A stretch of DNA of 64,000 bases, taken from Chloroflexota bacterium (GTDB lineage Bacteria > Chloroflexota > Anaerolineae > UBA7937 > B3-Chlor). The notes under the pieces were generated by a model, which had not been told where the DNA came from, ran no database searches, and saw nothing but the letters and a program-made list of their open reading frames with translations. Positions 1 through 64,000 of the stretch are shown piece after piece. How positions within the stretch are numbered: position 1 is the stretch's first letter; every line of letters starts with the position of its first letter. Position numbers and translations under genes: made by a program. The DNA lies in contig JAUVXJ010000001.1 in assembly GCA_030603665.1 (NCBI GenBank), positions 124,001 through 188,000 on the forward strand, read 5' to 3'.

Positions 1-3000
1 AGGACCTTAGCGTTTGGCACCTCTGTGCCGGGCGCGTACTTGCGGGACAAGGTGTCGGGCCACATCGTTTCGGCCATGAGTCGGTTGGAGAACCAATACA
101 GTTCATCTATGGCGCGCAGGTAGCTGGTGTCCATGCTTGGAGAGCGGAGCTCACCGCGCAGACTGTAGGGCATGCGTCCCGCATAGAACAGCGTGCCGTC
201 TTCCCAGGATAGGTGCTTGAAGCCACGCTGTGCACCGATGAGAGGCCTGATCTCATCTGGCAACTCCACCAACGTGCTGTGGGCCGGCCTGTCCGGAAGC
301 CAGACGCGTACCTTGCACTCCTCGCCCAGCTGATAGGCCTCCGGGGGCTTGTACAAACCTCTCCCTCCCACGCCTACGACGTGCACAATCCCGCGCGATG
401 GTTCGCTCCATCCGAGGGTCAAGAATACTCTAGCCTGCATCCGGTGGACCTCGCCCACGACCGCGTTGACTTCGTACCGACCCCCCGTGCGCGGCAGTTG
501 TTTGAGCACCGTGTTGAGGTGCTCCTCCACGACTGGCAAGCAGGACAGATAGACTCTTCGCCTGTGGCTGTCGATGGCTTCCACCTTGGCCTGCAACTCC
601 GTGCCCAGCGGAATCTGTTTCACTGCGTAGCCACGGCTCATGAAGCTTAGATTCTCAGGCTCGAGTAGGGTTTCAAGGCCCGAATCTGGCTCGCGAACCA
701 CCAGTGAGGTTAGCCAATCGCCGGGTCGTTCGTCATAGTCGACCGCAACCACCGTCACAGAATCGCCGGCACGGTGGCGTAGTGCAAACGCCTCGACAGG
801 ATCCTGTTCGGGCACCGGGGCTAAGACGATCACTGGTTGCGCAGGGTCATCGAACTCATGGTCTACGACTTCCGCAAGCAGCGTAGCGCCGGTGTCAAGC
901 ACGGGGCCTGCCGCAGCGAGATGGCATACGGTGCTGCCAGCCCAGGGTGTGGCGTCTTGGGCCCGAGAGGTGGTGGCTTCGCTCGCCTCTTGGAGCGGAG
1001 CACCGCAGCCACCGCAAAAGGACGAGCCAGGCCCGGTACGGCGCCCGCACTGTGGGCAGATGCGTTCTACAGCGGGTGTTCCCGCAGCAGATTCCCCGTT
1101 GGCGAAAACCGGCTGCCATCCCTGCTCGAGGAGCCCGACGTCTGATGACTCCCAGGTGTCGTCAGCAAGATGAACCCATGCTGGAATGGGATCCTCTTCG
1201 GGATTGGGGACGAGAACGTCCGCTCGCGTCAACACGGTATCGACAAGCTCGGTGCCCTCCGTGACCTCTGTCCCATCCACCGCCACGTCGACCTCGGGTT
1301 CCTCGCCATGAAAACCCTCGGCTATCTCCTGGGGAGGGCTCACGAAGCGCACAAGCTCCACCTCGGTCTGGCCTTGTGACGACTGGTCCGCGACTCTACA
1401 CTCGTATCGGCTGCCGACAGGGAAGACCTGATCGAGAAACAAACGTCCGGAAGTCGAGCCTGCTCCGCGTTTGCCGCCGTCGGTCGAGCGGGTATGTCGT
1501 GAGATGACTTGCCCCAGGGCCACCATGGAGTCCTTTGCAGACGCGGCCTCGTCAAACCATTCTGGCTTCACTACAGCCAAGTAGGATACGTGCATCACCG
1601 GCACCGGCGGGGTGTTGGGCTCGATGGGATGAACCAGCACCTGCTGCTTTCCACAGACGAACGCGTCTGGGCGGAGCCCGTAGCACGCCGAATCGAAGTT
1701 GATTTCGACGACCGGCCCAGGCTGGTGGACCGGATCTGCGGAGGTACTTGGTGCCGAATGCGGGCGGTAGCGACCGCTGGACATCTGCGGCGAGCCTGCT
1801 TCGACTCCATCCTGCACTGGCCCATCCAGCTCGTAGCTCCGTCCTGGGAGGCAAAACGCCATAACCATACGAACCTTGTCTAGGAGGTCGAAATCGACTG
1901 GTCGCCTTTCCTCTTCTTTCTTGTGGCCAGACAAGGCGTCCAATAGCGAATCGCGCTCCGGCTCGATTTTGTCTTCGAACAGGCTGTCATTGACAAAGAA
2001 GGCTTTGCCCCATGCCCTGCGCTCCGCCTTGCGGAAAGCGGACTCGGCGGTCACTAGCCATGGCTTCGCGGATTCCTCAAGGCCAAACTCAGCCACAACT
2101 GCCTGCAAGCCCGCGTAGGTCGGTGTGCCAGCAACGGCCTCCCCAAATGCTTCCACGCGAGGTCCTAGCACGGACTTCATGTCATCGCGCAATTCAGGGA
2201 TGAGATGTACCCATTCGCGCGGAATCGCCCATGTCGGGGCTAGCGGTCTCCCTTGCCAGCGGCCTTCGGACCAAGCCGTGTAAAGCTTGAGACAAAACTC
2301 GATATCGTCGTGGCACCCCTTCTTCATGGCCTGGTGAATGCAATCCACGGCACGCCGCGTGGTTGCATCCCACTTGTAGTCGGTATGCAGGAGATGACGG
2401 AGTCCTACATCCTTCATCATCGCTACTAGAGTGGCCATCTCGATGGCGCAGCAGAAACGATCTGCGGTGGCCATCAGGTGGGCCAGTGCGGGTTCCTCGC
2501 CAAATGACTGTAGCTCCAAACCATGTTCGGTCAGATCACTGCTTTGATCCAGCGCTCCGATTTGCTGAAGAGCACGAGGGGCGCGCTCTAGTTCCTCCAG
2601 TGGTGGCCGCTGTATCCAGTCAAAGCTCTTCAGATCATCAATCCCAGCAGCCTTGGCTGCAAGCACCACCGGTTCCAGGTCTGAACGCTGGATCTGTGGC
2701 TTTGTATACTCCGAGAAGAGCGTGGTGAATTGGTTTTCGGTGTAAAGACAGTGGGCTTGGCCATCTGTCACGCGCCCCGCGCGTCCCCAACGTTGCGTGC
2801 ATCCGGCCTGGCTGTGCAGCACGGTCACAACCTGCTTGGTCTGGCTGATCGAGTTCCATTGCGCTTCATTGATCAGACCGCTGTCCACCACGTAGACGAT
2901 GTCCTCGACGGTCAGCGACGTCTCTGCGACGTTTGTGGTCACGACCACTCGCCTGCGCGATGGGTCCGCTTTCTTGAGCAATGCCAGGTTCTGGTCATCC

Positions 3001-4142
3001 TGGGGCAGCCTGGTATACAGCGGGCGCACATCTGTGTTTCTCAGTTCCTCGTTGTTCTTCACGGCCCGCGTGATGGCTGCCACGGTATCCTGGATAGGCT
3101 TCTCCCCCTGCAAGAACGCCAGGATGTCGCCAGCAGGCTTGTTACCGGCTGCCATTTCTTTCAGCAGCCAAGCCACCTTACGTGCCACATCCTCGGGGAT
3201 GCTCCGGCGCAGCTTAGGGAGCGTCTCGTAGGGCAGAGAAGAAGACTCGTCCGCGAAGAATTTATCCACTTTGTACTTACGTCCGCCCTGGAACTCGATC
3301 AGTCTCGCCGTCTCCAGGCCAAAGTAGTTGACGAACAGGCCCGAATCGATGGTCGCGCTGGCGACGATCAGCTTCAGATTGGGATATCTGGGCAGAAGCT
3401 TCTTTAGAAGGCCGAGGATGAGATCGATGTTAAGACTGCGCTCATGGGCCTCGTCGATCATGATGACGCTTAGGTTGGCAATCTGGCCGCTGACAATCCA
3501 GTTTATCAGCGTGCCATCTGTGACATACACTAGGCGATTGCGCCAATCAGAATAGGGGTGATCCTTGTAGCGGAAGCCAACATCAAAGCCGGACCCGATG
3601 CTCGATCCGTACAAGTCTTTGGCCACGTAGGCAGCAATGTTCCGAGTCGCCTGGATGCGCGGCTGGGTGATGAGGATCTGACCATGCCGGGTGAACAAGT
3701 CCGGAGGCATGCCTGCTGGAGGGTTGAGAAGTCGGTATGGGAGTGCCGTAGACTTGCCTGAGCCGGTGGGCCCAACCACAACCGCCACCTGGTGTTTGGG
3801 ATCGGTGAGCCATTCGAACAATGCCCGGATGTCATCGTCTGTCACACCGAACTTGGCAGGATCGAATCCAGATGGCAGGCGCAGCGCGGTGTGCTCTCTA
3901 GGATGGTGGGACAGGGCTCCCAGTTCGCCGGGATGAATGTGAGAGGTATCCGCATTTGCGCGAGGCTTCAGCTCAAAGTAAGGCAGCCCCATGAGAGCGG
4001 TCTGCCGGTTGTGTTTCTTGCGACAGTCGGGGCATCTCTCCGGCCGTGACTGCCCGCGTTCCGCTCCAGCCTGATAGGACCAGTCGGAGTACCCGAACTC
4101 CTCCCCGCAGTCCTTGCAGTGGACCCTCCATTCCTTCGCCAT
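1..4142 (-). CDS. DEAH-box RNA helicase-like protein with zinc finger and S1-like C-terminus (3' end outside window)
   Basis: The frame is open from ATG 4142 to the left edge (1380 codons, no stop), so the C-terminus lies outside. I see an N-terminal four-cysteine zinc finger (C9, C12, C37, C40), Walker A GPTGSGK (124-130), DEAH at 230-233 within DEAHERSL, the motif VVTTNVAETS, and QRWGRAGR (450-457), followed by an HA2-like stretch (GALD..LT). This is the HrpA/DEAH RNA helicase architecture. A second zinc ribbon (C1029, C1032, C1043, C1046) and an S1/OB-like segment near residues 1178-1200 suggest nucleic-acid binding. The start is supported by AAAGGTGAG just upstream. It follows the 414-residue gene by 20 bp, so it is probably cotranscribed with it. 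HrpA proteins are about 1300 aa; this one is longer and the zinc modules are unusual. ATP-dependent RNA (or RNA:DNA) unwinding is inferred; the physiological role is unknown. Confidence 0.9.
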   Translation of the reverse strand, partial: MAKEWRVHCKDCGEEFGYSDWSYQAGAERGQSRPERCPDCRKKHNRQTALMGLPYFELKPRANADTSHIHPGELGALSHHPREHTALRLPSGFDPAKFGVTDDDIRALFEWLTDPKHQVAVVVGPTGSGKSTALPYRLLNPPAGMPPDLFTRHGQILITQPRIQATRNIAAYVAKDLYGSSIGSGFDVGFRYKDHPYSDWRNRLVYVTDGTLINWIVSGQIANLSVIMIDEAHERSLNIDLILGLLKKLLPRYPNLKLIVASATIDSGLFVNYFGLETARLIEFQGGRKYKVDKFFADESSSLPYETLPKLRRSIPEDVARKVAWLLKEMAAGNKPAGDILAFLQGEKPIQDTVAAITRAVKNNEELRNTDVRPLYTRLPQDDQNLALLKKADPSRRRVVVTTNVAETSLTVEDIVYVVDSGLINEAQWNSISQTKQVVTVLHSQAGCTQRWGRAGRVTDGQAHCLYTENQFTTLFSEYTKPQIQRSDLEPVVLAAKAAGIDDLKSFDWIQRPPLEELERAPRALQQIGALDQSSDLTEHGLELQSFGEEPALAHLMATADRFCCAIEMATLVAMMKDVGLRHLLHTDYKWDATTRRAVDCIHQAMKKGCHDDIEFCLKLYTAWSEGRWQGRPLAPTWAIPREWVHLIPELRDDMKSVLGPRVEAFGEAVAGTPTYAGLQAVVAEFGLEESAKPWLVTAESAFRKAERRAWGKAFFVNDSLFEDKIEPERDSLLDALSGHKKEEERRPVDFDLLDKVRMVMAFCLPGRSYELDGPVQDGVEAGSPQMSSGRYRPHSAPSTSADPVHQPGPVVEINFDSACYGLRPDAFVCGKQQVLVHPIEPNTPPVPVMHVSYLAVVKPEWFDEAASAKDSMVALGQVISRHTRSTDGGKRGAGSTSGRLFLDQVFPVGSRYECRVADQSSQGQTEVELVRFVSPPQEIAEGFHGEEPEVDVAVDGTEVTEGTELVDTVLTRADVLVPNPEEDPIPAWVHLADDTWESSDVGLLEQGWQPVFANGESAAGTPAVERICPQCGRRTGPGSSFCGGCGAPLQEASEATTSRAQDATPWAGSTVCHLAAAGPVLDTGATLLAEVVDHEFDDPAQPVIVLAPVPEQDPVEAFALRHRAGDSVTVVAVDYDERPGDWLTSLVVREPDSGLETLLEPENLSFMSRGYAVKQIPLGTELQAKVEAIDSHRRRVYLSCLPVVEEHLNTVLKQLPRTGGRYEVNAVVGEVHRMQARVFLTLGWSEPSRGIVHVVGVGGRGLYKPPEAYQLGEECKVRVWLPDRPAHSTLVELPDEIRPLIGAQRGFKHLSWEDGTLFYAGRMPYSLRGELRSPSMDTSYLRAIDELYWFSNRLMAETMWPDTLSRKYAPGTEVPNAKV

Positions 4143-4162
4143 TCTGGCTCACCTTTCCCGGA

Positions 4163-5407
4163 TCAAACCCAAGCCCTTCCCTGCTGATAGCCACGTCTAC
4201 CCCTGTAATAGTGAGGGATGACCGCTATGGAAGGCAGCGAACTGTCCCGAAAGAGGAGTTCGTCGATGAGAGCGCGGTAGAACCCAATGACCGCGGGCTG
4301 AAGGCCTGTCTGGTAGAAGAACAGCGTGAGATCGCCTTGAGTTCGTGACTGCTGCAACTGTTTCCGTGTCTGTGAGTAGCAGAACTCATCGGTCTCTGAG
4401 AAGGCGCGTGCTTTGGAGACCTCGCGGTTGCGGAACCAGGCCATGTCCACGTCGTGATCCATGCCCAGGTGTCGCATGCTCAGCATCGCGGCCCTTAGTG
4501 GCTGCACATGGGCGAGGCTGGCCGAATCCACAGGTTCCCGCCGCGGAAGGCAGCGAAGGGGCAATGGTTTTCCTTGCGAACCATCGGTGTATATGACTTG
4601 TATGTACACCGGTTCTTCAACTTTGCCCGATTCGGAGTAGGCGAACTCATTGAGCACCTCAGTAATGACATTGTGTGGCTGATTGCTAAAGTTCACTGCG
4701 CCAGGTCGTCCCTGCCGAGCTAGACGAACAGCGTTCTCCACACGCTCGCGCAGAATCTCCGCGGCGTTGCGGCCTTCGTTGTCAAAGACCCCCTCGTCCA
4801 TCTCTATTGCCTGGGATCCCAGAAGCGCCGCCTCCTCGACAGCGGTCTGGGGCGCAGCGGCCGGCAGAGGCTCTTCGAAATGGTATGGATCCTGCAGTTC
4901 GACGACCCCACAAGCATGTTGCCGGGCGAGGCGGAAGAACGTAGTTCGCCGTTGGATCTCCGCGTGGTCGGCCAAGCCCATATCGGAGGCAAGCGACGAG
5001 AAGGCCGCGACGTGCGCCTCAACCATCGGCGGCGGGAAAAACGTGGCGCCAAGGCGCATCTCCATCGACCTGGCCCTTACCTCGCGAAGCATCAGGTCTA
5101 CCGCATCCAGGTACTCTTGACCCAAGAAGCAGACGGGCAAGCGAAAGGCATCGAGAGCCAGGCGGAATGCACCCGGATCCGATACAGGCGCATGGATAGG
5201 CAGCTTAAGAGCGGCTTCGAGTCGTGCGCAGCAGAGGGTGTAGCGCGCGCGCTCGTTGTCCAGATTGACCCCCTTGCCAAGTCGGCGCTCGATGCCCAAG
5301 GCATCTGCCACGAACGACCGAATGGCAATGTCCTGGTCGCCCCACTGCACATCCTGCTCCCAGACAATCGATGGCAAGGCACACAGGGTGAACCGCGCTG
5401 TGATCAT
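4163..5407 (-). CDS. Unrecognised 414-aa protein in helicase/SUKH operon
   Basis: This is a soluble, mixed-composition protein with no signal peptide or membrane segment. I do not recognise its family. The N-terminal third is helical-looking and Leu/Ala/Arg rich. The middle (about 185-215) is acidic and Glu/Ala rich. The C-terminal third contains a stretch TDGSQGKPLPLRCLPRRE and a conserved-looking end with FFYQTG and a basic Arg/Tyr-rich tail. Its ATG overlaps the stop of the upstream SUKH gene in an ATGA (5404-5407), and the helicase gene starts 20 bp downstream. This makes translational coupling and joint function with these two very likely. A partner or adaptor of the helicase is a guess from context only. 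Confidence 0.8.
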   Translation of the reverse strand: MITARFTLCALPSIVWEQDVQWGDQDIAIRSFVADALGIERRLGKGVNLDNERARYTLCCARLEAALKLPIHAPVSDPGAFRLALDAFRLPVCFLGQEYLDAVDLMLREVRARSMEMRLGATFFPPPMVEAHVAAFSSLASDMGLADHAEIQRRTTFFRLARQHACGVVELQDPYHFEEPLPAAAPQTAVEEAALLGSQAIEMDEGVFDNEGRNAAEILRERVENAVRLARQGRPGAVNFSNQPHNVITEVLNEFAYSESGKVEEPVYIQVIYTDGSQGKPLPLRCLPRREPVDSASLAHVQPLRAAMLSMRHLGMDHDVDMAWFRNREVSKARAFSETDEFCYSQTRKQLQQSRTQGDLTLFFYQTGLQPAVIGFYRALIDELLFRDSSLPSIAVIPHYYRGRRGYQQGRAWV

Positions 5408-7026
5408 TCTCTCATTATCCTGCTGCTCGAAAGCCTCCTAGCGGCATCCGCATCCAGAGACACGGTTGTGTCAGGACAGACCATGATATCGACGTTGAGG
5501 GCGTGAGCCTTGTCTGCGAATTCATCCCGCGAACGTTGTGAGAGGTTATCGAAATCACGCGGTACAAGCACGGAGACCCGGGCCGCCGTGCCCTGGCCTT
5601 GGAGCGAAGCCAAGCACTCTGCGGCCAGGTCGAGATCCTGCTGAAGATGGACAGTCAGATCCTCGGTCTCTCGAGCTCTAAGCAGAGCAATCAACTGGAC
5701 TCCCGCGGGCAGACCGGCGGTATCCTGCGATTGCCCAACGACCCATGGAACAGGCATTTGCTCGGTCGAACAATACACCTTGGCGTAGTACGTTGGATCA
5801 AATGCTACCTCCAAGGGCCTGACATCATCCTCAAGGTCGAGTGCTTCGTCGGCGTCGCCACGCAGACGCTTAGCCAACTTCCGATCAAGCAACCCACCCA
5901 TCACCGAGGCGCGGGCGTGGGCGAGATCGCTCTGATAGAGGTGTCGCTGTTCGGGTTGAGCGTCGCCACCAAGAATGCTATCGCCGCGAGGAGCACCAAG
6001 AACGATAGTCTCCAATTCCGCACGCGTCCATAGGCCGTGATGAACCGCGTAGCATGCCCTTTCTTCCGACAACCTAGCAACTCTGGCTAGCCCCTGGATC
6101 TCATCTCTTAGTGCAGGACTGAAGTCGGTTAGGGCGACATATAGGCTTCTAGCCTCCAGGGGGGTGATACGACCATCGGCCGCGTGTTCCAACACGACTC
6201 CATAGGCATCACACAAATCGCATAACGCACGGGGGACGTGCCCGTCCTCGACGTTCGTGCTGAACCTGATTTCCATCGAGCCGCCGCACTTGTACGCCTC
6301 CGAAAGTAGGAAGGAAGCCATCCACTTGGCGCCGCTGCCAGGCTCGTACTCTGGCACGTCCGACGTGAGGCAGACATCCACTTCCAGGCAGTTATTGTCG
6401 ATGGAGTGCCGTACAACCGCGAGACCTAGCACCACGTCTTGCGAGCAAAAGCGAAATGGGCGCCAGATGTGATTCCTGGGGAGTTTCCCCTGGGATAGGT
6501 AATCTGTTTCGAACTTCGCTACGTGTTGTTCTAGGATGCTGAGGGCGGCCCTTCGGTGCTTGAACTCAGTCAACGTTTCGGAAAGATATGCTGCAAAACC
6601 CTCGCTCAAGAAAACAGGGTTCTGCTCGTCTTCTTGTGGGTCAAACTTCCACAAGACGACAGGTGCTTCACTGCTCTTCGATTCGGCGCTCTGGCATTCG
6701 ATACAAGCAACCGCTCCTGATTCAGCCAGATCTCGAATTGGGATCAGGCTCCTTGGCATCTCTGGAAACACTTCCCACAAACCTCTGAGCGCCCACACTA
6801 TGGATGGTTCAGAGTCTACCGGATAGCTTATCCCATATACGCGCACCTGCCCTATGGTGATTGCCCCGTAGCGACTCAAGAAGGCCCTGTACTCCTCTGG
6901 AAATCTGACGCCCAATACATCTTCGACCTTGTCGATTCCTTCCATCGGTACGCTGCCGACCGAGCTGACCTCATCCCCGAAAGAGTCAATTAGGGCGAAC
7001 AGCCTCTCAACGGATTGCATCGTCAT
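5404..7026 (-). CDS. SUKH (SMI1/KNR4)-domain protein with unknown C-terminal region
   Basis: Residues about 1-160 have the SMI1/KNR4 (SUKH) pattern: an early helix, then a segment with GVRFPEEYRAFLSRYG, then hydrophobic strands around VYGISYP and VVLWKF, and a closing helix FAAYLSETL. SUKH domains are known mainly as immunity proteins of bacterial toxins and as adaptor domains. The remaining ~380 residues are unrecognised. They include a cysteine-containing strand region (about 200-290), an acidic linker, and a C-terminal alpha/beta segment ending in a region like VSVLVPRDF and VDIMVCPDT. An in-frame TTG lies at 7041; I prefer ATG 7026, though no strong Shine-Dalgarno is visible. It overlaps the next gene by 4 bp. 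The length (540 aa) is far more than the usual single-domain SUKH protein. Confidence 0.8.
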   Translation of the reverse strand: MTMQSVERLFALIDSFGDEVSSVGSVPMEGIDKVEDVLGVRFPEEYRAFLSRYGAITIGQVRVYGISYPVDSEPSIVWALRGLWEVFPEMPRSLIPIRDLAESGAVACIECQSAESKSSEAPVVLWKFDPQEDEQNPVFLSEGFAAYLSETLTEFKHRRAALSILEQHVAKFETDYLSQGKLPRNHIWRPFRFCSQDVVLGLAVVRHSIDNNCLEVDVCLTSDVPEYEPGSGAKWMASFLLSEAYKCGGSMEIRFSTNVEDGHVPRALCDLCDAYGVVLEHAADGRITPLEARSLYVALTDFSPALRDEIQGLARVARLSEERACYAVHHGLWTRAELETIVLGAPRGDSILGGDAQPEQRHLYQSDLAHARASVMGGLLDRKLAKRLRGDADEALDLEDDVRPLEVAFDPTYYAKVYCSTEQMPVPWVVGQSQDTAGLPAGVQLIALLRARETEDLTVHLQQDLDLAAECLASLQGQGTAARVSVLVPRDFDNLSQRSRDEFADKAHALNVDIMVCPDTTVSLDADAARRLSSSRIMRE

Positions 7027-7092
7027 GTATATGCTACTCAATCCCTTTTGTGTGGACGTGGTGTCAGGTACTGCTGCAACAGGACATGACCA

Positions 7093-7419
7093 TCATCTGC
7101 TTGACCGTAGTGAACTAATCGCCTCAACCAGGTCATCAATAATGGACTGGCCAGTCCTGTGGCGATCGGTGTGGCTGCCTCTCGACCCCCTAGCCGTGCT
7201 GTAGTGGGTACGAGACGTTTCCTTGGCACCCGTTGAGCTGTAGTACTCCGTGTGATGCGGATACTTGGTAGTCTGCCCAGCAACTCGCGTCACTCGGGTA
7301 ATTCTCCCAGATGCATATTGGACGACCTTTTCGTCATATCGTTTGTCGGAGGGCACAGGCGTCCAAGCAGCACGCATCTGTGCCATGTTCTTACCCGATA
7401 CATAATTGCCGCAGCCCAT
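7093..7419 (-). CDS. Small basic hypothetical protein (108 aa)
   Basis: A Ser/Thr/Arg/His-rich small protein without membrane segments and with no family I recognise. Start ATG 7419 is chosen because AAAGGAG sits 8 nt upstream; an in-frame GTG at 7425 would be too close to it. The middle (MRAAWTPVPSDKRYDEKVV) looks structured, while the C-terminal half is low complexity and ends in a short helix (IIDDLVEAISSL). It lies 66 bp upstream of the SUKH gene on the same strand and may be the first gene of that operon. It is small enough to be a toxin, antitoxin or regulatory peptide, but nothing in the sequence proves this. Confidence 0.6.
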   Translation of the reverse strand: MGCGNYVSGKNMAQMRAAWTPVPSDKRYDEKVVQYASGRITRVTRVAGQTTKYPHHTEYYSSTGAKETSRTHYSTARGSRGSHTDRHRTGQSIIDDLVEAISSLRSSR

Positions 7420-7434
7420 TGTCACGGCTCCTTT

Positions 7435-8355
7435 CTGGCAGCCTCATCGTTGCCTTCTCCAATCGACAGCAAAGCCTATCTCGTGAACCAAGTCCGAAGT
7501 TGGATCTACATAGTCCTACGCCTAGAGTCTGCAGTTCTCATCGTGGTACCAATCTGGTTGGCTATCTTCACAGCCTTGTTGGGGCGAGCTGTAGGAACAT
7601 GTTGGCGTTCCTCGGTTCGAGCCAATGATAGTCCGTCCAGATCGTGTCCCCGGACTAGCCCTAGTGATTTGGTCTCCGTGGGAGACGAGAGACAGCCTGC
7701 GGTGTGAGGATGCGAAGGCACGGAATGATACTCCAGATGCGCGAACACTGTCAAATGCCGTGGACAGGCACGGCGACGCGAATTCGCAACCCGCCCCCGG
7801 GTCTCGCTACCGCGTGAGTTCGATCTCATCGCAGAACAACGGCACCTTTATATCGAACCCCCCTGGGGGCACTGATACAAAGGACCCGTCGCGAGCGGGA
7901 ACGTGTACCAGACACTGGCCCGCTATTGGTCTGCCTCGGTTCGGTCCACGAAGCCCCAAAGTAGCTTCCGCTTAGCCCGACATCCGCCGTGGTCAACCCC
8001 TGTCGCATCTCCGAAAGCGCTTCCTCCTCCAACAGCGGGTCCGTACGTCCGGGGTCCACGTGATCTAGTCCGCGCCCATGGCAGCGAGGTGGTGCTCGTC
8101 AAAGCGGGGATAGACGAAGGCAACGCTAGTCCTCAGCAACAGGACACGGCCTCACCGTGCGGGGGTTGGCTGTCGAAGAAGTGCGGGAAAGAGCGGCCTG
8201 AGACTTTCGTCACAGACAGGCGCGCGCCTGTATTGTATTATGGTATCATACGGGCAATGGACGGTCTCGCTTCTTCTCACAGGAGCGCAGCGAAGTAGTG
8301 AGACAACTCAGCGGCAGCTGAAGCCACTGGCATGGACTGAATTCGGCCTGGAGCC
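7435..8355. other. Long gene-poor stretch between helicase operon and selenoprotein
   Basis: About 920 bases without a supportable gene. The open frames here have shadow-like composition and no ribosome binding sites. On the minus strand, a 54-codon open segment ending in a stop at 7807-7809 has protein-like composition (PPGGFDIKVPLFCDE) but begins after a stop and has no start codon, so it could be a gene relic. The right end is AT-rich around 8230-8255 and may hold the promoter of the plus-strand selenoprotein gene. Confidence 0.4.
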
Positions 8356-8367
8356 GAAGGAGGAGAC

Positions 8368-8964
8368 ATGGAGAGAACCCCCAGCACCGGGAAGACCCTG
8401 GAGGAGCTGACCCAGCGGGCCAGACGCATGGCCCTGCGCTACGCTGAGATCAGCCCCTATCGCCTCAACCCCGACCAGGATGTTTGGGAGGGGATCGTCA
8501 AGGGCATAGGCAGGCAAGCGCATACCTTCGGCTGGCCCTACTGTCCTTGACAAGAGCGGGATGGCGATCCCGTGGAGGATCGCAAATACATCTGCCCCTG
8601 CTACCGTCACAAGGACGACATCGCCGCGACCGGCCACTGCATCTGCCACCTTTTTGTGAGCAGTGACTATCATCGGCCGGAGATCGAGGCCCCTCCTGAG
8701 CCATCTGAGGGCACCGCGTGGCCTCACATCGTTGTATACGGCGCTTCCTGGTGCAAGGACACTCTCCGCAGCAGGAGATACCTCAATGACCACGGTGTTC
8801 CGTACACGCTAGTGGATGTGGACCAGGATCCGGAGGCAGCCCGCCAGGTGAAGGAGTGGAACCAGGGGTACGTATCCACTCCCACCATCGATATCGATGG
8901 GCAGATCGTGAGTGTGCCCTCAGATGAGGAACTGGGGGAGATCCTGGGCATCGAGGGTGGATGA
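8368..8964 (+). CDS. Selenocysteine-containing ferredoxin:thioredoxin reductase catalytic domain fused to glutaredoxin
   Basis: One frame runs from ATG 8368 (AAGGAGGAG just upstream) to the stop at 8964 with a single internal TGA at 8548-8550. Residues 1-100 are an FTR catalytic (beta) domain: C59-P-U61, C76-P-C78, C91-I-C93, then HLFV. The family pattern is CPC...CPC...CHC; in plant-type FTR the second Cys of the first CPC (Cys57 in Synechocystis) is the substrate-attacking residue and the last Cys of CHC its partner, while the other four bind a [4Fe-4S] cluster. The TGA falls exactly on that nucleophile. Residues 118-198 are a glutaredoxin domain with C129-K-D-T132 and a cis-proline motif STPT. 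A hairpin follows the TGA. I read TGA as selenocysteine (198 aa). A sequencing error or nonsense mutation is less likely because the frame stays intact on both sides. Role: reduces disulfides or selenenylsulfides using ferredoxin-type electrons. Confidence 0.85.
8557..8572 (+). promoter_or_regulatory. Candidate bacterial SECIS hairpin of the FTR-glutaredoxin gene
   Basis: A perfect 6-bp stem (CGGGAT at 8557-8562, ATCCCG at 8567-8572) closes a GGCG loop whose first base is G, as in bacterial SECIS apical loops. The loop begins 13 nt after the in-frame TGA (8548-8550), slightly closer than the spacing usually quoted. It would recruit SelB to decode the UGA. Confidence 0.6.
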
Positions 8965-9029
8965 AGCACTCTGGCGAATCGTTGTGTTCTTCCGGCGCGC
9001 CGCCCGATTCCCATGAGTGTTTCCCGCGC

Positions 9030-9296
9030 TCACTTCAGCCAGACACTTGCAGCCTCAGCAACTTCTGGTCTGGGAAGAAGCGTTATCGCCCTGTCCGCGC
9101 ATGCCGCCCTGCAGACGCCGCACCCGAAACACCTGGTGGGGTCGATATAGACCTTGGATAGTGTGGAGGAGTAGAATTGGGCGCCGAACTGACACTGAGC
9201 CATACAGGACTTGCACCCCGTACAAAGGAGATACGATGGCAGGGGCGCCCCTGTATCGCACGAGCACATTATAGCACAACTTAAACACCCTGTCAA
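9030..9296 (-). pseudogene. Relic of a dicluster [4Fe-4S] ferredoxin-type protein
   Basis: The minus-strand frame ends at 9030 and encodes two complete cluster motifs: CTGCKSCMAQC, and CFGCGVCRAAC within the segment VYIDPTRCFGCG. These are typical of the C-terminal ferredoxin part of larger Fe-S proteins. Upstream of CTGC the frame continues only into sequence overlapping a promoter, with no ATG/GTG/TTG in a ribosome-binding context downstream of that promoter. I therefore read it as an N-terminally truncated remnant. A short functional ferredoxin starting from CTG near 9242 cannot be excluded. Confidence 0.55.
9268..9296 (-). promoter_or_regulatory. Consensus sigma70-type promoter
   Basis: On the minus strand TTGACA (9296-9291) is followed after exactly 17 bases by TATAAT (9273-9268), a perfect match to both consensus boxes. 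It points into the ferredoxin relic. With no good start codon downstream, it may be a leftover or drive an untranslated RNA. Confidence 0.75.
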
Positions 9297-9747
9297 TAGG
9301 GTATGGGCGCGATTCCCTACTGATCCCGCAGGAGTTCCCCATTATGGCACTTCCCCCGAGCATGCCGGGATACGCTGCTCTGCAGCTGTGGTTTGAGAGG
9401 TTCAAGCCGGGTCACAGCGTGAGTCGAGCAAGGCGGGGCTCTCCCGAGCATCCAGAGTAGGCCGAGCTGAAGCCGGGGCAGTGTCGAAGGGTAGGATATT
9501 GGGATGTTGCGAACCCTGGCTGCAACTAGGCGCGAATCACCGAGACGGAGCCATCGGGTGGTCAATCTCCAGTGCAGAAGAGAGACCGCCGCCGGTCACG
9601 AAGAGCAGTGAGGTGTGCTACTGTCGGAATCAGGCCGCTTCCCAGGTGTGCAGGTCATGTCGTAGCTTGACTCCGGCCACTCGAGGAGAGGTGGGGCGTG
9701 GTCGAGCGTCTGCACAGAGAAACGCTGGCGCCACGTCAGGCGCTCCA

Positions 9748-10611
9748 TCAGTCCTTCTTGCCACGACTGCGCGCGGCGTCCAAGCCCTTCCTGGCGACTT
9801 TGATGGCGATGCCCCCGCCTGGCACCAAGAGGTCTACCGCATCCACCCCTACGTCGAACAGGAACTCCGCGTCTATGACCTTGCCCAGGTACTGCTGGAA
9901 GGTCTTGCCACCGGACCTCAATTCGCCCGTCAGCGCGTCGCATTCCATGATGGCTTCCTTCTCCTTGGAGAGCCACCGGTACTGAAAGGCGTACACGGGA
10001 CGGTAGTAGAGATCCACACGCTCAACCTCGACCTTCTCCTCCACGATGCGATCCGCCTGGACGCTCTTGATCATCCCCGCCAGCATCTCACGCACAATGG
10101 CCGACGCCCGGGCCTGGGGCGGCACGACGATGCTCCCCGCGGGCGCGAAACTGTCGAGGTCTTCCTCCGCGATCGTGGCGGCGGGAAACTTCAGATAGTC
10201 CGCCAAGTCTGGAGCCGTGTCGCCGGTCATGCCCTCCACGAAGCGTTCCTGGTGTTCCTCCTCTACGCAGTGGTCAATGCCGGTGATGGTGATGGAGCCG
10301 CCATCTGCGGTGTACTCTGTGCCTTCGATGGTCACGGACTCCACCTCAGGGCCACTCGTGGCAACTGAGTATGGGGAGGTGCGGTCATAGATGTAGTGCG
10401 CGGTGCAGACCACGTGCCAGAAGGGCTGGTAACGGTGTTCTTTGTATGCCAACTCAAACTCGTCGTCCTTCGACTGCTGTAGCAGCCGAGTCATCTTGGT
10501 GATGGTGCCGAAGGCATCGCCCTTCTTGCTCCAGGCACGACCCTCAGCCTGCTCCATCGAGATCTGTTCCTCGAGCAGCAGAGCTCGCTCATCTGCGACA
10601 GTGATTTGCAT
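9748..10611 (-). CDS. Hypothetical protein, 287 aa
   Basis: A soluble protein with no signal peptide; I do not recognise its family. It opens with an acidic helix, then an aromatic-rich strand region (HRYQPFWHVV..YIYDR). A second similar strand region lies near 195-215 (LYYRPVYAFQYRW) and is followed by ECDALTGEL, the sort of pattern seen where a fold is repeated. The C-terminus is Gly/Val rich and then basic. The start ATG 10611 has GGGGAGG about 9 nt upstream. It lies alone on the minus strand between a ferredoxin relic and PEP-CTERM genes on the other strand, so context gives no functional clue. Confidence 0.7.
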   Translation of the reverse strand: MQITVADERALLLEEQISMEQAEGRAWSKKGDAFGTITKMTRLLQQSKDDEFELAYKEHRYQPFWHVVCTAHYIYDRTSPYSVATSGPEVESVTIEGTEYTADGGSITITGIDHCVEEEHQERFVEGMTGDTAPDLADYLKFPAATIAEEDLDSFAPAGSIVVPPQARASAIVREMLAGMIKSVQADRIVEEKVEVERVDLYYRPVYAFQYRWLSKEKEAIMECDALTGELRSGGKTFQQYLGKVIDAEFLFDVGVDAVDLLVPGGGIAIKVARKGLDAARSRGKKD

Positions 10612-10807
10612 ATCTCAATACCTCCCCCATCTTAAATGGTCAAGACCCGGCGATTCGACTCACCCTGCGATTCTCGAGAATGATACCATACTCAGTCTGT
10701 GTCGTCCAGCGGAGAGCGGAGAGACGTGAGGCCAATGGCTAGCGGCGGTGAGTAGCTGGAATGCTTTCTTATCAGTCTCAAGACATGGTTGCGCCCGAAT
10801 CCCGAGA

Positions 10808-10906
10808 GAGGAGTTTGTTCCCGAGCCCGGCACCGTGCTGCTTCTGGGCAGCGGCCTACCAGGGCTGGCGGGGTACGCCACCCTTCGCTGGAGAACGAGG
10901 GAGTAG
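10808..10906 (+). pseudogene. Orphan PEP-CTERM sorting tail
   Basis: This frame encodes only the end of a PEP-CTERM protein: EEFVPEPGT, a hydrophobic Leu/Gly stretch, then RWRTRE and a stop. It closely matches, also at DNA level, the tail of the intact gene ending at 11740. Upstream the frame has no signal peptide or recognisable body, so it looks like the remnant of a deleted paralogue. A terminator hairpin still follows. Confidence 0.7.
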
Positions 10907-10933
10907 CTCACCTTCCGAAGTCTAAGAATCCAT

Positions 10934-10958
10934 GGGCCGTCCCCTCGCGGGGCGGCCC
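10934..10958 (+). terminator. Rho-independent terminator after the PEP-CTERM relic
   Basis: GGGCCG and CCCC pair with GGGG and CGGCCC around a TCGC loop with one bulged T, followed by TTCTGTTT. It sits 28 bp after the stop of the relic. Confidence 0.65.
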
Positions 10959-11052
10959 TTCTGTTTGTGCGCAGGAGGCGACAGCAGGGGCATGCTAGTC
11001 TTTCGCCAGCGTCCTGGACCCTTGGACAACAGCACATTTGGCGCTTGGGGTC

Positions 11053-11081
11053 TTGACAGCGATTCTGTAATGTGCTATACT
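11053..11081 (+). promoter_or_regulatory. Sigma70-type promoter of the PEP-CTERM gene
   Basis: TTGACA (11053-11058), a 17-base spacer, then TATACT (11076-11081), about 50 bp upstream of the start codon at 11132. Confidence 0.8.
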
Positions 11082-11131
11082 GTGACCGAGATTGTCCGGC
11101 GCGGAGTAATAGATACCAAGGAGGGACGGAG

Positions 11132-11740
11132 ATGAAGAGGCACTGGCTAAGAGGCGTGTTGTTGGGCCTGAGTTTAGCACTGCTGCTGGCCGGCGGGGTG
11201 GCCCTGGCCCAGGGACTCACGGTCACGGCAGACCAAGATTGTTTCGAATGCTGGCCGAGGACCGCCGGCTGGCCTCCACCGGCGAGCCACACGGTCGAAC
11301 TGACCGTGGATGGATATGCTACAGACGAGTGGCTCTGTGCGCGACTGACCATGGAGGGCATGTTCTGGGACGAGGGCTGTTGGGGTCCGCTACTGCCAGG
11401 CCCCCCCTGCACCGCGGAGATTTCAGTCGAGTGCCAGACGATGCAGGTTATCACGACTAGCGACTGCTATGCAAACAATGCCGCGGCGTTTGGCGGGGAG
11501 GTCGGGCCTGCCGTACCTCATGCGGTGTATGGCGAGTGGGTCTGGAAGACGATCCAGGAAGACGAGGAGGGTGGGATGGTGACTGATGGTCCTGTCTTCG
11601 CCAGCTTCAGGTTCGCCGAGGATTGCACACCTGTAGTAGAAGAAGAGTTCGTCCCCGAGCCTGGCACCATCTTGCTCTTGGGCAGCGGCCTAGCTGGCCT
11701 TGCAGGATACGCCACCCTTCGCTGGAGAACAAGACAATAG
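11132..11740 (+). CDS. PEP-CTERM domain surface/secreted protein (202 aa)
   Basis: The start ATG 11132 follows AAGGAGGG at ideal spacing; the frame is open upstream, but a signal peptide begins here (basic MKRHWLR, a Leu/Gly-rich core, cleavage near ALAQG). The body is cysteine- and tryptophan-rich with no known domain. The C-terminus is a PEP-CTERM sorting signal: VPEPGT, a hydrophobic segment with LGSGLAGLAG, then basic RWRTRQ. Such tails are processed by an exosortase (not in this window) during export to the envelope. The gene is a single transcription unit with a consensus promoter upstream and a strong terminator downstream. A relic of the same tail lies 800 bp upstream. Confidence 0.85.
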   Translation: MKRHWLRGVLLGLSLALLLAGGVALAQGLTVTADQDCFECWPRTAGWPPPASHTVELTVDGYATDEWLCARLTMEGMFWDEGCWGPLLPGPPCTAEISVECQTMQVITTSDCYANNAAAFGGEVGPAVPHAVYGEWVWKTIQEDEEGGMVTDGPVFASFRFAEDCTPVVEEEFVPEPGTILLLGSGLAGLAGYATLRWRTRQ

Positions 11741-11768
11741 TCGTATGACGCCGACTTGAGACGTAGCA

Positions 11769-11793
11769 GGGCCATCCCTGAATGGGATGGCCC
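11769..11793 (+). terminator. Rho-independent terminator
   Basis: A perfect 10-bp stem GGGCCATCCC / GGGATGGCCC with a 5-base loop is followed by TTTTCTC. It terminates the PEP-CTERM gene. Confidence 0.85.
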
Positions 11794-12283
11794 TTTTCTC
11801 TTGCCATGGCGCAGCACCTGGCGAGCCACAGCCTGCGCAGCGCCGTCCCACCCCTACCAAGAGCTGTGCGGTCGGAGGTTATGTCTAGGACCTACCTGGC
11901 TCGTGATGGCGTTGGCGAGCGTCTGCGACGGGTTATGTCGAGCTCCCACCTGATGATGACCTCGATGCCCGCACGCGAGTCGGTGGTGTCCATCCCGTTC
12001 ATGGATGCCCCTTTTCCTTTTCGTGCGGAGCTGAACACTTGCCCGGCCAGCTCAATGTGGCAACAGAGCGACGCCAGCTGTGTGAGTCGCCCCGCCTGGA
12101 GTACCTATCCACAGGAGCCGTGTGTAGCGGGCAGGTGCAGCACGTCCGCTAGTGCTCGGGACTCTCTGCCTACTGGCCGAATGCCTCAGTAGCTCCCTAG
12201 CGAGTTTGACACCAACGCGGCACCGTGTTAGGATATGCGCCTGCTCGAGCCCAGAAACACAGAACTGAGATAGCGAGGTCTAG
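11794..12283. other. Gene-free stretch
   Basis: About 490 bases in which I see no supportable gene, repeat or RNA. Small open frames lack ribosome binding sites and protein-like composition. Confidence 0.4.
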
Positions 12284-12937
12284 ATGACTGGAAAACGAAG
12301 CTGGATTCTCATCGTGGTGCTGGCCGCAGTCGTTCTGTCGTTGCCTGCATGCTCCGGGGCGGACACGCCCACGCCAACAGCCACACCTTTGCCGTCAACG
12401 CCGACACCGATGGTTGTGCCGGCCGAGCCCGCAGCCACACCGACTCCCACGCCTACGCCACCAGCTCCGAGCGGGCCTCCGCCCACGCCGGAACCGCCGA
12501 GATCCCCGTGTGCGGGTGTCAGCGGCCAGATCGAGGTCCGGGTCCTCGCGGGACCTGCGGACGCCGTGGGATTGGAGCCGTTGGCGGTGGGTAGTCTTCC
12601 TTTCTCCGTAGTCACCAGCGAAGCGCCCTTCGCCATCCAAGGCGGGGGCGACATCTCGTACGCAGACGTCCTGGTCGAGGAATGGGGGACGTACGAGGTC
12701 ACGCTGGACCTACGGACCACCATCAGCGGGGAGTGTGTTGTTGGAGCAGAAGGCCCTACTCTTCAGCTGGCTCTGGACATGGCAGGACAGCAAATGGTGG
12801 AGGTCGAAGCGGAAGGCTTCCAGGGTGAGTATCCATGGTCGGGAGAGCTGTCCTTAGATCTGAGTTTTCCCCTCGTCGATGGCGCGACGGCACAGGGAGA
12901 AGGGTGGGTTCTGGTTCTCCATCTGGACAGTGTGTAG
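12284..12937 (+). CDS. Lipoprotein with Thr/Pro-rich linker (217 aa)
   Basis: An N-terminal lipoprotein signal (basic TGKR, a hydrophobic core, then LPACSG with the lipid-accepting Cys near 23) indicates membrane anchoring outside the cytoplasm. Residues about 28-75 form a Thr/Pro/Ala repeat linker (TPTPTPPAPS type). The remaining ~140 residues are a beta-rich domain (IEVRVLAG, YEVTLDLRTT, LSLDLSFPLVDG) with two or three cysteines and no family I recognise. The start ATG 12284 follows GCGAGG. Its role is unknown; a cell-surface binding or structural protein is the likely class. Confidence 0.75.
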   Translation: MTGKRSWILIVVLAAVVLSLPACSGADTPTPTATPLPSTPTPMVVPAEPAATPTPTPTPPAPSGPPPTPEPPRSPCAGVSGQIEVRVLAGPADAVGLEPLAVGSLPFSVVTSEAPFAIQGGGDISYADVLVEEWGTYEVTLDLRTTISGECVVGAEGPTLQLALDMAGQQMVEVEAEGFQGEYPWSGELSLDLSFPLVDGATAQGEGWVLVLHLDSV

Positions 12938-13489
12938 GAGCTGGACTGGGCGCGTGCGGGGAGTACCGCAGGCTGGCGATCGAGCGGGGGACGAGAGATC
13001 TCTCCCGTCGCTTGTGTTTCTCCATCACACGGTCACCACCGTCGTTACCGGGCAGGGACGTCCAACGATGCTCACCCCACCTCCGCATCTTCTCAGCGAC
13101 GCCAAGCAGAACGGTGAATATGGCCTGCAATCGTGCTCTGAGGCCACCAGAGCCTGTTTAAGGCCTGGTTTGGCCCGGATGAAGGCCCAGAGATATGGCC
13201 CGCCTGGTCAAGACGTCAAGTTTGGTCGGGATGGACGCCCAGTCCGAGCCGTGTGGGCCCCCGCTGTTCCACGAGGCGCAATCTCTCCCGGGTTAGCCCT
13301 CCATTCGTCACACTGCCGGTCCAAATGCGCAGGGGCGGTACGGCGCGCTGGCGTTGAGGTTGTCAAACGACGCGTCTGCATGTTCCCCATCGTGTGATCC
13401 GGCGCCCGCTGCCACGTCGCCCTGCCCCAGGCCGTCGTCCACAACGTCGATCAGCCTCTCGCCGTTGACCCCTCCAGTTGGCACCGGTT
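12938..13489. other. Gene-free stretch
   Basis: About 550 bases between a plus-strand lipoprotein and the convergent minus-strand deaminase gene. I find no supportable gene, strong terminator or repeat here. Confidence 0.4.
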
Positions 13490-14821
13490 TCAGCCTGGAT
13501 AGCGGCGCATGGAACGCATGGGTTGCCCTACCAGGCGGAAGGCGCGGCGTTCGGCCTCCCATCGGATGCGGTCCACATCCAGGGTCAGGTACTCTCCCCG
13601 CGCGTACAGGAGCTGGCCGTCGGCCCAGACGTACGCCACATCTGAAGGGTGACTGGCGTAGACGACTCCCGCTGCAAGGTCGTGCCGGGGGATCCAGTGG
13701 CTGGCTGTCGTGTCCAGGAGAATCAGATCGGCTGGATGCCCCGGGGCCAGTACCCCACTGCCCTCGAACCCCATGGCCGCTGCCGGAGCCTGCGTCGCCA
13801 GCCGAAGGAGTTGAGACCTTGGCAGCGCCTCGGGATCTCTCTGGGCCCCCTTCTGCACCAGTCCTGCGATACGCATCACCTCCAGCATGTTCAGGTCGCT
13901 ATTGGACGCGGGCCCGTCAGTGCCCAGGGCCACGTTGACCTTGTTGCCGAGCATGAGCGCAAGAGGGGGCATCTCCATGGCCAGCTTCTGGTAGGTCTTG
14001 GGGGTATGGGCCACCCAAGAGCCTGTCTCTGACAGGAGTTCCACGTCGTCTGGGGTCAACACGTTGCAGTGGGCCACCAGGGTTGGCTCCGGCAGATCCA
14101 GGAGTCCCAGCGACGCTGCGTAGGCCACGGGGGTCATGCCGTGCGTGGCCATCGATTGCTCCATCTGCTCGTGGGATTCGCTAAGGTGGAAGTGGGCACC
14201 CACACCTACGCGGTGCGCCTCCTCAACGAAGCGCTGCAGAAGCTCCGGAGGGGCCATGTACAAAGAGTGCGGGCCCATGGTCGTCCGGATCCGCCCCTCC
14301 GCAGCGCCCTGCCACCGCTCCACGAAGGCCACGGTATCTTCGAAGCTCTTACGCCCCAGTTCATGCTCCGCTCCCATGCCGAAGTGACACCAGGCGAGGA
14401 GCGCCTTCATGCCGCTTTCCTCAACCGCACGCGCCGTTTGGTCCATCCAGAAGTAGTGATCTGCAAAGCCAACCGTACCGCTTGCGATCATCTCACAGCA
14501 AGCCAGGGCCGCACCCCAGTAGACGTCTTCCTCCTTCAGTGCCGATTCTGCCACCCAGATCTTGTCATTGAGCCATCGCTCGAAGGGGAGATCCTCTGCC
14601 CAGCCGCGTTCAAGGGTCATGGCAGCGTGGGTATGGGCGTTGAAGAAGGCGGGGAGCGCAACCAATTCGGAGCCATCAACGACGGAATCCGGGGCGAAGT
14701 CTGGAGGCGCCTGGCCTACCGTCAGTATGCTGCCTTCCTCCAGTGTTATCTCGACGCTGTCAAGCAGGCGGTCCTCTCCATCCAGGGTAATGGCGGATAC
14801 GTCACGAATCAGGGTTCGCAT
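13490..14821 (-). CDS. mtaD: Amidohydrolase, S-adenosylhomocysteine / 5-methylthioadenosine deaminase type
   Basis: 443 residues, the usual MtaD length. Metal-binding H63 and H65 lie in NAHTHAAM. A later HFHLSESHEQ segment, VAHCNVL and LGTDGPASN provide the other expected metal and substrate residues of the amidohydrolase/ATZ-TRZ deaminase group. The closing GHPADLILLD segment is the typical C-terminal beta-sandwich signature. The predicted reaction is hydrolytic deamination of S-adenosylhomocysteine, 5'-methylthioadenosine or a related purine nucleoside in the cytosol. Start ATG 14821 follows GGAGGGAG. It is the last of three minus-strand genes (aldo/keto reductase, protease, this). Exact substrate is uncertain, since chlorohydrolases look similar. 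Confidence 0.8.
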   Translation of the reverse strand: MRTLIRDVSAITLDGEDRLLDSVEITLEEGSILTVGQAPPDFAPDSVVDGSELVALPAFFNAHTHAAMTLERGWAEDLPFERWLNDKIWVAESALKEEDVYWGAALACCEMIASGTVGFADHYFWMDQTARAVEESGMKALLAWCHFGMGAEHELGRKSFEDTVAFVERWQGAAEGRIRTTMGPHSLYMAPPELLQRFVEEAHRVGVGAHFHLSESHEQMEQSMATHGMTPVAYAASLGLLDLPEPTLVAHCNVLTPDDVELLSETGSWVAHTPKTYQKLAMEMPPLALMLGNKVNVALGTDGPASNSDLNMLEVMRIAGLVQKGAQRDPEALPRSQLLRLATQAPAAAMGFEGSGVLAPGHPADLILLDTTASHWIPRHDLAAGVVYASHPSDVAYVWADGQLLYARGEYLTLDVDRIRWEAERRAFRLVGQPMRSMRRYPG

Positions 14822-14919
14822 TCTCCCTCCAGTGGTCGCCCGACAGCGCTGGACCTGTGTTATTCCTTGTCAGACGGAGCCTTGAGCCGTGAGCCGCCGC
14901 ACATGGGGTGATGGAAAGA

Positions 14920-16431
14920 CTAGGAGAGCGGGGGCCTTCGCCTCTTGTAGGCAAAGCAGACGCCCAGGCCCAGCGGCAGGACCAACCAGGGCACGCATAG
15001 GTCGGCCTGAAAATGGGCGGTTGCGCTCTTATGGGAGTCCACGACGATGGTCACCGCATTCCCTTCTCCGGTGGCCGCGCCGCTCCAGTTGACGAAGTGC
15101 CATCCTGAAGACTCCCGTGCAACCAGGTGTACTTCCGTGCCCGGCTCGTACAGATCCCCCGGGCAGTTGGGCGGAGGGTCAAGCGCGATCGATCCTGCGC
15201 CGTCTGGAACCACACCAGTTTCCAGACTGTAGCATCTGGAGGGCACGTACACCACGTGATTAGCTCCGTAGCCCACATTGCTGACGCCATACGCGATGCG
15301 CATGTATCCTGCCTCTCCCCAGTCCGGTCCCCAGGAGTTCCTGAGGATCCACACGCCGGCGTCCCCCTGGTCATCGTCCCAGCCCACCAGGACCACAGCA
15401 TGGTTCACCAGTACGCATCCAGGGCCGTCGAATACGCCCCCCGTGTAGCTCTGGAAGGCGGAATTCACACAGACGGCAGTGGAGATGGGGCCGTGCTCGT
15501 AGATCGCCCGTCTTATGTCAACAGCAGGCGCAATGCCCCACTCGTCCCCGACGAAGCGCCATGCCTGAATCTGGTACTCATGGGGGTGGGGAGGCGCGCA
15601 AGATTCATCCCGTGCCGCGTACGGGAAACTGGCCTCTCTCACGCCACCGGCCCCATCTTCTCCCGGCGGCACCTTCCAGGCATGATAGTCGTGCGCCCAC
15701 AATCCGCCGTTGCAGCCCCAGCCCTCCGTGTTGCACGAGACCAGGTACTGCTCGGAGAGATCCTCGTGACTGCCCTCCCGGATAAGCACGTTCAGTTCCA
15801 AGGGGCCGACCGCGGCGAAGGCCCAGCAACTCCCGCACTGCCCTTGGTCCTTCACAGCGGTGCATCCGCCCAGATCGCACCAGTTGAACGCCGGAGGAAG
15901 GTCCTGTGCTGCTTGTTCATCTCGAGGTGCGGGGGCATCGGCGAGGGTGCTCGGGGTTGGAGACCTCTGTGGGCCGGTGAAAGGGCCCTGCGCTCGTACT
16001 TGAACACGAAAGGTACCCGCTGGTTGCAGATCTGGTTCCCAGGGACGGCGATACTCCAGCGTCAGGGTGGAGTCGCCCTCGCGCACGCCTTCGAAGCGCA
16101 GAATCTGGGTTCCCGGTGCGCCCAGCAGATCCGACCCTGGTTCAAACTCCACAACGCCTGCCTGGCGCAGGACGGGTTCGTGGCCCGGTTCAGACATCTG
16201 CCAGCCGTAGCCGGTGGACGGATTGGCCTGGAGCCTGACCACTAATAGCTGGTCTTCGCCAAGCTCGATCTCCTGGCCATCGTCGGCAGCGGTGACCACG
16301 ATCTCTTCCGCGGGAGGCTCCTGCGTGGGTGGCGCGGCGAGGACCGTCGTTGCCATCGCCAGTGCTATTCCCACGGCCAGCGCGACCGCGCCACTTGCTA
16401 CCAATGTACCCACGTTGGTGCGAGGCCTCAT
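14920..16431 (-). CDS. Papain-family (C1A) cysteine protease with built-in chagasin-type (I42) inhibitor domain
   Basis: 503 residues. A signal peptide (1-32) is followed by a chagasin/I42-like domain (about 43-147) with NPSTGYGW at 70-77 and a Trp-rich YRRPWEP loop, both hallmark loops of I42 inhibitors. A Pro-rich linker leads to the C1A domain: oxyanion Q197, nucleophile C202 in QCGSCW, H344 in VNHAVVLVGW and N365 in NSWG, so the catalytic set is complete. After it come a bacterial beta-repeat (about 405-475, GWHFVNWSG) and a C-terminal hydrophobic segment plus Lys/Arg tail, which should anchor the protein to the membrane. Start ATG 16431 follows GGAGAGG. The in-chain inhibitor probably acts as a propeptide-like regulator. 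A second chagasin fragment lies at 28698. Confidence 0.88.
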   Translation of the reverse strand: MRPRTNVGTLVASGAVALAVGIALAMATTVLAAPPTQEPPAEEIVVTAADDGQEIELGEDQLLVVRLQANPSTGYGWQMSEPGHEPVLRQAGVVEFEPGSDLLGAPGTQILRFEGVREGDSTLTLEYRRPWEPDLQPAGTFRVQVRAQGPFTGPQRSPTPSTLADAPAPRDEQAAQDLPPAFNWCDLGGCTAVKDQGQCGSCWAFAAVGPLELNVLIREGSHEDLSEQYLVSCNTEGWGCNGGLWAHDYHAWKVPPGEDGAGGVREASFPYAARDESCAPPHPHEYQIQAWRFVGDEWGIAPAVDIRRAIYEHGPISTAVCVNSAFQSYTGGVFDGPGCVLVNHAVVLVGWDDDQGDAGVWILRNSWGPDWGEAGYMRIAYGVSNVGYGANHVVYVPSRCYSLETGVVPDGAGSIALDPPPNCPGDLYEPGTEVHLVARESSGWHFVNWSGAATGEGNAVTIVVDSHKSATAHFQADLCVPWLVLPLGLGVCFAYKRRRPPLS

Positions 16432-16568
16432 CGGCGCCTCTCCAGCGTCACTATGTGTGCAATACGGGTATCTGCGCTCCAGCTTGCAGGCCCGTCTTGA
16501 CTGCGCTCAGCGTGAAGTCAGAGACTCTGCACCGCTAGAGCCCGTCGAGAGTGGCCGCGTTGCTGTCG

Positions 16569-17717
16569 CTAGCCGGTCCCCTCCTGAGCGAGCAGTTCGT
16601 CAGCCTTGGCCAGCCACTGGGGGATCTCGATCTGCTGCGGGCACTTCTCAAGGCATTCCTCGCACTCGACGCACTGGTCCGCTCGCTCCTTCTCCTCCAG
16701 CCAGCCATAGTTCAGCTTGGCCCTGGGCACATCGCCGTACACCACCGCGTCGTTGTAGCACTCAAAGATGCTGGGGATGTTGACGTTGTTGGGACAGGGC
16801 AAACAGTACCTGCAATCGGTGCAAGGGATGCGGGACAGCTTGCGGTATCGCTCTCGCACCCTGGCGATGACGCTCAGCTCCCCTTCCGTGAGAGTTCCCG
16901 GGCCGGATTCCCCGGCGCTGGCGATGTTCTGCTCCACCTGCTCCATGGTGCTCATACCGCTGAGTGCCAGCGAGACCTCTGGGTGGTTCCACACCCACTG
17001 GAGCGCCCAGTCGGCGGGGGTTCGCTTCTTCGGGGCGGAGTCCCAAATCCCCTGGACGCCCGGGGGCAGGTTCTGGGTGAGCAGCCCGCCCCGGATTGGC
17101 TCCATTATCACCACAGCCAGTCCCTTGCTGGCAGCGTATTCCAGGCCCTTGGTCCCTGCTTGATGCTCTATGTCCATGAGGTTGTACTGGATCTGGCAGA
17201 ACAACCACAGGTCGGAGCTGTCCACGATCTCCTGAAAGGCCTCGAAGTTGTCGTGGAAAGAAAAGCCCAGGTGCCGGATCCTCCCGTCGGCGATCGTCTT
17301 CTCCGCCCAGGGCAAGGCGCCCAGGTCTCGCATCTTCGGCCAGCTCTTGCCGTTCAGGCCGTGTAGCAGATAGAAGTCGATGTGATCGGTCTGCAGCCGC
17401 TCCAGTTGCTCGTCCAGGTAGCGATCGAAATGCTCGGGCTCCTCGACCAGCCAGCAGGGCAGCTTGGTGGCCAACTTGACCCGCTCGCGGTAGCCGTCCT
17501 GGAGCACTCGTCCCACGAACGGCTCGCTGGCTCCCTCATGATAGGCGTAGGCGCTGTCCACGTAGTTGACGCCTTGGTCGATGGCGTACCGGATCATGCG
17601 CGTTGCTTCCGGCTCATCGATCTTCCCTGGGTCGCCGCCGATCGTCGGCAACCGCATGGCGCCAAAACCCAGCGCCGAAGGTTTCCAGTCCAAGCGGCCA
17701 AAAGTGCGATACTTCAT
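16569..17717 (-). CDS. Aldo/keto reductase with C-terminal [4Fe-4S] dicluster domain
   Basis: 382 residues. The N-terminal TIM barrel begins MKYRTFGRLDWKPSALGFG and has the AKR active-site region NYVDSAYAYHEG (catalytic Asp/Tyr) and the Lys strand KLATKLP. The C-terminal ~90 residues contain CTDCRYCLPCP and CVECEECLEKCP, two ferredoxin-like cluster motifs seen in the anaerobe-associated AKR subfamily. It likely reduces a carbonyl substrate using electrons passed through Fe-S clusters in the cytosol; the substrate is unknown. Start ATG 17717 is supported by AAAGGAG at good spacing. Confidence 0.88.
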   Translation of the reverse strand: MKYRTFGRLDWKPSALGFGAMRLPTIGGDPGKIDEPEATRMIRYAIDQGVNYVDSAYAYHEGASEPFVGRVLQDGYRERVKLATKLPCWLVEEPEHFDRYLDEQLERLQTDHIDFYLLHGLNGKSWPKMRDLGALPWAEKTIADGRIRHLGFSFHDNFEAFQEIVDSSDLWLFCQIQYNLMDIEHQAGTKGLEYAASKGLAVVIMEPIRGGLLTQNLPPGVQGIWDSAPKKRTPADWALQWVWNHPEVSLALSGMSTMEQVEQNIASAGESGPGTLTEGELSVIARVRERYRKLSRIPCTDCRYCLPCPNNVNIPSIFECYNDAVVYGDVPRAKLNYGWLEEKERADQCVECEECLEKCPQQIEIPQWLAKADELLAQEGTG

Positions 17718-17904
17718 GCCACAGCTCCTTTGAATCTTGTTGCTGGCTGTTGCCAGGAATGCGCTTCATTCGGGGAACCGCCGTCCCCCGACTCAGGACT
17801 GTCCGTCCAGCCCAGCGCATTGTATCACAGGCGCGGACAAACGGTAAGGGAATGGGTGCAGGCGACAGGCAGCAGGCGGTCGGTTCTTGTACTCATGCTG
17901 GTCA

Positions 17905-18834
17905 CTATCGCTCTGCTGTTACGGCCGCTGAGCGGTCCCGGGCAGCCCAAACCCCGCCTCCGACGATCAAGGCCCCGCCCACCACGTGGGCCGGTCCAAG
18001 GGGCTCACTTAAGAGCAGGTAGGCGAACAGGGCACCGTAGATTGGCAGGGTGTTCATAAAGATCATTGCCCCGCTGGTGCCCAGCCGCCGCACTCCTGCA
18101 TTCCAGGCCACGAAGCCGATGACCGTGGGAACGATGGCGATGTACAGAACGAAGGGCACCAGATGCAGTCCGAGGTTCATGGGCAGCGTCCGCGTCTCCC
18201 ACACGGCGGCCGGCAGCAGGATGGGCAGGCTCAAGAATGCCGAAAAGGCGGTCGTCGAAAGGGGCGAACGGTGGCGCATGACCTGCCGGCCCAGGACCGA
18301 GTATACGGCCCACAGGGCCACCGCTACCAGCGAGATCAGGTCGCCCACGTTTGTCCCCATGGTCCGCCAGAACGTGACGGAGCCTCCGGAGATCAGAATC
18401 ACCACGCCCACCAGACCAGCAATGGCACCGCCGAGCTGACGGCGGGACATCGACTCCTGGATCATGACCGCAGCCATGACACCGGTGATCAGCGGACCAA
18501 GCCCGGTGATCAGCGTGGCATTCACGGCCGTGGTGAAGCGCAAGCCCAGGTAGAGCATGGGGCTGAAGAGGGCCACGCCGCCAATGGCCATCCCCACCAG
18601 CAGCCAGCGGTCAGGTCCCAAGCGGCGTTCTTCCGCAGGCCGTCTGCGCAGCAGGATGGCAAGAACCAGCGAGGCGATGAAGAACCTTGAGGCGGCCAGG
18701 GTGAGCGGGCCGATGTCGTCCCTCAGCCAGCGGCCCAGGATCATGTTGGTGGCCCAGGTGATGGTGGCCAGATTGACCAGTCCAATGCCCGCCAGCGCTG
18801 TCAACCGTCGCGGTTGTGGATCTCCCAACGTCAA
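17905..18834 (-). CDS. EamA/DMT-family membrane transporter
   Basis: 309 residues with about ten hydrophobic helices in two homologous halves. The first half carries the EamA signature (ITWATNMILGRW..) and the second repeats it (WAVYSVLGRQVM). The N-terminus begins at a TTG (18834) with GGGGAG just upstream; a second in-frame TTG at 18828 has better spacing. This family exports metabolites such as amino acids or purines, but no substrate can be read from the sequence. Two more EamA genes are in the window (54247 and 61053), each distinct in sequence. Confidence 0.85.
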   Translation of the reverse strand: MTLGDPQPRRLTALAGIGLVNLATITWATNMILGRWLRDDIGPLTLAASRFFIASLVLAILLRRRPAEERRLGPDRWLLVGMAIGGVALFSPMLYLGLRFTTAVNATLITGLGPLITGVMAAVMIQESMSRRQLGGAIAGLVGVVILISGGSVTFWRTMGTNVGDLISLVAVALWAVYSVLGRQVMRHRSPLSTTAFSAFLSLPILLPAAVWETRTLPMNLGLHLVPFVLYIAIVPTVIGFVAWNAGVRRLGTSGAMIFMNTLPIYGALFAYLLLSEPLGPAHVVGGALIVGGGVWAARDRSAAVTAER

Positions 18835-18950
18835 TGTCTCCCCTAGGAGAATTCCAGGGCGTCCCCTCGCCCCAGAATAGATGCACAGACCCAGCCGCTC
18901 CCTGAGCCAACAATTGGCTGGGCTGCGAGGAGGGAGTGTGAAAAGGCGCT

Positions 18951-19325
18951 CTACCGACTAGGCCCAGCGGTGAACAGCTGTACCGTCTCGTCGTTCACCA
19001 GCACCCAGATGCTGTAGATGCCCAGGGCGGTACCGATGGGGATATTCAGCAGGTCCAGGACCGAGAGCACCAAGACCAGGTACCTCGCCCAGGACTTGAA
19101 TCTCAATAGCCCGATGCCTCCGATAATACCGGGCAATGAGAAGGCGACCAGCATACCAGGCACCAAGCAGCCCACGGTGGTGAGGATGCTCAGTGCGGTC
19201 TTGTCCCCTCCAGCCAGCGACGCCCCAAACCCTAACAAGATACCGGAGATGATCACCGCCCACATGATCCCCCAGGCCGCAAAGGCGATGTGGAGCGCTC
19301 CAACGATGGTGACGTGCTTCTGCAT
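18951..19325 (-). CDS. Small membrane protein, 124 aa
   Basis: Four predicted transmembrane helices: an N-terminal HIAFAAWGIMWAVIISG segment, a central VPGMLVAFSLPGIIGGIGLL, then YLVLVLSVLDLLNIPIGTALG and a final amphipathic part. The pattern SWARYLVLVLSVLDLLNIPIGTALGIY resembles DUF4064-like small membrane proteins seen next to polytopic proteins, but I would not assign a function. Start ATG 19325 follows GGGGAGAG. The neighbours are a DMT transporter downstream and a transglycosylase upstream, without close spacing. Confidence 0.75.
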   Translation of the reverse strand: MQKHVTIVGALHIAFAAWGIMWAVIISGILLGFGASLAGGDKTALSILTTVGCLVPGMLVAFSLPGIIGGIGLLRFKSWARYLVLVLSVLDLLNIPIGTALGIYSIWVLVNDETVQLFTAGPSR

Positions 19326-19672
19326 TTCTCTCCCCTCCCCTCAGAGTTCGGCTTGTGTCCAGCGGTTTCCATCACAGTGTACCACGAGCGAGCAAACCTG
19401 GCCAGGGTGGTTGATGGGAAGATCGGCGGTGCCGCACGTGGAGAGGGTTGTCTATCGAGGCAAGAATTGACCCGGAACCTAGGCATGCCGAAGCTCGAGG
19501 GGCACTGTGCCCTTGGAGGGCCACCGGTTGGCCCGACATTCGCGCCCTATTCCGCAACTTGCGCGGGCGTCTGTGCCATCAGCCTGATCGTATGCGTGTC
19601 ACCGAGCGGCACACGTCCGGGAGACGAACTTCACACGCGGGAAGCGGTGATCGAGTCCCACGGATGATATGA
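19326..19672. other. Gene-free stretch
   Basis: About 350 bases with no supportable coding frame, hairpin or repeat. It probably holds the promoter of the small membrane protein. Confidence 0.35.
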
Positions 19673-21568
19673 TCATTGTGGCTCTCCCGGAGCCTGTTCG
19701 GTGCCCAGGCTACCAGCGTACAGTTCTTGATAGATCCGGTAGTACAACGACACTCGCTCCAGGTACTCACGTGTCTGCCCGAACCCGATCCAGCGCAAGA
19801 AATCGTCGCGGTCGGAGACCAGTGGATCATCCTGCCAGGTATCCACGCTGCCGGCACCGCCGTTGTAGGCCGTGATGGCCAACTCCGTGTCCCCTTCGTA
19901 GTAGTCCAATAGAAAGCGCAAGAGCCAGGCAGCCATGCGGATGTTGTTCTCGGGAGCGAAGGCATCCCCTGGGGAGATGTCCTCACCCAGCTGCTCTGCT
20001 ACCCAGACCTGCGTCGAGGGCAGGATCTGCATCAAACCCCGTTCTGCGGCGTAACCGTAAGCGTCCACATCGTACCGGCTCTCCGCTCGCATCAGAGCCC
20101 AGATGAGCAGCGGATCCACCTCAAACTCCGCCGCGGCTGACTCCACGGTCGGCAGATAGGGCCTCGGATAGCTCAGCTGCCAAAAGGCCAAAGGGGCCCT
20201 CGGGCGACGATCTAGGAATTCCTCAGCAATGGCTTGCGCTTCCATGACGTAGCCCCTTGATAGTAGCGACTGCGCCATGGCCAGGTCCACGTGAGGGGCG
20301 CGCCGAAACCGGGCAGCCAACAGGAGTTCCATGTACGCTAGGTCTTCGCGGCCGATGAGCTCCAGCGCTTCCGCTTTGCCCAGTATCTCGCCATCCGCGG
20401 GTTCCAACGGCGGAGCCACGGCGAGGCTAATCTCCTCTCCAGAAGCCCGCAGTGCCAACCAGTTCATGCCCAGATCCGCGATCAGTTGCTCGCCTTGTGC
20501 CTGGGCATCGTCATCCCCGACCCTCTTGGAAAGGACCGTGAGGCGGTAGGCAGCGTCATCCGCGAGATATGTATCCGCTTCCGCCACGCGCGCATAGAGG
20601 GGCAGCGTCTCCGTAAGCCGACCCTGGGCCTCGAGCATCGTGGTCGCTGACCACCAGGCCACCGGGTAGGGCGAAGCGAGATACAGCTCGAGGGCCAGAT
20701 CGGGGTCTTCCTCCTCCAGCAACTCGGCCTGGGCCAGCCAGCTGTCCGGCGTATCGACCGTCGCGTATAGATCGAGGGCGTCCTCAGTGTGGCCAAGCTT
20801 GGCCAATACACCAGCCAGGCCCAATTGAGCGCTTTCCTCGTCGGGCGTCGCATTCAGCCAGGCTGAATAGGCTGCCTCAGCCTCTTGATAGCGCCCGAGG
20901 CAGCTCAGCGCCGTTGCTCGCAGTGGCTGTGCAGCATGATCGTCGATTGTTCGCAGAGTCTCCACAGCGTCACTGCAATAGAAGGCTGCGTTCAAGTCGT
21001 CAGCCACGACCAGCGCGTCTGGTCCGATGCGACGCATTCCCGAGAAGGCATCCGGCTGCTCCCATAGAAGACGCAGATACTCGTCGTAGGCACCTTCGTC
21101 ATCGCCCTTCTCTTCCAGATACCGCGCCAGTTCTCTGCGCAACGCCACTGTGTCGTGCAGCGCCAGCGCGGATCTGTACTCAGCTTCTGCGCCTGGTGCC
21201 TCGATGCTCGCGTAGTACCGAGCCACCGCCAGGTGGGCCTCATAGGCAGCGGGACTCTGCGGGCGAAAAGCGACAACAGCCTGCAGCGTCTGCAGTGCTT
21301 CAATATCTTGCATCGCGGCCTGGGCAGCCCACAGGTGGGTATACTCCTCGACCTCGGGGAGAACCTCCGCCAGTCGCTCGTAGAGCAGGGCCGCCCGCTC
21401 AGGAGACGCGCTCTGGGCCTCTCGATAGAGAGCGTCAGGTGCAAGCAGATAGTGCCTGAAGTTCCACATCGAGATGAGGGCAGCCGCCAACAATAGGAGC
21501 GCGGCGACCAAGCCCAGCACCTTCAACGCTCGTTGTGGATGTTCTGACTTGGCTTGCTGTGGTACCAT
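19673..21568 (-). CDS. Membrane-anchored TPR protein with lytic transglycosylase (SLT) domain
   Basis: About 631 residues. A short cytoplasmic N-terminus is followed by one transmembrane helix (about 17-38), then ~430 residues of TPR-like helical repeats (many A..Y....A patterns), and a C-terminal SLT domain. The SLT domain has the catalytic Glu in ALMRAESRYD (near residue 497), GLMQI, AYNGG and TREYLERV, as in Slt70-type murein lytic transglycosylases. It should cleave peptidoglycan beta-1,4 bonds to anhydromuropeptides outside the membrane. AGGAGG lies 5 nt before ATG 21568; an in-frame GTG is at 21571. The gene sits 9 bp after the beta-propeller lipoprotein gene, so the two are probably cotranscribed. 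Confidence 0.85.
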   Translation of the reverse strand: MVPQQAKSEHPQRALKVLGLVAALLLLAAALISMWNFRHYLLAPDALYREAQSASPERAALLYERLAEVLPEVEEYTHLWAAQAAMQDIEALQTLQAVVAFRPQSPAAYEAHLAVARYYASIEAPGAEAEYRSALALHDTVALRRELARYLEEKGDDEGAYDEYLRLLWEQPDAFSGMRRIGPDALVVADDLNAAFYCSDAVETLRTIDDHAAQPLRATALSCLGRYQEAEAAYSAWLNATPDEESAQLGLAGVLAKLGHTEDALDLYATVDTPDSWLAQAELLEEEDPDLALELYLASPYPVAWWSATTMLEAQGRLTETLPLYARVAEADTYLADDAAYRLTVLSKRVGDDDAQAQGEQLIADLGMNWLALRASGEEISLAVAPPLEPADGEILGKAEALELIGREDLAYMELLLAARFRRAPHVDLAMAQSLLSRGYVMEAQAIAEEFLDRRPRAPLAFWQLSYPRPYLPTVESAAAEFEVDPLLIWALMRAESRYDVDAYGYAAERGLMQILPSTQVWVAEQLGEDISPGDAFAPENNIRMAAWLLRFLLDYYEGDTELAITAYNGGAGSVDTWQDDPLVSDRDDFLRWIGFGQTREYLERVSLYYRIYQELYAGSLGTEQAPGEPQ

Positions 21569-21577
21569 CACTGCCTC

Positions 21578-22627
21578 CTACTGTGCATCAATGGAGAAGG
21601 CGTACAATCGCCGGTCGGTAGAGCCTACGAAAAGGGTGCCGTCCGCCACCACGGGGCCTGCCGCGATGGCATCTCCGGCATGATAGCTCCAGACCGACCT
21701 GCCTGTCACACGATCCACGCCGTACACAGAACCATCGTCCGAGCCCACGAAGACCAGATTCCCCCAAACCACGGGCGAGGACCGAACGATACCGTGGGTT
21801 TCGAATCGCCACATGAGCTGGCCGTCTCCAGCTCGCAGGGCATACACGAGTCCGTCGTTTGCACCGAAGTACACCACGCCATCGCTGACCACGGGAGATG
21901 ATTCGATGGCATGTTCTGCCTGGAACGTCCATTTCAGCCGGCCGGTGGCAGCGTCCAATGCATACATCTGTCGATCCACAGAGCCCACAAACACGGTTCC
22001 ACCTACGACGGCGGGAGTGGACACAATGTCCCCGTTCATTCGATACCGCCATCTCAGGGCGCCGCTGGTCATGTCCAGAGCGTACAGGCAATTGTCCATC
22101 GACCCCACGAGGGCCAAGTCGTCCACAAGGACTGCGCCAGCCTGAATGCCGTCTCCGGCCTCGTACCGCCACACCAAGTCGCCGTCCTGGACGGATAGGG
22201 CGTAGAAGAAGCCATCGTGGGAGCCAGCGTAGACGATGTCGCCACCAATCACGGGAGAAGCAGTCACCCATCCGCCGGTCTCGTACCGCCAGCGCACTGC
22301 ACCTTGTGTCGCCTCCAGAGCGTATACGGTCCCGTCCCACGAGCCAAAGTAGATCAAGTCGCCCAGCACGGTGGGCGAGGAGGTGACGTTGTCCGCCGTT
22401 TCGAAGGTCCAGAGTGCTTCTCCGGTGAGCGCATTCACGGCGTGCAGGTTGTTGTCGTCGGCCCCAACGTATACCACTTCGCCGCTCACCGTCGGCGTCC
22501 CTCTGACGTAGTCGCCCGCAGCGTAGTCCCATATGTAGCTGATGGAGACTTCCTTAGTGGGAGAGCTCGCAGGCTGACAGCCGAGCAACAAGATTGCGAG
22601 CAGGAAGATGACGATCCATATCTTCAT
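21578..22627 (-). CDS. PQQ-like (BamB/YfgL-type) beta-propeller lipoprotein
   Basis: 349 residues. A lipoprotein signal (MKIWIV..LLLGC) precedes about seven repeats of the pattern VYALDA.TG..RW.F...., each with GSxD and WxY/F, the classical PQQ-like propeller blade. No PQQ-binding active-site residues can be identified, so a structural or binding role in the envelope is likelier than an enzyme. Start ATG 22627 is chosen over the upstream frame because AGAGGAG precedes it and the lipobox begins there. The transglycosylase gene follows after 9 bp. BamB-like propellers often work in envelope assembly, but the partner here is unknown. Confidence 0.85.
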   Translation of the reverse strand: MKIWIVIFLLAILLLGCQPASSPTKEVSISYIWDYAAGDYVRGTPTVSGEVVYVGADDNNLHAVNALTGEALWTFETADNVTSSPTVLGDLIYFGSWDGTVYALEATQGAVRWRYETGGWVTASPVIGGDIVYAGSHDGFFYALSVQDGDLVWRYEAGDGIQAGAVLVDDLALVGSMDNCLYALDMTSGALRWRYRMNGDIVSTPAVVGGTVFVGSVDRQMYALDAATGRLKWTFQAEHAIESSPVVSDGVVYFGANDGLVYALRAGDGQLMWRFETHGIVRSSPVVWGNLVFVGSDDGSVYGVDRVTGRSVWSYHAGDAIAAGPVVADGTLFVGSTDRRLYAFSIDAQ

Positions 22628-22725
22628 CGAATCACAACTCCTCTTTCCCCTGATGCCGTGCGCCGCTCGCTGACCGGAGAGCGCACTATCAGTTATCCGA
22701 ACAGACGTGGACACGAGAGGCCATC

Positions 22726-24078
22726 TCAAGCCCTAGCTTCTTCCTTTGCGAAACGAAGGATCACTTCGAGGCTGCTCTGCACGTCCTGCTCAGTCGTGGC
22801 CCAAGAGGATACGGAGATCCTCATGGCCACGTGCCCTTGCCATTCTGTCCCGCCCAGCCAGCACGTGCCCTCTTCTTGAACTCGCCGGATGACGCGGTGT
22901 GTGAGGGCCGGACTACCGAAGGATACCAGGACCTGATTGAGCACGACATCGTTCAGGATCTCGTATCCGGCGTCCTGCAAACCTTCCGCGAACTGAGACG
23001 CGTACCTGCAAGTACGCTCAACCAGTTCAGCGAGACCCGACCGTCCGAGAGAGCGCAGAGCTGCCCAGATCTCAACCCCTCGTGCCCGCCGGGACATCTC
23101 AGGCACATAGTGCGACGGCTCACGGCCCTCGCCCTCGATGAGGTAGGCCGCAGTGGCCGTCATTGCCGCTCGCAGGTGCTCGGGCTCGCGCACGAAGACG
23201 AGGCCGCTGTCCTGAGGTACGTTGAGCCATTTGTGTCCGTCTGTGGCCCACGAGTCGGCGTCTTGGACACCTTCTGCCAGATAAGCATACCTGTGAGAGG
23301 CAAGCGCCCACAGCCCGAAGGCACCATCCACGTGGACCCACGCTCCCGACGCCCTGCCGGTGCGACAGATTTCTCCAGCCGGATCGAAGGCACCCGTGTT
23401 CACGTTCCCTGCCTGGATGCACACGATGGTCGGGCCCGAGATCTCTGGAAGCGCGTCCGCCCTCATCCGACCTTGGCCGTCCACGGGGACCCGGACAACG
23501 CGGTCCCGGCCCAGCCCCAGCATGCTCAGCGCTTTCAGCAGGCTGACGTGGACTTCCTCGCCCACCAACACCGTCATCATTGGTGCGCCGAACAGGCCTC
23601 TGGCTTCGACGTCCCAACCCTCTTGAGCCAACAACGCGTGGCGAGCTGCAGCCAAGCCTGAGAAGTTGGCCATGGTCGCTCCCGTGACGAAGCCCGCGCC
23701 AGCGTTTGCAGGTAGCCCAAACAGCGAGATCAGCCACCTGATACAGACATCCTCCAGGGACGCCGCTACAGGCGAGAGAACCCTGGCCGCGTTCTGGTCC
23801 CACACACCGGCGAGCATGTTGGCCGCCGTGGCCGCAGGCAGCGACCCACCAACCACAAAGCCGAAGTATCGCCCCCCTGTGGTGGCGACCGTTGCGGGCG
23901 ATCCGATCTCATCGAGTTCGGCCAGGACCTTGCTGGGCTCAATGGGGTCATCTTGAAGCGGTACGTCCAGACGACTGAGCCGCTCAACCGCCTCCGGTGA
24001 AGGAGCTACCCTTCTTTCCGCTACCCCCTCCACATATCGATTGGCTCGGTCTGCTACGTCAGAGAGCAGCCTCCTCAT
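22726..24078 (-). CDS. PLP-dependent group II amino-acid decarboxylase-like protein
   Basis: 450 residues with the features of group II decarboxylases (glutamate/tyrosine/aromatic amino acid type): GxVTGATMANFSGL, AGNVNTGAFDP, HVDGAFGLWA and ATDGHKWLNVPQD, where the lysine should bind PLP. The N-terminal ~60 residues form the helical arm. Start ATG 24078 is supported by GGAGGGA 6 nt upstream; extending further would overlap the neighbouring gene. The predicted reaction is alpha-decarboxylation of an amino acid with PLP; substrate cannot be told from sequence, and related sulfinate or tyrosine decarboxylases look alike. The upstream neighbour is the DUF3604 gene, without an obvious pathway link. 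Confidence 0.85.
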   Translation of the reverse strand: MRRLLSDVADRANRYVEGVAERRVAPSPEAVERLSRLDVPLQDDPIEPSKVLAELDEIGSPATVATTGGRYFGFVVGGSLPAATAANMLAGVWDQNAARVLSPVAASLEDVCIRWLISLFGLPANAGAGFVTGATMANFSGLAAARHALLAQEGWDVEARGLFGAPMMTVLVGEEVHVSLLKALSMLGLGRDRVVRVPVDGQGRMRADALPEISGPTIVCIQAGNVNTGAFDPAGEICRTGRASGAWVHVDGAFGLWALASHRYAYLAEGVQDADSWATDGHKWLNVPQDSGLVFVREPEHLRAAMTATAAYLIEGEGREPSHYVPEMSRRARGVEIWAALRSLGRSGLAELVERTCRYASQFAEGLQDAGYEILNDVVLNQVLVSFGSPALTHRVIRRVQEEGTCWLGGTEWQGHVAMRISVSSWATTEQDVQSSLEVILRFAKEEARA

Positions 24079-24208
24079 GCCTGGTCCCTCCACAATCTCA
24101 ATCTCGACTGTGCTAACACCCAGCCTGGGCCACGCCGCCAACAGCGAAGACGATTGCCGTGGACGGAACAATGACGGCTCGTCCTCTCTACTACACGCTG
24201 GCGTGGTG

Positions 24209-26335
24209 TCATCCGTATGCGTTATGCAGGTACACGGGGCTCGTCCAGGCCATGTGCCCATCTTCCTGCGTCATGCGGAGGTATATCGCATTGTCCCCCG
24301 CGCGCAATTGGGTCAATGGCAGAGTGAATGAGAATTCGCGCGAGTGTTGCCGGTCGGGAAGTCTGTAGACCTCGATCTTTCTTTCCAGGCCGCCACATTC
24401 CCACACCTTTGGGTCGAGGCCCACGGAGTCAATCTCACACTCGACGCGGCGTTCGGGTGTCAAAATCTCAAGCGAGCCCGCAGTTGAGTTCTCCATGGTG
24501 AGGATTACGCCGCTCACTCCACCGGTGGTGTTCGACTTCCACTTGAGTCCAGTCCGTCCCACCTTCTTGAGTGGTTGGTTGGCGTTCCAGAAGTTGATGG
24601 GAGTAGCGTCCAAGATGGCATTCTCCCGCACCCACAGCCCCCCTTCCCACGAGACCATGCGGTCTCGCCCGCGCACAGCCGCGCCACTCCAGACAATCTT
24701 CACACGGCTTCCGAGATCGTCTCTATCGTAAGGGCGAAGCGTTTTCATCACTTCCGCGTTATTGCGTACCTGCACGGCTTCGATAGGAGCGGTGCCGACC
24801 ATCCACGCACGTAGGCGTGGTGTGCCCGTGTCGCTCCCTCGGAGATCAACGACATCGCCCATGATGGCGCTGCGACCGTCATCAATCACCACTTCGACGT
24901 CTATCAGACAGCGGTGACCGGTGGTGCCATAGATGTGGCGGGACATCAGGGCCTCGAAAACACTATCTCGATCGAGTCGACTGGCCAGCACACAAGTGAG
25001 TCCCCCCATTGAGCCGAATTCACCCGCGCCTGGATACGACGCACCGGGATGGCCCTTGTGCCCGTCCGAGTTGGCGCAGATGCCTACACGGTACCCCCTC
25101 CTCAACGCGTCCTCCACCAGCCACTCAAAGGTTCCCCATGCCGAGTGGATTTCGACCGCCAGCTCGATGTCGGGGTCGTGCATGCTGATGTCGGCGTAAC
25201 GTCCACCTACGTGGGCAAGGGCAAATGATCTGGGATCTCGCTGTTCTTTCAGTCTCGCGAACAACTCGCTCGCTGTCGGCGCATTCTCGTGAGCGGAGTG
25301 GTTGCCGGGGACCAAATCGGCGGAACTCCGCCAAATCTGCCCACCCTCGGAGGTGTAGTAAACGTTCCGGTCGCCTCCCAGAGGCGTGTTTCCACTCCAC
25401 TCGTAGCCGGGAAACGTAACGAAGGCTCCTGGTTCGTAGAAGGCTCTCGTCGTACTGTTCACCTTCCTCCAGAACTCGTCAGTCACCTGGAAGTCGTTGC
25501 CCTGATGTGCCGCGATATCCAGCAATCCATAATTGCGGGCAAAAATGAAGTACTCCTCGATGGAGCCGGTGCCAATCGTTTCTTCCGTCTGCCCGTGGAA
25601 ATCCGCCCAGTAGGAGCGCAGCGTTACTTCGTTGGTCAGCACCTGGATGGGGTTGCTCCGCGCCGAAAGGTTCGTCTTTTCATCCGCCGCTGTGACAGTC
25701 CGGACTCCTGGCGTCGAGAACCCTGAGTGCGTCATCTCTTGCGGCCTGTCTGTGGGATTGCCCCACACGTCCTCCAGCTTAAGATGGTACGTGAACTCCT
25801 CATTGACCAGGGCGAGCGATGGCGCGACGCAGACAGCGCGCGCTGGTTTGCCTGGCACGATCTGCAGGATGGGAGAGTCCGGCAACTCCTTGAACTGATA
25901 CGTGGCGATGGGATCCACGAACGTCTTGAACTCGAACGTCTCTTCGCAGAAGGTCTGCGTCTGCCAGCCAGGCGAGCCGCCGGCTGTATCGCCAAACACC
26001 ACGACGATGTCTTCCCCTGTGTTCAGGAAACCGTTCCGGACTCTCAAGTAGAGCGCGCGGCCCCAGGGGCGCAAGTGACCTTTGGGGTCCCAACGAGGCT
26101 CGATGCGACAGTCGCCAGTGGTGTGGACCGTACAGTAGTTGGGCGCGGCAGCTTCATCGAACTGGGGCGTGCCAAAATCGCTCACGCTGCGAAAAGCGAT
26201 CTTGATGAATCCCGAGTCATCCACGGGATGCCCGGCTGTGTAGGTGAAGGTGATGGTTGTGAATGAACCTGCCACCACAGGTTGATCAGGTTGAACGGTT
26301 GCTTCGCCCAGGGCGATGTGGTCAGTCGTATGCAT
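24209..26335 (-). CDS. DUF3604-type large protein with PHP-like segment
   Basis: About 708 residues. Residues ~1-230 look like beta-sandwich material (VVAGSFTTITFTYTAG). The middle (about 240-500) carries the DUF3604 pattern: YWADFHGQTEETIGTG, FPGYEWSGN, HVGGRYAD, AVEIHSAWG and ICANSDGHKG, with His/Asp residues spaced as in PHP-type metal hydrolases. The C-terminal part is a further beta domain. There is no signal peptide, so it may be cytosolic. I choose ATG 26335 because the upstream in-frame TTG has no ribosome site. DUF3604 has no proven biochemical activity that I know of; a phosphoesterase or other metal hydrolase is inferred from the His/Asp pattern. Confidence 0.75.
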   Translation of the reverse strand: MHTTDHIALGEATVQPDQPVVAGSFTTITFTYTAGHPVDDSGFIKIAFRSVSDFGTPQFDEAAAPNYCTVHTTGDCRIEPRWDPKGHLRPWGRALYLRVRNGFLNTGEDIVVVFGDTAGGSPGWQTQTFCEETFEFKTFVDPIATYQFKELPDSPILQIVPGKPARAVCVAPSLALVNEEFTYHLKLEDVWGNPTDRPQEMTHSGFSTPGVRTVTAADEKTNLSARSNPIQVLTNEVTLRSYWADFHGQTEETIGTGSIEEYFIFARNYGLLDIAAHQGNDFQVTDEFWRKVNSTTRAFYEPGAFVTFPGYEWSGNTPLGGDRNVYYTSEGGQIWRSSADLVPGNHSAHENAPTASELFARLKEQRDPRSFALAHVGGRYADISMHDPDIELAVEIHSAWGTFEWLVEDALRRGYRVGICANSDGHKGHPGASYPGAGEFGSMGGLTCVLASRLDRDSVFEALMSRHIYGTTGHRCLIDVEVVIDDGRSAIMGDVVDLRGSDTGTPRLRAWMVGTAPIEAVQVRNNAEVMKTLRPYDRDDLGSRVKIVWSGAAVRGRDRMVSWEGGLWVRENAILDATPINFWNANQPLKKVGRTGLKWKSNTTGGVSGVILTMENSTAGSLEILTPERRVECEIDSVGLDPKVWECGGLERKIEVYRLPDRQHSREFSFTLPLTQLRAGDNAIYLRMTQEDGHMAWTSPVYLHNAYG

Positions 26336-26628
26336 AGTCCTCTGGTGCAATAGTGATACTCTCGCTGTCAAGGTTCGCTAACGGCTACGTGCATCTCTCT
26401 GGTTGTATGCCCCACAGTGGTTGAGGCCAGTGTCGTGCTACTCTCGATCTCGGGCGGGGTTGGGGCGCGGTGGCGGCGGATGGACCGGGGAGGCCCGCAA
26501 TGATCGCGCCGGCCGCTTGGTTGCACAAGAGGCGGGTTGCCCAGTGACGCTTGTAGACATCGTTGACCGACGTGTTCGGCAAGAGGCGACAATGTGGCCT
26601 TGTCTCGTGCCCATGGGGCGGGAATCGA

Positions 26629-26835
26629 TCACTTGTCCCCACCAACAGTCCTGAACACTCCCCACGATATCGTCGTTGCCAGACCGGATATCAGCCCCAT
26701 CGCATAGAACGCTCCGAGATCTATGAGCGTCACATCAGGAAAGAAGGTCTCAATCAGGTACTGCGCAAACCACAGGGCCACGATCGCAGGGAGCACCAAT
26801 GCGATCAGCGTCGATGTGTCGCGAACATTCTTCAT
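26629..26835 (-). CDS. Small membrane protein (68 aa)
   Basis: Start ATG 26835 has a near-perfect Shine-Dalgarno AAAGGAGGT 6 nt upstream. The protein has two hydrophobic helices (about 10-30, LIALVLPAIVALWFAQYLI, and about 42-62) and a short polar tail. Family not recognised. It is translated from its own start despite a longer open frame upstream. Confidence 0.7.
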   Translation of the reverse strand: MKNVRDTSTLIALVLPAIVALWFAQYLIETFFPDVTLIDLGAFYAMGLISGLATTISWGVFRTVGGDK

Positions 26836-27162
26836 GATTAGACCTCCTTTGTTGTCGCATCCACTCAACTGATCTCGACGGATGCTCGGCCGCCGGAGCA
26901 GCAGGCTCGATGAGGCTTATGTCAACGACCTGGCGTGCTCTCGCGTTCCCTCCACCCTGCCTGCAATGTAGTCACGTCGGCGGTGCGGGTTGTCGGAGAG
27001 GGGATAGCCAAGCCCGGCGGAAGATCAGGATTGAGCGGCGACGCAGGGGCATTATGCCACACGCGGCCGAACACGGCAATCCCGGTGGGAAAGGGAGTGG
27101 GCGAATCCTCTCTGGGCAGATTCTGCACCATCTTCCTCAGTGCCTGTAACGGCGAGGACCCG

Positions 27163-27306
27163 ATGGCGGAGGTGGAGCCAGTGCCTGAGACTGAGACGAT
27201 CCCACTGCCGGACAGTGGCTTGAGCAGCCTGGGCGGGTACGCCACTCTTACACCCGGCTCAAGGCAGGGCTTCCCTGGAGAACGAGAGAGTAAGGGAAAA
27301 GACTGA
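27163..27306 (+). pseudogene. Degenerate PEP-CTERM tail
   Basis: The frame reads VPETETIPLPDSG..GGYATL, clearly derived from the VPEPGT..LLLGSG..AGYATL tail of the genes at 10808 and 11132. After GYATL an insertion of roughly 25 bases separates it from TGGAGAACGAGAGAGTAA, which matches the old end of the tail. A terminator-like hairpin still follows. I regard this as the decayed end of a lost PEP-CTERM gene. Confidence 0.55.
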
Positions 27307-27328
27307 GCGCGAATAGGTTGTCCCTACA

Positions 27329-27354
27329 GGGGCTGCGACCAAGGTTGCGGCCCC
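27329..27354 (+). terminator. Rho-independent terminator after PEP-CTERM relic
   Basis: GGGGCTGC pairs with GCGGCCCC (one G-T pair), extended by a few inner pairs, followed by TTGTTCTTG. Confidence 0.55.
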
Positions 27355-27670
27355 TTGTTCTTGCCTTGGTCTCAATCAGGGATTTCCCTGGCGACCCCCC
27401 ACCGTGGCCGGCGCTCTGTCTTCTTGACACAGCCAGGGCTCCGATGTTGCTTTTGCGCACTTCCGCGCTCCATACTTGGACCCTGTGCTGACTTGGGGTA
27501 AGCTACTGGATGACAAGGACATCGACTCTGACCGAGATGACGAAGCCGTCCGTGGAGCTACCCTGGGGCAAGTGGGAGACCCTGCTGCTAGCGCTTCCAC
27601 AGTCCTGGCAGCTGAGGCTGCACCCAGCCATCAGCGCCGGGCGTTGATCTCTCGAAGAAGGAGAAACACC

Positions 27671-28330
27671 ATCTCGCAACGGACCCACGGCGAGTTCACA
27701 CGGTCGGCAGTAAGTCACTACGATCTGGTAATGGACCTGTTCCTGCTGGGACGCTATCAGGCCTTCATCGAGCAGGCCATCAGTCGGATGGATCTCCGGC
27801 AAGGCGAAACGATCCTTGACTTGGGATCGGGCACCGCGCGCAACATTGACGTCATGCTGGGAGGTCTCGGTCCCACAGGGCGGGTTGTCGGGGTGGATAG
27901 CAGTCAGGATATGGTGCAGCAGGCCCAGCAGAGGTGCCATGCCTACCCCCAGGTAGCCTTTCTGACACAGCGGATTGAAGAGCCGCTTCCTTTCCACGCG
28001 GAGTTCGACAAGACGTGCATCTCCTTCACCCTGCATAGCCTTGAGGACGAGGACAAGGAGAGGGTGTTGGCCAACGTCCGTCGGGCCCTGAAGCCAAGCG
28101 GCATGGTCTGGATCCTAGACTTCAATGAGTTCGATCTGGACAGGCAATGGTTCCCCTTTCGCTGGGCCTTCCGGCGCATCGAATGCGAACTGGGTATCGA
28201 ATTCCTGTCTTTGGACCTGAGGCGGATGCTGGGCGACCACGGATTCGGCAGATTCGTGACCTACCCGTTTCTGCGGAACCACGTGCGGCTACTGGGAGCT
28301 GAGAAGCTGAACGGAGGAAGTGACAAATGA
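27671..28330 (+). CDS. Class I SAM-dependent methyltransferase
   Basis: The protein has the SAM-binding motif ILDLGSGTARN, an acidic second strand VVGVDSSQDM, and motif TCISFTLHSLEDEDKERVL, as in UbiE/Methyltransf_11 enzymes. The start is unclear: an excellent AAGAAGGAG precedes an ATC at 27671 at ideal spacing, with no ATG or GTG nearby. The frame is open upstream to TTG 27476, but that part does not look like protein. The C-terminus overlaps the next gene in ATGA (28327-28330). Substrate unknown; small-molecule or lipid methylation is typical for this group. Confidence 0.75.
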   Translation: MSQRTHGEFTRSAVSHYDLVMDLFLLGRYQAFIEQAISRMDLRQGETILDLGSGTARNIDVMLGGLGPTGRVVGVDSSQDMVQQAQQRCHAYPQVAFLTQRIEEPLPFHAEFDKTCISFTLHSLEDEDKERVLANVRRALKPSGMVWILDFNEFDLDRQWFPFRWAFRRIECELGIEFLSLDLRRMLGDHGFGRFVTYPFLRNHVRLLGAEKLNGGSDK

Positions 28331-28551
28331 GCAGCGAGCGAATCAAGGAACTGGAGCAGAAGATCGCTGAGCTGGAGAGTCGATGGCCTGCCCATTCAGC
28401 CCCGCCGACTATGGTCGAGCAATTGGATGAACTGGAAGCGGAACTGAAGGAGGAACTGAGCAAAGCCGACGTGGAACAGGAGGACGCCAGGGCGGGTTCC
28501 CATCGAAAGGGAGTACCGGCAAGCCGTCCTTCGGTGGGGATGCCACGCTAG
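28327..28551 (+). CDS. Small coiled-coil protein (74 aa)
   Basis: Begins in the ATGA overlap with the methyltransferase stop and has GGAGG upstream, so translation is coupled. The sequence is a heptad-like charged helix (ERIKELEQKIAELESRWPAHS..VEQLDELEAELKEEL). The pattern ELE..IAELESRWPAHS is one I associate with small uncharacterised proteins in Chloroflexota-like genomes, but I cannot name a family. It probably acts as a partner of the methyltransferase. Confidence 0.75.
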   Translation: MSSERIKELEQKIAELESRWPAHSAPPTMVEQLDELEAELKEELSKADVEQEDARAGSHRKGVPASRPSVGMPR

Positions 28552-28697
28552 CCGCCTGCACAACGAGGCACGGCAGGGAATGGTGTCTTGGCTACGGTGA
28601 TGGTGCCGTCGGCGAGTTCGCTCACCGACCATGGGCAACGCTGGATAGTCAGGCGTCGGTGCCGGCCGACCCCGCTCAGAATGTTTGGCATCGTGGT

Positions 28698-28880
28698 CTA
28701 CTGGATTGTCACCTGGACCGTGAAGGTCACCAGAGGCTCCACAACCGTTTCGCAGGGACGGTGGTAAACCAGCTTCAAGTCCATCTGCCCCGCTTCCACG
28801 GCCTCGAAGCGCAGCGTCTGCGTTCCGGGAGCCTTAAGCAGATCCGAGTCAGCTTCGAACTCCGGCTCGCCACCCAGCCC
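28698..28880 (-). pseudogene. Truncated chagasin-like (I42) domain fragment
   Basis: About 58 residues (EPEFEADSDLLKAPGTQT..) align with residues ~95-147 of the I42 domain in the protease at 14920 (VEFEPGSDLLGAPGTQI). The N-terminal half with the NPSTGYGW loop is missing, and no signal peptide precedes it. It is read as a relic of a second inhibitor gene or of a lost protease copy. Confidence 0.55.
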
Positions 28881-29023
28881 GTGTTCCGTGATTCGGTTGA
28901 CACAGCTGCAAACTGCGTCTATAATGGTGAACAATGCTCGCGAAGCGCATCGACACCGGCTTCGTGACCGATCGATCGACGTCTTCATAGTGCTCCATGA
29001 GTGGAGAGAGGAGGAGGCTTGCG

Positions 29024-29980
29024 ATGAAGATCAACATGTTGTGCGAAGCGAGAGCGTGGCGCCTGCTGTGGCTGGTAGCCCTGCTGACGGGTCTGCTCAT
29101 CTTGCCTGCGGTGGCCGCCGCTCAGAATGATGACGTCCTAGATTGTGGTGACGCGCCCAGCAGCTACAACAGCTTTCCCGACGCCACAAGTCCCACGGGC
29201 AGTGTCCTGATGACGGCCTATCCCAAGGGGGGTCCCCTGGGGGTGAGGGCCAACTTCCCGGTGGTGGTGTTTCCCACGGCTCCCGCGTCCCCCGACGGTT
29301 TTGGGATGTGTCACTTGGGCGGACCGTCATTCATGGGCCCGGTGCCAATGCCCAGCAAGAGCTTCGAAAACGACGCTGACAATGGGTTCGATGCAGACGG
29401 TCCCAACAACATCAACCCGCCTACAGACACCCCTGACCGCGATGGTCACGATGATGGCGTGACCTTCCCCGCACAACTCCCAAGTTGCAGCTCAGTCGAG
29501 ATCTTCGTCGAGGGGTACATCTACTTCGCTGCAGCCCCCCCCGAGTACTACATAGATGCCTGGTTTGACTGGGACCGGGACGGCGACTGGAACGATGGCA
29601 TGGTCTGTGGCTGTGCAGATAACGAATGGGCTATCCAGGACTATCCAGTTACTCCCAACGCGGCGACTGGATACTTCTCAGCCTCGATTCCCGTGGTGCC
29701 TTGCAACCCAGTGAGCGACGGCGCTCCGGTGTGGGTGCGCGTGACCTTGTCGGATATGGAACTCACCCAGCAGGCCGGTGACGAGTGGGCCGCGGGCGGT
29801 GTGCCCTTCTGGGAGGCCTGTCCGCTCAATGGAGAGACCGAGGACTACTATCTTCGACCGGAGGCACCGCCGCCTCCGGAAGAGGAATTCGTGCCTGAGC
29901 CCGGCACTGCCCTGCTGCTCGCCGGTGGCTTGGCCGGGCTTTGTGGCTACGCGAGGTTGCGCTCGCGAAGAATGGAATGA
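29024..29980 (+). CDS. GEVED-type PEP-CTERM surface protein
   Basis: 318 residues. A signal peptide runs over about 1-31 and ends near AVAAA. The body contains the GEVED-type pattern DCGDAPSSYN... near the start, ADNGFDADGPNNINP, DRDGHDDGV, and DAWFDWDRDGDWND..CG, with calcium-binding-like Asp-rich loops, then the end GETEDYYLRPEAP. The C-terminus VPEPGTALLL.. with a Gly/Leu-rich segment and SRRM tail is a PEP-CTERM signal. It should be exported and anchored through exosortase. Start ATG 29024 follows GGAGGAGG. A terminator follows at 30005. Confidence 0.85.
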   Translation: MKINMLCEARAWRLLWLVALLTGLLILPAVAAAQNDDVLDCGDAPSSYNSFPDATSPTGSVLMTAYPKGGPLGVRANFPVVVFPTAPASPDGFGMCHLGGPSFMGPVPMPSKSFENDADNGFDADGPNNINPPTDTPDRDGHDDGVTFPAQLPSCSSVEIFVEGYIYFAAAPPEYYIDAWFDWDRDGDWNDGMVCGCADNEWAIQDYPVTPNAATGYFSASIPVVPCNPVSDGAPVWVRVTLSDMELTQQAGDEWAAGGVPFWEACPLNGETEDYYLRPEAPPPPEEEFVPEPGTALLLAGGLAGLCGYARLRSRRME

Positions 29981-30004
29981 GCCTCCTCTGCTATGCGGAG
30001 CAAT

Positions 30005-30032
30005 GAGGGCCATCCCCCGCGGGGTGGCCCTC
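30005..30032 (+). terminator. Rho-independent terminator
   Basis: GAGGGCCA(T)CCCC pairs with GGGG TGGCCCTC around a CGC loop, followed by GTCTTGTC. It closes the GEVED PEP-CTERM gene. Confidence 0.65.
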
Positions 30033-30258
30033 GTCTTGTCCTTCGCCGTTCGGCCATGCGTGAACCAAACCGGGTGGACCCATGCGCCCGCGACGACGGT
30101 GTGCGCGCCGTCGGGTCCTGCGCTCATCCTTGCGTCTCTTCAAGACAGGTGGTATGCTTGCCTCCCACTCCCTACGCCGGGTTTCAGAGCGTGCGGTGCG
30201 GTCCCGCGCCGCACCTCTACAGTCAACCGCGCTGTGTGTCGAAATGAGGAGGTGGCCG

Positions 30259-31833
30259 ATGCGGAGGTGTGGATTTCGTCTTATCGCACTGCTCTTGGTG
30301 GCGCTGTTGCTGGCCTCGTGCGCCGCGCCGGGGCAGGGTCCTCGGACCTGGCTGGATCGCCCACTCGATGGGTCCAAGCACCCCTTGGGACCCATCATCA
30401 TCCTGGCCCATGCATCCGACGCCGATGGCGTGGCCAGTTTTGAGTTCTTCATCGACCAGGATCCACTGGTAGATGTCTCTGCCGCTGGCGGCCGTCTGGG
30501 CGAGGCCGCGGTGGAGTGGACGCCAACGGAGCCAGGCACCTACACCGTCCGCGCCAGGGCCACGGACAGCGCAGGGAACGTTGGATCGGAGGCCACCTCG
30601 GTTGTCACCGTTGGAGACATGCCCGAGGCTTCTCCGACGTTGCCTCCTGAGCTCTCTGAAGACGGCGAGCTAGTGTTCTTCGTCGAGCCAGATATGATTC
30701 CGCCGGGGGCGTGCGCGGTCCTTCACTGGGAGGTGCACCCTCCCGCCGAGGCCCTCCTTGACGGTGAGGGCGTGCCACCCATGGGGGAGCGTGAAGTATG
30801 CCCTGAGGAGACCACGACCTACGAGCTCCTCGTTCCCGAGAGGGACCTGGCACGTACCGCTACGCTCCACGTCGAGGCACCACCAGAGGAGATGGCTATC
30901 ATCTTCGTGGTCGATCCGGATGGCATTCCCCAGGGGCAGTGCGCCGTGCTTCGCTGGGAGGTTGCAGCGCCGGAGGATTGGAGGACGCTCCTGGACGGGG
31001 GTGAGGTTCCTCATTTCGGGGAACGGGAGGTCTGCCCTCCCTCCACCACGAGCTACGAGTTGCTGGTAGAGACAGCTGATGGTCCTCAGGTCAGAACTGT
31101 GACCCTGCATGTGGAGGCTGCGGAGGAGCCCACGATACCTCCTGAGCCTACTGCTCAACCCCCGGCTGAGCCTACCGCGACGCTCCCGACGGTGCCCACG
31201 CCCACATCGCCGCCGGGCTGTCCAGGGGCACCGGTGATCTCCTCCTTCACCGCCAGCCCCAGCACCGTCACCGCCGGCCAATCCAGCACCCTCAGTTGGG
31301 GGGCGGTGACCAACGGCAACACTAGCCAGTTGGTGGGCTCGGTGGTCATCAACCCTGGCCTGGGCGAGGTAGGGTCGCCTGGCTCGCGCGTTGTCCAGCC
31401 TGCGACCACAACAACGTACACCATGGTCGCCACCGGCTGCGGGGGCACGACCACGCAACAAGTGATCGTCGTCGTGAGCCCCGCCGTCTGTAACGCAGAC
31501 CTGGCAATCACCGACTTGCGTCCCCAAACGCCATCCGGACCGATTCTGGGCGACATCACCAACCACGGCCCGAGCACCATCACAAACGAAACCCTTTACG
31601 TCTACTGCAACTATGACGAGACCGACCCGATTGAGGGTACCAGCCGCAGCGATGCTAAGGGCACGTACATCCCTGTCGCCAGCCTTAGCCCGGGTCAGAC
31701 GGCCCAATTCAACACCTCTATCTCGCTCATTCCGGGGTATCAGTACGATTTCAGCTGCAAGTTGGACTGGGATGTGATGGACTGTGTCGATCCTGCGCAT
31801 GGAAACAATTACTACTCCGAGTCGTTCCCGTAG
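30259..31833 (+). CDS. Multidomain Ig-like lipoprotein (524 aa)
   Basis: A lipoprotein signal (MRRCGF..LLLASCAAPG, Cys near 18) begins at ATG 30259, supported by AGGAGGTG. Residues ~35-120 form an Ig-like domain with YTVRARATDSAGN. Two near-identical repeats follow (about 140-205 and 215-285): FFVEPDMIPPGACAVLHWEV..REVCPEETTTYEL and the second copy IIFVVDPDGIPQGQCAVLRWEV..REVCPPSTTSYEL. A Pro/Thr linker and another Ig-like segment (ITSFTASPSTVTAGQSSTL) precede a C-terminal CARDB-like beta domain (about 420-524) ending in YYSESFP. It is probably an outer-surface binding protein. It lies just ahead of the tandem surface-protein pair. Confidence 0.8.
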   Translation: MRRCGFRLIALLLVALLLASCAAPGQGPRTWLDRPLDGSKHPLGPIIILAHASDADGVASFEFFIDQDPLVDVSAAGGRLGEAAVEWTPTEPGTYTVRARATDSAGNVGSEATSVVTVGDMPEASPTLPPELSEDGELVFFVEPDMIPPGACAVLHWEVHPPAEALLDGEGVPPMGEREVCPEETTTYELLVPERDLARTATLHVEAPPEEMAIIFVVDPDGIPQGQCAVLRWEVAAPEDWRTLLDGGEVPHFGEREVCPPSTTSYELLVETADGPQVRTVTLHVEAAEEPTIPPEPTAQPPAEPTATLPTVPTPTSPPGCPGAPVISSFTASPSTVTAGQSSTLSWGAVTNGNTSQLVGSVVINPGLGEVGSPGSRVVQPATTTTYTMVATGCGGTTTQQVIVVVSPAVCNADLAITDLRPQTPSGPILGDITNHGPSTITNETLYVYCNYDETDPIEGTSRSDAKGTYIPVASLSPGQTAQFNTSISLIPGYQYDFSCKLDWDVMDCVDPAHGNNYYSESFP

Positions 31834-31908
31834 TGGAATCCGATGGCACGCCTGGCAAACGCTACTCTTGCCACAAGTCATTCCTGACTCCCGTGAGAGA
31901 GGATGGCC

Positions 31909-34233
31909 ATGAACAAGAGAAGAGGATGCATCAAGTGGGCGACAGTCACGGTGGTGACGCTGGTTGTGTTGACACTGGTTGTGCTGTGCCCGCTGACGTT
32001 CCTGTACTCGCGCCAGTTGGACCAGGCTCGCGCTGCGTTTGAGGCACCAACGGTCTATATAACCCAGCCGGCCTCTGACCTGTCGCTCCCCACCGACAGC
32101 GGACTGTTGGTGGCTGCCACAGCCGTGGGCCGCACTCCCATCACGCGCGTCGAATTGTGGGCGGCCGGTGAACTGGTGGAAACGCAGGAGAGCTACGTCC
32201 CCGAGGGCACTTCGGCCTTCGATGCCAGCTTTCAGTTGATCGTGCCCGAAGGTGCCAACCTGCTCTACGTACGGGCCGTCAATTCGGCGGGCATCATCGG
32301 CCAGAGCATGCCGTTGGTCATTGTTGGCGAGGCCCTATCCCCCCCTGGTGAGGCGCTCGTCGAGGTCACTCTGGAAGACGGGCAGACACTGGAAGATGTC
32401 GCCGATTCACACCAGCTCGACCCCGGAGCTCTGCAGGAGTTGAATCCCGACCTAGGCGCCGAGGAGCTTCCACCAGGTACTTCCGTGACTGTCCCGGCGT
32501 GGCCTGAAGGAGAAGAGGGCCAAGAAGCGATACCACCATCTATTGGCCCCTCAGTGCCTCCCCCGGCGCCGGGTGGCGGTTCGGTGCCAGTTCCACCGGT
32601 TCCCCCCCTCAATCCAATCCAGCCGCTGCCTCCCCCGATTGGACCCGCGCCTCTGGTAGTCGTGCTCCCTCCTTTTCAGCCACCGGCTGCACCGACCAAC
32701 CTGCAAGGCCAGGTCGAAAACTGCGTGGTGCGCTTGCGCTGGAACGACAACGCCACGAACGAAATCCGTTACGACGTCTGGATGGCACCAATGGGCGGGT
32801 CTCCGCGGCTCATCGCCTCTCTCCAGCCGGCCGGGGACGGTCCAGCCTGGGTGGAGTTTCCAGCGCCCCAGGTGGGTGGCTTGAGTTTCTGGGTGGAGGC
32901 GGTTAGCCTGGCTGGCAAGCAGCCCAGCAACATCGTGTGGGTGGAGGTCGATCCATCTTGCCCGACCGCTGCGCCTAACCGCCTGCAGATTGAAGTGGTG
33001 GACATGAGCATGGGGAGAGCTTACGACAGAGCCTATTGCTACGTCTCATTTGAGGGCACGCCCGAAGTACGGATGCCGGGGGACGATTCGAAGTTCGTCC
33101 AGGTCAGTGGCGGGAAAGCCAACATCGCTGCCTGGTCGGCCGCAGACCGCAAGTTCACTCTCCCGATTCCGGGGGATGACTCCTTGGAGATCACCGGCGA
33201 GTGCTGGGGATGGGCCGGGCAAAGGCTGAGCGACCTCGGTAGCTTCAGCGGCGCCTACGCTCGCGAGACCTGGGATGGGACCCGGCGGTCGTTGATGGGA
33301 GAGGCTTACGAGATCGGCGTGACTATACAGGTAGTCGGAGGCACTGGGAGCAGAGTCACCTATCGGTACCGGGACTCCACAATGCCAGCGCCCTACAACC
33401 TGAGAGAGCAAATGTTGGGCGCAGAGCCCAACAGGGACCTTTATCCAGAGTCTTGGGAGCTATGGTTCTTGAACCGGCGGCTTCGTTGGGACTGGGCGGG
33501 ATCCCAGCAACTGACCGGGTTCACGATCTTCCTGAACGGGAAGGAGTACAAATCAGTTCACGGTGCCAACGTGCGGGGTACCACAGTGACACTCCCTGCC
33601 CTCTACGACCGGCGCATACGGTGGCAGGTCGCCGCCGATGCTGGAGAGGCGCAGTCGCCCTTGAGTCAGGAGCTGGCCTACGATCTGCCGAAGTCCGGGG
33701 CGTATGTTCAGGTCAAGTTCGATAAGATCTACTGGACGTATACTCATGATGGTTGGCTGTCCGGCGATTGTGCTACCTGCGAGGCTTATGGGTACCTGAG
33801 GCTCGAGATGGCGGGGCAGATGGCGTCTAAAAGTTGCGCCCATCAGGATCACAATAATGACGTCAAATGCGGCAACACGTATGAGTTTTCGAATCTGTGC
33901 TCCTCGGATTGGATCGAGAACGAAGATGTGCCCAATGTGCTCATCCTTCCCCTCGACAAAGAGAGCAAGAACTTCACTATCAACCTGTGGGTCGGCGTTC
34001 GGGACTGGGACGGTGGCTGGGGCCCAGGACACACCATCGCCGACTATCCCCTTGATCATACCTTCTCCTCGCTTCAGCACGCTCAGTCGGTGCTGGGATG
34101 CGGAAAGCAGTTTCATGAGTGGGATTCGTCGGAAGCTGGCAGTTCGTCGATGTACTACACACTTACCGTCTATCCCAATACGTGCGGGCAAGAGCCCACA
34201 TACATGGGAAAGGACTGGGGGGTGCACCACTAG
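31909..34233 (+). CDS. Membrane-anchored surface protein A with LysM-like and FN3-like domains
   Basis: 774 residues. It begins MNKRRGCIKW with one transmembrane helix (about 11-33) and a long extracellular part. An Ig-like region (about 40-135, TRVELWAAGELVETQ) is followed by a LysM-like segment (TLEDGQTLEDVADSHQLDP..ELNPDLGAEELPPG), a Pro-rich linker, and an FN3-like domain (LRWNDNATNEIRYDVWMA). A ~430-residue Cys-containing C-terminal region with no known domain ends in GKDWGVHH. ATG 31909 is chosen over 31903 because the paralogue starts at the same position and GAGAGG lies just upstream. LysM-like domains usually bind glycans, so a cell-wall-facing role is likely. Confidence 0.8.
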   Translation: MNKRRGCIKWATVTVVTLVVLTLVVLCPLTFLYSRQLDQARAAFEAPTVYITQPASDLSLPTDSGLLVAATAVGRTPITRVELWAAGELVETQESYVPEGTSAFDASFQLIVPEGANLLYVRAVNSAGIIGQSMPLVIVGEALSPPGEALVEVTLEDGQTLEDVADSHQLDPGALQELNPDLGAEELPPGTSVTVPAWPEGEEGQEAIPPSIGPSVPPPAPGGGSVPVPPVPPLNPIQPLPPPIGPAPLVVVLPPFQPPAAPTNLQGQVENCVVRLRWNDNATNEIRYDVWMAPMGGSPRLIASLQPAGDGPAWVEFPAPQVGGLSFWVEAVSLAGKQPSNIVWVEVDPSCPTAAPNRLQIEVVDMSMGRAYDRAYCYVSFEGTPEVRMPGDDSKFVQVSGGKANIAAWSAADRKFTLPIPGDDSLEITGECWGWAGQRLSDLGSFSGAYARETWDGTRRSLMGEAYEIGVTIQVVGGTGSRVTYRYRDSTMPAPYNLREQMLGAEPNRDLYPESWELWFLNRRLRWDWAGSQQLTGFTIFLNGKEYKSVHGANVRGTTVTLPALYDRRIRWQVAADAGEAQSPLSQELAYDLPKSGAYVQVKFDKIYWTYTHDGWLSGDCATCEAYGYLRLEMAGQMASKSCAHQDHNNDVKCGNTYEFSNLCSSDWIENEDVPNVLILPLDKESKNFTINLWVGVRDWDGGWGPGHTIADYPLDHTFSSLQHAQSVLGCGKQFHEWDSSEAGSSSMYYTLTVYPNTCGQEPTYMGKDWGVHH

Positions 34234-34376
34234 CGCCGCCGTTTAGGATGGCCTGGTACCAGTCTCGACCTGTGACGAGTCTCTTCGCGAGGGCTCGAAT
34301 CCCTGTCGGCCCTTGGGCAGCAACGTGACCCAGGGGTTATTTCCCCAATGCCTGTCGTGAATACCGGAGGATGGAC

Positions 34377-36728
34377 TTGAGGAAGAGAAGAGGATGCATC
34401 AAGTGGGCGATAGTCGCAGTGGTGTCGCTGGTCGTGTTGGCCCTGGTTGTTCTGTGCCCGCTCGCGTTCCTGTACACACGACAGTTGGACCAGGCTCGCG
34501 CTGAGTACGAGGCACCAACGGTCTACATAACCGAGCCGGCCTCTGGCCTGTCGATCCCCACCGGCAGCGGACTGTTGGTGGCTGCCACAGCCGTGGGCCG
34601 CACTCCTATCACGCGCGTCGAATTGTGGGCGGCCGGTGAACTCGTGGAAACGCAGGAGAGCGATGTCCCCGAGGGCACGTACTCCTTCGCTGCCAGCTTC
34701 GCGTTGGTCGTGTCTGAGGGACCCAACCTGCTCTATGTGCGGGCCATCAACGCGGCGGGCGTCACTGGCCAGAGCGCGCCGCTGACCGTCTTCGGCGAGC
34801 CCCTGCAGCCCGGTGATATTGTGACCGAGGTCATTGTGGAGGAGGGACAGTCGCTGGAAGACATCGCCGAGTCCTACGAGGTCGGCCCTGAGACCTTGCA
34901 GCAGTTGAACCCCGACCTGGGAGGCCAGCAGCCTTCACCTGGTAGTTCCGTCACAGTCCCAGCGCCCGAAAGAGAAGAAGATGATGAGTACGTGGCACCT
35001 CCCACCATCGGCCCGCCAGTGCCGCCCCCGCCGCCTGGCAGCGGTACCGTGCCGATGCCGGCTTCCCCTCCCCTTCAGCCCATCCAGCCGTCGCCCAACA
35101 TGCCAGGCACCGTCCCGCTGCCGATTATAGTTGGATCTCTGCTCCCTCAACTGGCAATCCCTGTCTTTGCGGCGCCAGCCGCGCCCACGGACCTGCAAGG
35201 CTATGTGGAAGACTGCACGGTGTATCTGCGCTGGAACGACAACGCAGGGGACGAGCTGCGCTATGAAGTCTGGATGGCCCCGGTGGGAGGGTCTTCCCAG
35301 CTCATTGCCTCGCTCCAGCCGGCGGGCGGCGGTCCGGCATGGGTGAAGTTCCCCGCTCTCCGGACCGGTGGCTTGAGCTTCTGGGTGGAGGCTGTCAACA
35401 TCGTCGGCAAGCAGCCCAGCAACATCGTGTGGGTGGAGGTGGATCCCAGCTGCCCCACCGCTGCGCCTGATCGCTTGCAGCTTGAAGTGGTGGACATGAC
35501 TACGGGCGGTGCCTACGACAAAGCCTACTGCTATGTCTCCTTCGAGAATACCCCCGAGGTGCGGATGCCAGGGGACGATTCAGCCTTCGTCCAGGTCAGT
35601 GGCGGGCAGGCCAACATCGCGACCTGGGAAGCCTCAAACCGGCGGTTCGCTCTCCCGATTCCGGGGGATGACTCCTTGGAGATGACCGGCGAGTGCTGGG
35701 GATGGGCCGGGCAAAGGCTGAGCGACCTCGGTACCTTCAGCGGCGCTTACGCTCGCGAGACCTGGGATGGGACCCGGCGGTCCTTGACGGGAGAGACGTA
35801 CGACATCGGCGTGACCCTACAGGCAATCGGAGGCACTGGGACCAGAGTCACCTATTCGTACCGGGACTCTACAATACCAGTGCCACATTACTTGAGAGAC
35901 CAGATGGTGGGCACAGCGCCCAACAAGCACCTTTACCCAAAGTCTTGGGAGCAGTGGTTCTTGAACCGGCGGCTCAGTTGGTCTTGGACAGGGGACCCCC
36001 AGAAACTAACCGGGTTCACGGTCTTCCTGAACGGCGCCAAGTACAAATCTGTATCTGGTGCCAACGTGCGAGAGACCAGTGTGACCCTCCCTGCCCTCTA
36101 TGATCGGCGAATTCGGTGGCAGGTCGCTGCCGATGCCGGAGAGGCGCAGTCGCCTTTGAGCCAGGAGCTGGCCTACGATCTGCCGAAGTCCCGGGCGTAT
36201 GTCCAGGTCAAGTTTGATACGATCCGCTGGCTCTATACATGTGATGGCTGGCTCTGCGGCGATTGTTCTACCTGCGAGGCGTATGGCTGGCTGAGCCTCC
36301 GCATGGCTGGGCACGAGTCGTTCAAACTGTGCGCCTACCTGAGGAAAACCAATTCCGTCAAATGCGGAAACACATACGCGTTTTCGAATCTGTGCTCCAC
36401 GGATTGGATCTTGAACGAAGATGTGCCCGATGTGCTCATCCTTCCCTTCGACAAAGAGAGCAATAACCTCACCGTCGATCTGTGGGTCCACATCCGCGAC
36501 AACGACTACCCCTACTCGGGCAGCGACACCATAGCCGATTACAGGCTCAGTCATTCATTCTCTTCGCTTCAACACGCTCAGTCCGTGCTGGGATGCGGAA
36601 AGCAGTTCCAGGAACGAGACTCATCAGAGGACGGCTCTTCGGGGATGAGCTACACACTGACCGTCTATCCCAATTCGTGCGGGCAAGAGCCAACATACAT
36701 CGGAGCGGACTGGGGGGTGCACCACTAG
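34377..36728 (+). CDS. Membrane-anchored surface protein B, tandem paralogue of 31909
   Basis: The same order of segments as its upstream neighbour: a TM helix, an Ig-like region, a LysM-like segment (ELNPDLGGQQPSPG), a Pro-rich linker, an FN3-like domain, and the same long C-terminal region ending WGVHH. Much of the C-terminal half is nearly identical to protein A. TTG 34377 is preferred over ATG 34371: aligning the 5' ends of both genes shows CGGAGG-N6-TTG here matching GAGAGG-N6-ATG there, so the first six residues of the longer frame would be non-homologous. The pair arose by a tandem duplication of about 2.4 kb. Confidence 0.8.
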   Translation: MRKRRGCIKWAIVAVVSLVVLALVVLCPLAFLYTRQLDQARAEYEAPTVYITEPASGLSIPTGSGLLVAATAVGRTPITRVELWAAGELVETQESDVPEGTYSFAASFALVVSEGPNLLYVRAINAAGVTGQSAPLTVFGEPLQPGDIVTEVIVEEGQSLEDIAESYEVGPETLQQLNPDLGGQQPSPGSSVTVPAPEREEDDEYVAPPTIGPPVPPPPPGSGTVPMPASPPLQPIQPSPNMPGTVPLPIIVGSLLPQLAIPVFAAPAAPTDLQGYVEDCTVYLRWNDNAGDELRYEVWMAPVGGSSQLIASLQPAGGGPAWVKFPALRTGGLSFWVEAVNIVGKQPSNIVWVEVDPSCPTAAPDRLQLEVVDMTTGGAYDKAYCYVSFENTPEVRMPGDDSAFVQVSGGQANIATWEASNRRFALPIPGDDSLEMTGECWGWAGQRLSDLGTFSGAYARETWDGTRRSLTGETYDIGVTLQAIGGTGTRVTYSYRDSTIPVPHYLRDQMVGTAPNKHLYPKSWEQWFLNRRLSWSWTGDPQKLTGFTVFLNGAKYKSVSGANVRETSVTLPALYDRRIRWQVAADAGEAQSPLSQELAYDLPKSRAYVQVKFDTIRWLYTCDGWLCGDCSTCEAYGWLSLRMAGHESFKLCAYLRKTNSVKCGNTYAFSNLCSTDWILNEDVPDVLILPFDKESNNLTVDLWVHIRDNDYPYSGSDTIADYRLSHSFSSLQHAQSVLGCGKQFQERDSSEDGSSGMSYTLTVYPNSCGQEPTYIGADWGVHH

Positions 36729-36837
36729 CGCCACCCCTTGAAATCGATTCGCGCCCATGTCGGCCACTCGTTAAGAACCCTCGTGCCGCAGTGAACGTGG
36801 TTTCGGCGTGCACCGGACGCCTGTGGACGTACGCCAC

Positions 36838-37821
36838 CTAGATGCGCAACTCCACCACATCGCCTTCAGCCAGCACGTGATCGCGCCCCACCATCTGGCC
36901 GTCAAAGGAGCCACTGCCCCAGACCCTGGCCGCCTTCAGATTCTCCAGGAAATCCTTGTGCACCTTTCCCGCAAGGTCGTCCACGGTGCTCCCCTTGGGC
37001 AAGACGAACGGCATGTCGAGATCGGGCTTCTTCCCAGGCGGCCTGGCGTAGACCCGGATGATCTCTAGCTGATCGAAGACCGTTTGCTTCAGCCGTTCCA
37101 GGTTCCTACCCGTCCTGACAGATACCGCCGCCAGCGGCCATTCATCCTCGAGCAATTCCAGGAAGAGATCGAGTAACTCATCTGATGCTTGGTCATCGTT
37201 CTTGTTGACCACCACCAGGAGCCGCACGAGGGTCAATCCTGGATCTTCAGCCTTCTGCTCCGCATGCTCTTGGGGCGCTATGCGGTGCTCTCGCAGAAAA
37301 GCGATGCTGTCCTCCAGTTGACCGAGTGGGTCTGTTTGGAGGTCGACGACCAGCAGGAGGAGGTCCGACCTTCTTATCAGATCCAGCAATTGCGGCTCCA
37401 CGAAGTCCCTGTTAAGCGGAGGCGTGTCTATCAACTGGATCTGGACGTTCTCCCACACCATCATGCCCGGAGTAGGTTCCCAGGTGGTGAAGGGAGCCTC
37501 AGATACGTCCGGGGTGGCGTTGGTCAGAGCTGCCAGGAGGGCTGACTTGCCGGTATTGGGTGGCCCGGCGATGGTCACTTGACCGGCACCCTCCCTGTCG
37601 ATGTGGTAAGCCGACTCTTGTCTGCTAGGTCGTTTCTTGGCGTCGGTGGCCTTGAGCTTGGAGAGCCGCCTGCGCAAGCCCGCGCGCAGCTTGTCCGTCC
37701 CCTTGTGCTTGGGGATAGTACCCATCAGTTCCTCGAGGCGTGTTATCTTGTCCGCAGTCGATTGCGCTGCGCGATACCGCGTCTCCGCCTCGAAGTATTC
37801 CGGTGGAAGGTTGGTGGGCAT
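36838..37821 (-). CDS. TGS-domain GTPase (Obg/DRG-like)
   Basis: 327 residues: a helical N-terminus, then G1 AGPPNTGKSALL, a G3-like LIDTPPLN, a G4-type VVNKND, and a C-terminal TGS domain (about 260-327, MPFVLPKGSTVDDLAGKVHKDF..). This is the DRG/Obg-related GTPase order. It probably acts in ribosome-linked or RNA-linked regulation in the cytosol. The frame is open upstream of ATG 37821, but the first seven residues there look non-coding. It stands between the surface-protein pair and a MATE-like transporter, both without functional link. Confidence 0.85.
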   Translation of the reverse strand: MPTNLPPEYFEAETRYRAAQSTADKITRLEELMGTIPKHKGTDKLRAGLRRRLSKLKATDAKKRPSRQESAYHIDREGAGQVTIAGPPNTGKSALLAALTNATPDVSEAPFTTWEPTPGMMVWENVQIQLIDTPPLNRDFVEPQLLDLIRRSDLLLLVVDLQTDPLGQLEDSIAFLREHRIAPQEHAEQKAEDPGLTLVRLLVVVNKNDDQASDELLDLFLELLEDEWPLAAVSVRTGRNLERLKQTVFDQLEIIRVYARPPGKKPDLDMPFVLPKGSTVDDLAGKVHKDFLENLKAARVWGSGSFDGQMVGRDHVLAEGDVVELRI

Positions 37822-37942
37822 GGCTAGAAGACATGATACCATAGGACGAGGAGGAAGTCGAGTTGCGTCAAGGGTGAGGGGGGCTTACGATGCCTAGGTC
37901 ATTGCCAGTGAGTGAGCTGCAAGTGAGGCGGACCGTGGTGAA

Positions 37943-39280
37943 CTAGCGCACCGGACTGCTGACGGGGCTCCGAAGCGTCTGCACTACAGCTCTGCTGAAG
38001 AACCAGAGCCACACTGCCTCCATCAGCGTACCGGCTGTCATGGCCAGCGCGCCCAACGTAGCCCCGTGCACCTGGCCGTACAGCAGACCCGCCCACAGGA
38101 TGATCCCAACGATGAGAAGGTTCACAACTTTGGCTGTGCGCATGATGGACGGATGGGATTGCGTGACCAGCAAGCCTCCATAGAGACTGTGAACGCTGTA
38201 CCCCAGCGGGAGAAACAGCATGATCCTCACCGCTGGAGAGGCAAAGATCGCCACCGGGCCAGAGACTCCGAGCAGGCCGGCCAGCACCACGTCCAGAAGC
38301 GGCGTGAGGCTGACCACACCCAGCGCACCGGTGAGTGCCAGGCCCGCGAGGGCCACGAAACGAGAAACCTTCCCCCACGAGGCCCTGTCTTGCGCCAGAG
38401 CCACGCTGACTTGGCGCAATGCCATCGTCGGCGCCCAGAAAACCGTGACCAGACCCCAGGCCAGGGGCCAGGCTGCCAGCGACAGTTCCGGCATGGGTGC
38501 TGAAGCGACACCTGCGCTGATAAGTGGCGGAATCAACTGGAAGAGCACCGAGGTGACTGCCAGAGGCACGAATAGCGACCACAGCGTGCAATAGGTCAAG
38601 GGGTCATCGTCAGCGCTGTTCTCTGCTGGTCTTTGGGCTATGCTAGATTGCGCGGCCCAGTGCATGAGTGCCGTCTCGACTAGCACACCCGCACCCGCCG
38701 CTAGGGCGCCGAGATAGGCGGCCGGGATTGTTGTCAGTGCCTGTCCCACGAGCATCCCCACCGACATGACCGCCAACCGAATCACCGTTCCCATGCCGAT
38801 GATCGGCGTCCGGCCGTCTCGCACGAGAACGCCCTGATACACTCGGCGCCACCCGATGGGAAAGACCCACCACATCAGTATGCGCAGCGTAGAGGCTGCC
38901 AGTGGTGCTATGGTGGCAGGAATGCCCATCAGCCCTTGGAGCAGGACTTGCCAAAGCGGTGTGTAGAGGACAAGCAGGCCCAAGGCTGTCAGACCCAGCC
39001 CTATCGCTATATAGAAGCGCCTCAGCGTCTTGAACGCTGCCCGGCTGCCGGAAAGGGCGATGGACAGGTCGAGCATCATGTAGATGGGCGCCTCCAGCAT
39101 GAAGATCAGACTGTTGGCGATCCCGAAAGCGGCTAACGATAGCTCTGCCTCTGGTGCCCGAGCCAGGAATGCGTTGAGCACCGGAACATCCATGAGCATC
39201 AGCAGCCAACTCAGGGCAAGCGGCAGATAGAGCTTCGAAATCTGGCTGTAGCTGGGCTCGTCTGTGAACCTGCTCTTCAT
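37943..39280 (-). CDS. MATE-like multipass membrane protein
   Basis: About 445 residues with twelve predicted transmembrane helices in two repeated halves (YSQISKLYLPLALSWLLMLMDVPVLNAFLARAPEAELSLAAFGIANSLIFML in the first). This resembles the MATE/MOP superfamily. I see no substrate-specific residue, so a drug/cation or flippase-like role is only inferred from the fold. Start ATG 39280 has GGAGAG upstream. It is monocistronic. Confidence 0.75.
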   Translation of the reverse strand: MKSRFTDEPSYSQISKLYLPLALSWLLMLMDVPVLNAFLARAPEAELSLAAFGIANSLIFMLEAPIYMMLDLSIALSGSRAAFKTLRRFYIAIGLGLTALGLLVLYTPLWQVLLQGLMGIPATIAPLAASTLRILMWWVFPIGWRRVYQGVLVRDGRTPIIGMGTVIRLAVMSVGMLVGQALTTIPAAYLGALAAGAGVLVETALMHWAAQSSIAQRPAENSADDDPLTYCTLWSLFVPLAVTSVLFQLIPPLISAGVASAPMPELSLAAWPLAWGLVTVFWAPTMALRQVSVALAQDRASWGKVSRFVALAGLALTGALGVVSLTPLLDVVLAGLLGVSGPVAIFASPAVRIMLFLPLGYSVHSLYGGLLVTQSHPSIMRTAKVVNLLIVGIILWAGLLYGQVHGATLGALAMTAGTLMEAVWLWFFSRAVVQTLRSPVSSPVR

Positions 39281-39947
39281 GAGGTGGTCTCTCCATTTTG
39301 CCCTGCCGGGTGTGCAAACGCGGACATTGTAGCACTCCTGCCTGTGGTCGACCATCGGATGGACCGAGGGGTCGCACAGCCTCCCTGTCCAGGTCCCTGC
39401 GCTCTACCCCCAACTGGCACCAAGAAGGGCCGGTCTGGTGCGTTGGGATACGGTAGAGGGATATTCGAGGGAGGATGTACTTATGTCCAGTCCGCATTGC
39501 GAAACGGCTACGGTCGGATCGGGGCAAGACGGGCAGCTGGGAACCGTGTTTTATGTCAAGGCCGCTACGGTGTGCCCGCGCCAGCACCCTGCCAGAGCTG
39601 TAGCCGTAGTGCGAGACCATCCTGGCCATCATCGCCGCTGGCGGGACTCGGGGTTACCGCTCAATGGAGGTTCAATCGCGGCAGCAGACGGCTCTGTCGG
39701 TATGATGCGGTTCTCCACCGAGGAGCCGCCATGCATGATGGACGAGAGCAACATAGTGAAGGACAACATTCGTGGGGGGAAGGTGAAGGTCCAGACACGG
39801 GGTGGCGAACGCTGTCAGGCCGTGTGTGGTGCCAGATTCCGAGATACAGTACTATTCTCGAGTGCGAGCTGCCTAGTGTCTGACGGGCGCTCAAGAAGTC
39901 CACGCCACATTGCACCAAGGGAGAGACGAGGGCCGGAGGAGTGTGAC
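39281..39947. other. Gene-free stretch
   Basis: About 670 bases between divergent genes. The open frames on both strands here have non-protein composition; one of them is only an upstream extension of the VOC frame. I see no repeat or RNA gene. Confidence 0.35.
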
Positions 39948-40403
39948 ATGATACTCGAGCACGTCGGTCTCACAATCACTGATCTGGAGAGGTCCATCAA
40001 GTTCTATACAGAGGTGCTGCGGTTCAATCTGCTTAGGAAGACGACAACCAATGCCTATCTCCATCTGGACGACCAACTTCTTGAGCTGACGCAGTGTAGG
40101 GCTCGTGCAGAGGTTGGCGTGCCAGAGGGACCTGAGGACTGCGATGAACGATTGTATTGTGCGGTGGGGATCACGCATGTCGGCTTCCGCGTGGATGACA
40201 TGGACGAGGCGGTGAGAAGGATCGAGGGACTGGGCGGTCAGCTGATCACACCGCCCTATGAGTTCGAACCGCAGATAGAGTACGTCATCGAACCCTCAGA
40301 CGAGAAGCTGAGGAGAGCTGCAAGACCCGTGGGCAGAACGCACTGGAAGATCGCGATGTTCGCCGACCCGGACGGCATCATCCTGGAGTTGCTGGAGCGG
40401 TAG
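39948..40403 (+). CDS. VOC-family (glyoxalase/bleomycin resistance-type) protein
   Basis: 151 residues with two beta-alpha-beta-beta-beta modules: MILEHVGLTITDLERSIKFYTEVL and GITHVGFRVDDMDEAV..EGLGG, ending in FADPDGIILELLER. Metal ligands would include His5 and the Glu in the final ELLE. Start ATG 39948 follows CGGAGGAG. Substrate unknown; lyase, dioxygenase or epimerase activities all occur in this fold. It follows the MATE-like gene divergently. Confidence 0.8.
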   Translation: MILEHVGLTITDLERSIKFYTEVLRFNLLRKTTTNAYLHLDDQLLELTQCRARAEVGVPEGPEDCDERLYCAVGITHVGFRVDDMDEAVRRIEGLGGQLITPPYEFEPQIEYVIEPSDEKLRRAARPVGRTHWKIAMFADPDGIILELLER

Positions 40404-40464
40404 AGTACAACGAAGCCTGGGGGGCGAACTGTAGCTGCGTCGCCCGCCGCTTCGGCCGATTTGT

Positions 40465-40890
40465 TCAGTGGATCACATCGTACCGAAGCCAGACGACACC
40501 ATTCCTGAGTCCCTCAACGTGGGTCAGCCGTGTGCCAATCGCGTCGTCGGGAGACACCAGGCCGTAGCGAGAGTTGAGTTCCTCCAACGCCGGCCAGAAA
40601 TCGACGTGCTCCCCACCGGTGAGAATGCATTCCACTCCCTCACTTTCGAGAGATGCGAGGTACTCCCTTGGCGTCGCGGCTGAAACGAGAGCGATTGCGT
40701 CTCGCCAGTACGGCTGCTGGCGACGGATGAGCACCCAGTTCCGAATACGTCTCGGACTGTCGGGGATGACCATCAGCGGACCATCGCTGGGGATCCCCGG
40801 GGCCTTCCCGTCCAGAGTTGGATGCTCTGTAATCTGCCTCAAGGTTGCCAAAGACCGCGAGAATAGTCTTGCTTCGTGAGAAAATGGCAT
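40465..40890 (-). pseudogene. Decayed RibD C-terminal-domain (dihydrofolate-reductase-like) gene
   Basis: The 141-residue frame has recognisable parts of a RibD_C-type reductase: VIPDSPRRIRNW, PYWRDAIALVSAATPREYLASLE, GGEHVDFWPALEELNSRYG and the usual last strand, THVEGLRNGVVWLRYDV. The N-terminal substrate-binding portion is missing. Between ELNSRYG and THVEG roughly 60 residues that should hold the NADPH and substrate site are absent. I read it as a truncated and internally deleted copy, not a functional reductase. Confidence 0.6.
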
Positions 40891-41095
40891 CCACCTCCAA
40901 CCTGAAGGCTACCTCCTAGTACAGCCCAAGGTCTGGCACAGGCAAATTCATGCGTCCGTCCACGCTCACCATAGGGGTACAATGACGTGGGGCAATACGG
41001 GACCATCCCTCCTGTCAGTCTAGCAGTTCTGCCTGAGGCAGGCTGATGGGTTCAAGCCTTGATCACTGAGGCAACCTGGTGCCGACGTGATCACG

Positions 41096-42895
41096 TTACC
41101 CCAGCAACCACAGAGTGAAGACCGCCACCACCAGGGCAACGAGAGTCAGCGGCAGGCCAACACGAAAATAGTCACTCGAGCGATAGTCGCCGGGTCCCAT
41201 GACCAGGAGGTTAGACTGGTGGGCAATGGGAGTGGCGAAAGCAATCGAGGAGGCGACGGCCACGGCCAGGACCAGAGTGCGGGGATCGTAGCCATGGCTG
41301 ACGCCCACGCTGAAGGCGATGGGCGCCAACAGCGCTGCCGTGGCGATGTTGGAGATCTCCAGATTGATCAGCACAGTGATGGCAAAGAGCACGACAAGCA
41401 CGGGGAGCATGCCCCAGTCAGCGACGGGAGAGAGAGCCACGTCCGCGATCCACTGCGTCGCGCCGCTCTTCTCCATGGCCGCCCCCAGCGGCAGGGTCCC
41501 CGCCACCACGAACACAATGTTCCATTCGATGGCCCGATGAGCTTCGTCGATCCTGAGGCAGCCGAAGAGCACCATGAGCACGGCGGCACTGAGGGCAGCA
41601 ACGGAGATCGGTGCCACACCGGACACAACCAAGGCTATCATCCCCAGGAAGATGGCGATTGCCCAGGGAGCCTTGTGTCTCCTGCGCGGGACTGTGTCGT
41701 CACCGAACAGAACTATCAAGGACGGCTCCCTTCTCAGCACACTGATCCGCGCCCAAGAGCCTTGCACCAGCAGCACGTCACCCATGTGCAGTGGCTCACC
41801 CGCGATGTCACGCTCTATGGGCTGTCCTCCGCGCCACAAGGCCAGCACAGTCACTCCGAATTTCTCCCGGAAGTCCACCTCTCGCAGGGAGTGTCCTTCG
41901 AAGGATGAGCGCGGGGCCAGCGTGACCTCCACCAAGCCGGTGCCTCCAGCCAGCAAGAGCTCCGTTTCCTCTGGGCTCGCTTCGCCTGGCTGCAGATCCC
42001 AGGTGCCTGCTGCTCGTTCCAGCCGCCTTGGCCCCCCTTCCACGAGAAGTCGGTCGTCTGCCCTGATCGTTTGAGACGGTTGGGGATGTAGCACCCGCTC
42101 AGAACGTCGCACCACACCCAGGACCGTCAAGCCAAAGTCTCGCCGCATCGCGCTCTCTTCCAGAGTCATGCCCACGAGGGCGGAATGAGCAGGCACTACC
42201 AGGGCATAGATGTACTCCGGTAGGTGATAGATGTGAACCAGCTCCTCCGGCAGTCTCGTCCGCGTCAGCTTTTCCATCGCGGGTCGATCGGGCAGCAACC
42301 GTCTGCCCGCTGTCAGCATATACACAACCCCGGCGCACACTAGAGGGAGTCCCACCATGGTGATTTCGAAGAAGCCCAGGGGTGGTAGGCCTCGCTGCGT
42401 CAGCACGTCGCTGACGATGAGGTTGGGGGGTGTGCCGATCAGGGTGAGGGTACCTCCCATTGCCGCGCCATATGCCAGGGGCAGCAGCAATCGGGATGGT
42501 GATATGCCGCTCTGTCGGGAGATGCTGACTACTGCGGGCAGAAGCACCGCCACCGCTGCCAAGTTGCTCATCGCTGCTGAAAGAATGGCCACGCCAATCA
42601 TGAGCAGCGCGATCATGCGAGGCTCGCTGCGACCCGCCAGTCTGAGCATCGCCTCCGCCATGTATCCGGCAAGACCACACTGAAACAATGCTGCACTGAC
42701 AACGAAGATTGCTCCCACGGCAATGACCGCGGGGTTGGCAAAGCCGGCAAACGCCTCGGCTGGGGTCAGCAATTGCGTGGCGACAAGGGCCAATACCACC
42801 AGCAGGGCGACGAGCTCCACCGGCAGCCGCTCAGTCACGAAGAGCGCTATCGCCCCAGCTACTATCAGGAGCGTCAGTGCTATCTCAATGGTCAC
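41096..42895 (-). CDS. SLC13/DASS-type permease with central TrkA-C domains
   Basis: 599 residues. N- and C-terminal halves each carry transmembrane bundles, and the conserved GTPPNLIVSDV motif of the SLC13/NhaD ion-transporter superfamily is in the first half. Two TrkA-C-like domains (about 205-290 and 310-390, GMTLEESAMRRDFGLTVLGVVR and GHSLREVDFREKFGVTVLALWR) sit between them and probably regulate transport. The likely substrates are dicarboxylates, sulfate or phosphate, with cations. Start is GTG 42895 with weak upstream signal. Convergent and divergent neighbours give no clue. Confidence 0.85.
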   Translation of the reverse strand: MTIEIALTLLIVAGAIALFVTERLPVELVALLVVLALVATQLLTPAEAFAGFANPAVIAVGAIFVVSAALFQCGLAGYMAEAMLRLAGRSEPRMIALLMIGVAILSAAMSNLAAVAVLLPAVVSISRQSGISPSRLLLPLAYGAAMGGTLTLIGTPPNLIVSDVLTQRGLPPLGFFEITMVGLPLVCAGVVYMLTAGRRLLPDRPAMEKLTRTRLPEELVHIYHLPEYIYALVVPAHSALVGMTLEESAMRRDFGLTVLGVVRRSERVLHPQPSQTIRADDRLLVEGGPRRLERAAGTWDLQPGEASPEETELLLAGGTGLVEVTLAPRSSFEGHSLREVDFREKFGVTVLALWRGGQPIERDIAGEPLHMGDVLLVQGSWARISVLRREPSLIVLFGDDTVPRRRHKAPWAIAIFLGMIALVVSGVAPISVAALSAAVLMVLFGCLRIDEAHRAIEWNIVFVVAGTLPLGAAMEKSGATQWIADVALSPVADWGMLPVLVVLFAITVLINLEISNIATAALLAPIAFSVGVSHGYDPRTLVLAVAVASSIAFATPIAHQSNLLVMGPGDYRSSDYFRVGLPLTLVALVVAVFTLWLLG

Positions 42896-43051
42896 GGCCA
42901 GAGCCCTTCCCTCTCCATGCGGCGGGCGGAACCCGTCTGCTAGCCCCGTGTTGAGACAATTGACAGCCTACGTACCAGCAGATACCGTGTTGCGCGAATC
43001 TCTCGTCAGTGATACAATGCACACCCAAAAGCGAGCCTTTGGACGTCACAC

Positions 43052-43351
43052 ATGCTCCGTGCGTGGACATTCGTCATCGTTGGGCTGAACCTAGCCCTGC
43101 TGTTCCTGGCTCTGCTCTTTGCCGGCGCAGCCAATTCACTCGGCGTGCCGTGGAGGCTCACCTTCATCATTGTGGGAGTGATCTACATGATGCTGGGCGC
43201 TGGCATCATCTCGCTCGTCTGGCAGGGAGGACGCTCGGCGCTCTTGGAAGAGGTCGGAGGAAGCCTCGTCTTCGCTGGCTCGCTGTGCCTCATCGTGGCC
43301 GCCTTCATGCCGTGGCTGGAGCAACGGCACCTCTTTCCTTTCTCCAATTGA
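43052..43351 (+). CDS. Small multipass membrane protein (99 aa)
   Basis: Three hydrophobic helices: about 6-27 (FVIVGLNLALLFLALLFAG), 36-56 (TFIIVGVIYMMLGAGIISLVW) and 70-87 (LVFAGSLCLIVAAFMPW). Family unrecognised. No strong ribosome site is visible upstream of ATG 43052. The gene is divergent from the SLC13 permease. Confidence 0.6.
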   Translation: MLRAWTFVIVGLNLALLFLALLFAGAANSLGVPWRLTFIIVGVIYMMLGAGIISLVWQGGRSALLEEVGGSLVFAGSLCLIVAAFMPWLEQRHLFPFSN

Positions 43352-43387
43352 CGGCCCGTAGCGAACCTGAGGATTGCCTTTCTGAGC

Positions 43388-44464
43388 CTACCTTTGCTGG
43401 TCCAGCATGCTCTCCAATTCCTCGGGAGTGATCTGATTCCGCTCCAACATGTCGAGCATTCGACGAGCAGCCGATTGTTCCCTTCCAGTGTCTTGCGTCT
43501 TGGGAGTGGCTGCGGCGGTCCAGGCCTCCTCTCGAATCTGAAGGTTCAAGAGATCCGGTCTCGAGTAGTGCCCTACGCCGTCTAGATACGCCTTTGCTAC
43601 TTCCCGCTCCTCCATGTCGATCTCTGCCCACACAATGGTTTCCTCGCCAAACACTGGACCCGCAACGATGCGCCCAGACGGATGCACAACGCAGCTTCCA
43701 CCCACGGCGAGGTTGAACTTCATCTCGAGGCGCAAGTCCGCGGGGATGTCATCCGGTCGCAGAAACCAACTGGAGCTAACCACGAAGACGCCGTTCTCGA
43801 TGGCATGCTGCCTGATGGCGGACTCCAGGTCGCAGTTGTCAGCTCCCGCCTCCCCCACCTTGCCGCCGAGATGGCCGTCCACTCGCCACCAGCCCGGCCA
43901 CAGTGCGCAGTGAATCTCCTCCCCCTTGATGGCCAGTGCAGCGCGCAGCAGCGTCATATGATGTTCGTAGCAGATGGCAGCTCCCACTCTGCCGATGTCC
44001 ATGTCAAATGCACGAATGTCGCTGGCATCGCCCAAGCCCCAATAGAGTCGTTCTGAATGCGTCGGCATCAGCTTGCGATGCCGGCCGAGGACCTCTCCCT
44101 GGCGGCTGATTACTACAAGGGAATTGTAGATGGTGAGGCTTCCTGGAGAGTTGGAAAGCTCGTTGCAGCCGATGACGCAGTTGACATTGGCCTTCCGCGC
44201 CGTTTGCGCCATGTGGTCGACTTCCGGTCCATCTACGCGTATGGCGGTATGAATCATGCGAGCCAGCAATTCTGTCGACCGCCTCACCGACACTGACCCA
44301 CGCCAATAGGGGTAGCCACAGAAGTAGGTTTCGGGGAAGACGAGCAGGTCCAGACCAAGTTTGCCGCCTTCCTCAATGTAGCGGCAAGTCTTTTCCAACG
44401 TCTTCTCTTTGTCGAAGAAGTGGGGCGAGATCTGCGCCGCCCCCACTTTGATCTCCCTGCCCAT
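43388..44464 (-). CDS. Nitrilase-family carbon-nitrogen hydrolase
   Basis: 358 residues with the three expected catalytic residues: Glu45 in FPETYF, Lys in GRHRKLMPTHSER, and Cys in AAICYEHH. The sequence also has the W.GLGD and GGSCVVHPSGRI segments of the nitrilase branch. The C-terminus adds a ~50-residue helical tail that is not part of the core. It should hydrolyse a nitrile or amide to a carboxylate and ammonia in the cytosol; the substrate is unknown. ATG 44464 is favoured because GGGGAG precedes it at proper spacing; a GTG at 44470 is upstream. The 102-residue gene lies 10 bp upstream. Confidence 0.85.
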   Translation of the reverse strand: MGREIKVGAAQISPHFFDKEKTLEKTCRYIEEGGKLGLDLLVFPETYFCGYPYWRGSVSVRRSTELLARMIHTAIRVDGPEVDHMAQTARKANVNCVIGCNELSNSPGSLTIYNSLVVISRQGEVLGRHRKLMPTHSERLYWGLGDASDIRAFDMDIGRVGAAICYEHHMTLLRAALAIKGEEIHCALWPGWWRVDGHLGGKVGEAGADNCDLESAIRQHAIENGVFVVSSSWFLRPDDIPADLRLEMKFNLAVGGSCVVHPSGRIVAGPVFGEETIVWAEIDMEEREVAKAYLDGVGHYSRPDLLNLQIREEAWTAAATPKTQDTGREQSAARRMLDMLERNQITPEELESMLDQQR

Positions 44465-44474
44465 GCCCACTCCC

Positions 44475-44783
44475 CTATAGAGTATGCAGCAACTCGCTGC
44501 TCAGCGCGCATCCCAGCCTGGCAAGCCCCTGATTGAGTTGGTCCAGCCTGGCATGGTCAACCTCAACCACGATGAGTCCTTCCTCATCGAGTGATGGCTC
44601 CACGTCATGGTTGTCCAGCACCTGCAATACATGCTGGGCGCTTGAGGTAACCCAGGGTTCGTGCAAGGCCATGAGGTCCGCGACCGTGTCAATGGGGCCG
44701 GATGCAGCCACAGCCTGCCAGTAGTCCTTGGTCTTGAAACGCCAGGTGAACATGTCTCCCGGCTCTAGCCTGCGCGGCCTCAC
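44475..44783 (-). CDS. Hypothetical protein (102 aa), upstream of nitrilase
   Basis: Small acidic soluble protein without known domains, with a hydrophobic helix-strand pattern (ADLMALHEPWVTSSAQHVLQVLD..GLIVVEVDHARLDQLNQGL). It lies 10 bp upstream of the nitrilase gene and is likely cotranscribed with it. The start is uncertain: GTG 44783 gives 102 residues, ATG 44753 gives 92, and neither has a convincing ribosome site. Confidence 0.55.
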   Translation of the reverse strand: MRPRRLEPGDMFTWRFKTKDYWQAVAASGPIDTVADLMALHEPWVTSSAQHVLQVLDNHDVEPSLDEEGLIVVEVDHARLDQLNQGLARLGCALSSELLHTL

Positions 44784-45138
44784 GGCCCGCCCACTTCCGC
44801 TTCAAGTGAACCACAGATACGCCCTCACCGATCGTCATCCTCCATCCTGGCGCCGACCCCTCCAGGCTCGCTCTGGCGGGATTATAGCACACGCAGACGT
44901 GCGCTCCAACCTCCATTGTGGAGCGCGTTCAAGATAGCCAGCTTTCGCCTGCGGAACACCGCTGTGGAGCGCGCTGGCTGCTGTGCGCTGACTTCAGGAA
45001 AGTGCGGCGTATGCCTGGCGGGAGCCCTCTCGATCGGCTGTGATCGCTTCATGGAAGAGAGTGATCCCCTTGTGTGGCTCCTGGCTCCGTGCTAGAATGG
45101 GGTGATGGTCGCTTCCTTGAGGCAAGGAGAAACGACAA
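44784..45138. other. Intergenic stretch with inverted and direct repeats
   Basis: About 355 bases without a gene. It contains an 8-bp inverted repeat GCGCTCCA (44901-44908) / TGGAGCGC (44919-44926) and two direct copies of TGTGGAGCGCG (44917-44927, 44963-44973). Confidence 0.4.
44901..44973. repeat. Palindrome plus duplicated TGTGGAGCGCG
   Basis: GCGCTCCA and TGGAGCGC form a perfect inverted repeat over a 10-base gap; the 11-mer TGTGGAGCGCG occurs twice 46 bases apart. It may be a terminator-like or regulator-binding region between the divergent nitrilase and CNNM genes. Confidence 0.45.
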
Positions 45139-46443
45139 ATGGCTGAAATACTCATCATTCCGCTGTTGATTATCATCAATGGACTCCTCGCTGGGACTGA
45201 GATTGCAGTGCTCTCGGCGCGTCGGCCCCTGCTCTTGGCTCAGGCGAGGGCCGGCGACGGCCGAGCGCGGCAGGTTCTCCGACTGCTTGATGATCCCAAC
45301 GCATTTCTGTCTACGATCCAGATAGGCATCACCCTGGTAGGCATCCTGGCAGGCGCCGTGGGTGGGGCGGGCGCGGTTCAGTACCTCGCGCCTCGACTGT
45401 CCACATTGCCAATTCCCGGTATGGCAGACTATGCGGAGTCGGTAGCCTTCGGACTCGTGGTTGTGACCATTACCTATCTGACGCTTGTTGTTGGCGAATT
45501 GGTGCCGAAGCGGCTGGCATTGAACCGTCCGGAAGGCATCTCGAGGGCCATGGCCCGGCCCATGCGCTACCTCGCAGCCGTTACGCGGCCTGCTGTATGG
45601 GTTCTCAGTCGTTCAACGGACGCAGCCCTGAGGCCGCTGGGCATCAGTGGTCCACATCGGCCCACGGTCACGGAAGAGGAGGTGCGATACCTGGTCGCAG
45701 AGGGCGCCCGCACCGGTGTGTTCGTACCGGCAGAAAAGGAGTTCATGGAAAGGATCTTCCGCTTCGCTGATCAAGCGGTAGCTGACGTCATGCGACCTCG
45801 CCCTGATGTTGTCGGTCTTGATATCAACGAGCCATGGGAATCGGTCAGAGAGAAGGTCCTTGCATCGGGGTACTCTCGATTTCCGGTCTACCGAGAGGAC
45901 CTCTCTCGCATCCTGGGTGTCGTGCACGCCAAGGACCTGCTCTCTCAGGGAGAGACCCAAGACCTCAAGCCGATACTGAGGGAAGCGTTGTTCGTGCCCG
46001 AGACGAAGTCTCTGTTGGGCATGCTGCAGACCTTCCAGGACACTCACAGCCATATGGCCATCGTCATCAACGAATTCGGCGGCACGGAGGGCGTGGTAAC
46101 GCTGGAGGATGTGCTCGAGGAGATAGTGGGCGAGATCAGGGATGAATATGACCTGGAGGAAGCCTCGGTACTGACCAGAGAAGATGGTTCACTGCTCATA
46201 GACGGCTCCCTCTCCATCTCCGACCTCAAGGAGACTCTGAACTTGCAGCATCTCGAAGGCGAAGAGGCTCACGAGTTTCGCACCCTCGGTGGTCTGATGA
46301 TGGCGCAACTTCGCCGCGTGCCTCGTGAGGGAGACGAGCTGGAGACATCCGGCTACCGGTTCGAAGTCGTTGATATGGACGGTCTCCGTGTGGATAAGGT
46401 CCTCGTGCGACTCCTGAACGACAAGCAACCCTCTTGCCCTTGA
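45139..46443 (+). CDS. CNNM/HlyC-type hemolysin-family transporter with CBS domains
   Basis: 434 residues. The DUF21 membrane domain (about 1-150, with AEILIIPLLIIINGLLAGTEIA) is followed by two CBS domains (about 200-325: DVMRPRPDVVGLDINEPWESVREKV and RILGVVHAKDLL) and a C-terminal CorC/HlyC domain (about 345-425). This set is typical for CNNM/MpfA-like Mg2+ transport proteins, although family members were named haemolysins. Start ATG 45139 follows AAGGAG. The bS22-like gene follows after 70 bp. Confidence 0.88.
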   Translation: MAEILIIPLLIIINGLLAGTEIAVLSARRPLLLAQARAGDGRARQVLRLLDDPNAFLSTIQIGITLVGILAGAVGGAGAVQYLAPRLSTLPIPGMADYAESVAFGLVVVTITYLTLVVGELVPKRLALNRPEGISRAMARPMRYLAAVTRPAVWVLSRSTDAALRPLGISGPHRPTVTEEEVRYLVAEGARTGVFVPAEKEFMERIFRFADQAVADVMRPRPDVVGLDINEPWESVREKVLASGYSRFPVYREDLSRILGVVHAKDLLSQGETQDLKPILREALFVPETKSLLGMLQTFQDTHSHMAIVINEFGGTEGVVTLEDVLEEIVGEIRDEYDLEEASVLTREDGSLLIDGSLSISDLKETLNLQHLEGEEAHEFRTLGGLMMAQLRRVPREGDELETSGYRFEVVDMDGLRVDKVLVRLLNDKQPSCP

Positions 46444-46513
46444 ACGGCAGCTTGTGTTATAATCGATGTTGGCAAGACACTGACTCTAGAACAGACAAGG
46501 TTGAGGATACAAG

Positions 46514-46609
46514 ATGGGTTCTGTGGTCAAGAAGCGCCGCAAGAAGATTGCGCGCCACAAGTATCGCAAGAGGCTTAAGAGAGACCGCTGGAAGAGAAGG
46601 CATAAGTAG
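46514..46609 (+). CDS. 31-residue bS22-like (AURKAIP1/COX24-type) ribosomal mini-protein
   Basis: The short ORF ATG 46514 to TAG 46609 begins MGSVVKKRRKKIARHKYRK and is Lys/Arg rich. This matches the very short AURKAIP1/COX24-domain family (ribosomal protein bS22), whose members begin MGSVVKKRRKRM. It would bind 16S rRNA in the small ribosomal subunit. A moderate AAGGTTGAGG lies upstream, and a hairpin with a 12-bp stem follows. Such genes are often missed because of their size. Confidence 0.85.
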   Translation: MGSVVKKRRKKIARHKYRKRLKRDRWKRRHK

Positions 46610-46625
46610 TGCCCCAGTGGCGGGC

Positions 46626-46640
46626 GCCGCAGTATGCGGC
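46626..46640 (+). terminator. Small hairpin after bS22 gene
   Basis: GCCGCA and TGCGGC form a perfect 6-bp stem with a GTA loop, 17 bp after the bS22 stop. It may add to termination together with the hairpin at 46697. Confidence 0.4.
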
Positions 46641-46696
46641 TCCGCTCACGTGCCGCTCCCCCTGTGCGGTCCAGCACAGCTATCCTGCGCGTATCA

Positions 46697-46726
46697 CTGG
46701 ACCTGCGGCTTCGACCGCAGGTCCAG
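46697..46726 (+). terminator. Strong terminator hairpin
   Basis: CTGGACCTGCGG pairs perfectly with CCGCAGGTCCAG around a 6-base loop, followed by TCTCTTGTGT. It likely ends transcription of the bS22 gene. Confidence 0.7.
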
Positions 46727-46913
46727 TCTCTTGTGTCGACTCCACTGCGGTCGCGTGGCAGCAGGGTCGATTCCCCCCGTCCGGCCCTCTTTGGACCCGC
46801 CGGTTCGTCGAGGCGCCCTTCCTATTGCCTCGATGCGCTGCGTATGACACGGGTTACCGGTGACTTCACCCCTGACCTGCCCCCTTCCCTAGCAGCCCAA
46901 TTGGGGTTCTCCC

Positions 46914-46943
46914 TTGACAAACTCCGTCGGTTTGCTGTATAAT
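46914..46943 (+). promoter_or_regulatory. Promoter of the PadR/Fe-S block
   Basis: TTGACA (46914-46919), an 18-base spacer, and TATAAT (46938-46943), about 55 bp upstream of the PadR start. It is the only strong promoter visible ahead of the long iron-sulfur/redox gene block. Confidence 0.8.
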
Positions 46944-46997
46944 ATATGTGCGAGTTGCCAATAGATGAGTTACCCATTATGCGTCAAGGAGTGAACC

Positions 46998-47423
46998 ATG
47001 CCGGGTCGCAGACGCCGGGGAAGACGGTGCAGAGCACGGACGAACAGGATCAGCCGCTTCATCGAGCCCTGCCTTCTTCTGCTGCTCCATAGGGGCGATA
47101 GTCACGGGTACGACCTCGTGGAGAGGCTTCAAGAGTTGGGACTGGGCCAGCAGGCCGCGGATTCCAGCGTGGTCTATCGCTACCTCAGGGAAATGGAAGA
47201 TAGAGGTTTCGTTGACTCAGCCTGGGATACCGAAGGGGCCGGACCACCGCGCCGGGTGTACCAGTTGACTGCTCAAGGACATGAGTACCTCACCTCGTGG
47301 ATTACTGGCCTGCGCGAGACGAGGGAAGTTGTGGATCGTTTCCTGGAGGCTTATGACAAACACATGGAACTAGAGGATCACACTGTACTACTAGCAGAAA
47401 GGGCTGTGAATGTCGACCACTGA
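46998..47423 (+). CDS. PadR-family transcriptional regulator
   Basis: 141 residues. After a basic N-terminal tail (GRRRRGRRCRAR) comes a PadR winged-helix with IEPCLLLLLHRGDSHGYDLVERL, YRYLREMEDRGFVDS and RRVYQLTAQGHEYL. A C-terminal helix pair (about 92-136) should mediate dimerisation. AAGGAG lies 5 nt before ATG 46998. The last 14 bases overlap the Mrp gene, so it is the first gene of the operon and may regulate it from the promoter at 46914. Confidence 0.88.
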   Translation: MPGRRRRGRRCRARTNRISRFIEPCLLLLLHRGDSHGYDLVERLQELGLGQQAADSSVVYRYLREMEDRGFVDSAWDTEGAGPPRRVYQLTAQGHEYLTSWITGLRETREVVDRFLEAYDKHMELEDHTVLLAERAVNVDH

Positions 47424-48498
47424 ATCCAAAGTCAAGGAAGCCCTCGGGGAGGTCATGGATCCCGAATTGGGCCGTGACCTGGTCGATCTGGACATGATCA
47501 AGGAGATCGAGATCGAGGGCAATGAAGTACGATTCACTCTCACATTGACCACGCTGGCCTGCCCATTCCAGGATCAACTGCGCTCAGAGGCCGAAGCGGC
47601 GGTGCTATCGCTGAAGGAAGTCCAGACCGTGCACATAGAACTGTCGGAGATGAGTGCTGAGGAACGTCAGCGTGCCTTCAGCAAGGCCAAACGCGTTGAC
47701 AGCGCAGGAGCGCCGCTAGCCGAGAAGCTCAACCACGTAAAACACGTGGTAGCTGTCATGAGCGGCAAGGGCGGCGTAGGGAAATCCCTGGTCTCCAGTC
47801 TTCTGGCTGTGGCCCTGCGGCGGGAAGGGCAGGAAGTTGGCATACTCGATGCCGACATCACGGGACCCAGCATACCCAAGATGTTTGGCCTCAACGGCCA
47901 TCCCGCTGCGAGCCCTCTGGGCATATTGCCCATGCCCAGCTCTCTCGGCATCAAGATCATGTCCATCAATCTCCTCCTACCCAGCGACGATGACGCGGTG
48001 ATCTGGCGAGGTCCCCTGATCAGCGGAGCGATAAAGCAGTTCTGGCAGGAGGTTGTCTGGGGCGAACTGGACGCGCTCGTGGTCGATCTGCCCCCAGGGA
48101 CTTCGGACGCTTCTCTAACGGTCATGCAGTCTCTTCCTCTCAGTGGCGTCGTACTGGTCACCACACCCCAGGATCTGGCGGGCATGATAGTCCGAAAGGC
48201 GGCGAAGATGGCTCAGCAATTGGCGATACCCATCCTCGGACTGGTGGAGAATATGAGCTACTTCGAGGCGCCAGACACCGGCACACGATACGAGATCTTC
48301 GGGCCCAGTCACGCCAAAGAGACGGCCTCCCAGCTGGGTGTTCCGCTCCTGGGGCGGCTGCCATTGAACAGGCAGATCGCTGAACTGAGCGACGCGGGAC
48401 ACATTGAAGAATACCCTGCGGTACCGTTCGTCCCCATTGCTCAGACCCTGATCAAGACCATGCCCGAGGCGAAGGAACCGCCTTCGTTGCATCAATAG
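47410..48498 (+). CDS. mrp: Mrp/ApbC-type Fe-S cluster carrier ATPase
   Basis: 362 residues: an N-terminal MIP18/DUF59 domain (about 1-80, with VMDPELGRDLVDLDMIKEIEI) joined to a ParA/MinD-like ATPase with deviant Walker A SGKGGVGKS (118-126), DLPPGTSDA, and the ENMSYFEAPDTGTRYEIFG segment. In classical Mrp the latter region carries cluster cysteines (for example YF.CP); here the first position is Ala, so cluster binding by that motif is doubtful. It overlaps the PadR gene. The expected role is carrying or assembling [4Fe-4S] clusters in the cytosol. The NifX gene follows after 35 bp. Confidence 0.9.
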   Translation: MSTTESKVKEALGEVMDPELGRDLVDLDMIKEIEIEGNEVRFTLTLTTLACPFQDQLRSEAEAAVLSLKEVQTVHIELSEMSAEERQRAFSKAKRVDSAGAPLAEKLNHVKHVVAVMSGKGGVGKSLVSSLLAVALRREGQEVGILDADITGPSIPKMFGLNGHPAASPLGILPMPSSLGIKIMSINLLLPSDDDAVIWRGPLISGAIKQFWQEVVWGELDALVVDLPPGTSDASLTVMQSLPLSGVVLVTTPQDLAGMIVRKAAKMAQQLAIPILGLVENMSYFEAPDTGTRYEIFGPSHAKETASQLGVPLLGRLPLNRQIAELSDAGHIEEYPAVPFVPIAQTLIKTMPEAKEPPSLHQ

Positions 48499-48533
48499 CT
48501 CAGTACTTTGCAGCGCACAGGAGGATAAGACCA

Positions 48534-48929
48534 ATGAGGATTGCAGCCATTACAGATGACGGCACCAACATCAGTAGGCACTTTGGACGGGCCCCGTTCT
48601 ACGCCGTCTTCACCATCGAGAACCAGGAAGTCGTGAAGAGGGAGATGCGAGACAAGATGGGGCACCAGCAGTTCGTGCACGAAGAGGGACTCGTGGACGA
48701 ACAGGGCCGTCATGGTTTCGGCCCGGGAAGCGAGGACAGGCATGCCGCGATGGCACAAGCTATCAGAGACTGCGATGTCCTCCTCAGTGGAGGAATGGGC
48801 TGGGGAGCCTTTGAGAGCATGAAGCAGGCCGGGATCAAGACGGTGGTAACGGACATGGCGAGCATTGAGGATGCAGTCCAAGCCTATCTGGATGGCACCA
48901 TTGTGGAACGAACGGATCTCTTGCATTAG
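48534..48929 (+). CDS. NifX/NafY-like dinitrogenase Fe-Mo cofactor biosynthesis domain protein
   Basis: 131 residues. MRIAAITDDGTNISRHFGRAPFYAVF and the SGGMGWGAF..GIKTVVTD segments match the NifX/NifB C-terminal-type (Fe-Mo cofactor binding) family. In anaerobes without nitrogenase such proteins sit in gene sets with Mrp and ferredoxin ATPases, so a general Fe-S/metal cofactor role is more likely than nitrogen fixation. AGGAGG lies 9 nt before ATG 48534. The gene is in the run from Mrp onward. Confidence 0.85.
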   Translation: MRIAAITDDGTNISRHFGRAPFYAVFTIENQEVVKREMRDKMGHQQFVHEEGLVDEQGRHGFGPGSEDRHAAMAQAIRDCDVLLSGGMGWGAFESMKQAGIKTVVTDMASIEDAVQAYLDGTIVERTDLLH

Positions 48930-48963
48930 TTAGAGGGCAAGCTACTGAAAGGGGGTGCAAGCG

Positions 48964-49218
48964 ATGCGTGGATTTGGCGGAGGTCGGCGTGGCGGGTATG
49001 GCCGGGGTATGGGCCTCGGTAGAGCCAATCGGGGAGGCCTTGCTCCAGGCGGTGCATACCGCCAGGGACTGGGAAGAGGCAACCCCTATCCGTACTGCCG
49101 GTTCTACCCGTGGCTTCCTCGCCGCTGGTGGGCGACGGGCGTCGGCCCATACGGTCCTGCTACTGGCCAGTGGACCATCAGCAGCCCTTCACCGCGGCCC
49201 GGACCTCAGAGCGACTAG
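48964..49218 (+). CDS. DUF5320-like small Gly/Arg-rich protein (84 aa)
   Basis: Starts MRGFGGGRRGGYGRGMGLG and continues with YPYCRFYPWLPRRWWATG, a pattern of Gly/Met/Arg-rich and aromatic residues typical of DUF5320-like proteins encoded next to NifX and Mrp genes. ATG 48964 follows GAAAGGGGG. Function unknown; low complexity suggests an intrinsically disordered metal or nucleic-acid binder. Confidence 0.65.
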   Translation: MRGFGGGRRGGYGRGMGLGRANRGGLAPGGAYRQGLGRGNPYPYCRFYPWLPRRWWATGVGPYGPATGQWTISSPSPRPGPQSD

Positions 49219-49260
49219 GAGACACCCACACCCAAGGGATGAGATGAAAGGAGTCGGCAG

Positions 49261-49563
49261 ATGCGTCACCGATGGATGTACTATGCGACCGGGATGCCGG
49301 GATGGATGCGACTCGGCTACAGCGCCGGCTGGGTAGGCAGAAGTCCCTCGGGATTCGGACCGTGCGCCAGCTATCTCATGACGGGCCAGTGGCCCATGCC
49401 ACCGGGCTCGCCCAGCTGGGGCGGCTGGCCAGAAGCCGGGTTTCAGCCCCCGGCCTATGCGCCGGCAGACGAAATGTCGATGCTGAGGAATCAGGCCGAT
49501 TGGATCAGAAGCCAGCTAGACGCTATCACCAAGCGAGTAGAAGAGTTGGAGAAAGAAAGCTAG
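49261..49563 (+). CDS. DUF5320-like protein with C-terminal coiled coil (100 aa)
   Basis: N-terminus rich in Met/Trp/Gly/Tyr (MRHRWMYYATGMPGWMRLGY), then a Pro/Trp-rich middle and a C-terminal helix DEMSMLRNQADWIRSQLDAITKRVEELEKE. The tail is the same type as at the end of the NifX fusion at 49689. GAAAGGAG lies 8 nt upstream of ATG 49261. Function unknown. Confidence 0.75.
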   Translation: MRHRWMYYATGMPGWMRLGYSAGWVGRSPSGFGPCASYLMTGQWPMPPGSPSWGGWPEAGFQPPAYAPADEMSMLRNQADWIRSQLDAITKRVEELEKES

Positions 49564-49688
49564 GTCATCTATCGAGCGTCGGGCCGCAGCATAGTGGAAC
49601 GGTTTGCGCCGGGACTCTCGGCTCACGTCGTTCTCCATACTCCCCGACTCGCCCGGAGGCCTAGTCCATCAATATAGGAGAAAAGCCC

Positions 49689-50249
49689 ATGAAAGTACTG
49701 GTTAGCGCCATGCAGGATAGTTTGGACGCCGACGTAAGCCCGGTTTTTGGGCGTTGCCCTGTCTACGTCTTCGTTGACAGCGAAACCATGCAGTTCGAAG
49801 CTGAGCCCAACCCGGCCATGTCCGCTGCCGGAGGAGCGGGGATCCAGGCCGCGCAGTTCGCAGTGAGCAAGGGTGCTCAAGCTGTTCTCACCGGCAACGT
49901 AGGACCCAACGCCTTCAACGTCCTCCAGGCAGCGGGTATGACGATCTACCCCGTCTCAGGAGGCACAGTACGGCAGGCTGTTGAGGCCTACAAGGACGGC
50001 AAACTGCAACCTGTTTCAGGAGCCACAGCCGGCATGCACGGAGGTATGGGTGGCGGCATGGGTCGCGGGATGGGTATGGGACGTGGCATGGGTGCAGGCG
50101 CATGGTCTCCTCCCACCACACCACCACCGACGACCGGCGCGAAATCCGCACCGGAGGAGTTGTCGGAACTCAAGGACGTCGCCCAGTCCCTGAGGCAGCA
50201 GCTCGACGAGATCACAAAGCGGATCGACAATCTGGAGCAGAAGGAGTAG
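49689..50249 (+). CDS. NifX-like domain fused to Met/Gly-rich linker and DUF5320-like tail
   Basis: 186 residues. Residues 1-112 are a NifX-like domain (MKVLVSAMQDSLDADVSPVFGRCPVYVFV..GIQAAQFAVSKGAQAVLTG). A low-complexity HGGMGGGMGRGMGMGRGM linker (about 117-138) follows, then a Pro-rich part and a coiled-coil tail LKDVAQSLRQQLDEITKRIDNLEQ like that of the preceding gene. The Met/His-rich linker is a plausible soft-metal site. AGGAG lies upstream of ATG 49689. The fusion supports interaction between the NifX and DUF5320 families. Confidence 0.85.
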   Translation: MKVLVSAMQDSLDADVSPVFGRCPVYVFVDSETMQFEAEPNPAMSAAGGAGIQAAQFAVSKGAQAVLTGNVGPNAFNVLQAAGMTIYPVSGGTVRQAVEAYKDGKLQPVSGATAGMHGGMGGGMGRGMGMGRGMGAGAWSPPTTPPPTTGAKSAPEELSELKDVAQSLRQQLDEITKRIDNLEQKE

Positions 50250-50276
50250 CTCCCTACCATCGGCAGGAGCCGACGC

Positions 50277-50744
50277 ATGCAGATTGCGGACATGCTCTAC
50301 GTGGACGTCGATCGTTGTTCAGGCTGCGGCGTTTGCGTTGACGTCTGCCCCAACGGTGCCATGTCAATCCAAGACGGCAAGGCCTGCATCACCCAGGCTC
50401 TGTGCAACCAGTGTGAGGCCTGCGCAGATTCCTGTCCTGAAGGAGCGATTCTCTCCGTGGCCGAGCGTAGCCTCGTTCCCGACGAACAACCCGCTGACGC
50501 GGTCACGGATCGGCTCCAAGGGCAGCCCCAATCTTTGGCCGTTCGTGCTGCACCTGCCTTGGCGGCCACCCTTATCTTCATTGGGCGTGAGCTGGTCCCT
50601 CGAGCTGCCAACTACGTGCTTGACATCGTCGACAGGAGGATGGTAGACTCGGGCTCTCGTGGCCTAGGGGATGTGGCGAGGAGCTCTGAGCAGTCGCGTG
50701 GGTCGGCGTCCGGCCGCCGTCGAAGACGGCGCCGCGGAGGGTAA
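50277..50744 (+). CDS. 2[4Fe-4S] ferredoxin with membrane-like and basic tail
   Basis: 155 residues. Two cluster motifs, CSGCGVCVDVCPNGA and CNQCEACADSCPEGA, occupy the first ~65 residues. A hydrophobic stretch (about 85-105, AVRAAPALAATLIFIGREL) may contact the membrane, and the last ~15 residues are Arg rich (SGRRRRRRRGG). It is likely the electron carrier of the gene block. ATG 50277 has AGGAG 7 nt upstream. Confidence 0.85.
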   Translation: MQIADMLYVDVDRCSGCGVCVDVCPNGAMSIQDGKACITQALCNQCEACADSCPEGAILSVAERSLVPDEQPADAVTDRLQGQPQSLAVRAAPALAATLIFIGRELVPRAANYVLDIVDRRMVDSGSRGLGDVARSSEQSRGSASGRRRRRRRGG

Positions 50745-50836
50745 ATCAGGCCTGGCATCTGGCCAGTGACTGGCCGCTTTGATTGCTGCGTGACGACTAA
50801 GCGCACGCAATACCTTTCTCTGAGAGGGTAGGGAGA

Positions 50837-51076
50837 ATGCCGCTATACGAATATCGATGTGCCAACTGTGGAGAGACTACCGAGCTGCTGATTCGATCTG
50901 GAGGATCAAGTCCGACCTGTGCTCATTGCGGAAGCCCGCTTCTAGAGAAGCTGTTCTCAGCACCCTACGTCATGAGAACGGAGACAGCACGACCCAAGGA
51001 TCGTACCTGCTGCGGTCAGGAGGAGCGATGCGCGACCCCGCCTTGTTCCACAGAACAGGGCTGCAGAAGAAGGTAG
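50837..51076 (+). CDS. FmdB-family zinc ribbon protein
   Basis: 79 residues beginning MPLYEYRCANCGETTELL, then CAHCGSPLLEKLFSAP, i.e. the CxxC...CxxC zinc ribbon of FmdB-type regulatory proteins. An additional CCGQEERC..C tail is cysteine rich. It has a GGGAG close upstream of ATG 50837. It is encoded 30 bp before the GTG that could start the peroxiredoxin frame, and probably is in the same operon. Confidence 0.85.
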   Translation: MPLYEYRCANCGETTELLIRSGGSSPTCAHCGSPLLEKLFSAPYVMRTETARPKDRTCCGQEERCATPPCSTEQGCRRR

Positions 51077-51205
51077 CCTGCAGAGTCCAAGAAAGGAGAA
51101 AGCCACGTGACCGAAGAACCAACGCAATGCGTCGAGTCCTTCGCCGGGCCGATGCTGCCAGAGACGGACGAACCAAGGTCAAACGGAGAGGCGAAGGAGG
51201 TTAGG

Positions 51206-51811
51206 ATGCCTATGGTCCGCGTAGGACAGGAAGCGCCGGACTTTGAACTCAGCGCATACATCGACGGTGGTTTCAAGAACGTCAAGCTGTCAGACTATCG
51301 TGGCGAGTGGGTGGTTCTCTGTTTCTACCCAGGCGATTTCACCTTCGTTTGACCGACAGAACTGTCGGCAGTTGCCGTCAAGTACGAAGAGTTGAAGGGT
51401 CTGGGCGCGGAGGTACTATCCCTGAGCACAGACAGCCGATTCACCCACAAAGTGTGGCAGGAAGTTGAGCTGTCCAAGATGGTCGACGGCGGTGTGCCCT
51501 TCCCCATGGTCTCCGACCAGGGTGGGAGGGTCGGCACGGTGTATGGGGTGTACGATGAGGCAGCGGGAGTCAACATTCGGGGGCGGTTCCTGATTGACCC
51601 TGATGGTGTGATACAAGCTATGGAGGTTCTCACCCCGGCGGTGGGCAGGAATGTCAGCGAATTGATACGCCAGCTCAAGGCGTTCCAGCACGTGCGCGAG
51701 ACCGGCGAGGCTACTCCCTCGGGGTGGCAGCCGGGCAAGCCCACCCTGAAGCCAGGCCCAGATCTCGTCGGCAAAGTCTGGGAGGCCTGGAAGACGGAGT
51801 CGGCTTTCTAG
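51206..51811 (+). CDS. Selenocysteine-containing peroxiredoxin (AhpC/Prx1 type) lacking the C-terminal resolving Cys
   Basis: One frame, with a single internal TGA at 51350-51352. It reads [15 protein letters not shown], then [10 protein letters not shown]49-PTEL, exactly the peroxiredoxin active-site motif (P42, T46, peroxidatic residue 49), with TGA replacing Cys. Downstream the frame continues intact: [30 protein letters not shown] and [15 protein letters not shown] with the conserved Arg. In standard AhpC a resolving Cys follows as EVCPAGW; here it is EATPSGW, so the Cys is Thr. ATG 51206 (AAGGAGG upstream) gives the family-length 201 residues; GTG 51107 with AAAGGAG would add 33 acidic residues. 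Predicted to reduce peroxides in the cytosol, relying on an external thiol. Confidence 0.87.
51349..51381 (+). promoter_or_regulatory. Candidate bacterial SECIS structure of the peroxiredoxin gene
   Basis: Around the TGA, TTGAC (51349-51353) can pair with GTCAA (51377-51381), and AACTG (51360-51364) with CAGTT (51369-51373) over a TCGG loop that begins 13 nt after the TGA, the same distance as in the FTR-glutaredoxin gene. A competing hairpin CCGACA/TGTCGG (51353-51358/51363-51368) with loop GAAC exists. Which one forms is not known. Confidence 0.4.
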
Positions 51812-51997
51812 GATCGCTGGGGCAAGGATCTCTTGACTCTGCACGAGGTTGGACAAGCCAGGCACTAGCTGCCGCCGTGCGTATTGGCGACAGAGATCGG
51901 CCAGCCCTTGCGATCCTGGCGCCGACACAGTATGTGGTGCGATCTGGCAGGCTTCGTACTTCCCACCACCTAGCACAGCACATCGCAGGAGATTCTC

Positions 51998-52450
51998 TTG
52001 GGTACAGTTGTAGATGAAAGCTCTCAGCAGAACCAGACCGCCGAACTGCTGCGTCTTCGAGGCAACAGAATGACGCCCCAGCGGCGTGCGATTCTGAGCA
52101 TCATACAGGAGCACGAAGGGCACCTGAGCGCCGACGAGATCTACTATCTCGCACGGAGGGATGTGCCTCGCTTGAGCCTTTCCACAGTCTACCGCACACT
52201 GGATCTGTTGAAAAAGCTGGACCTGGTAGCTGAGCTGCACCTTGCTGGCGATCACTATCGCTATGAAGCCCAGTCAGAGGTGCACCAGCACCTCGTGTGC
52301 ATGAACTGCGGCAAGGTGATCGAATTCTCTTGCGGTCATTGCTCTGGAGTCCACGAGGGGCTCGTGAGTGAACACGGGTTCAGGATCACCGGGAGCCGCG
52401 TGGAGCTCCTCGGGTACTGCGAGGAATGCTCCAAAGCACTGGATAACTAG
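51998..52450 (+). CDS. Fur/PerR-family metalloregulator
   Basis: 150 residues. An N-terminal winged helix (NRMTPQRRAILSIIQEHEGHLSADEIYYLAR..PRLSLSTVYRTLDLLKKL) is followed by HQHLVCMNCGKVIEFSCGHC and YCEEC, the Cys-rich Zn/Fe-binding domain. It likely senses iron or peroxide (PerR-like) and may control the peroxiredoxin gene 190 bp upstream. TTG 51998 is used as start because AGGAG lies 6 nt ahead; no ATG is available nearby. Fur and PerR cannot be told apart here. Confidence 0.88.
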   Translation: MGTVVDESSQQNQTAELLRLRGNRMTPQRRAILSIIQEHEGHLSADEIYYLARRDVPRLSLSTVYRTLDLLKKLDLVAELHLAGDHYRYEAQSEVHQHLVCMNCGKVIEFSCGHCSGVHEGLVSEHGFRITGSRVELLGYCEECSKALDN

Positions 52451-52499
52451 TTTGCAGGGACTTGTCTGAATCCAATACCTTGACGGGAGAAAGCCACAT

Positions 52500-53360
52500 A
52501 TGATCCTTACTATCGCCAGCGGGAAGGGAGGCACTGGCAAAACGACGATCGCCGTGAACCTTGCACTTTCAGTCGCCTCAGCAGAACAGAAGTCAAGGCT
52601 TCTCTTCCTGGATTGCGACGTCGAAGAACCAAATGCCCACCTGTTCCTCAAGCCCTCCGTGGCCGCCCGCGAGGACGTTGCCGTGAGAGTCCCCAGAGTT
52701 GACGCGTCGCGTTGCACTCATCACGGCCGGTGTACCGTTGTGTGCCAGTTCCATGCCATCGCCGCCTTGCCAAATGAGACCCTGGTGTTCCCAGAGCTTT
52801 GCCATGGCTGCGGAGGGTGTGCGCTGGCATGCCCGGAGAAAGCCATCAGTGAGGAGCCGCACGTGATCGGCATCATCGAGGAAGGCCATGCCGATGGCAT
52901 CAACTTCGCCCATGGCGTACTCAATGTTGGCGAGCCCATGGCCACTCCGGTGATCCGCCAATTGAAGCGACGCTTGAGCAACGAATACGACTTGGCCATT
53001 CTCGACGCTCCACCAGGCACAGCGTGTCCCGTCGTAGAGTCGATGAGGGGCGCAGACTTCCTGCTTCTGGTCACGGAACCAACCCCCTTTGGCCTACACG
53101 ACCTTCGACTGGCGGTGCAGGTGGGGCGGGACGAACTGGGCCTGCCAGTGGGCGTGGTGGCGAACCAAGACGGAGTGGGGGACGCTGGAGTGGATGAGTA
53201 CTGCGAGTCCGAGGGGATCCCCATCCTGATGCGCATCCCGCTGGATCGTCGGATCGCGGAGGCCTACTCCAGAGGCATAACCGTCGTGGACGCATTGCCC
53301 GAGTACCGAGATCGGTTCCAGCAACTGATGCACAGCATTCTCAAGGAGGGGCAGGAGTGA
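52500..53360 (+). CDS. MinD/NifH-type ATPase with inserted ferredoxin domain (first of pair)
   Basis: 286 residues. Deviant Walker A SGKGGTGKTT (9-18) and DAPPGTACPV are of ParA/MinD type. Between residues ~65 and 115 a ferredoxin insert is seen: CTHHGRCTVVC followed by CHGCGGCALACP. The second motif is complete; in the first the usual second Cys (C..C..C) is His, so one cluster ligand is altered. Such pairs of nucleotide-binding ferredoxin ATPases accompany NifX proteins in anaerobes and likely act in Fe-S maturation. ATG 52500 has GGGAG about 11 nt upstream. It overlaps the next gene by 4 bp. Confidence 0.88.
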   Translation: MILTIASGKGGTGKTTIAVNLALSVASAEQKSRLLFLDCDVEEPNAHLFLKPSVAAREDVAVRVPRVDASRCTHHGRCTVVCQFHAIAALPNETLVFPELCHGCGGCALACPEKAISEEPHVIGIIEEGHADGINFAHGVLNVGEPMATPVIRQLKRRLSNEYDLAILDAPPGTACPVVESMRGADFLLLVTEPTPFGLHDLRLAVQVGRDELGLPVGVVANQDGVGDAGVDEYCESEGIPILMRIPLDRRIAEAYSRGITVVDALPEYRDRFQQLMHSILKEGQE

Positions 53361-54250
53361 AGCAAGTCGTTGTGTTGAGCGGCAAAGGGGGCACCGGCAA
53401 GACTACAGTCGCTGCGGCCCTCGGTCATCTCGCTTCGCAGGAGGCTCCCATCGTGTTGCTCGACGCGGATGTGGACGCGTCGAACCTGGATCTCGTGCTC
53501 TCACCCCAATTGCGCGCCAAGCACGATTTCTTCAGCAGCAAGGTCGCCGTCATCGATCCTGCATCATGCCAGTCCTGCGGTCGATGCCAGGAGCTCTGCC
53601 GGTTCGATGCAGTGTTGGCTCCCAAAGAAGATGGAGAACCATACGCCATCGATTCTGTGGCATGCGAGGGATGCGCCGTCTGCTACTACCAGTGCCCTGC
53701 AGAGGCAGTGCGCATGGACGAGCCACAGGATGGCCTCTGGTTTCGTTCCGACACCGCCTTCGGCCCGCTAGTCCATGCCCACCTTTACGCGGGTCATGAG
53801 AACTCGGGCAAACTGGTCGCCGAAGTGCGACAGCAGGCCAAAGCGATCGCCCTCGAGGGAGGTCACGAGTACGTGATCATTGACGGGCCGCCTGGTATCG
53901 GCTGCTCTGTCATCGCCGCCACGACCGGCGTAGATCTGGCTCTGATGGTCATTGAGCCGACGGTATCTGGCATTCACGACCTTGAGCGAATTCTCGGAGT
54001 CGCCCGGCATTTCGGTGTACCGGCGGTAGTGTGTGTCAACAAGTACGACATCAACCTCGAAAAAACCAACGAGATCGCAGACTATTGCGCGGACCTGGAC
54101 ATCGAGGTCGTGGGGCGCGTCCCATTCAACACCATAGCTACCGAAGCCATGGTGGCAGGAAAGCCGGTCACAGTCTACGGAGATGGGCTCATCACCGAAG
54201 AACTCCGCAACGTATGGTCCCGGGTGCGAGACAAGGTAGCTGATACCTAG
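53357..54250 (+). CDS. MinD/NifH-type ATPase with inserted ferredoxin domain (second of pair)
   Basis: 297 residues, paralogous to the preceding gene. Walker A SGKGGTGKTTV (8-18), DADVDASNLD, then intact CQSCGRCQELCRFDA and CEGCAVCYYQCPAEA clusters at about 72-115, and DGPPGIGCSVIA. GTG 53357 overlaps the stop of the first ATPase in GTGA, and AAGGAGGGGCAGGA precedes it. The two ATPases probably form a heteromer in Fe-S/cofactor assembly or metal-dependent redox. It ends 4 bp into the convergent transporter gene. Confidence 0.88.
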   Translation: MKQVVVLSGKGGTGKTTVAAALGHLASQEAPIVLLDADVDASNLDLVLSPQLRAKHDFFSSKVAVIDPASCQSCGRCQELCRFDAVLAPKEDGEPYAIDSVACEGCAVCYYQCPAEAVRMDEPQDGLWFRSDTAFGPLVHAHLYAGHENSGKLVAEVRQQAKAIALEGGHEYVIIDGPPGIGCSVIAATTGVDLALMVIEPTVSGIHDLERILGVARHFGVPAVVCVNKYDINLEKTNEIADYCADLDIEVVGRVPFNTIATEAMVAGKPVTVYGDGLITEELRNVWSRVRDKVADT

Positions 54251-55173
54251 CCAGAAGGCCTGGCTTCGGGACTGCCCATTCTCGGACCCCTCAGCTGAAC
54301 CACTAGCGTACCTGCGATGACTAGTCCGAGCCCCACGAAATCCAACGACGTCAGACGCTCCCCGAGGAAGATCCAAGCTAGCACTGCGATCTCCACCACC
54401 ATGACGTTGGTGATGATGCTGGATTCCACCGCCCTGAGAGTCCTCATGCTGTGATTCCACAGCACGAAGGCGAAGGACGTGTTCACCACGCTCATCCACC
54501 CTATGATCAGCCAATTCTGCAGGCTCACGGCAGGCATTCCTTGCAGCAGCACGCCAAAGGTGAGCAGCAGCACACTGCCCGCCCCCATGCTGACCGCACT
54601 CACCAAGAGGGGCGAAGCGACGCGCGACTTGGCGATGCTGCGTCCCACGATGGCTGCCCCAGCGAGGGACGACATGCCAATCAGGGCAGCGGGGATGCCG
54701 GCGAGCTGCTCTGGGGCCACGTTGACCGGATGGAAGTAGACATAGATCCCCGTGAGTGCGGCGATGATACCGATCCACTGCCATCCTGTTGGCCGCTCGC
54801 GAAGCAGCACCCCGCTGAGCAACGCCACAACGACCGTGCTGAAGGCGAATAGTAGCCGGGTGGTGATAGTGGGCAGGTAGGACAGCGCTACATACTGTCC
54901 CCCCACGCCAATGGTGTAGAAGAGCAGCCCCAGGGCGGTGAGCAGAAGCCATGAACGGCGACTGAGGCTGGCGAGAGCGCCGCGATTGGCCTTAGACATG
55001 GCAAAAGGCAGCAGGACGAGGAAAGCGAGGAGATAGCGCAGTCCCGCAAAGGTCAGGGGGGGGATGTCTCGAAGTCCCCACTTGATCAGTATCCACGACG
55101 ACGACCAAAGCGTGACCACCAAGAGGGCTTCGAGCACAGCTAGCAGTCGAGATGGTGACTTGCTGCTGCTCAT
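54247..55173 (-). CDS. EamA/DMT-family membrane transporter
   Basis: About 308 residues and ten predicted helices with two EamA halves (LVVTLWSSSWILIKWGLRDIPPLTFAGLRYL; SFAFVLWNHSMRTLRAVESS). A basic tail ends the protein. It overlaps the convergent ATPase stop by 4 bp. ATG 55173 has no strong ribosome site; a GTG at 55203 lies upstream in frame. Substrate unknown. Confidence 0.85.
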   Translation of the reverse strand: MSSSKSPSRLLAVLEALLVVTLWSSSWILIKWGLRDIPPLTFAGLRYLLAFLVLLPFAMSKANRGALASLSRRSWLLLTALGLLFYTIGVGGQYVALSYLPTITTRLLFAFSTVVVALLSGVLLRERPTGWQWIGIIAALTGIYVYFHPVNVAPEQLAGIPAALIGMSSLAGAAIVGRSIAKSRVASPLLVSAVSMGAGSVLLLTFGVLLQGMPAVSLQNWLIIGWMSVVNTSFAFVLWNHSMRTLRAVESSIITNVMVVEIAVLAWIFLGERLTSLDFVGLGLVIAGTLVVQLRGPRMGSPEARPSG

Positions 55174-55251
55174 GAGCGCGCCTGGAACGACATGGTGGGA
55201 CACGACTTTGAGTGGGCACCCGGGTGAGAGCGTGCCACCCGTACGCCGAAC

Positions 55252-55698
55252 TTACGCATCTCTGGGTGAAAGACCGCGCCATCGCTCCTGGGCACTGCTC
55301 AGAACCTCCCTCTCGTTCTCGTAGGACACTGTCTCGAGGGCGTCACCAACGGGAAACCAACGAGCCTCATCCACTTCCCAACCGTGGTCAGCGACATCGC
55401 CGCCCACGTAGTTGAGGAGGTAGTATTGCACGAATTTGTGGTAGAGCACCTTGCTCTTGGAGTCTCTGTACCAGTACTCGATGTGGCCCAGGTCTGCCAC
55501 GGGGTCGCCCTGAAGGCCCGCCTCCTCCCTCACTTCGCGCACGGCTGCCTCCAGCGGCTTCTCCCCCTTCTCTATCAGGCCCTTGGGCAGTCCCCACGTC
55601 TTGCCTCCCCTGGTGGCGATGAGGACGACCCACATCTCTCCCTCACGCTCGCGGTAGATCACTCCCCCCACGGACCTCTGTACCGTGGCCCTGGTCAT
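55252..55698 (-). CDS. NUDIX hydrolase
   Basis: 148 residues with a complete NUDIX box: GLPKGLIEKGEKPLEAAVREVREEAGL (GX5EX7REUXEEXGU). The N-terminal strand SVGGVIYRE and the final RWFPVGDALETVSYENER fit. It hydrolyses nucleoside diphosphates linked to other moieties, releasing a monophosphate; exact substrate unclear. ATG 55698 follows GGGAG at 8 nt; the long frame upstream does not look coding. Confidence 0.88.
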   Translation of the reverse strand: MTRATVQRSVGGVIYREREGEMWVVLIATRGGKTWGLPKGLIEKGEKPLEAAVREVREEAGLQGDPVADLGHIEYWYRDSKSKVLYHKFVQYYLLNYVGGDVADHGWEVDEARWFPVGDALETVSYENEREVLSSAQERWRGLSPRDA

Positions 55699-55919
55699 AG
55701 TGCTATCTCCCCGCCGCTGGCGCCGGGCTCGCTCGTGCAATGGTAGCACTGGCTCCTCCTCCAGGCAAAGCGCCCCTTGGAGGCACCGGAACGAAGCGCT
55801 CGGCAGAGTGGTCTGGATGTGCTTTGCGATCATGGTCCAAACTGCTATACTACTCCTGAGTTCTTGGAGCGAACTGCGTTTCTTGACAAGCCACCGAATG
55901 GGAGCATCGATCAGCCACA

Positions 55920-56402
55920 ATGACCAGGCATCAATCAAAGAAGGTGCTGACTCTCAGGCCCATTGGGCACGTCGAGAACGACATCCAGGCCGGAGAGCAC
56001 GTCACATGGGAGGAGATTGACTCGCGGGTCGTGATCTACGACCCCTGGGTCGAGGGGCTTGAGGGGTTGGAAGACTTCTCGCACGTTGTGGTCATTTTCT
56101 GGCTCGACCGCCCGGCGGACAGCGAGACTCCCGTGAAGGTCCACCCACAGGGGAAGGAGGACATGCCTCTAGTGGGGCTCTTTGCCACCCGCGCGCCAAT
56201 GCGACCAAATCCTATAGGAATGACCACCGTGCGTTTGCTGAGGCTGGAAGGCAATTCGCTGCACGTGCGCGGCCTGGACACCTTCGATGGCACGCCCGTG
56301 CTGGATATCAAGCCCTATCTCACACGAGGTGATTTGAAGGCAGAGGCTTCCGTGCCCGAGTGGCTGCTCCGGCTGTGGGCACAGCATGACTCCGAGGGGT
56401 GA
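55920..56402 (+). CDS. trmO: TrmO/TsaA-type tRNA methyltransferase
   Basis: 160 residues with the YaeB/TsaA pattern: LRPIGHVEND, EGLEGLEDFSHVVVIFWLDRPAD, ATRAPMRPNPIGMTTVRLLRLEG, and DTFDGTPVLDIKPYL. This family (TrmO) methylates N6 of t6A37 in tRNAs using SAM. Length is that of the core domain only, without the C-terminal extension of E. coli TrmO. A TATACT -10-like box is at about 55848. Start ATG 55920 has only weak upstream signals. Confidence 0.85.
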   Translation: MTRHQSKKVLTLRPIGHVENDIQAGEHVTWEEIDSRVVIYDPWVEGLEGLEDFSHVVVIFWLDRPADSETPVKVHPQGKEDMPLVGLFATRAPMRPNPIGMTTVRLLRLEGNSLHVRGLDTFDGTPVLDIKPYLTRGDLKAEASVPEWLLRLWAQHDSEG

Positions 56403-56616
56403 TCGGATTGGGGCAGCAGGGATGGTCTCCCGTGGACTGGCAGGTTCTTCAGGGGCTGACGTCCACAGTCGGTGTGCAACGGCGCCAAGGGCTATCCATC
56501 GTGCTTACTGACTGGTCCACCCGGCAAGCCCCGGAGAATGGAAGCAGTTGGGCAGGCGCTAGAGTGTTCCGAGTGAGGACCAAGGGCTGCTCCTCTCTGC
56601 TCCCCTGGTCTGGCCT

Positions 56617-57525
56617 CTACTTGTGCGTCTCCTGCAACACCCACCAAGCCTCGTAGATGACCTTGAGCGCAGCGAAAGAGGTGATGTCCGAAACATCCAG
56701 AGGGGGCGCGACCTCGACCACATCCATGGCTCGCACGGGAAGTCTCTGAAAAACCCCCCGCACCAACTCCAGCAGATCCCGCGTGGTGAACCCTCCTCCT
56801 TCGGGTGCCCCGGTGCCAGGCGCGTGGGCTGGGTCCAATCCATCGATGTCCAAGGTGAGGTACACGGCCTCCACATCGCTGAGACGTTCCACCACCGCGT
56901 CAACGATTGCCTCCATGCCCCGTTGGTGGCACTGCCGTGCCGTGAAGTAGGGTATCTCTGGGTGCTCATTGAGGAACTCCCACTCTTCCTGGCAGAAGGA
57001 GCGCAGCCCCACTAGAGCCAGGTGTGAGGGATCGAGGCCGGACAATTCCAGCGCACGACGCTCTGTGCAGGCATGTGACCACTTGTGCCCTTCGTAGGAA
57101 TTGAATAAGTCGGGGTGGGCATCGAAGTGTAGGATACCGAAGGGATGCTTCGCGGAGCGGCTGAAAGCCCTCATCAAAGGGATGGTGACCGAGTGGTCAC
57201 CACCGAGGAAGAGGGCCAGAGGATGTTGGAGCACCTCCACCGCTCTGGCTTCTACATCCTGGAAGTAGCGTGTCCACTCGAGATCGGTTGGGACGTCCCC
57301 ATAATCTCGCACTCCGAGGATCAGAGGCTGCCCCTCCTCGGCGCACGGCGCCAGGTGAGGGGTCAGTTCCCGAAGTCTAGCCGGGGCGAAGGCCGTACCA
57401 CGTCGAAAGCTGATGCCTCCGTCGAAGGGTACTCCTAGCACACCAACGTGGGCATTTGGGTCGTCGCTGCTCAACCCGCTCCAGAGATCCCGATGGGGCG
57501 GAGCGGCCGAACCGGCTTCCGTCAT
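56617..57525 (-). CDS. speB: Agmatinase/arginase-family ureohydrolase
   Basis: About 302 residues. The two manganese-binding motifs of ureohydrolases are intact: GGDHSVTIP, HFDAHPDLFNSYEGHKWSHA, and YLTLDIDGLDPAHAPGTGAPEGGG. Predicted Mn2+-dependent hydrolysis of a guanidino substrate such as agmatine to putrescine and urea; formiminoglutamase- or guanidinobutyrase-like substrates are possible. Start ATG 57525 is selected because AAAGGAAAG precedes it. It is convergent with the trmO gene. Confidence 0.85.
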   Translation of the reverse strand: MTEAGSAAPPHRDLWSGLSSDDPNAHVGVLGVPFDGGISFRRGTAFAPARLRELTPHLAPCAEEGQPLILGVRDYGDVPTDLEWTRYFQDVEARAVEVLQHPLALFLGGDHSVTIPLMRAFSRSAKHPFGILHFDAHPDLFNSYEGHKWSHACTERRALELSGLDPSHLALVGLRSFCQEEWEFLNEHPEIPYFTARQCHQRGMEAIVDAVVERLSDVEAVYLTLDIDGLDPAHAPGTGAPEGGGFTTRDLLELVRGVFQRLPVRAMDVVEVAPPLDVSDITSFAALKVIYEAWWVLQETHK

Positions 57526-57719
57526 CACAGCTTTCCTTTCACGCAGCACCACGGGGGCTGTTGGGGATCAACTCCTGCTACCTCGCAGTGCTCCTCCACC
57601 CTGTGGTGGACCTCGAAGGCCCGCCTCCAATTCCCCAAGAACGGTGCTGCAAGCGAGAGCCGTCTCTGGCAGCATCACACCTTTGACCTTCACACCCCAA
57701 AGGAACGGAGCTTGCCTGA

Positions 57720-58274
57720 TCAATCACTCGCTGCCAGCAGCTCCTCAGCTCTGCTCACGATCTCGTCAAGTTCCGCAAGCGGCCCTTTCCCCTTGATGCC
57801 CGTGGCGAGCGTTCCCACTTTGGGACCCACGAAACTGTAGCCCTGTTGCCTCAGCTTCTCGATGTTGGCCTGCACCAGGGGATTATCATACATGTTCACG
57901 TTCATCGCAGGGGCGATGAGCACGGGCGCTTTGGTAGCCATCACCGCACAGGTCAGCAGGTTGTCAGCGATGCCACCGGCGATCTTGCCGATGGTGTTTG
58001 CTGTTGCCGGTGCTACAAGAAAGAGGTCTGCCTTCTCAGCAAGGGCGATGTGCTCGATCTGCCAGTCTGTAGTGGGAGGAAACATGTTCACCAGGACAGG
58101 CCCCCCGATCGCGCTGCGGAAGGTCAGGGGATCCACGAGTTTCGTTCCCGCCTCGGTCATGACCACTATGACCTCCGCGCCCTGGCTCTGAAGCTTTCGT
58201 CCCAGCGTGGGGGCCTTGTAGGCGGCGATACTGCCTGTGACACCGAGGACGACGGTCTTTCCATTGAGAGACAT
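57720..58274 (-). CDS. coaC: Phosphopantothenoylcysteine decarboxylase-type flavoprotein (CoaC-like)
   Basis: 184 residues with VLGVTGSIAAYKAPTLGRKL, the active-site region TDWQIEHIALAEKADLFLVAPATANTIGKIAGG, and APAMNVNMYDNP. All are hallmarks of the CoaC half of the Dfp protein, which decarboxylates 4'-phosphopantothenoylcysteine with FMN. AAAGGAGGT lies 5 nt before ATG 58274. It sits 25 bp after the CoaB gene; the two are separate proteins here rather than a fused Dfp. Confidence 0.85.
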   Translation of the reverse strand: MSLNGKTVVLGVTGSIAAYKAPTLGRKLQSQGAEVIVVMTEAGTKLVDPLTFRSAIGGPVLVNMFPPTTDWQIEHIALAEKADLFLVAPATANTIGKIAGGIADNLLTCAVMATKAPVLIAPAMNVNMYDNPLVQANIEKLRQQGYSFVGPKVGTLATGIKGKGPLAELDEIVSRAEELLAASD

Positions 58275-58299
58275 CCAGGACCTCCTTTGCTACAACTCC

Positions 58300-59022
58300 C
58301 TATTCTTTCTCCGCCTTCAGCCTTGCCGAAACCGCGTCGAGCAGCACGCGGGCTATCTCTGCCTTTCCCTCTGCCACGGCCTCAACGTTCCCAGCTGGGC
58401 CGACCAAGTATCCGATGTGGTGCCCCTGCTCCACATCGCGCAGGTCGTTGGCCAGGACTAGGTCTGCCCTGTTCACCAGCAGAGAACGGTGAGCTGCCTC
58501 TACTAGCGCCTCCTTAGATGTACCCGCCTCCAGCTTGAAGCTGATCAGCAGGCTCGTTGGCTGTAGTTCCTTGATAATCTTGATCACCTTCGGTGTCCTC
58601 ACCAGTCTGATCAACCACTCGTCCTGACCCGAGGGGGTCTTGGAATTCTCATAGGACTCCGGGACATAGTCCAACACCGCCATGGAGTGTAGCACCGCGT
58701 CGTATGGCTGGCGCTCCAGCTCTTCCTTCATGACTTCGAGGAGGTCATCCACCGTCTCGACCTCCCTGTGTCTCAGGCGGGTCAAGGTTTCTGTTGCCAA
58801 CGGCTCGTCATCGGGAACGAGGCTGCCCCTGCCGTACACGAAGGTGACATTGGCGCCGCGGTGTAGCGCCTCAGCTGCCATCAGCACTCCCAACCTTCCC
58901 GTGGACTTGTTGGTGATGTAACGGACCGCATCAATGGGCCCTCGGGTGGGACCCGAAGTGATCAGTATCATCTTCCCAGCGAGATCTCTCAAGCGTCCCT
59001 CCGTGCGATCAAGCGAGGCCAT
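58300..59022 (-). CDS. coaB: Phosphopantothenate-cysteine ligase-type protein (CoaB-like)
   Basis: 240 residues with ILITSGPTRGPIDAVRYITNKSTGRLG, the CoaB nucleotide/phosphate-binding start, AVLDYVPE, KTPKVIKIIKEL, ISFKLE..TSKEALVEAA, and RADLVLANDL. Predicted to ligate phosphopantothenate to cysteine in CoA synthesis. It overlaps the end of the C45 acyltransferase gene by 14 bp, and the downstream CoaC is 25 bp away, so all are likely cotranscribed. Confidence 0.85.
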   Translation of the reverse strand: MASLDRTEGRLRDLAGKMILITSGPTRGPIDAVRYITNKSTGRLGVLMAAEALHRGANVTFVYGRGSLVPDDEPLATETLTRLRHREVETVDDLLEVMKEELERQPYDAVLHSMAVLDYVPESYENSKTPSGQDEWLIRLVRTPKVIKIIKELQPTSLLISFKLEAGTSKEALVEAAHRSLLVNRADLVLANDLRDVEQGHHIGYLVGPAGNVEAVAEGKAEIARVLLDAVSARLKAEKE

Positions 59023-60049
59023 GTCTCACGTAGTCTGAGCGACATGGATGGCCCCACGCTACCTGCAGACTCCGATTCGCTGGTCGCGCGATCAAGGACC
59101 AGATAGTTCCAAACACGTTATCGAAGCTGGTGTCGCCTTCAACAGGATCGTGATTCCCTCTGCAAATGGGCGCCTCATGGTCGCTCAGCAAGCTCTTGAT
59201 GGTGGCTTCGTCCAACGGCTGCTCTAGACTCTCGAGCAGCTCGCTAGTCCGCGCGTAGCGCTGAAGCGAGCGTCGCAGTCTCCTTCTGTCCTGCGGTGAA
59301 AGTTCCTCCTCCGGGACCTCTCTACCGGGCAGATGGTTGGTGGCAAGAATGAACCCACCTTCCGGCTCTCGAATGGTCACTTTGCCGGGCAAGGCCTGTG
59401 CCACCACTGCCCGCCCGCCAGCGTCGGTGATCAGGTAGTTGAAGGCACCAAGATGAGGAGCCGAAGTTACAAGCTCGCAAGCCTCCTCAACGTTGTGGCA
59501 TTTGTCCAGCATAATGTCGGTGACCAGATGCCACCCCAGCCCGGGGCCCAGTGGTTCCTCGCGGGGCAACACGGAGAGGAACACCCCCAGCCCCGCGTCG
59601 TTGATCCCGTCAGGGCTACCAGCCCAGTGATGGGTCACCCGCAGGCTCGGAAGAGCACCCTGGGGTCTCACCTTTCGTATCTCACGCCACTCTCGAGCAT
59701 AGTAGTACCAGTCGTAGTTGACTCCAACGATGAGAGAGCCGTCTGCCGTACGATGCGGAAGAACGGCGAGGTTCGTACAACCCATCCTAGGTGAGAAGTG
59801 CCTGGCATAGAAGAAAGCGATGAAGTCTCTCCTGGGGAGTCCGCCCCTCTCTATCATACCCTCCACCTTCTCCAGCATCGGAGGGTGGATTTCGGCGACG
59901 ACAGCCTCACAAGCTCGGCCGAAGGCGAGCGCCTCGTCGTCCGCCTCCGGGACCTGGAGACCCCTCATCGTACTTCCCAGCTGCCGGCCGATCTCGTAGT
60001 AGCTACCCTGGAGAACCCTGACACCAGGCAACGGAATCGGAGTGGTCAA
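59009..60049 (-). CDS. C45-family (isopenicillin-N acyltransferase-like) Ntn-hydrolase
   Basis: 346 residues. The nucleophile Cys91 is in GCTNLAVLPHRTADG, and VGVNYDWYYY and FLSVLPREEPLG follow the usual C45/AAT order. As in this family, the enzyme may be autocatalytically cleaved before Cys91. Substrate unknown; acyl-amide hydrolysis or acyl transfer in the cytosol is expected. The start TTG 60049 overlaps the preceding mini-gene (TTGA, 60046-60049). It probably belongs to the CoaB/CoaC transcription unit. Confidence 0.8.
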   Translation of the reverse strand: MTTPIPLPGVRVLQGSYYEIGRQLGSTMRGLQVPEADDEALAFGRACEAVVAEIHPPMLEKVEGMIERGGLPRRDFIAFFYARHFSPRMGCTNLAVLPHRTADGSLIVGVNYDWYYYAREWREIRKVRPQGALPSLRVTHHWAGSPDGINDAGLGVFLSVLPREEPLGPGLGWHLVTDIMLDKCHNVEEACELVTSAPHLGAFNYLITDAGGRAVVAQALPGKVTIREPEGGFILATNHLPGREVPEEELSPQDRRRLRRSLQRYARTSELLESLEQPLDEATIKSLLSDHEAPICRGNHDPVEGDTSFDNVFGTIWSLIARPANRSLQVAWGHPCRSDYVRHGLA

Positions 60050-60318
60050 GTCCTCTGAGCCCTCAGCTCTGCCAGCATTGCTTGCACCACGCAGACCCCG
60101 TCAGCTCCCCGCGATACCAGCTCATCCGCGAGTAATTCGACGTCCTTCCGTATCAGGACCGCTTCAGCTCGCGTCGCCAGGAGATCAGCGATGTCCCTCG
60201 CGGCCCCAAGCAACTCATGACTGATGGGGGCAATGCCGCCGTTCTCCGCCTCCGCCACTGCCCACGCATGCATGGCCTGGGTGGCTTCCTCCATGGGCGT
60301 CAGTAGTTCATCCCACAT
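60046..60318 (-). CDS. Small protein resembling the ETF-alpha N-terminal domain (90 aa)
   Basis: After an N-terminal helix, the segment AWAVAEAENGGIAPISHELLGAARDIADLL..AVLIRKDVELLADELVSRGADGVCVV resembles the first domain of electron-transfer flavoprotein alpha subunits, but the protein ends there, lacking the FAD-binding second domain. Its stop overlaps the start of the C45 gene. ATG 60318 has no strong ribosome site. It may be a stand-alone fold or a relic. The identification is by pattern only. Confidence 0.6.
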   Translation of the reverse strand: MWDELLTPMEEATQAMHAWAVAEAENGGIAPISHELLGAARDIADLLATRAEAVLIRKDVELLADELVSRGADGVCVVQAMLAELRAQRT

Positions 60319-60380
60319 AGACGTGCCGCCTGCTTATGTCTAGCTACGCACCCTGCTGAAACTGGTCACTCTCCAGGACA

Positions 60381-61037
60381 CTAGTGGCGGGATCGGATCT
60401 CGTTCATCAAACCGCCCAGCTGGAGGATTTCCTCGATCACGAAATCCGCGCCGTCGTCGACCGCTGGTCCTCCCACCAGGACCGTGGTCATCCCTAATCG
60501 ACGCCCGGGCTCCAGGTTTCTCACACGGTCATCTATCAGCAAGCATTCCTCAGGCCGCCCCCGAGCGAGCTCAAGCGCTTTCTGGTAGGCGCGGATATCT
60601 GGTTTGGGAACGTATTCTAGCTCCTCGATACCCACTATGCGGTCAAAGTGCTGCTCCACCTGCAAGACTTGCAGCACGCGCCTGGCGTGGTCAGCGGTTG
60701 CGTTGGTGAAGATCACCTTCTCTGCATTCAGTGACTTCAGCATCTCATCCAGTCGAGGGTCAGGCTGGAGCAAACCCTCCAATGGCAGGTCGTGGACAAA
60801 CTCGAAATAGTCGTGGACGTCCATGTCGTAGTGCAGATACAAGCCACGGCCGGTGGTGCCGTACCGTTCGTAGTACGCGGCCCGGAGCGCAGACACCTCG
60901 TCCGGATGGATGCCCAGACGCAGCGACATATACTCGTTGATGCGCTCACCGATGAGGTCCATGACCCCTGTCTCTTTGGGATACATAGTCTCATCAAGAT
61001 CGAAGAGCACGTGCTTGATGGAATTCCTATTCGTCAA
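60381..61037 (-). CDS. HAD-superfamily hydrolase (pyrimidine 5'-nucleotidase-like)
   Basis: 218 residues. HAD motif I DLDETMYPKE (nucleophile Asp13), motif II FTNATADHARRVL, motif III KPDIRAYQKAL and motif IV LIDDRVRNLEPG are complete. The cap region with ALRAAYYERYGTTGRGL resembles Sdt1-type pyrimidine 5'-nucleotidases. Start is TTG 61037 preceded by GAGGTG. The next gene upstream (DMT transporter) ends 15 bp away. Substrate inferred only. Confidence 0.82.
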   Translation of the reverse strand: MTNRNSIKHVLFDLDETMYPKETGVMDLIGERINEYMSLRLGIHPDEVSALRAAYYERYGTTGRGLYLHYDMDVHDYFEFVHDLPLEGLLQPDPRLDEMLKSLNAEKVIFTNATADHARRVLQVLQVEQHFDRIVGIEELEYVPKPDIRAYQKALELARGRPEECLLIDDRVRNLEPGRRLGMTTVLVGGPAVDDGADFVIEEILQLGGLMNEIRSRH

Positions 61038-61052
61038 TAGACACCTCGATTA

Positions 61053-61955
61053 TCATAGACCTTTGACCTCGGCCGTTCTCTGTAGCGGCCGTTTCTGCAA
61101 CGAAAGGAATATGCCAGCGAGGATCAAAGTGCCCCCCAGCACCGTCATAGCGGTGGGCGGTTCCTTCAGCAAGAAGTGGGCAAGCACTGTGGAACCCACC
61201 GGCTCCCCGAGAGTGACAATGCCGACCGCAGCCGCCGGCAGAAGACGCAGAGCCCAGTTGAGAGAAGAGTGCCCGACGAGCTGCGGCACAACCGCCAACA
61301 GAATGAACATGGCCCAGGTTTGCGCCGAATACCCCGATAGTCTGTGCTTGGTCAGCACCGTCAGCGTGAGTGCCCCCAGCGCGGCTATCGAATACACAAC
61401 GGTGACATAGGCCAGCAATGACACCTTGGGCCTGAGTTTTCGCCCCGCCATGAAGTAGCCCCCCACCATCACGGCCCCGACGATTGCCAGAAGATCTCCT
61501 CGCAGCGCCTCGCCCCCAAGCGCGAGATCGTTCCACGCTATGACCATCCCTCCCAACACGGCCACGGCTATGCCTGCGGACATCGTCAGGGACAGCTTGT
61601 CCCGCGTCAACAGGTGGGAAGCTACTCCCACGAATATGGGGCTCGTCGATACGAAGAAGACCGAGCTGGCCACGGTCGTGTGCTCCAAGGAGGCTATCCA
61701 GAAAACGAAGTGCAGAGTCAGCAGCATGCCGGAAACGACGGCCCATGACATATCGCTTCTGCTCAACGCTCTTAGTTCTCCCCGGCATCGAAGCAGACCC
61801 ACCGGGGCCACTATCAGAGAGGCGATCACCAGTCGGTAGGTGGCGACAACGAGAGAGGGAGCCTCGGCCAGACGGACGAAGATGGCCCCGAAGGACGCCG
61901 CCACCACGCCCACGAACAGGACCATGTACAGACGCAGGTCGTCCCGTGCGGCCAT
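61053..61955 (-). CDS. EamA/DMT-family membrane transporter
   Basis: 300 residues and about ten helices with two EamA repeats (MVLFVGVVAASFGAIFVRLAEAPSLVVATYRLVI; VPQLVGHSSLNWALRLLPAAAVGIVTLGEPVG). ATG 61955 has a weak upstream signal; GTG 61958 is one codon earlier. It follows the amidohydrolase by 6 bp and precedes the HAD gene by 15 bp, so these three are likely cotranscribed. Substrate unknown. Confidence 0.85.
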   Translation of the reverse strand: MAARDDLRLYMVLFVGVVAASFGAIFVRLAEAPSLVVATYRLVIASLIVAPVGLLRCRGELRALSRSDMSWAVVSGMLLTLHFVFWIASLEHTTVASSVFFVSTSPIFVGVASHLLTRDKLSLTMSAGIAVAVLGGMVIAWNDLALGGEALRGDLLAIVGAVMVGGYFMAGRKLRPKVSLLAYVTVVYSIAALGALTLTVLTKHRLSGYSAQTWAMFILLAVVPQLVGHSSLNWALRLLPAAAVGIVTLGEPVGSTVLAHFLLKEPPTAMTVLGGTLILAGIFLSLQKRPLQRTAEVKGL

Positions 61956-61961
61956 CACCGA

Positions 61962-63578
61962 TCATAGATCCCCATCGCTAAAGACGATACTGCCATCGAA
62001 CACCGTGGCCACGACGTGCGTATCCAGGATCTCTTCGGGCGGCATCTCGAAGATGTCACCGGAGAGAACCACCAGATCGGCCAGTTTTCCCGGCGTGATC
62101 GATCCCCCCTCCTCTTCGGTCCCGGAGGCGTAGGCCGCTCCCAGAGCGAATCCGTGCACCGCCTCGGACACGGTGAGGCGCTGCTCGGGGTGCCAACCTC
62201 CCTCCGGCTCGCCGTTGGCCCGCTGTCTTGTCACCGCCGCGTGGATGCCCACCAAGGGGTCCATGGATTCCACGGGCGCGTCAGAACCGAGTGCCAGATG
62301 GGCGCCAGCGTCGAGCAAAGACCTCCAGGCGTAGCTGAGCTCCGCTCGCTGACCCCAGTACTTGTCCGCCATGTACATGTCCGACGTGGCGTGAATGGGC
62401 TGCATGGAAGCGATGATTTCGAGCTCCTTGAAGCGGGGTATGTCATCGGCATGCAGGAGCTGCACGTGCTCGATGCGATGGCGCAGTTCCCTCCCCACCC
62501 CGGCGTGGCGTTGTTTCTCGAAGGCATCCAGAACGCGCCGGTTCGCTTTGTCGCCAATGGCGTGCACCGCACACGCGATGCCTGCCGAGGAAGCCTTAAG
62601 GACCGCATGCTCCAGCTCCTCCTGGCTGATGGTCGCCACTCCGTTGTTGTCGGGCTGCCCGACAAATGGCTCGATCATCTCCGCGGTCTGCGAACCAAGC
62701 GTGCCGTCGCAGAAGAGTTTCACGTTGCCTACGCGCAGATGACTGTTGCCAAAACCAGTTCTCAGCCCCACCTTGATCGCCTCGTCAAGGTTGGCTCTGG
62801 AGAGCATCATGAACACCCGCACGGCGAGATCATCCCTGCCCATCATCTCCTGGTAATCGCTGAGAGAGTCATCCTTAACGGATTGCCAATTGCCGCAGTC
62901 ATGGACGCCGGTGATCCCCAGTTCCTGCGCCTCTGCCATGACTCTTCTCAGCACGGCCTGGCGCTCCTTGGCGCTAAGGGAAGGAATAGCGTCGCAGACT
63001 AGATGCATGGCTTCTTCTTTGAGGATCCCCGTGAGCTCTCCCGTCTTTGGGTCTCTCTCCATCACGCCTCCGGGCGGTTCGGGTGTATCCTCGTCGATGC
63101 CAGCGCTGCGAAGGGCCTCTGAATTCACCCAGATGACATGCCCATCCTTCTTGGTAAGGACCACCGGGTGCTCCGGGGCCACCCGATCGAGTAGTTGCCT
63201 CGAGGACACGGTATCGGGTGCCCAAGTGTTGTCGCTCCAGCCCCAACCACGGATCCAGGCCCCTGCCTCGGCATGCTGAACGTATTCCCGCACGCGCGAG
63301 AGTGTTGCCTCCAAAGTCAGTTGCTCATTCAGGGACAGCCTGGAGGCCTTCAAGGCGCACTCCAGCAAGTGTAGATGGCTATCCGTGAAGGCTGGCAGAA
63401 CAGTCTTGCCCCTAAGATCGACGATGCGCCACTGTCCCCCAGTCGCCAGTTTCCTCAACTCTGCGTCCGTCCCAACGGCCTCAATCCGGGAGCCCCTTGC
63501 GGCCACCGCTTGGGCGCGAGGCCGTGAGGAGTCCATAGTATAGATGGCACCATTCAGCAGGAGCAGTCCGTTGTTCAT
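61962..63578 (-). CDS. Metal-dependent amidohydrolase (YtcJ-like)
   Basis: 538 residues. The amidohydrolase-3 order is seen: DLRGKTVLPAFTDSHLHLLE near 55-75, GWGWSDNTWAPDTVS, HVIWVNSEAL, ELGITGVHDCGNW, AIGDKANRRVLDAFE, RHRIEHVQLL, and LGSDAPVESMDPLVGIHAAVTRQ, ending with the GKLADLVVLSGDIF beta-domain. The His residues of HLH should bind metal. Predicted to hydrolyse an amide or cyclic amide substrate; the exact compound is unknown. ATG 63578 has GGAGATAG upstream. Confidence 0.85.
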   Translation of the reverse strand: MNNGLLLLNGAIYTMDSSRPRAQAVAARGSRIEAVGTDAELRKLATGGQWRIVDLRGKTVLPAFTDSHLHLLECALKASRLSLNEQLTLEATLSRVREYVQHAEAGAWIRGWGWSDNTWAPDTVSSRQLLDRVAPEHPVVLTKKDGHVIWVNSEALRSAGIDEDTPEPPGGVMERDPKTGELTGILKEEAMHLVCDAIPSLSAKERQAVLRRVMAEAQELGITGVHDCGNWQSVKDDSLSDYQEMMGRDDLAVRVFMMLSRANLDEAIKVGLRTGFGNSHLRVGNVKLFCDGTLGSQTAEMIEPFVGQPDNNGVATISQEELEHAVLKASSAGIACAVHAIGDKANRRVLDAFEKQRHAGVGRELRHRIEHVQLLHADDIPRFKELEIIASMQPIHATSDMYMADKYWGQRAELSYAWRSLLDAGAHLALGSDAPVESMDPLVGIHAAVTRQRANGEPEGGWHPEQRLTVSEAVHGFALGAAYASGTEEEGGSITPGKLADLVVLSGDIFEMPPEEILDTHVVATVFDGSIVFSDGDL

Positions 63579-63873
63579 TCAGCTATCTCCATGGGGATTG
63601 TTCAATTCACTGCGTAGGCGCACATCGCCCATCTCAATTGCTGCCCCTTTTGCCGGGCGATTCAGCGGTCGCCCCTATCGGGGGAGCAGACCTCTACCCC
63701 TCATCTCAGCAAGCAACTCCCCCGCCGCGTCGGTGGCCTCGCTGGAAATGGTCTTTCCTCGCTCTCGCTCCGGAGCCGCGAAGGTGGTCCTAACCTCGGT
63801 GCATGCACTCTCGACTATCTCAGCGACTGTCAAGCCCAGGTGCTCGGCGTCCTAGACTGTGACCGTTCGCTCA

Positions 63874-64000
63874 TCATAGGCGGCGATGGTTCCTGGAAGA
63901 CTCGGCTGGCGTCGTCTCTTCGATCTCGGCGGTCCTGGGTGCGATTTCCTGCTGAGCGAAATCGCGCACAGTGCGGCGGAGCAGCTCATGCTTCTTCTCG
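63874..64000 (-). pseudogene. Acyl-CoA dehydrogenase N-terminal fragment at the right edge
   Basis: The frame reads KKHELLRRTVRDFAQQEIAPRTAEIEET, the first helices of an acyl-CoA dehydrogenase, then runs into two TGA stops at 63871-63876. A following stretch to about 63660 has another frame (TVAEIVESACTEVRT..DAAGELLAEMRG) ending in a stop and with no recognisable fold, so the gene appears broken. Its true start is outside the window. Confidence 0.55.

Follow-up and report, generated by a model that had tools for sequence, protein, structure and literature searches.

Does the TGA at positions 8548-8550 end a gene, or does it encode selenocysteine (Sec) within a redox enzyme? Reading the frames of the window (by which we mean the whole 64-kb stretch of DNA analyzed here, from an uncultured Chloroflexota bacterium), we found this TGA to be the single internal stop in the forward-strand frame 8368-8964. 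The frame opens with an ATG directly preceded by a Shine-Dalgarno-like sequence (GAAGGAGGAGAC, 8356-8367) and closes at 8962-8964 with a stop codon of its own, which is also TGA. With UGA read as Sec, the coding sequence (8368-8961) specifies 198 residues, in the order CP-U61, ICPC (C76 and C78), HCIC (C91 and C93), HLFV, and a glutaredoxin (Grx) domain. The original prediction had described a lone TGA with the same protein on both sides of it, and the frame, the motifs, and the Pfam domains all agree with that description. It had also expected a normal gene caller to split or drop the gene: the ORFs listed by program include only the 3′ portion (130 aa, from the GTG at 8572 onward), so a gene caller would truncate it. 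By the computational tests available, 8368-8964 is a genuine selenoprotein gene.

Residues 18-105 (8419-8682) match the Pfam family PF02943 (FeThRed_B), the FTR/FDR catalytic domain, with an E-value of 3.9e-19 and a score of 69.1 bits against a gathering score of 22. In a profile alignment with Synechocystis FTR (1dj7), C59-P-U61 falls on Cys55-Pro-Cys57, and the TGA residue thus aligns to the second Cys of the first CPC. In the Synechocystis enzyme, it is the exposed Cys57 that attacks the disulfide of the substrate, and Cys87, close to the cluster, is paired with it. By correspondence, C93 would be the partner of U61 in the window protein, and C59, C76, C78, and C91 would be the cluster ligands. 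These six positions are invariant Cys across an alignment of 31 Chloroflexota sequences, with the exception of Sec61 in five; at position 61, all 24 other Chloroflexota FTR proteins in the alignment have Cys. The window protein therefore has the six-Cys pattern of the FTR/FDR family (CPC, CPC, CxC) with one Cys replaced by Sec, and an in-frame UGA where homologs have a redox-active Cys, as in bacterial selenoproteins generally. Homologs with either Cys or Sec at this position had been suggested as a check, and both kinds were found (five TGA genes, Cys elsewhere). That Sec occupies the nucleophile position in an FTR-type reductase with a fused glutaredoxin is upheld by the position of the TGA on Cys57, by the Sec machinery, and by the relatives.

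An AlphaFold2 model built from the 31 sequences has a pLDDT of 90.4 and shows the FTR and Grx folds; with seven sequences the iron-sulfur loop had been poorly modeled, whereas the 31-sequence model was good. The FTR half of the model matches FTR/FDR structures with Z of 11-12 (about 11.9 at best), and the Grx half matches glutaredoxins, methanoredoxin, and NrdH (Z 10-11 to glutaredoxins). The iron-sulfur loop bears on a different reading of the locus, in which the UGA ends translation and a second start at GTG 8572 gives a free Grx-containing fragment. The mechanically called ORF does begin at that GTG. However, such a break would fall within the loop and separate C59 from C76, C78, and C91, which would bind the cluster with it; in one relative (G481) GTC stands in place of the GTG, and the relatives with Cys have one continuous frame. 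We regard two separate proteins as very improbable.

Orthologs with the same FTR-Grx layout, and with the TGA kept, occur in G007 (75% identity) and G002 (76%). More distant proteins have the layout FTR-Grx-Grx, with TGA in G073 and G481 and TGC in G619 and G601. Five genomes from different genera, the source genome included, thus have TGA at this codon. G610 has a Grx-Grx part without the FTR. A search of approximately 400 genomes from the class and 400 from the phylum yielded no further relatives; none was found among viral contigs, and on plasmids we found only free or other Grx proteins. A tree of the FTR domain groups the seven fusion proteins at 91/85; a stand-alone FTR from G213 joins them at 100/99. 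The best tree has two changes between Sec and Cys, and a single change is needed in 22% of bootstrap trees. Three of the fusion genes, in G481, G619, and G601 (family f38), follow a gene for a HisKA_7TM protein, and for this reason they look like orthologs in place, one with Sec and two with Cys. Among these three loci (L108, L109, and L110), the G481 locus has the HisKA_7TM and FTR-Grx-Grx genes abutting, with an apparent stop/start overlap. Separately, G008 has a decayed FTR-Grx copy (locus L028, ~700-1010), which retains 77% identity over residues 1-47 and is followed by an internal deletion reaching the end of the Grx, with TAG stops; this genome is 76% complete, and no tRNA-Sec was found in it.

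The relatives also bear on whether the TGA is a nonsense mutation in a pseudogene or a miscalled TGC or TGT. Metagenome-assembled genomes can contain errors, and the G008 copy, with its deletion and stops, is an example of decay within the family. Against this, the same-codon TGA in four relatives from other genera shows that the codon is not a sequencing error, and it counters the outcome that had been named as fatal to the proposal, namely that re-sequencing would give TGC or TGT. In addition, all three FTR-Grx ortholog pairs have a dN well under dS both before and after the TGA: Between the window and G007, dN and dS are 0.05 and 0.66 upstream of the TGA, and 0.15 and 0.77 in the part of the FTR domain that follows it. 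Judged from these substitution rates, both flanks are under purifying selection. Together with the complete Sec machinery of the source genome, the independent relatives refute a pseudogene or an error for practical purposes, and we give this explanation almost no weight.

The original prediction had called for a search for selA, selB, selC, and selD in the same genome, and all four are present. The tRNA-Sec (C31:84323) scores 70.3 bits and has a UCA anticodon; selA scores 560.7 bits; selB scores 346.7 bits and is a single 678-aa frame; and selD (C31:215905-216840, locus L018) scores 357.9 bits. The selD gene itself has an in-frame TGA at the active site (AG-U-AAK), so the selenophosphate synthetase is probably also a selenoprotein. 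All six other genomes that carry genes of the FTR-Grx family have selA. Elsewhere in the order, we found tRNA-Sec in G001, G002, and G005, and did not find it in five genomes that are 64%-80% complete. These five include G007, but that genome is only 80% complete, has selA, and has a congener with tRNA-Sec. The UGA might in principle be read as some other amino acid, through an altered code or nonsense suppression. We found no point in favor of this; selA, selB, and selD are present, the FTR-Grx gene itself terminates in TGA, and relatives invariably have Cys at the aligned position. Such a reading is barely credible.

For the bacterial SECIS element, the published model gives a loop of 3-9 nt, a stem of 4-16 bp, an MFE of ≤ -7.5, a G within the first two loop positions, and a loop lying 16-37 nt from the UGA (PMC13188914). 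The hairpin at 8564-8583 (GCGATCC-CGTGGA-GGATCGC) satisfies every one of these rules: It has a 7-bp stem, a 6-nt loop (8571-8576) located 20 nt from the UGA with G at its second position followed by U, and a folding energy of -10.6 kcal/mol. Its ensemble pairing probability is 0.97-0.99. A hairpin of this kind is found in all five Sec genes and in neither of the two Cys genes, and 2.2% of the TGA sites in the window qualify by the same rule. G007, G002, and G073 have a near-identical copy, and in G481 it is shifted by one (GCGATC-CGGTCCGT-GATCGC). Both Asp codons in the stem are GAT in all Sec genes, even in G073, where GAT accounts for only four of 22 Asp codons; in the two Cys genes (G619 and G601) the hairpin is absent and an Asp codon is GAC. 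No compensatory base changes or covariation are visible in these few and partly related sequences, and synonymous conservation within the element alone is not significant (P = 0.17, Fisher's test). On the strength of folding, relatives, and the published rules, we propose the hairpin at 8564-8583 as the SECIS of the FTR-Grx gene.

The original prediction had pointed to another hairpin, CGGGAT-GGCG-ATCCCG (8557-8572). This hairpin is present and does start 6 nt after the TGA. As a SECIS it lies too close, since its loop is 12 nt after the UGA and hence outside the 16- to 37-nt range; it is not conserved in G007, G002, G073, or G481, and it is disfavored in the ensemble. The two hairpins overlap and are mutually exclusive, and the one at 8557-8572 is probably incidental.

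The C-terminal domain (residues 121-181; 8728-8910) matches the glutaredoxin family PF00462 with an E-value of 3.2e-12 (46.9 vs. 22.9 bits). It lacks the CxxC of dithiol glutaredoxins: The motif is W-C129-K-D-T132, with a single Cys. The same holds throughout the seven fusion proteins, where all Grx domains keep the first Cys and lack the second (CxxT/S/V/G); the other Grx relatives with a readable motif mostly have CPDC or CSDC, although some do not. The absence of the second active-site Cys suggests that the fused Grx domains are probably monothiol relays, in which the classical dithiol-disulfide hand-over cannot occur. The earlier idea of the Grx as a plain recipient of the electrons is not supported, and a relay through a mixed disulfide is more likely. 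We read the protein as a Sec-containing ferredoxin-dependent disulfide reductase with a C-terminal monothiol Grx, and we put the probability of this reading, as drawn from sequence comparison and excluding any Grx relay, at about 0.87.

Such an enzyme would work as follows. SelB and tRNA-Sec would decode the UGA at 8548-8550, aided by the SECIS hairpin at 8564-8583. By analogy with FTR chemistry, a [4Fe-4S] cluster would be held by C59, C76, C78, and C91, and through it ferredoxin would reduce a selenenylsulfide between Sec61 and Cys93, in two steps of one electron each; the freed Sec61 would then attack a disulfide. The relay step is speculative, given that the Grx is monothiol. With the first Cys kept and the second lost, the simplest chemistry would be for the tethered Cys129 to take up a mixed disulfide, with a protein or a low-molecular-weight thiol, for Sec61 to attack this mixed disulfide, and for Cys93 to resolve it. 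The fusion would then be a ferredoxin-driven deglutathionylase-like reductase with no need of free glutathione reductase or NADPH, a proposal whose chances we judge to be a little short of even. The broader proposal, that this is a self-sufficient selenoenzyme powered by ferredoxin, whose Sec reduces mixed disulfides on its tethered monothiol Grx and which replaces the glutathione/glutathione-reductase/NADPH route in Chloroflexota, is more tentative still. If it is true, the Grx-Grx proteins would be the same enzyme with two arms.

The reductase might instead act without any relay, with the Grx only docking or recognizing substrates and Sec61 acting directly on thioredoxin or small disulfides. 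The loss of the second Cys in all fused Grx domains is consistent with this, as is the prevalence of CPDC or CSDC among the other Grx relatives with a readable motif. However, none of the Grx domains in the seven fusions has lost C129, which points to chemistry rather than docking alone, and we consider docking alone unlikely, though far from negligible.

Contrary to the original prediction, an FTR with Sec is not in itself a new type of selenoprotein. The prediction of Sec-FTR goes back to 2008 and to two GOS metagenome sequences, one of which has Sec at both redox-active positions (Zhang and Gladyshev; PMC2398784), and two reviews list it as CxU (PMC9312934; PMC13188914). A curated family, NF041072 (FtrB_double_U), also exists. 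Like the window protein, its members combine an FTR catalytic domain with a Sec in the redox-active CxU, and its profile is the one nearest to the FTR part (E = 1e-30). However, the score of 106 bits is below the curated cut-off of 160 bits, and the window protein lacks the two-Sec feature, having one internal UGA and Cys at position 93. On these two grounds it is a relative of NF041072 rather than a member. The model has 121 positions and covers the FTR domain only, whereas the window protein adds a fused Grx.

Among known structures, a Grx/ferredoxin disulfide reductase fusion from Desulfotalea psychrophila (7pwe) has the same two domains in one chain and aligns to the FTR part with E = 1.7e-12 and Z of 11.9. 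It differs in having the Grx first, Cys in place of Sec, and a dithiol Grx (CGFC); the literature available to this analysis yielded nothing on this fusion. The ferredoxin-dependent disulfide reductase of Methanosarcina acetivorans (4tpu) has the same catalytic domain (Z 11.7, rmsd 2.1) and, like the window protein, no plant-type variable subunit, but all its positions are Cys, and its C-terminal partner appears to be a rubredoxin rather than a Grx, as the chain is so labeled in the entry. The Synechocystis and chloroplast FTRs (1dj7, 2puk, and 2pu9) share the six catalytic and cluster Cys positions but are heterodimers with a variable subunit and have neither Grx nor Sec. The nearest named family to the Grx domain is Mycoredoxin/GlrX_actino (TIGR02200; 2lqo), although the window domain is below its cut-off (47.6 vs. 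89.5 bits) and lacks the second active-site Cys.

What is new here is the fusion to Grx and to Grx-Grx, the single Sec, the exchange of Sec and Cys between orthologs, and the complete Sec machinery. The available portions of the three sources make no mention of a Grx fusion of Sec-FTR (PMC2398784; PMC9312934; PMC13188914). Sec-containing FTR, known at first from a pair of GOS sequences and from a small curated family, is now placed in genomes that have Sec machinery, and its fusions to Grx and Grx-Grx point to the substrate. The Sec gene of G481 and the Cys genes of G619 and G601, with the same architecture and gene context, form a natural pair for testing what selenium contributes to a disulfide reductase of the iron-sulfur type, with a selenolate that would act next to a [4Fe-4S] cluster. 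Further such genes have probably been missed, because this one is truncated by normal gene callers and scores below the cut-off of the existing model.

In the single-Grx group (the window, G007, and G002), we found no conserved neighborhood. The gene is flanked by Crp/Fnr and histidine kinase genes in G002, by genes for an SDH-type protease and a D-aminopeptidase in G007, and mostly by unclear ORFs in the window. Just downstream in the window, and convergent with the FTR-Grx gene, lies a two-[4Fe-4S] ferredoxin-like ORF (9030-9296, minus strand; Fer4_10, E = 1.5e-8), possibly an electron donor or the remnant of a larger iron-sulfur protein. An indolepyruvate:ferredoxin oxidoreductase alpha-like gene, recognized by eye, adjoins FTR-Grx-Grx in G601 (L110, 2309-4003, minus strand) and also the Grx-Grx gene in G610 (L115). 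Next to a 414-aa protein without a Pfam match (4163-5407), the window encodes a protein of the SUKH (Smi1/Knr4) family at 5404-7041 on the minus strand.
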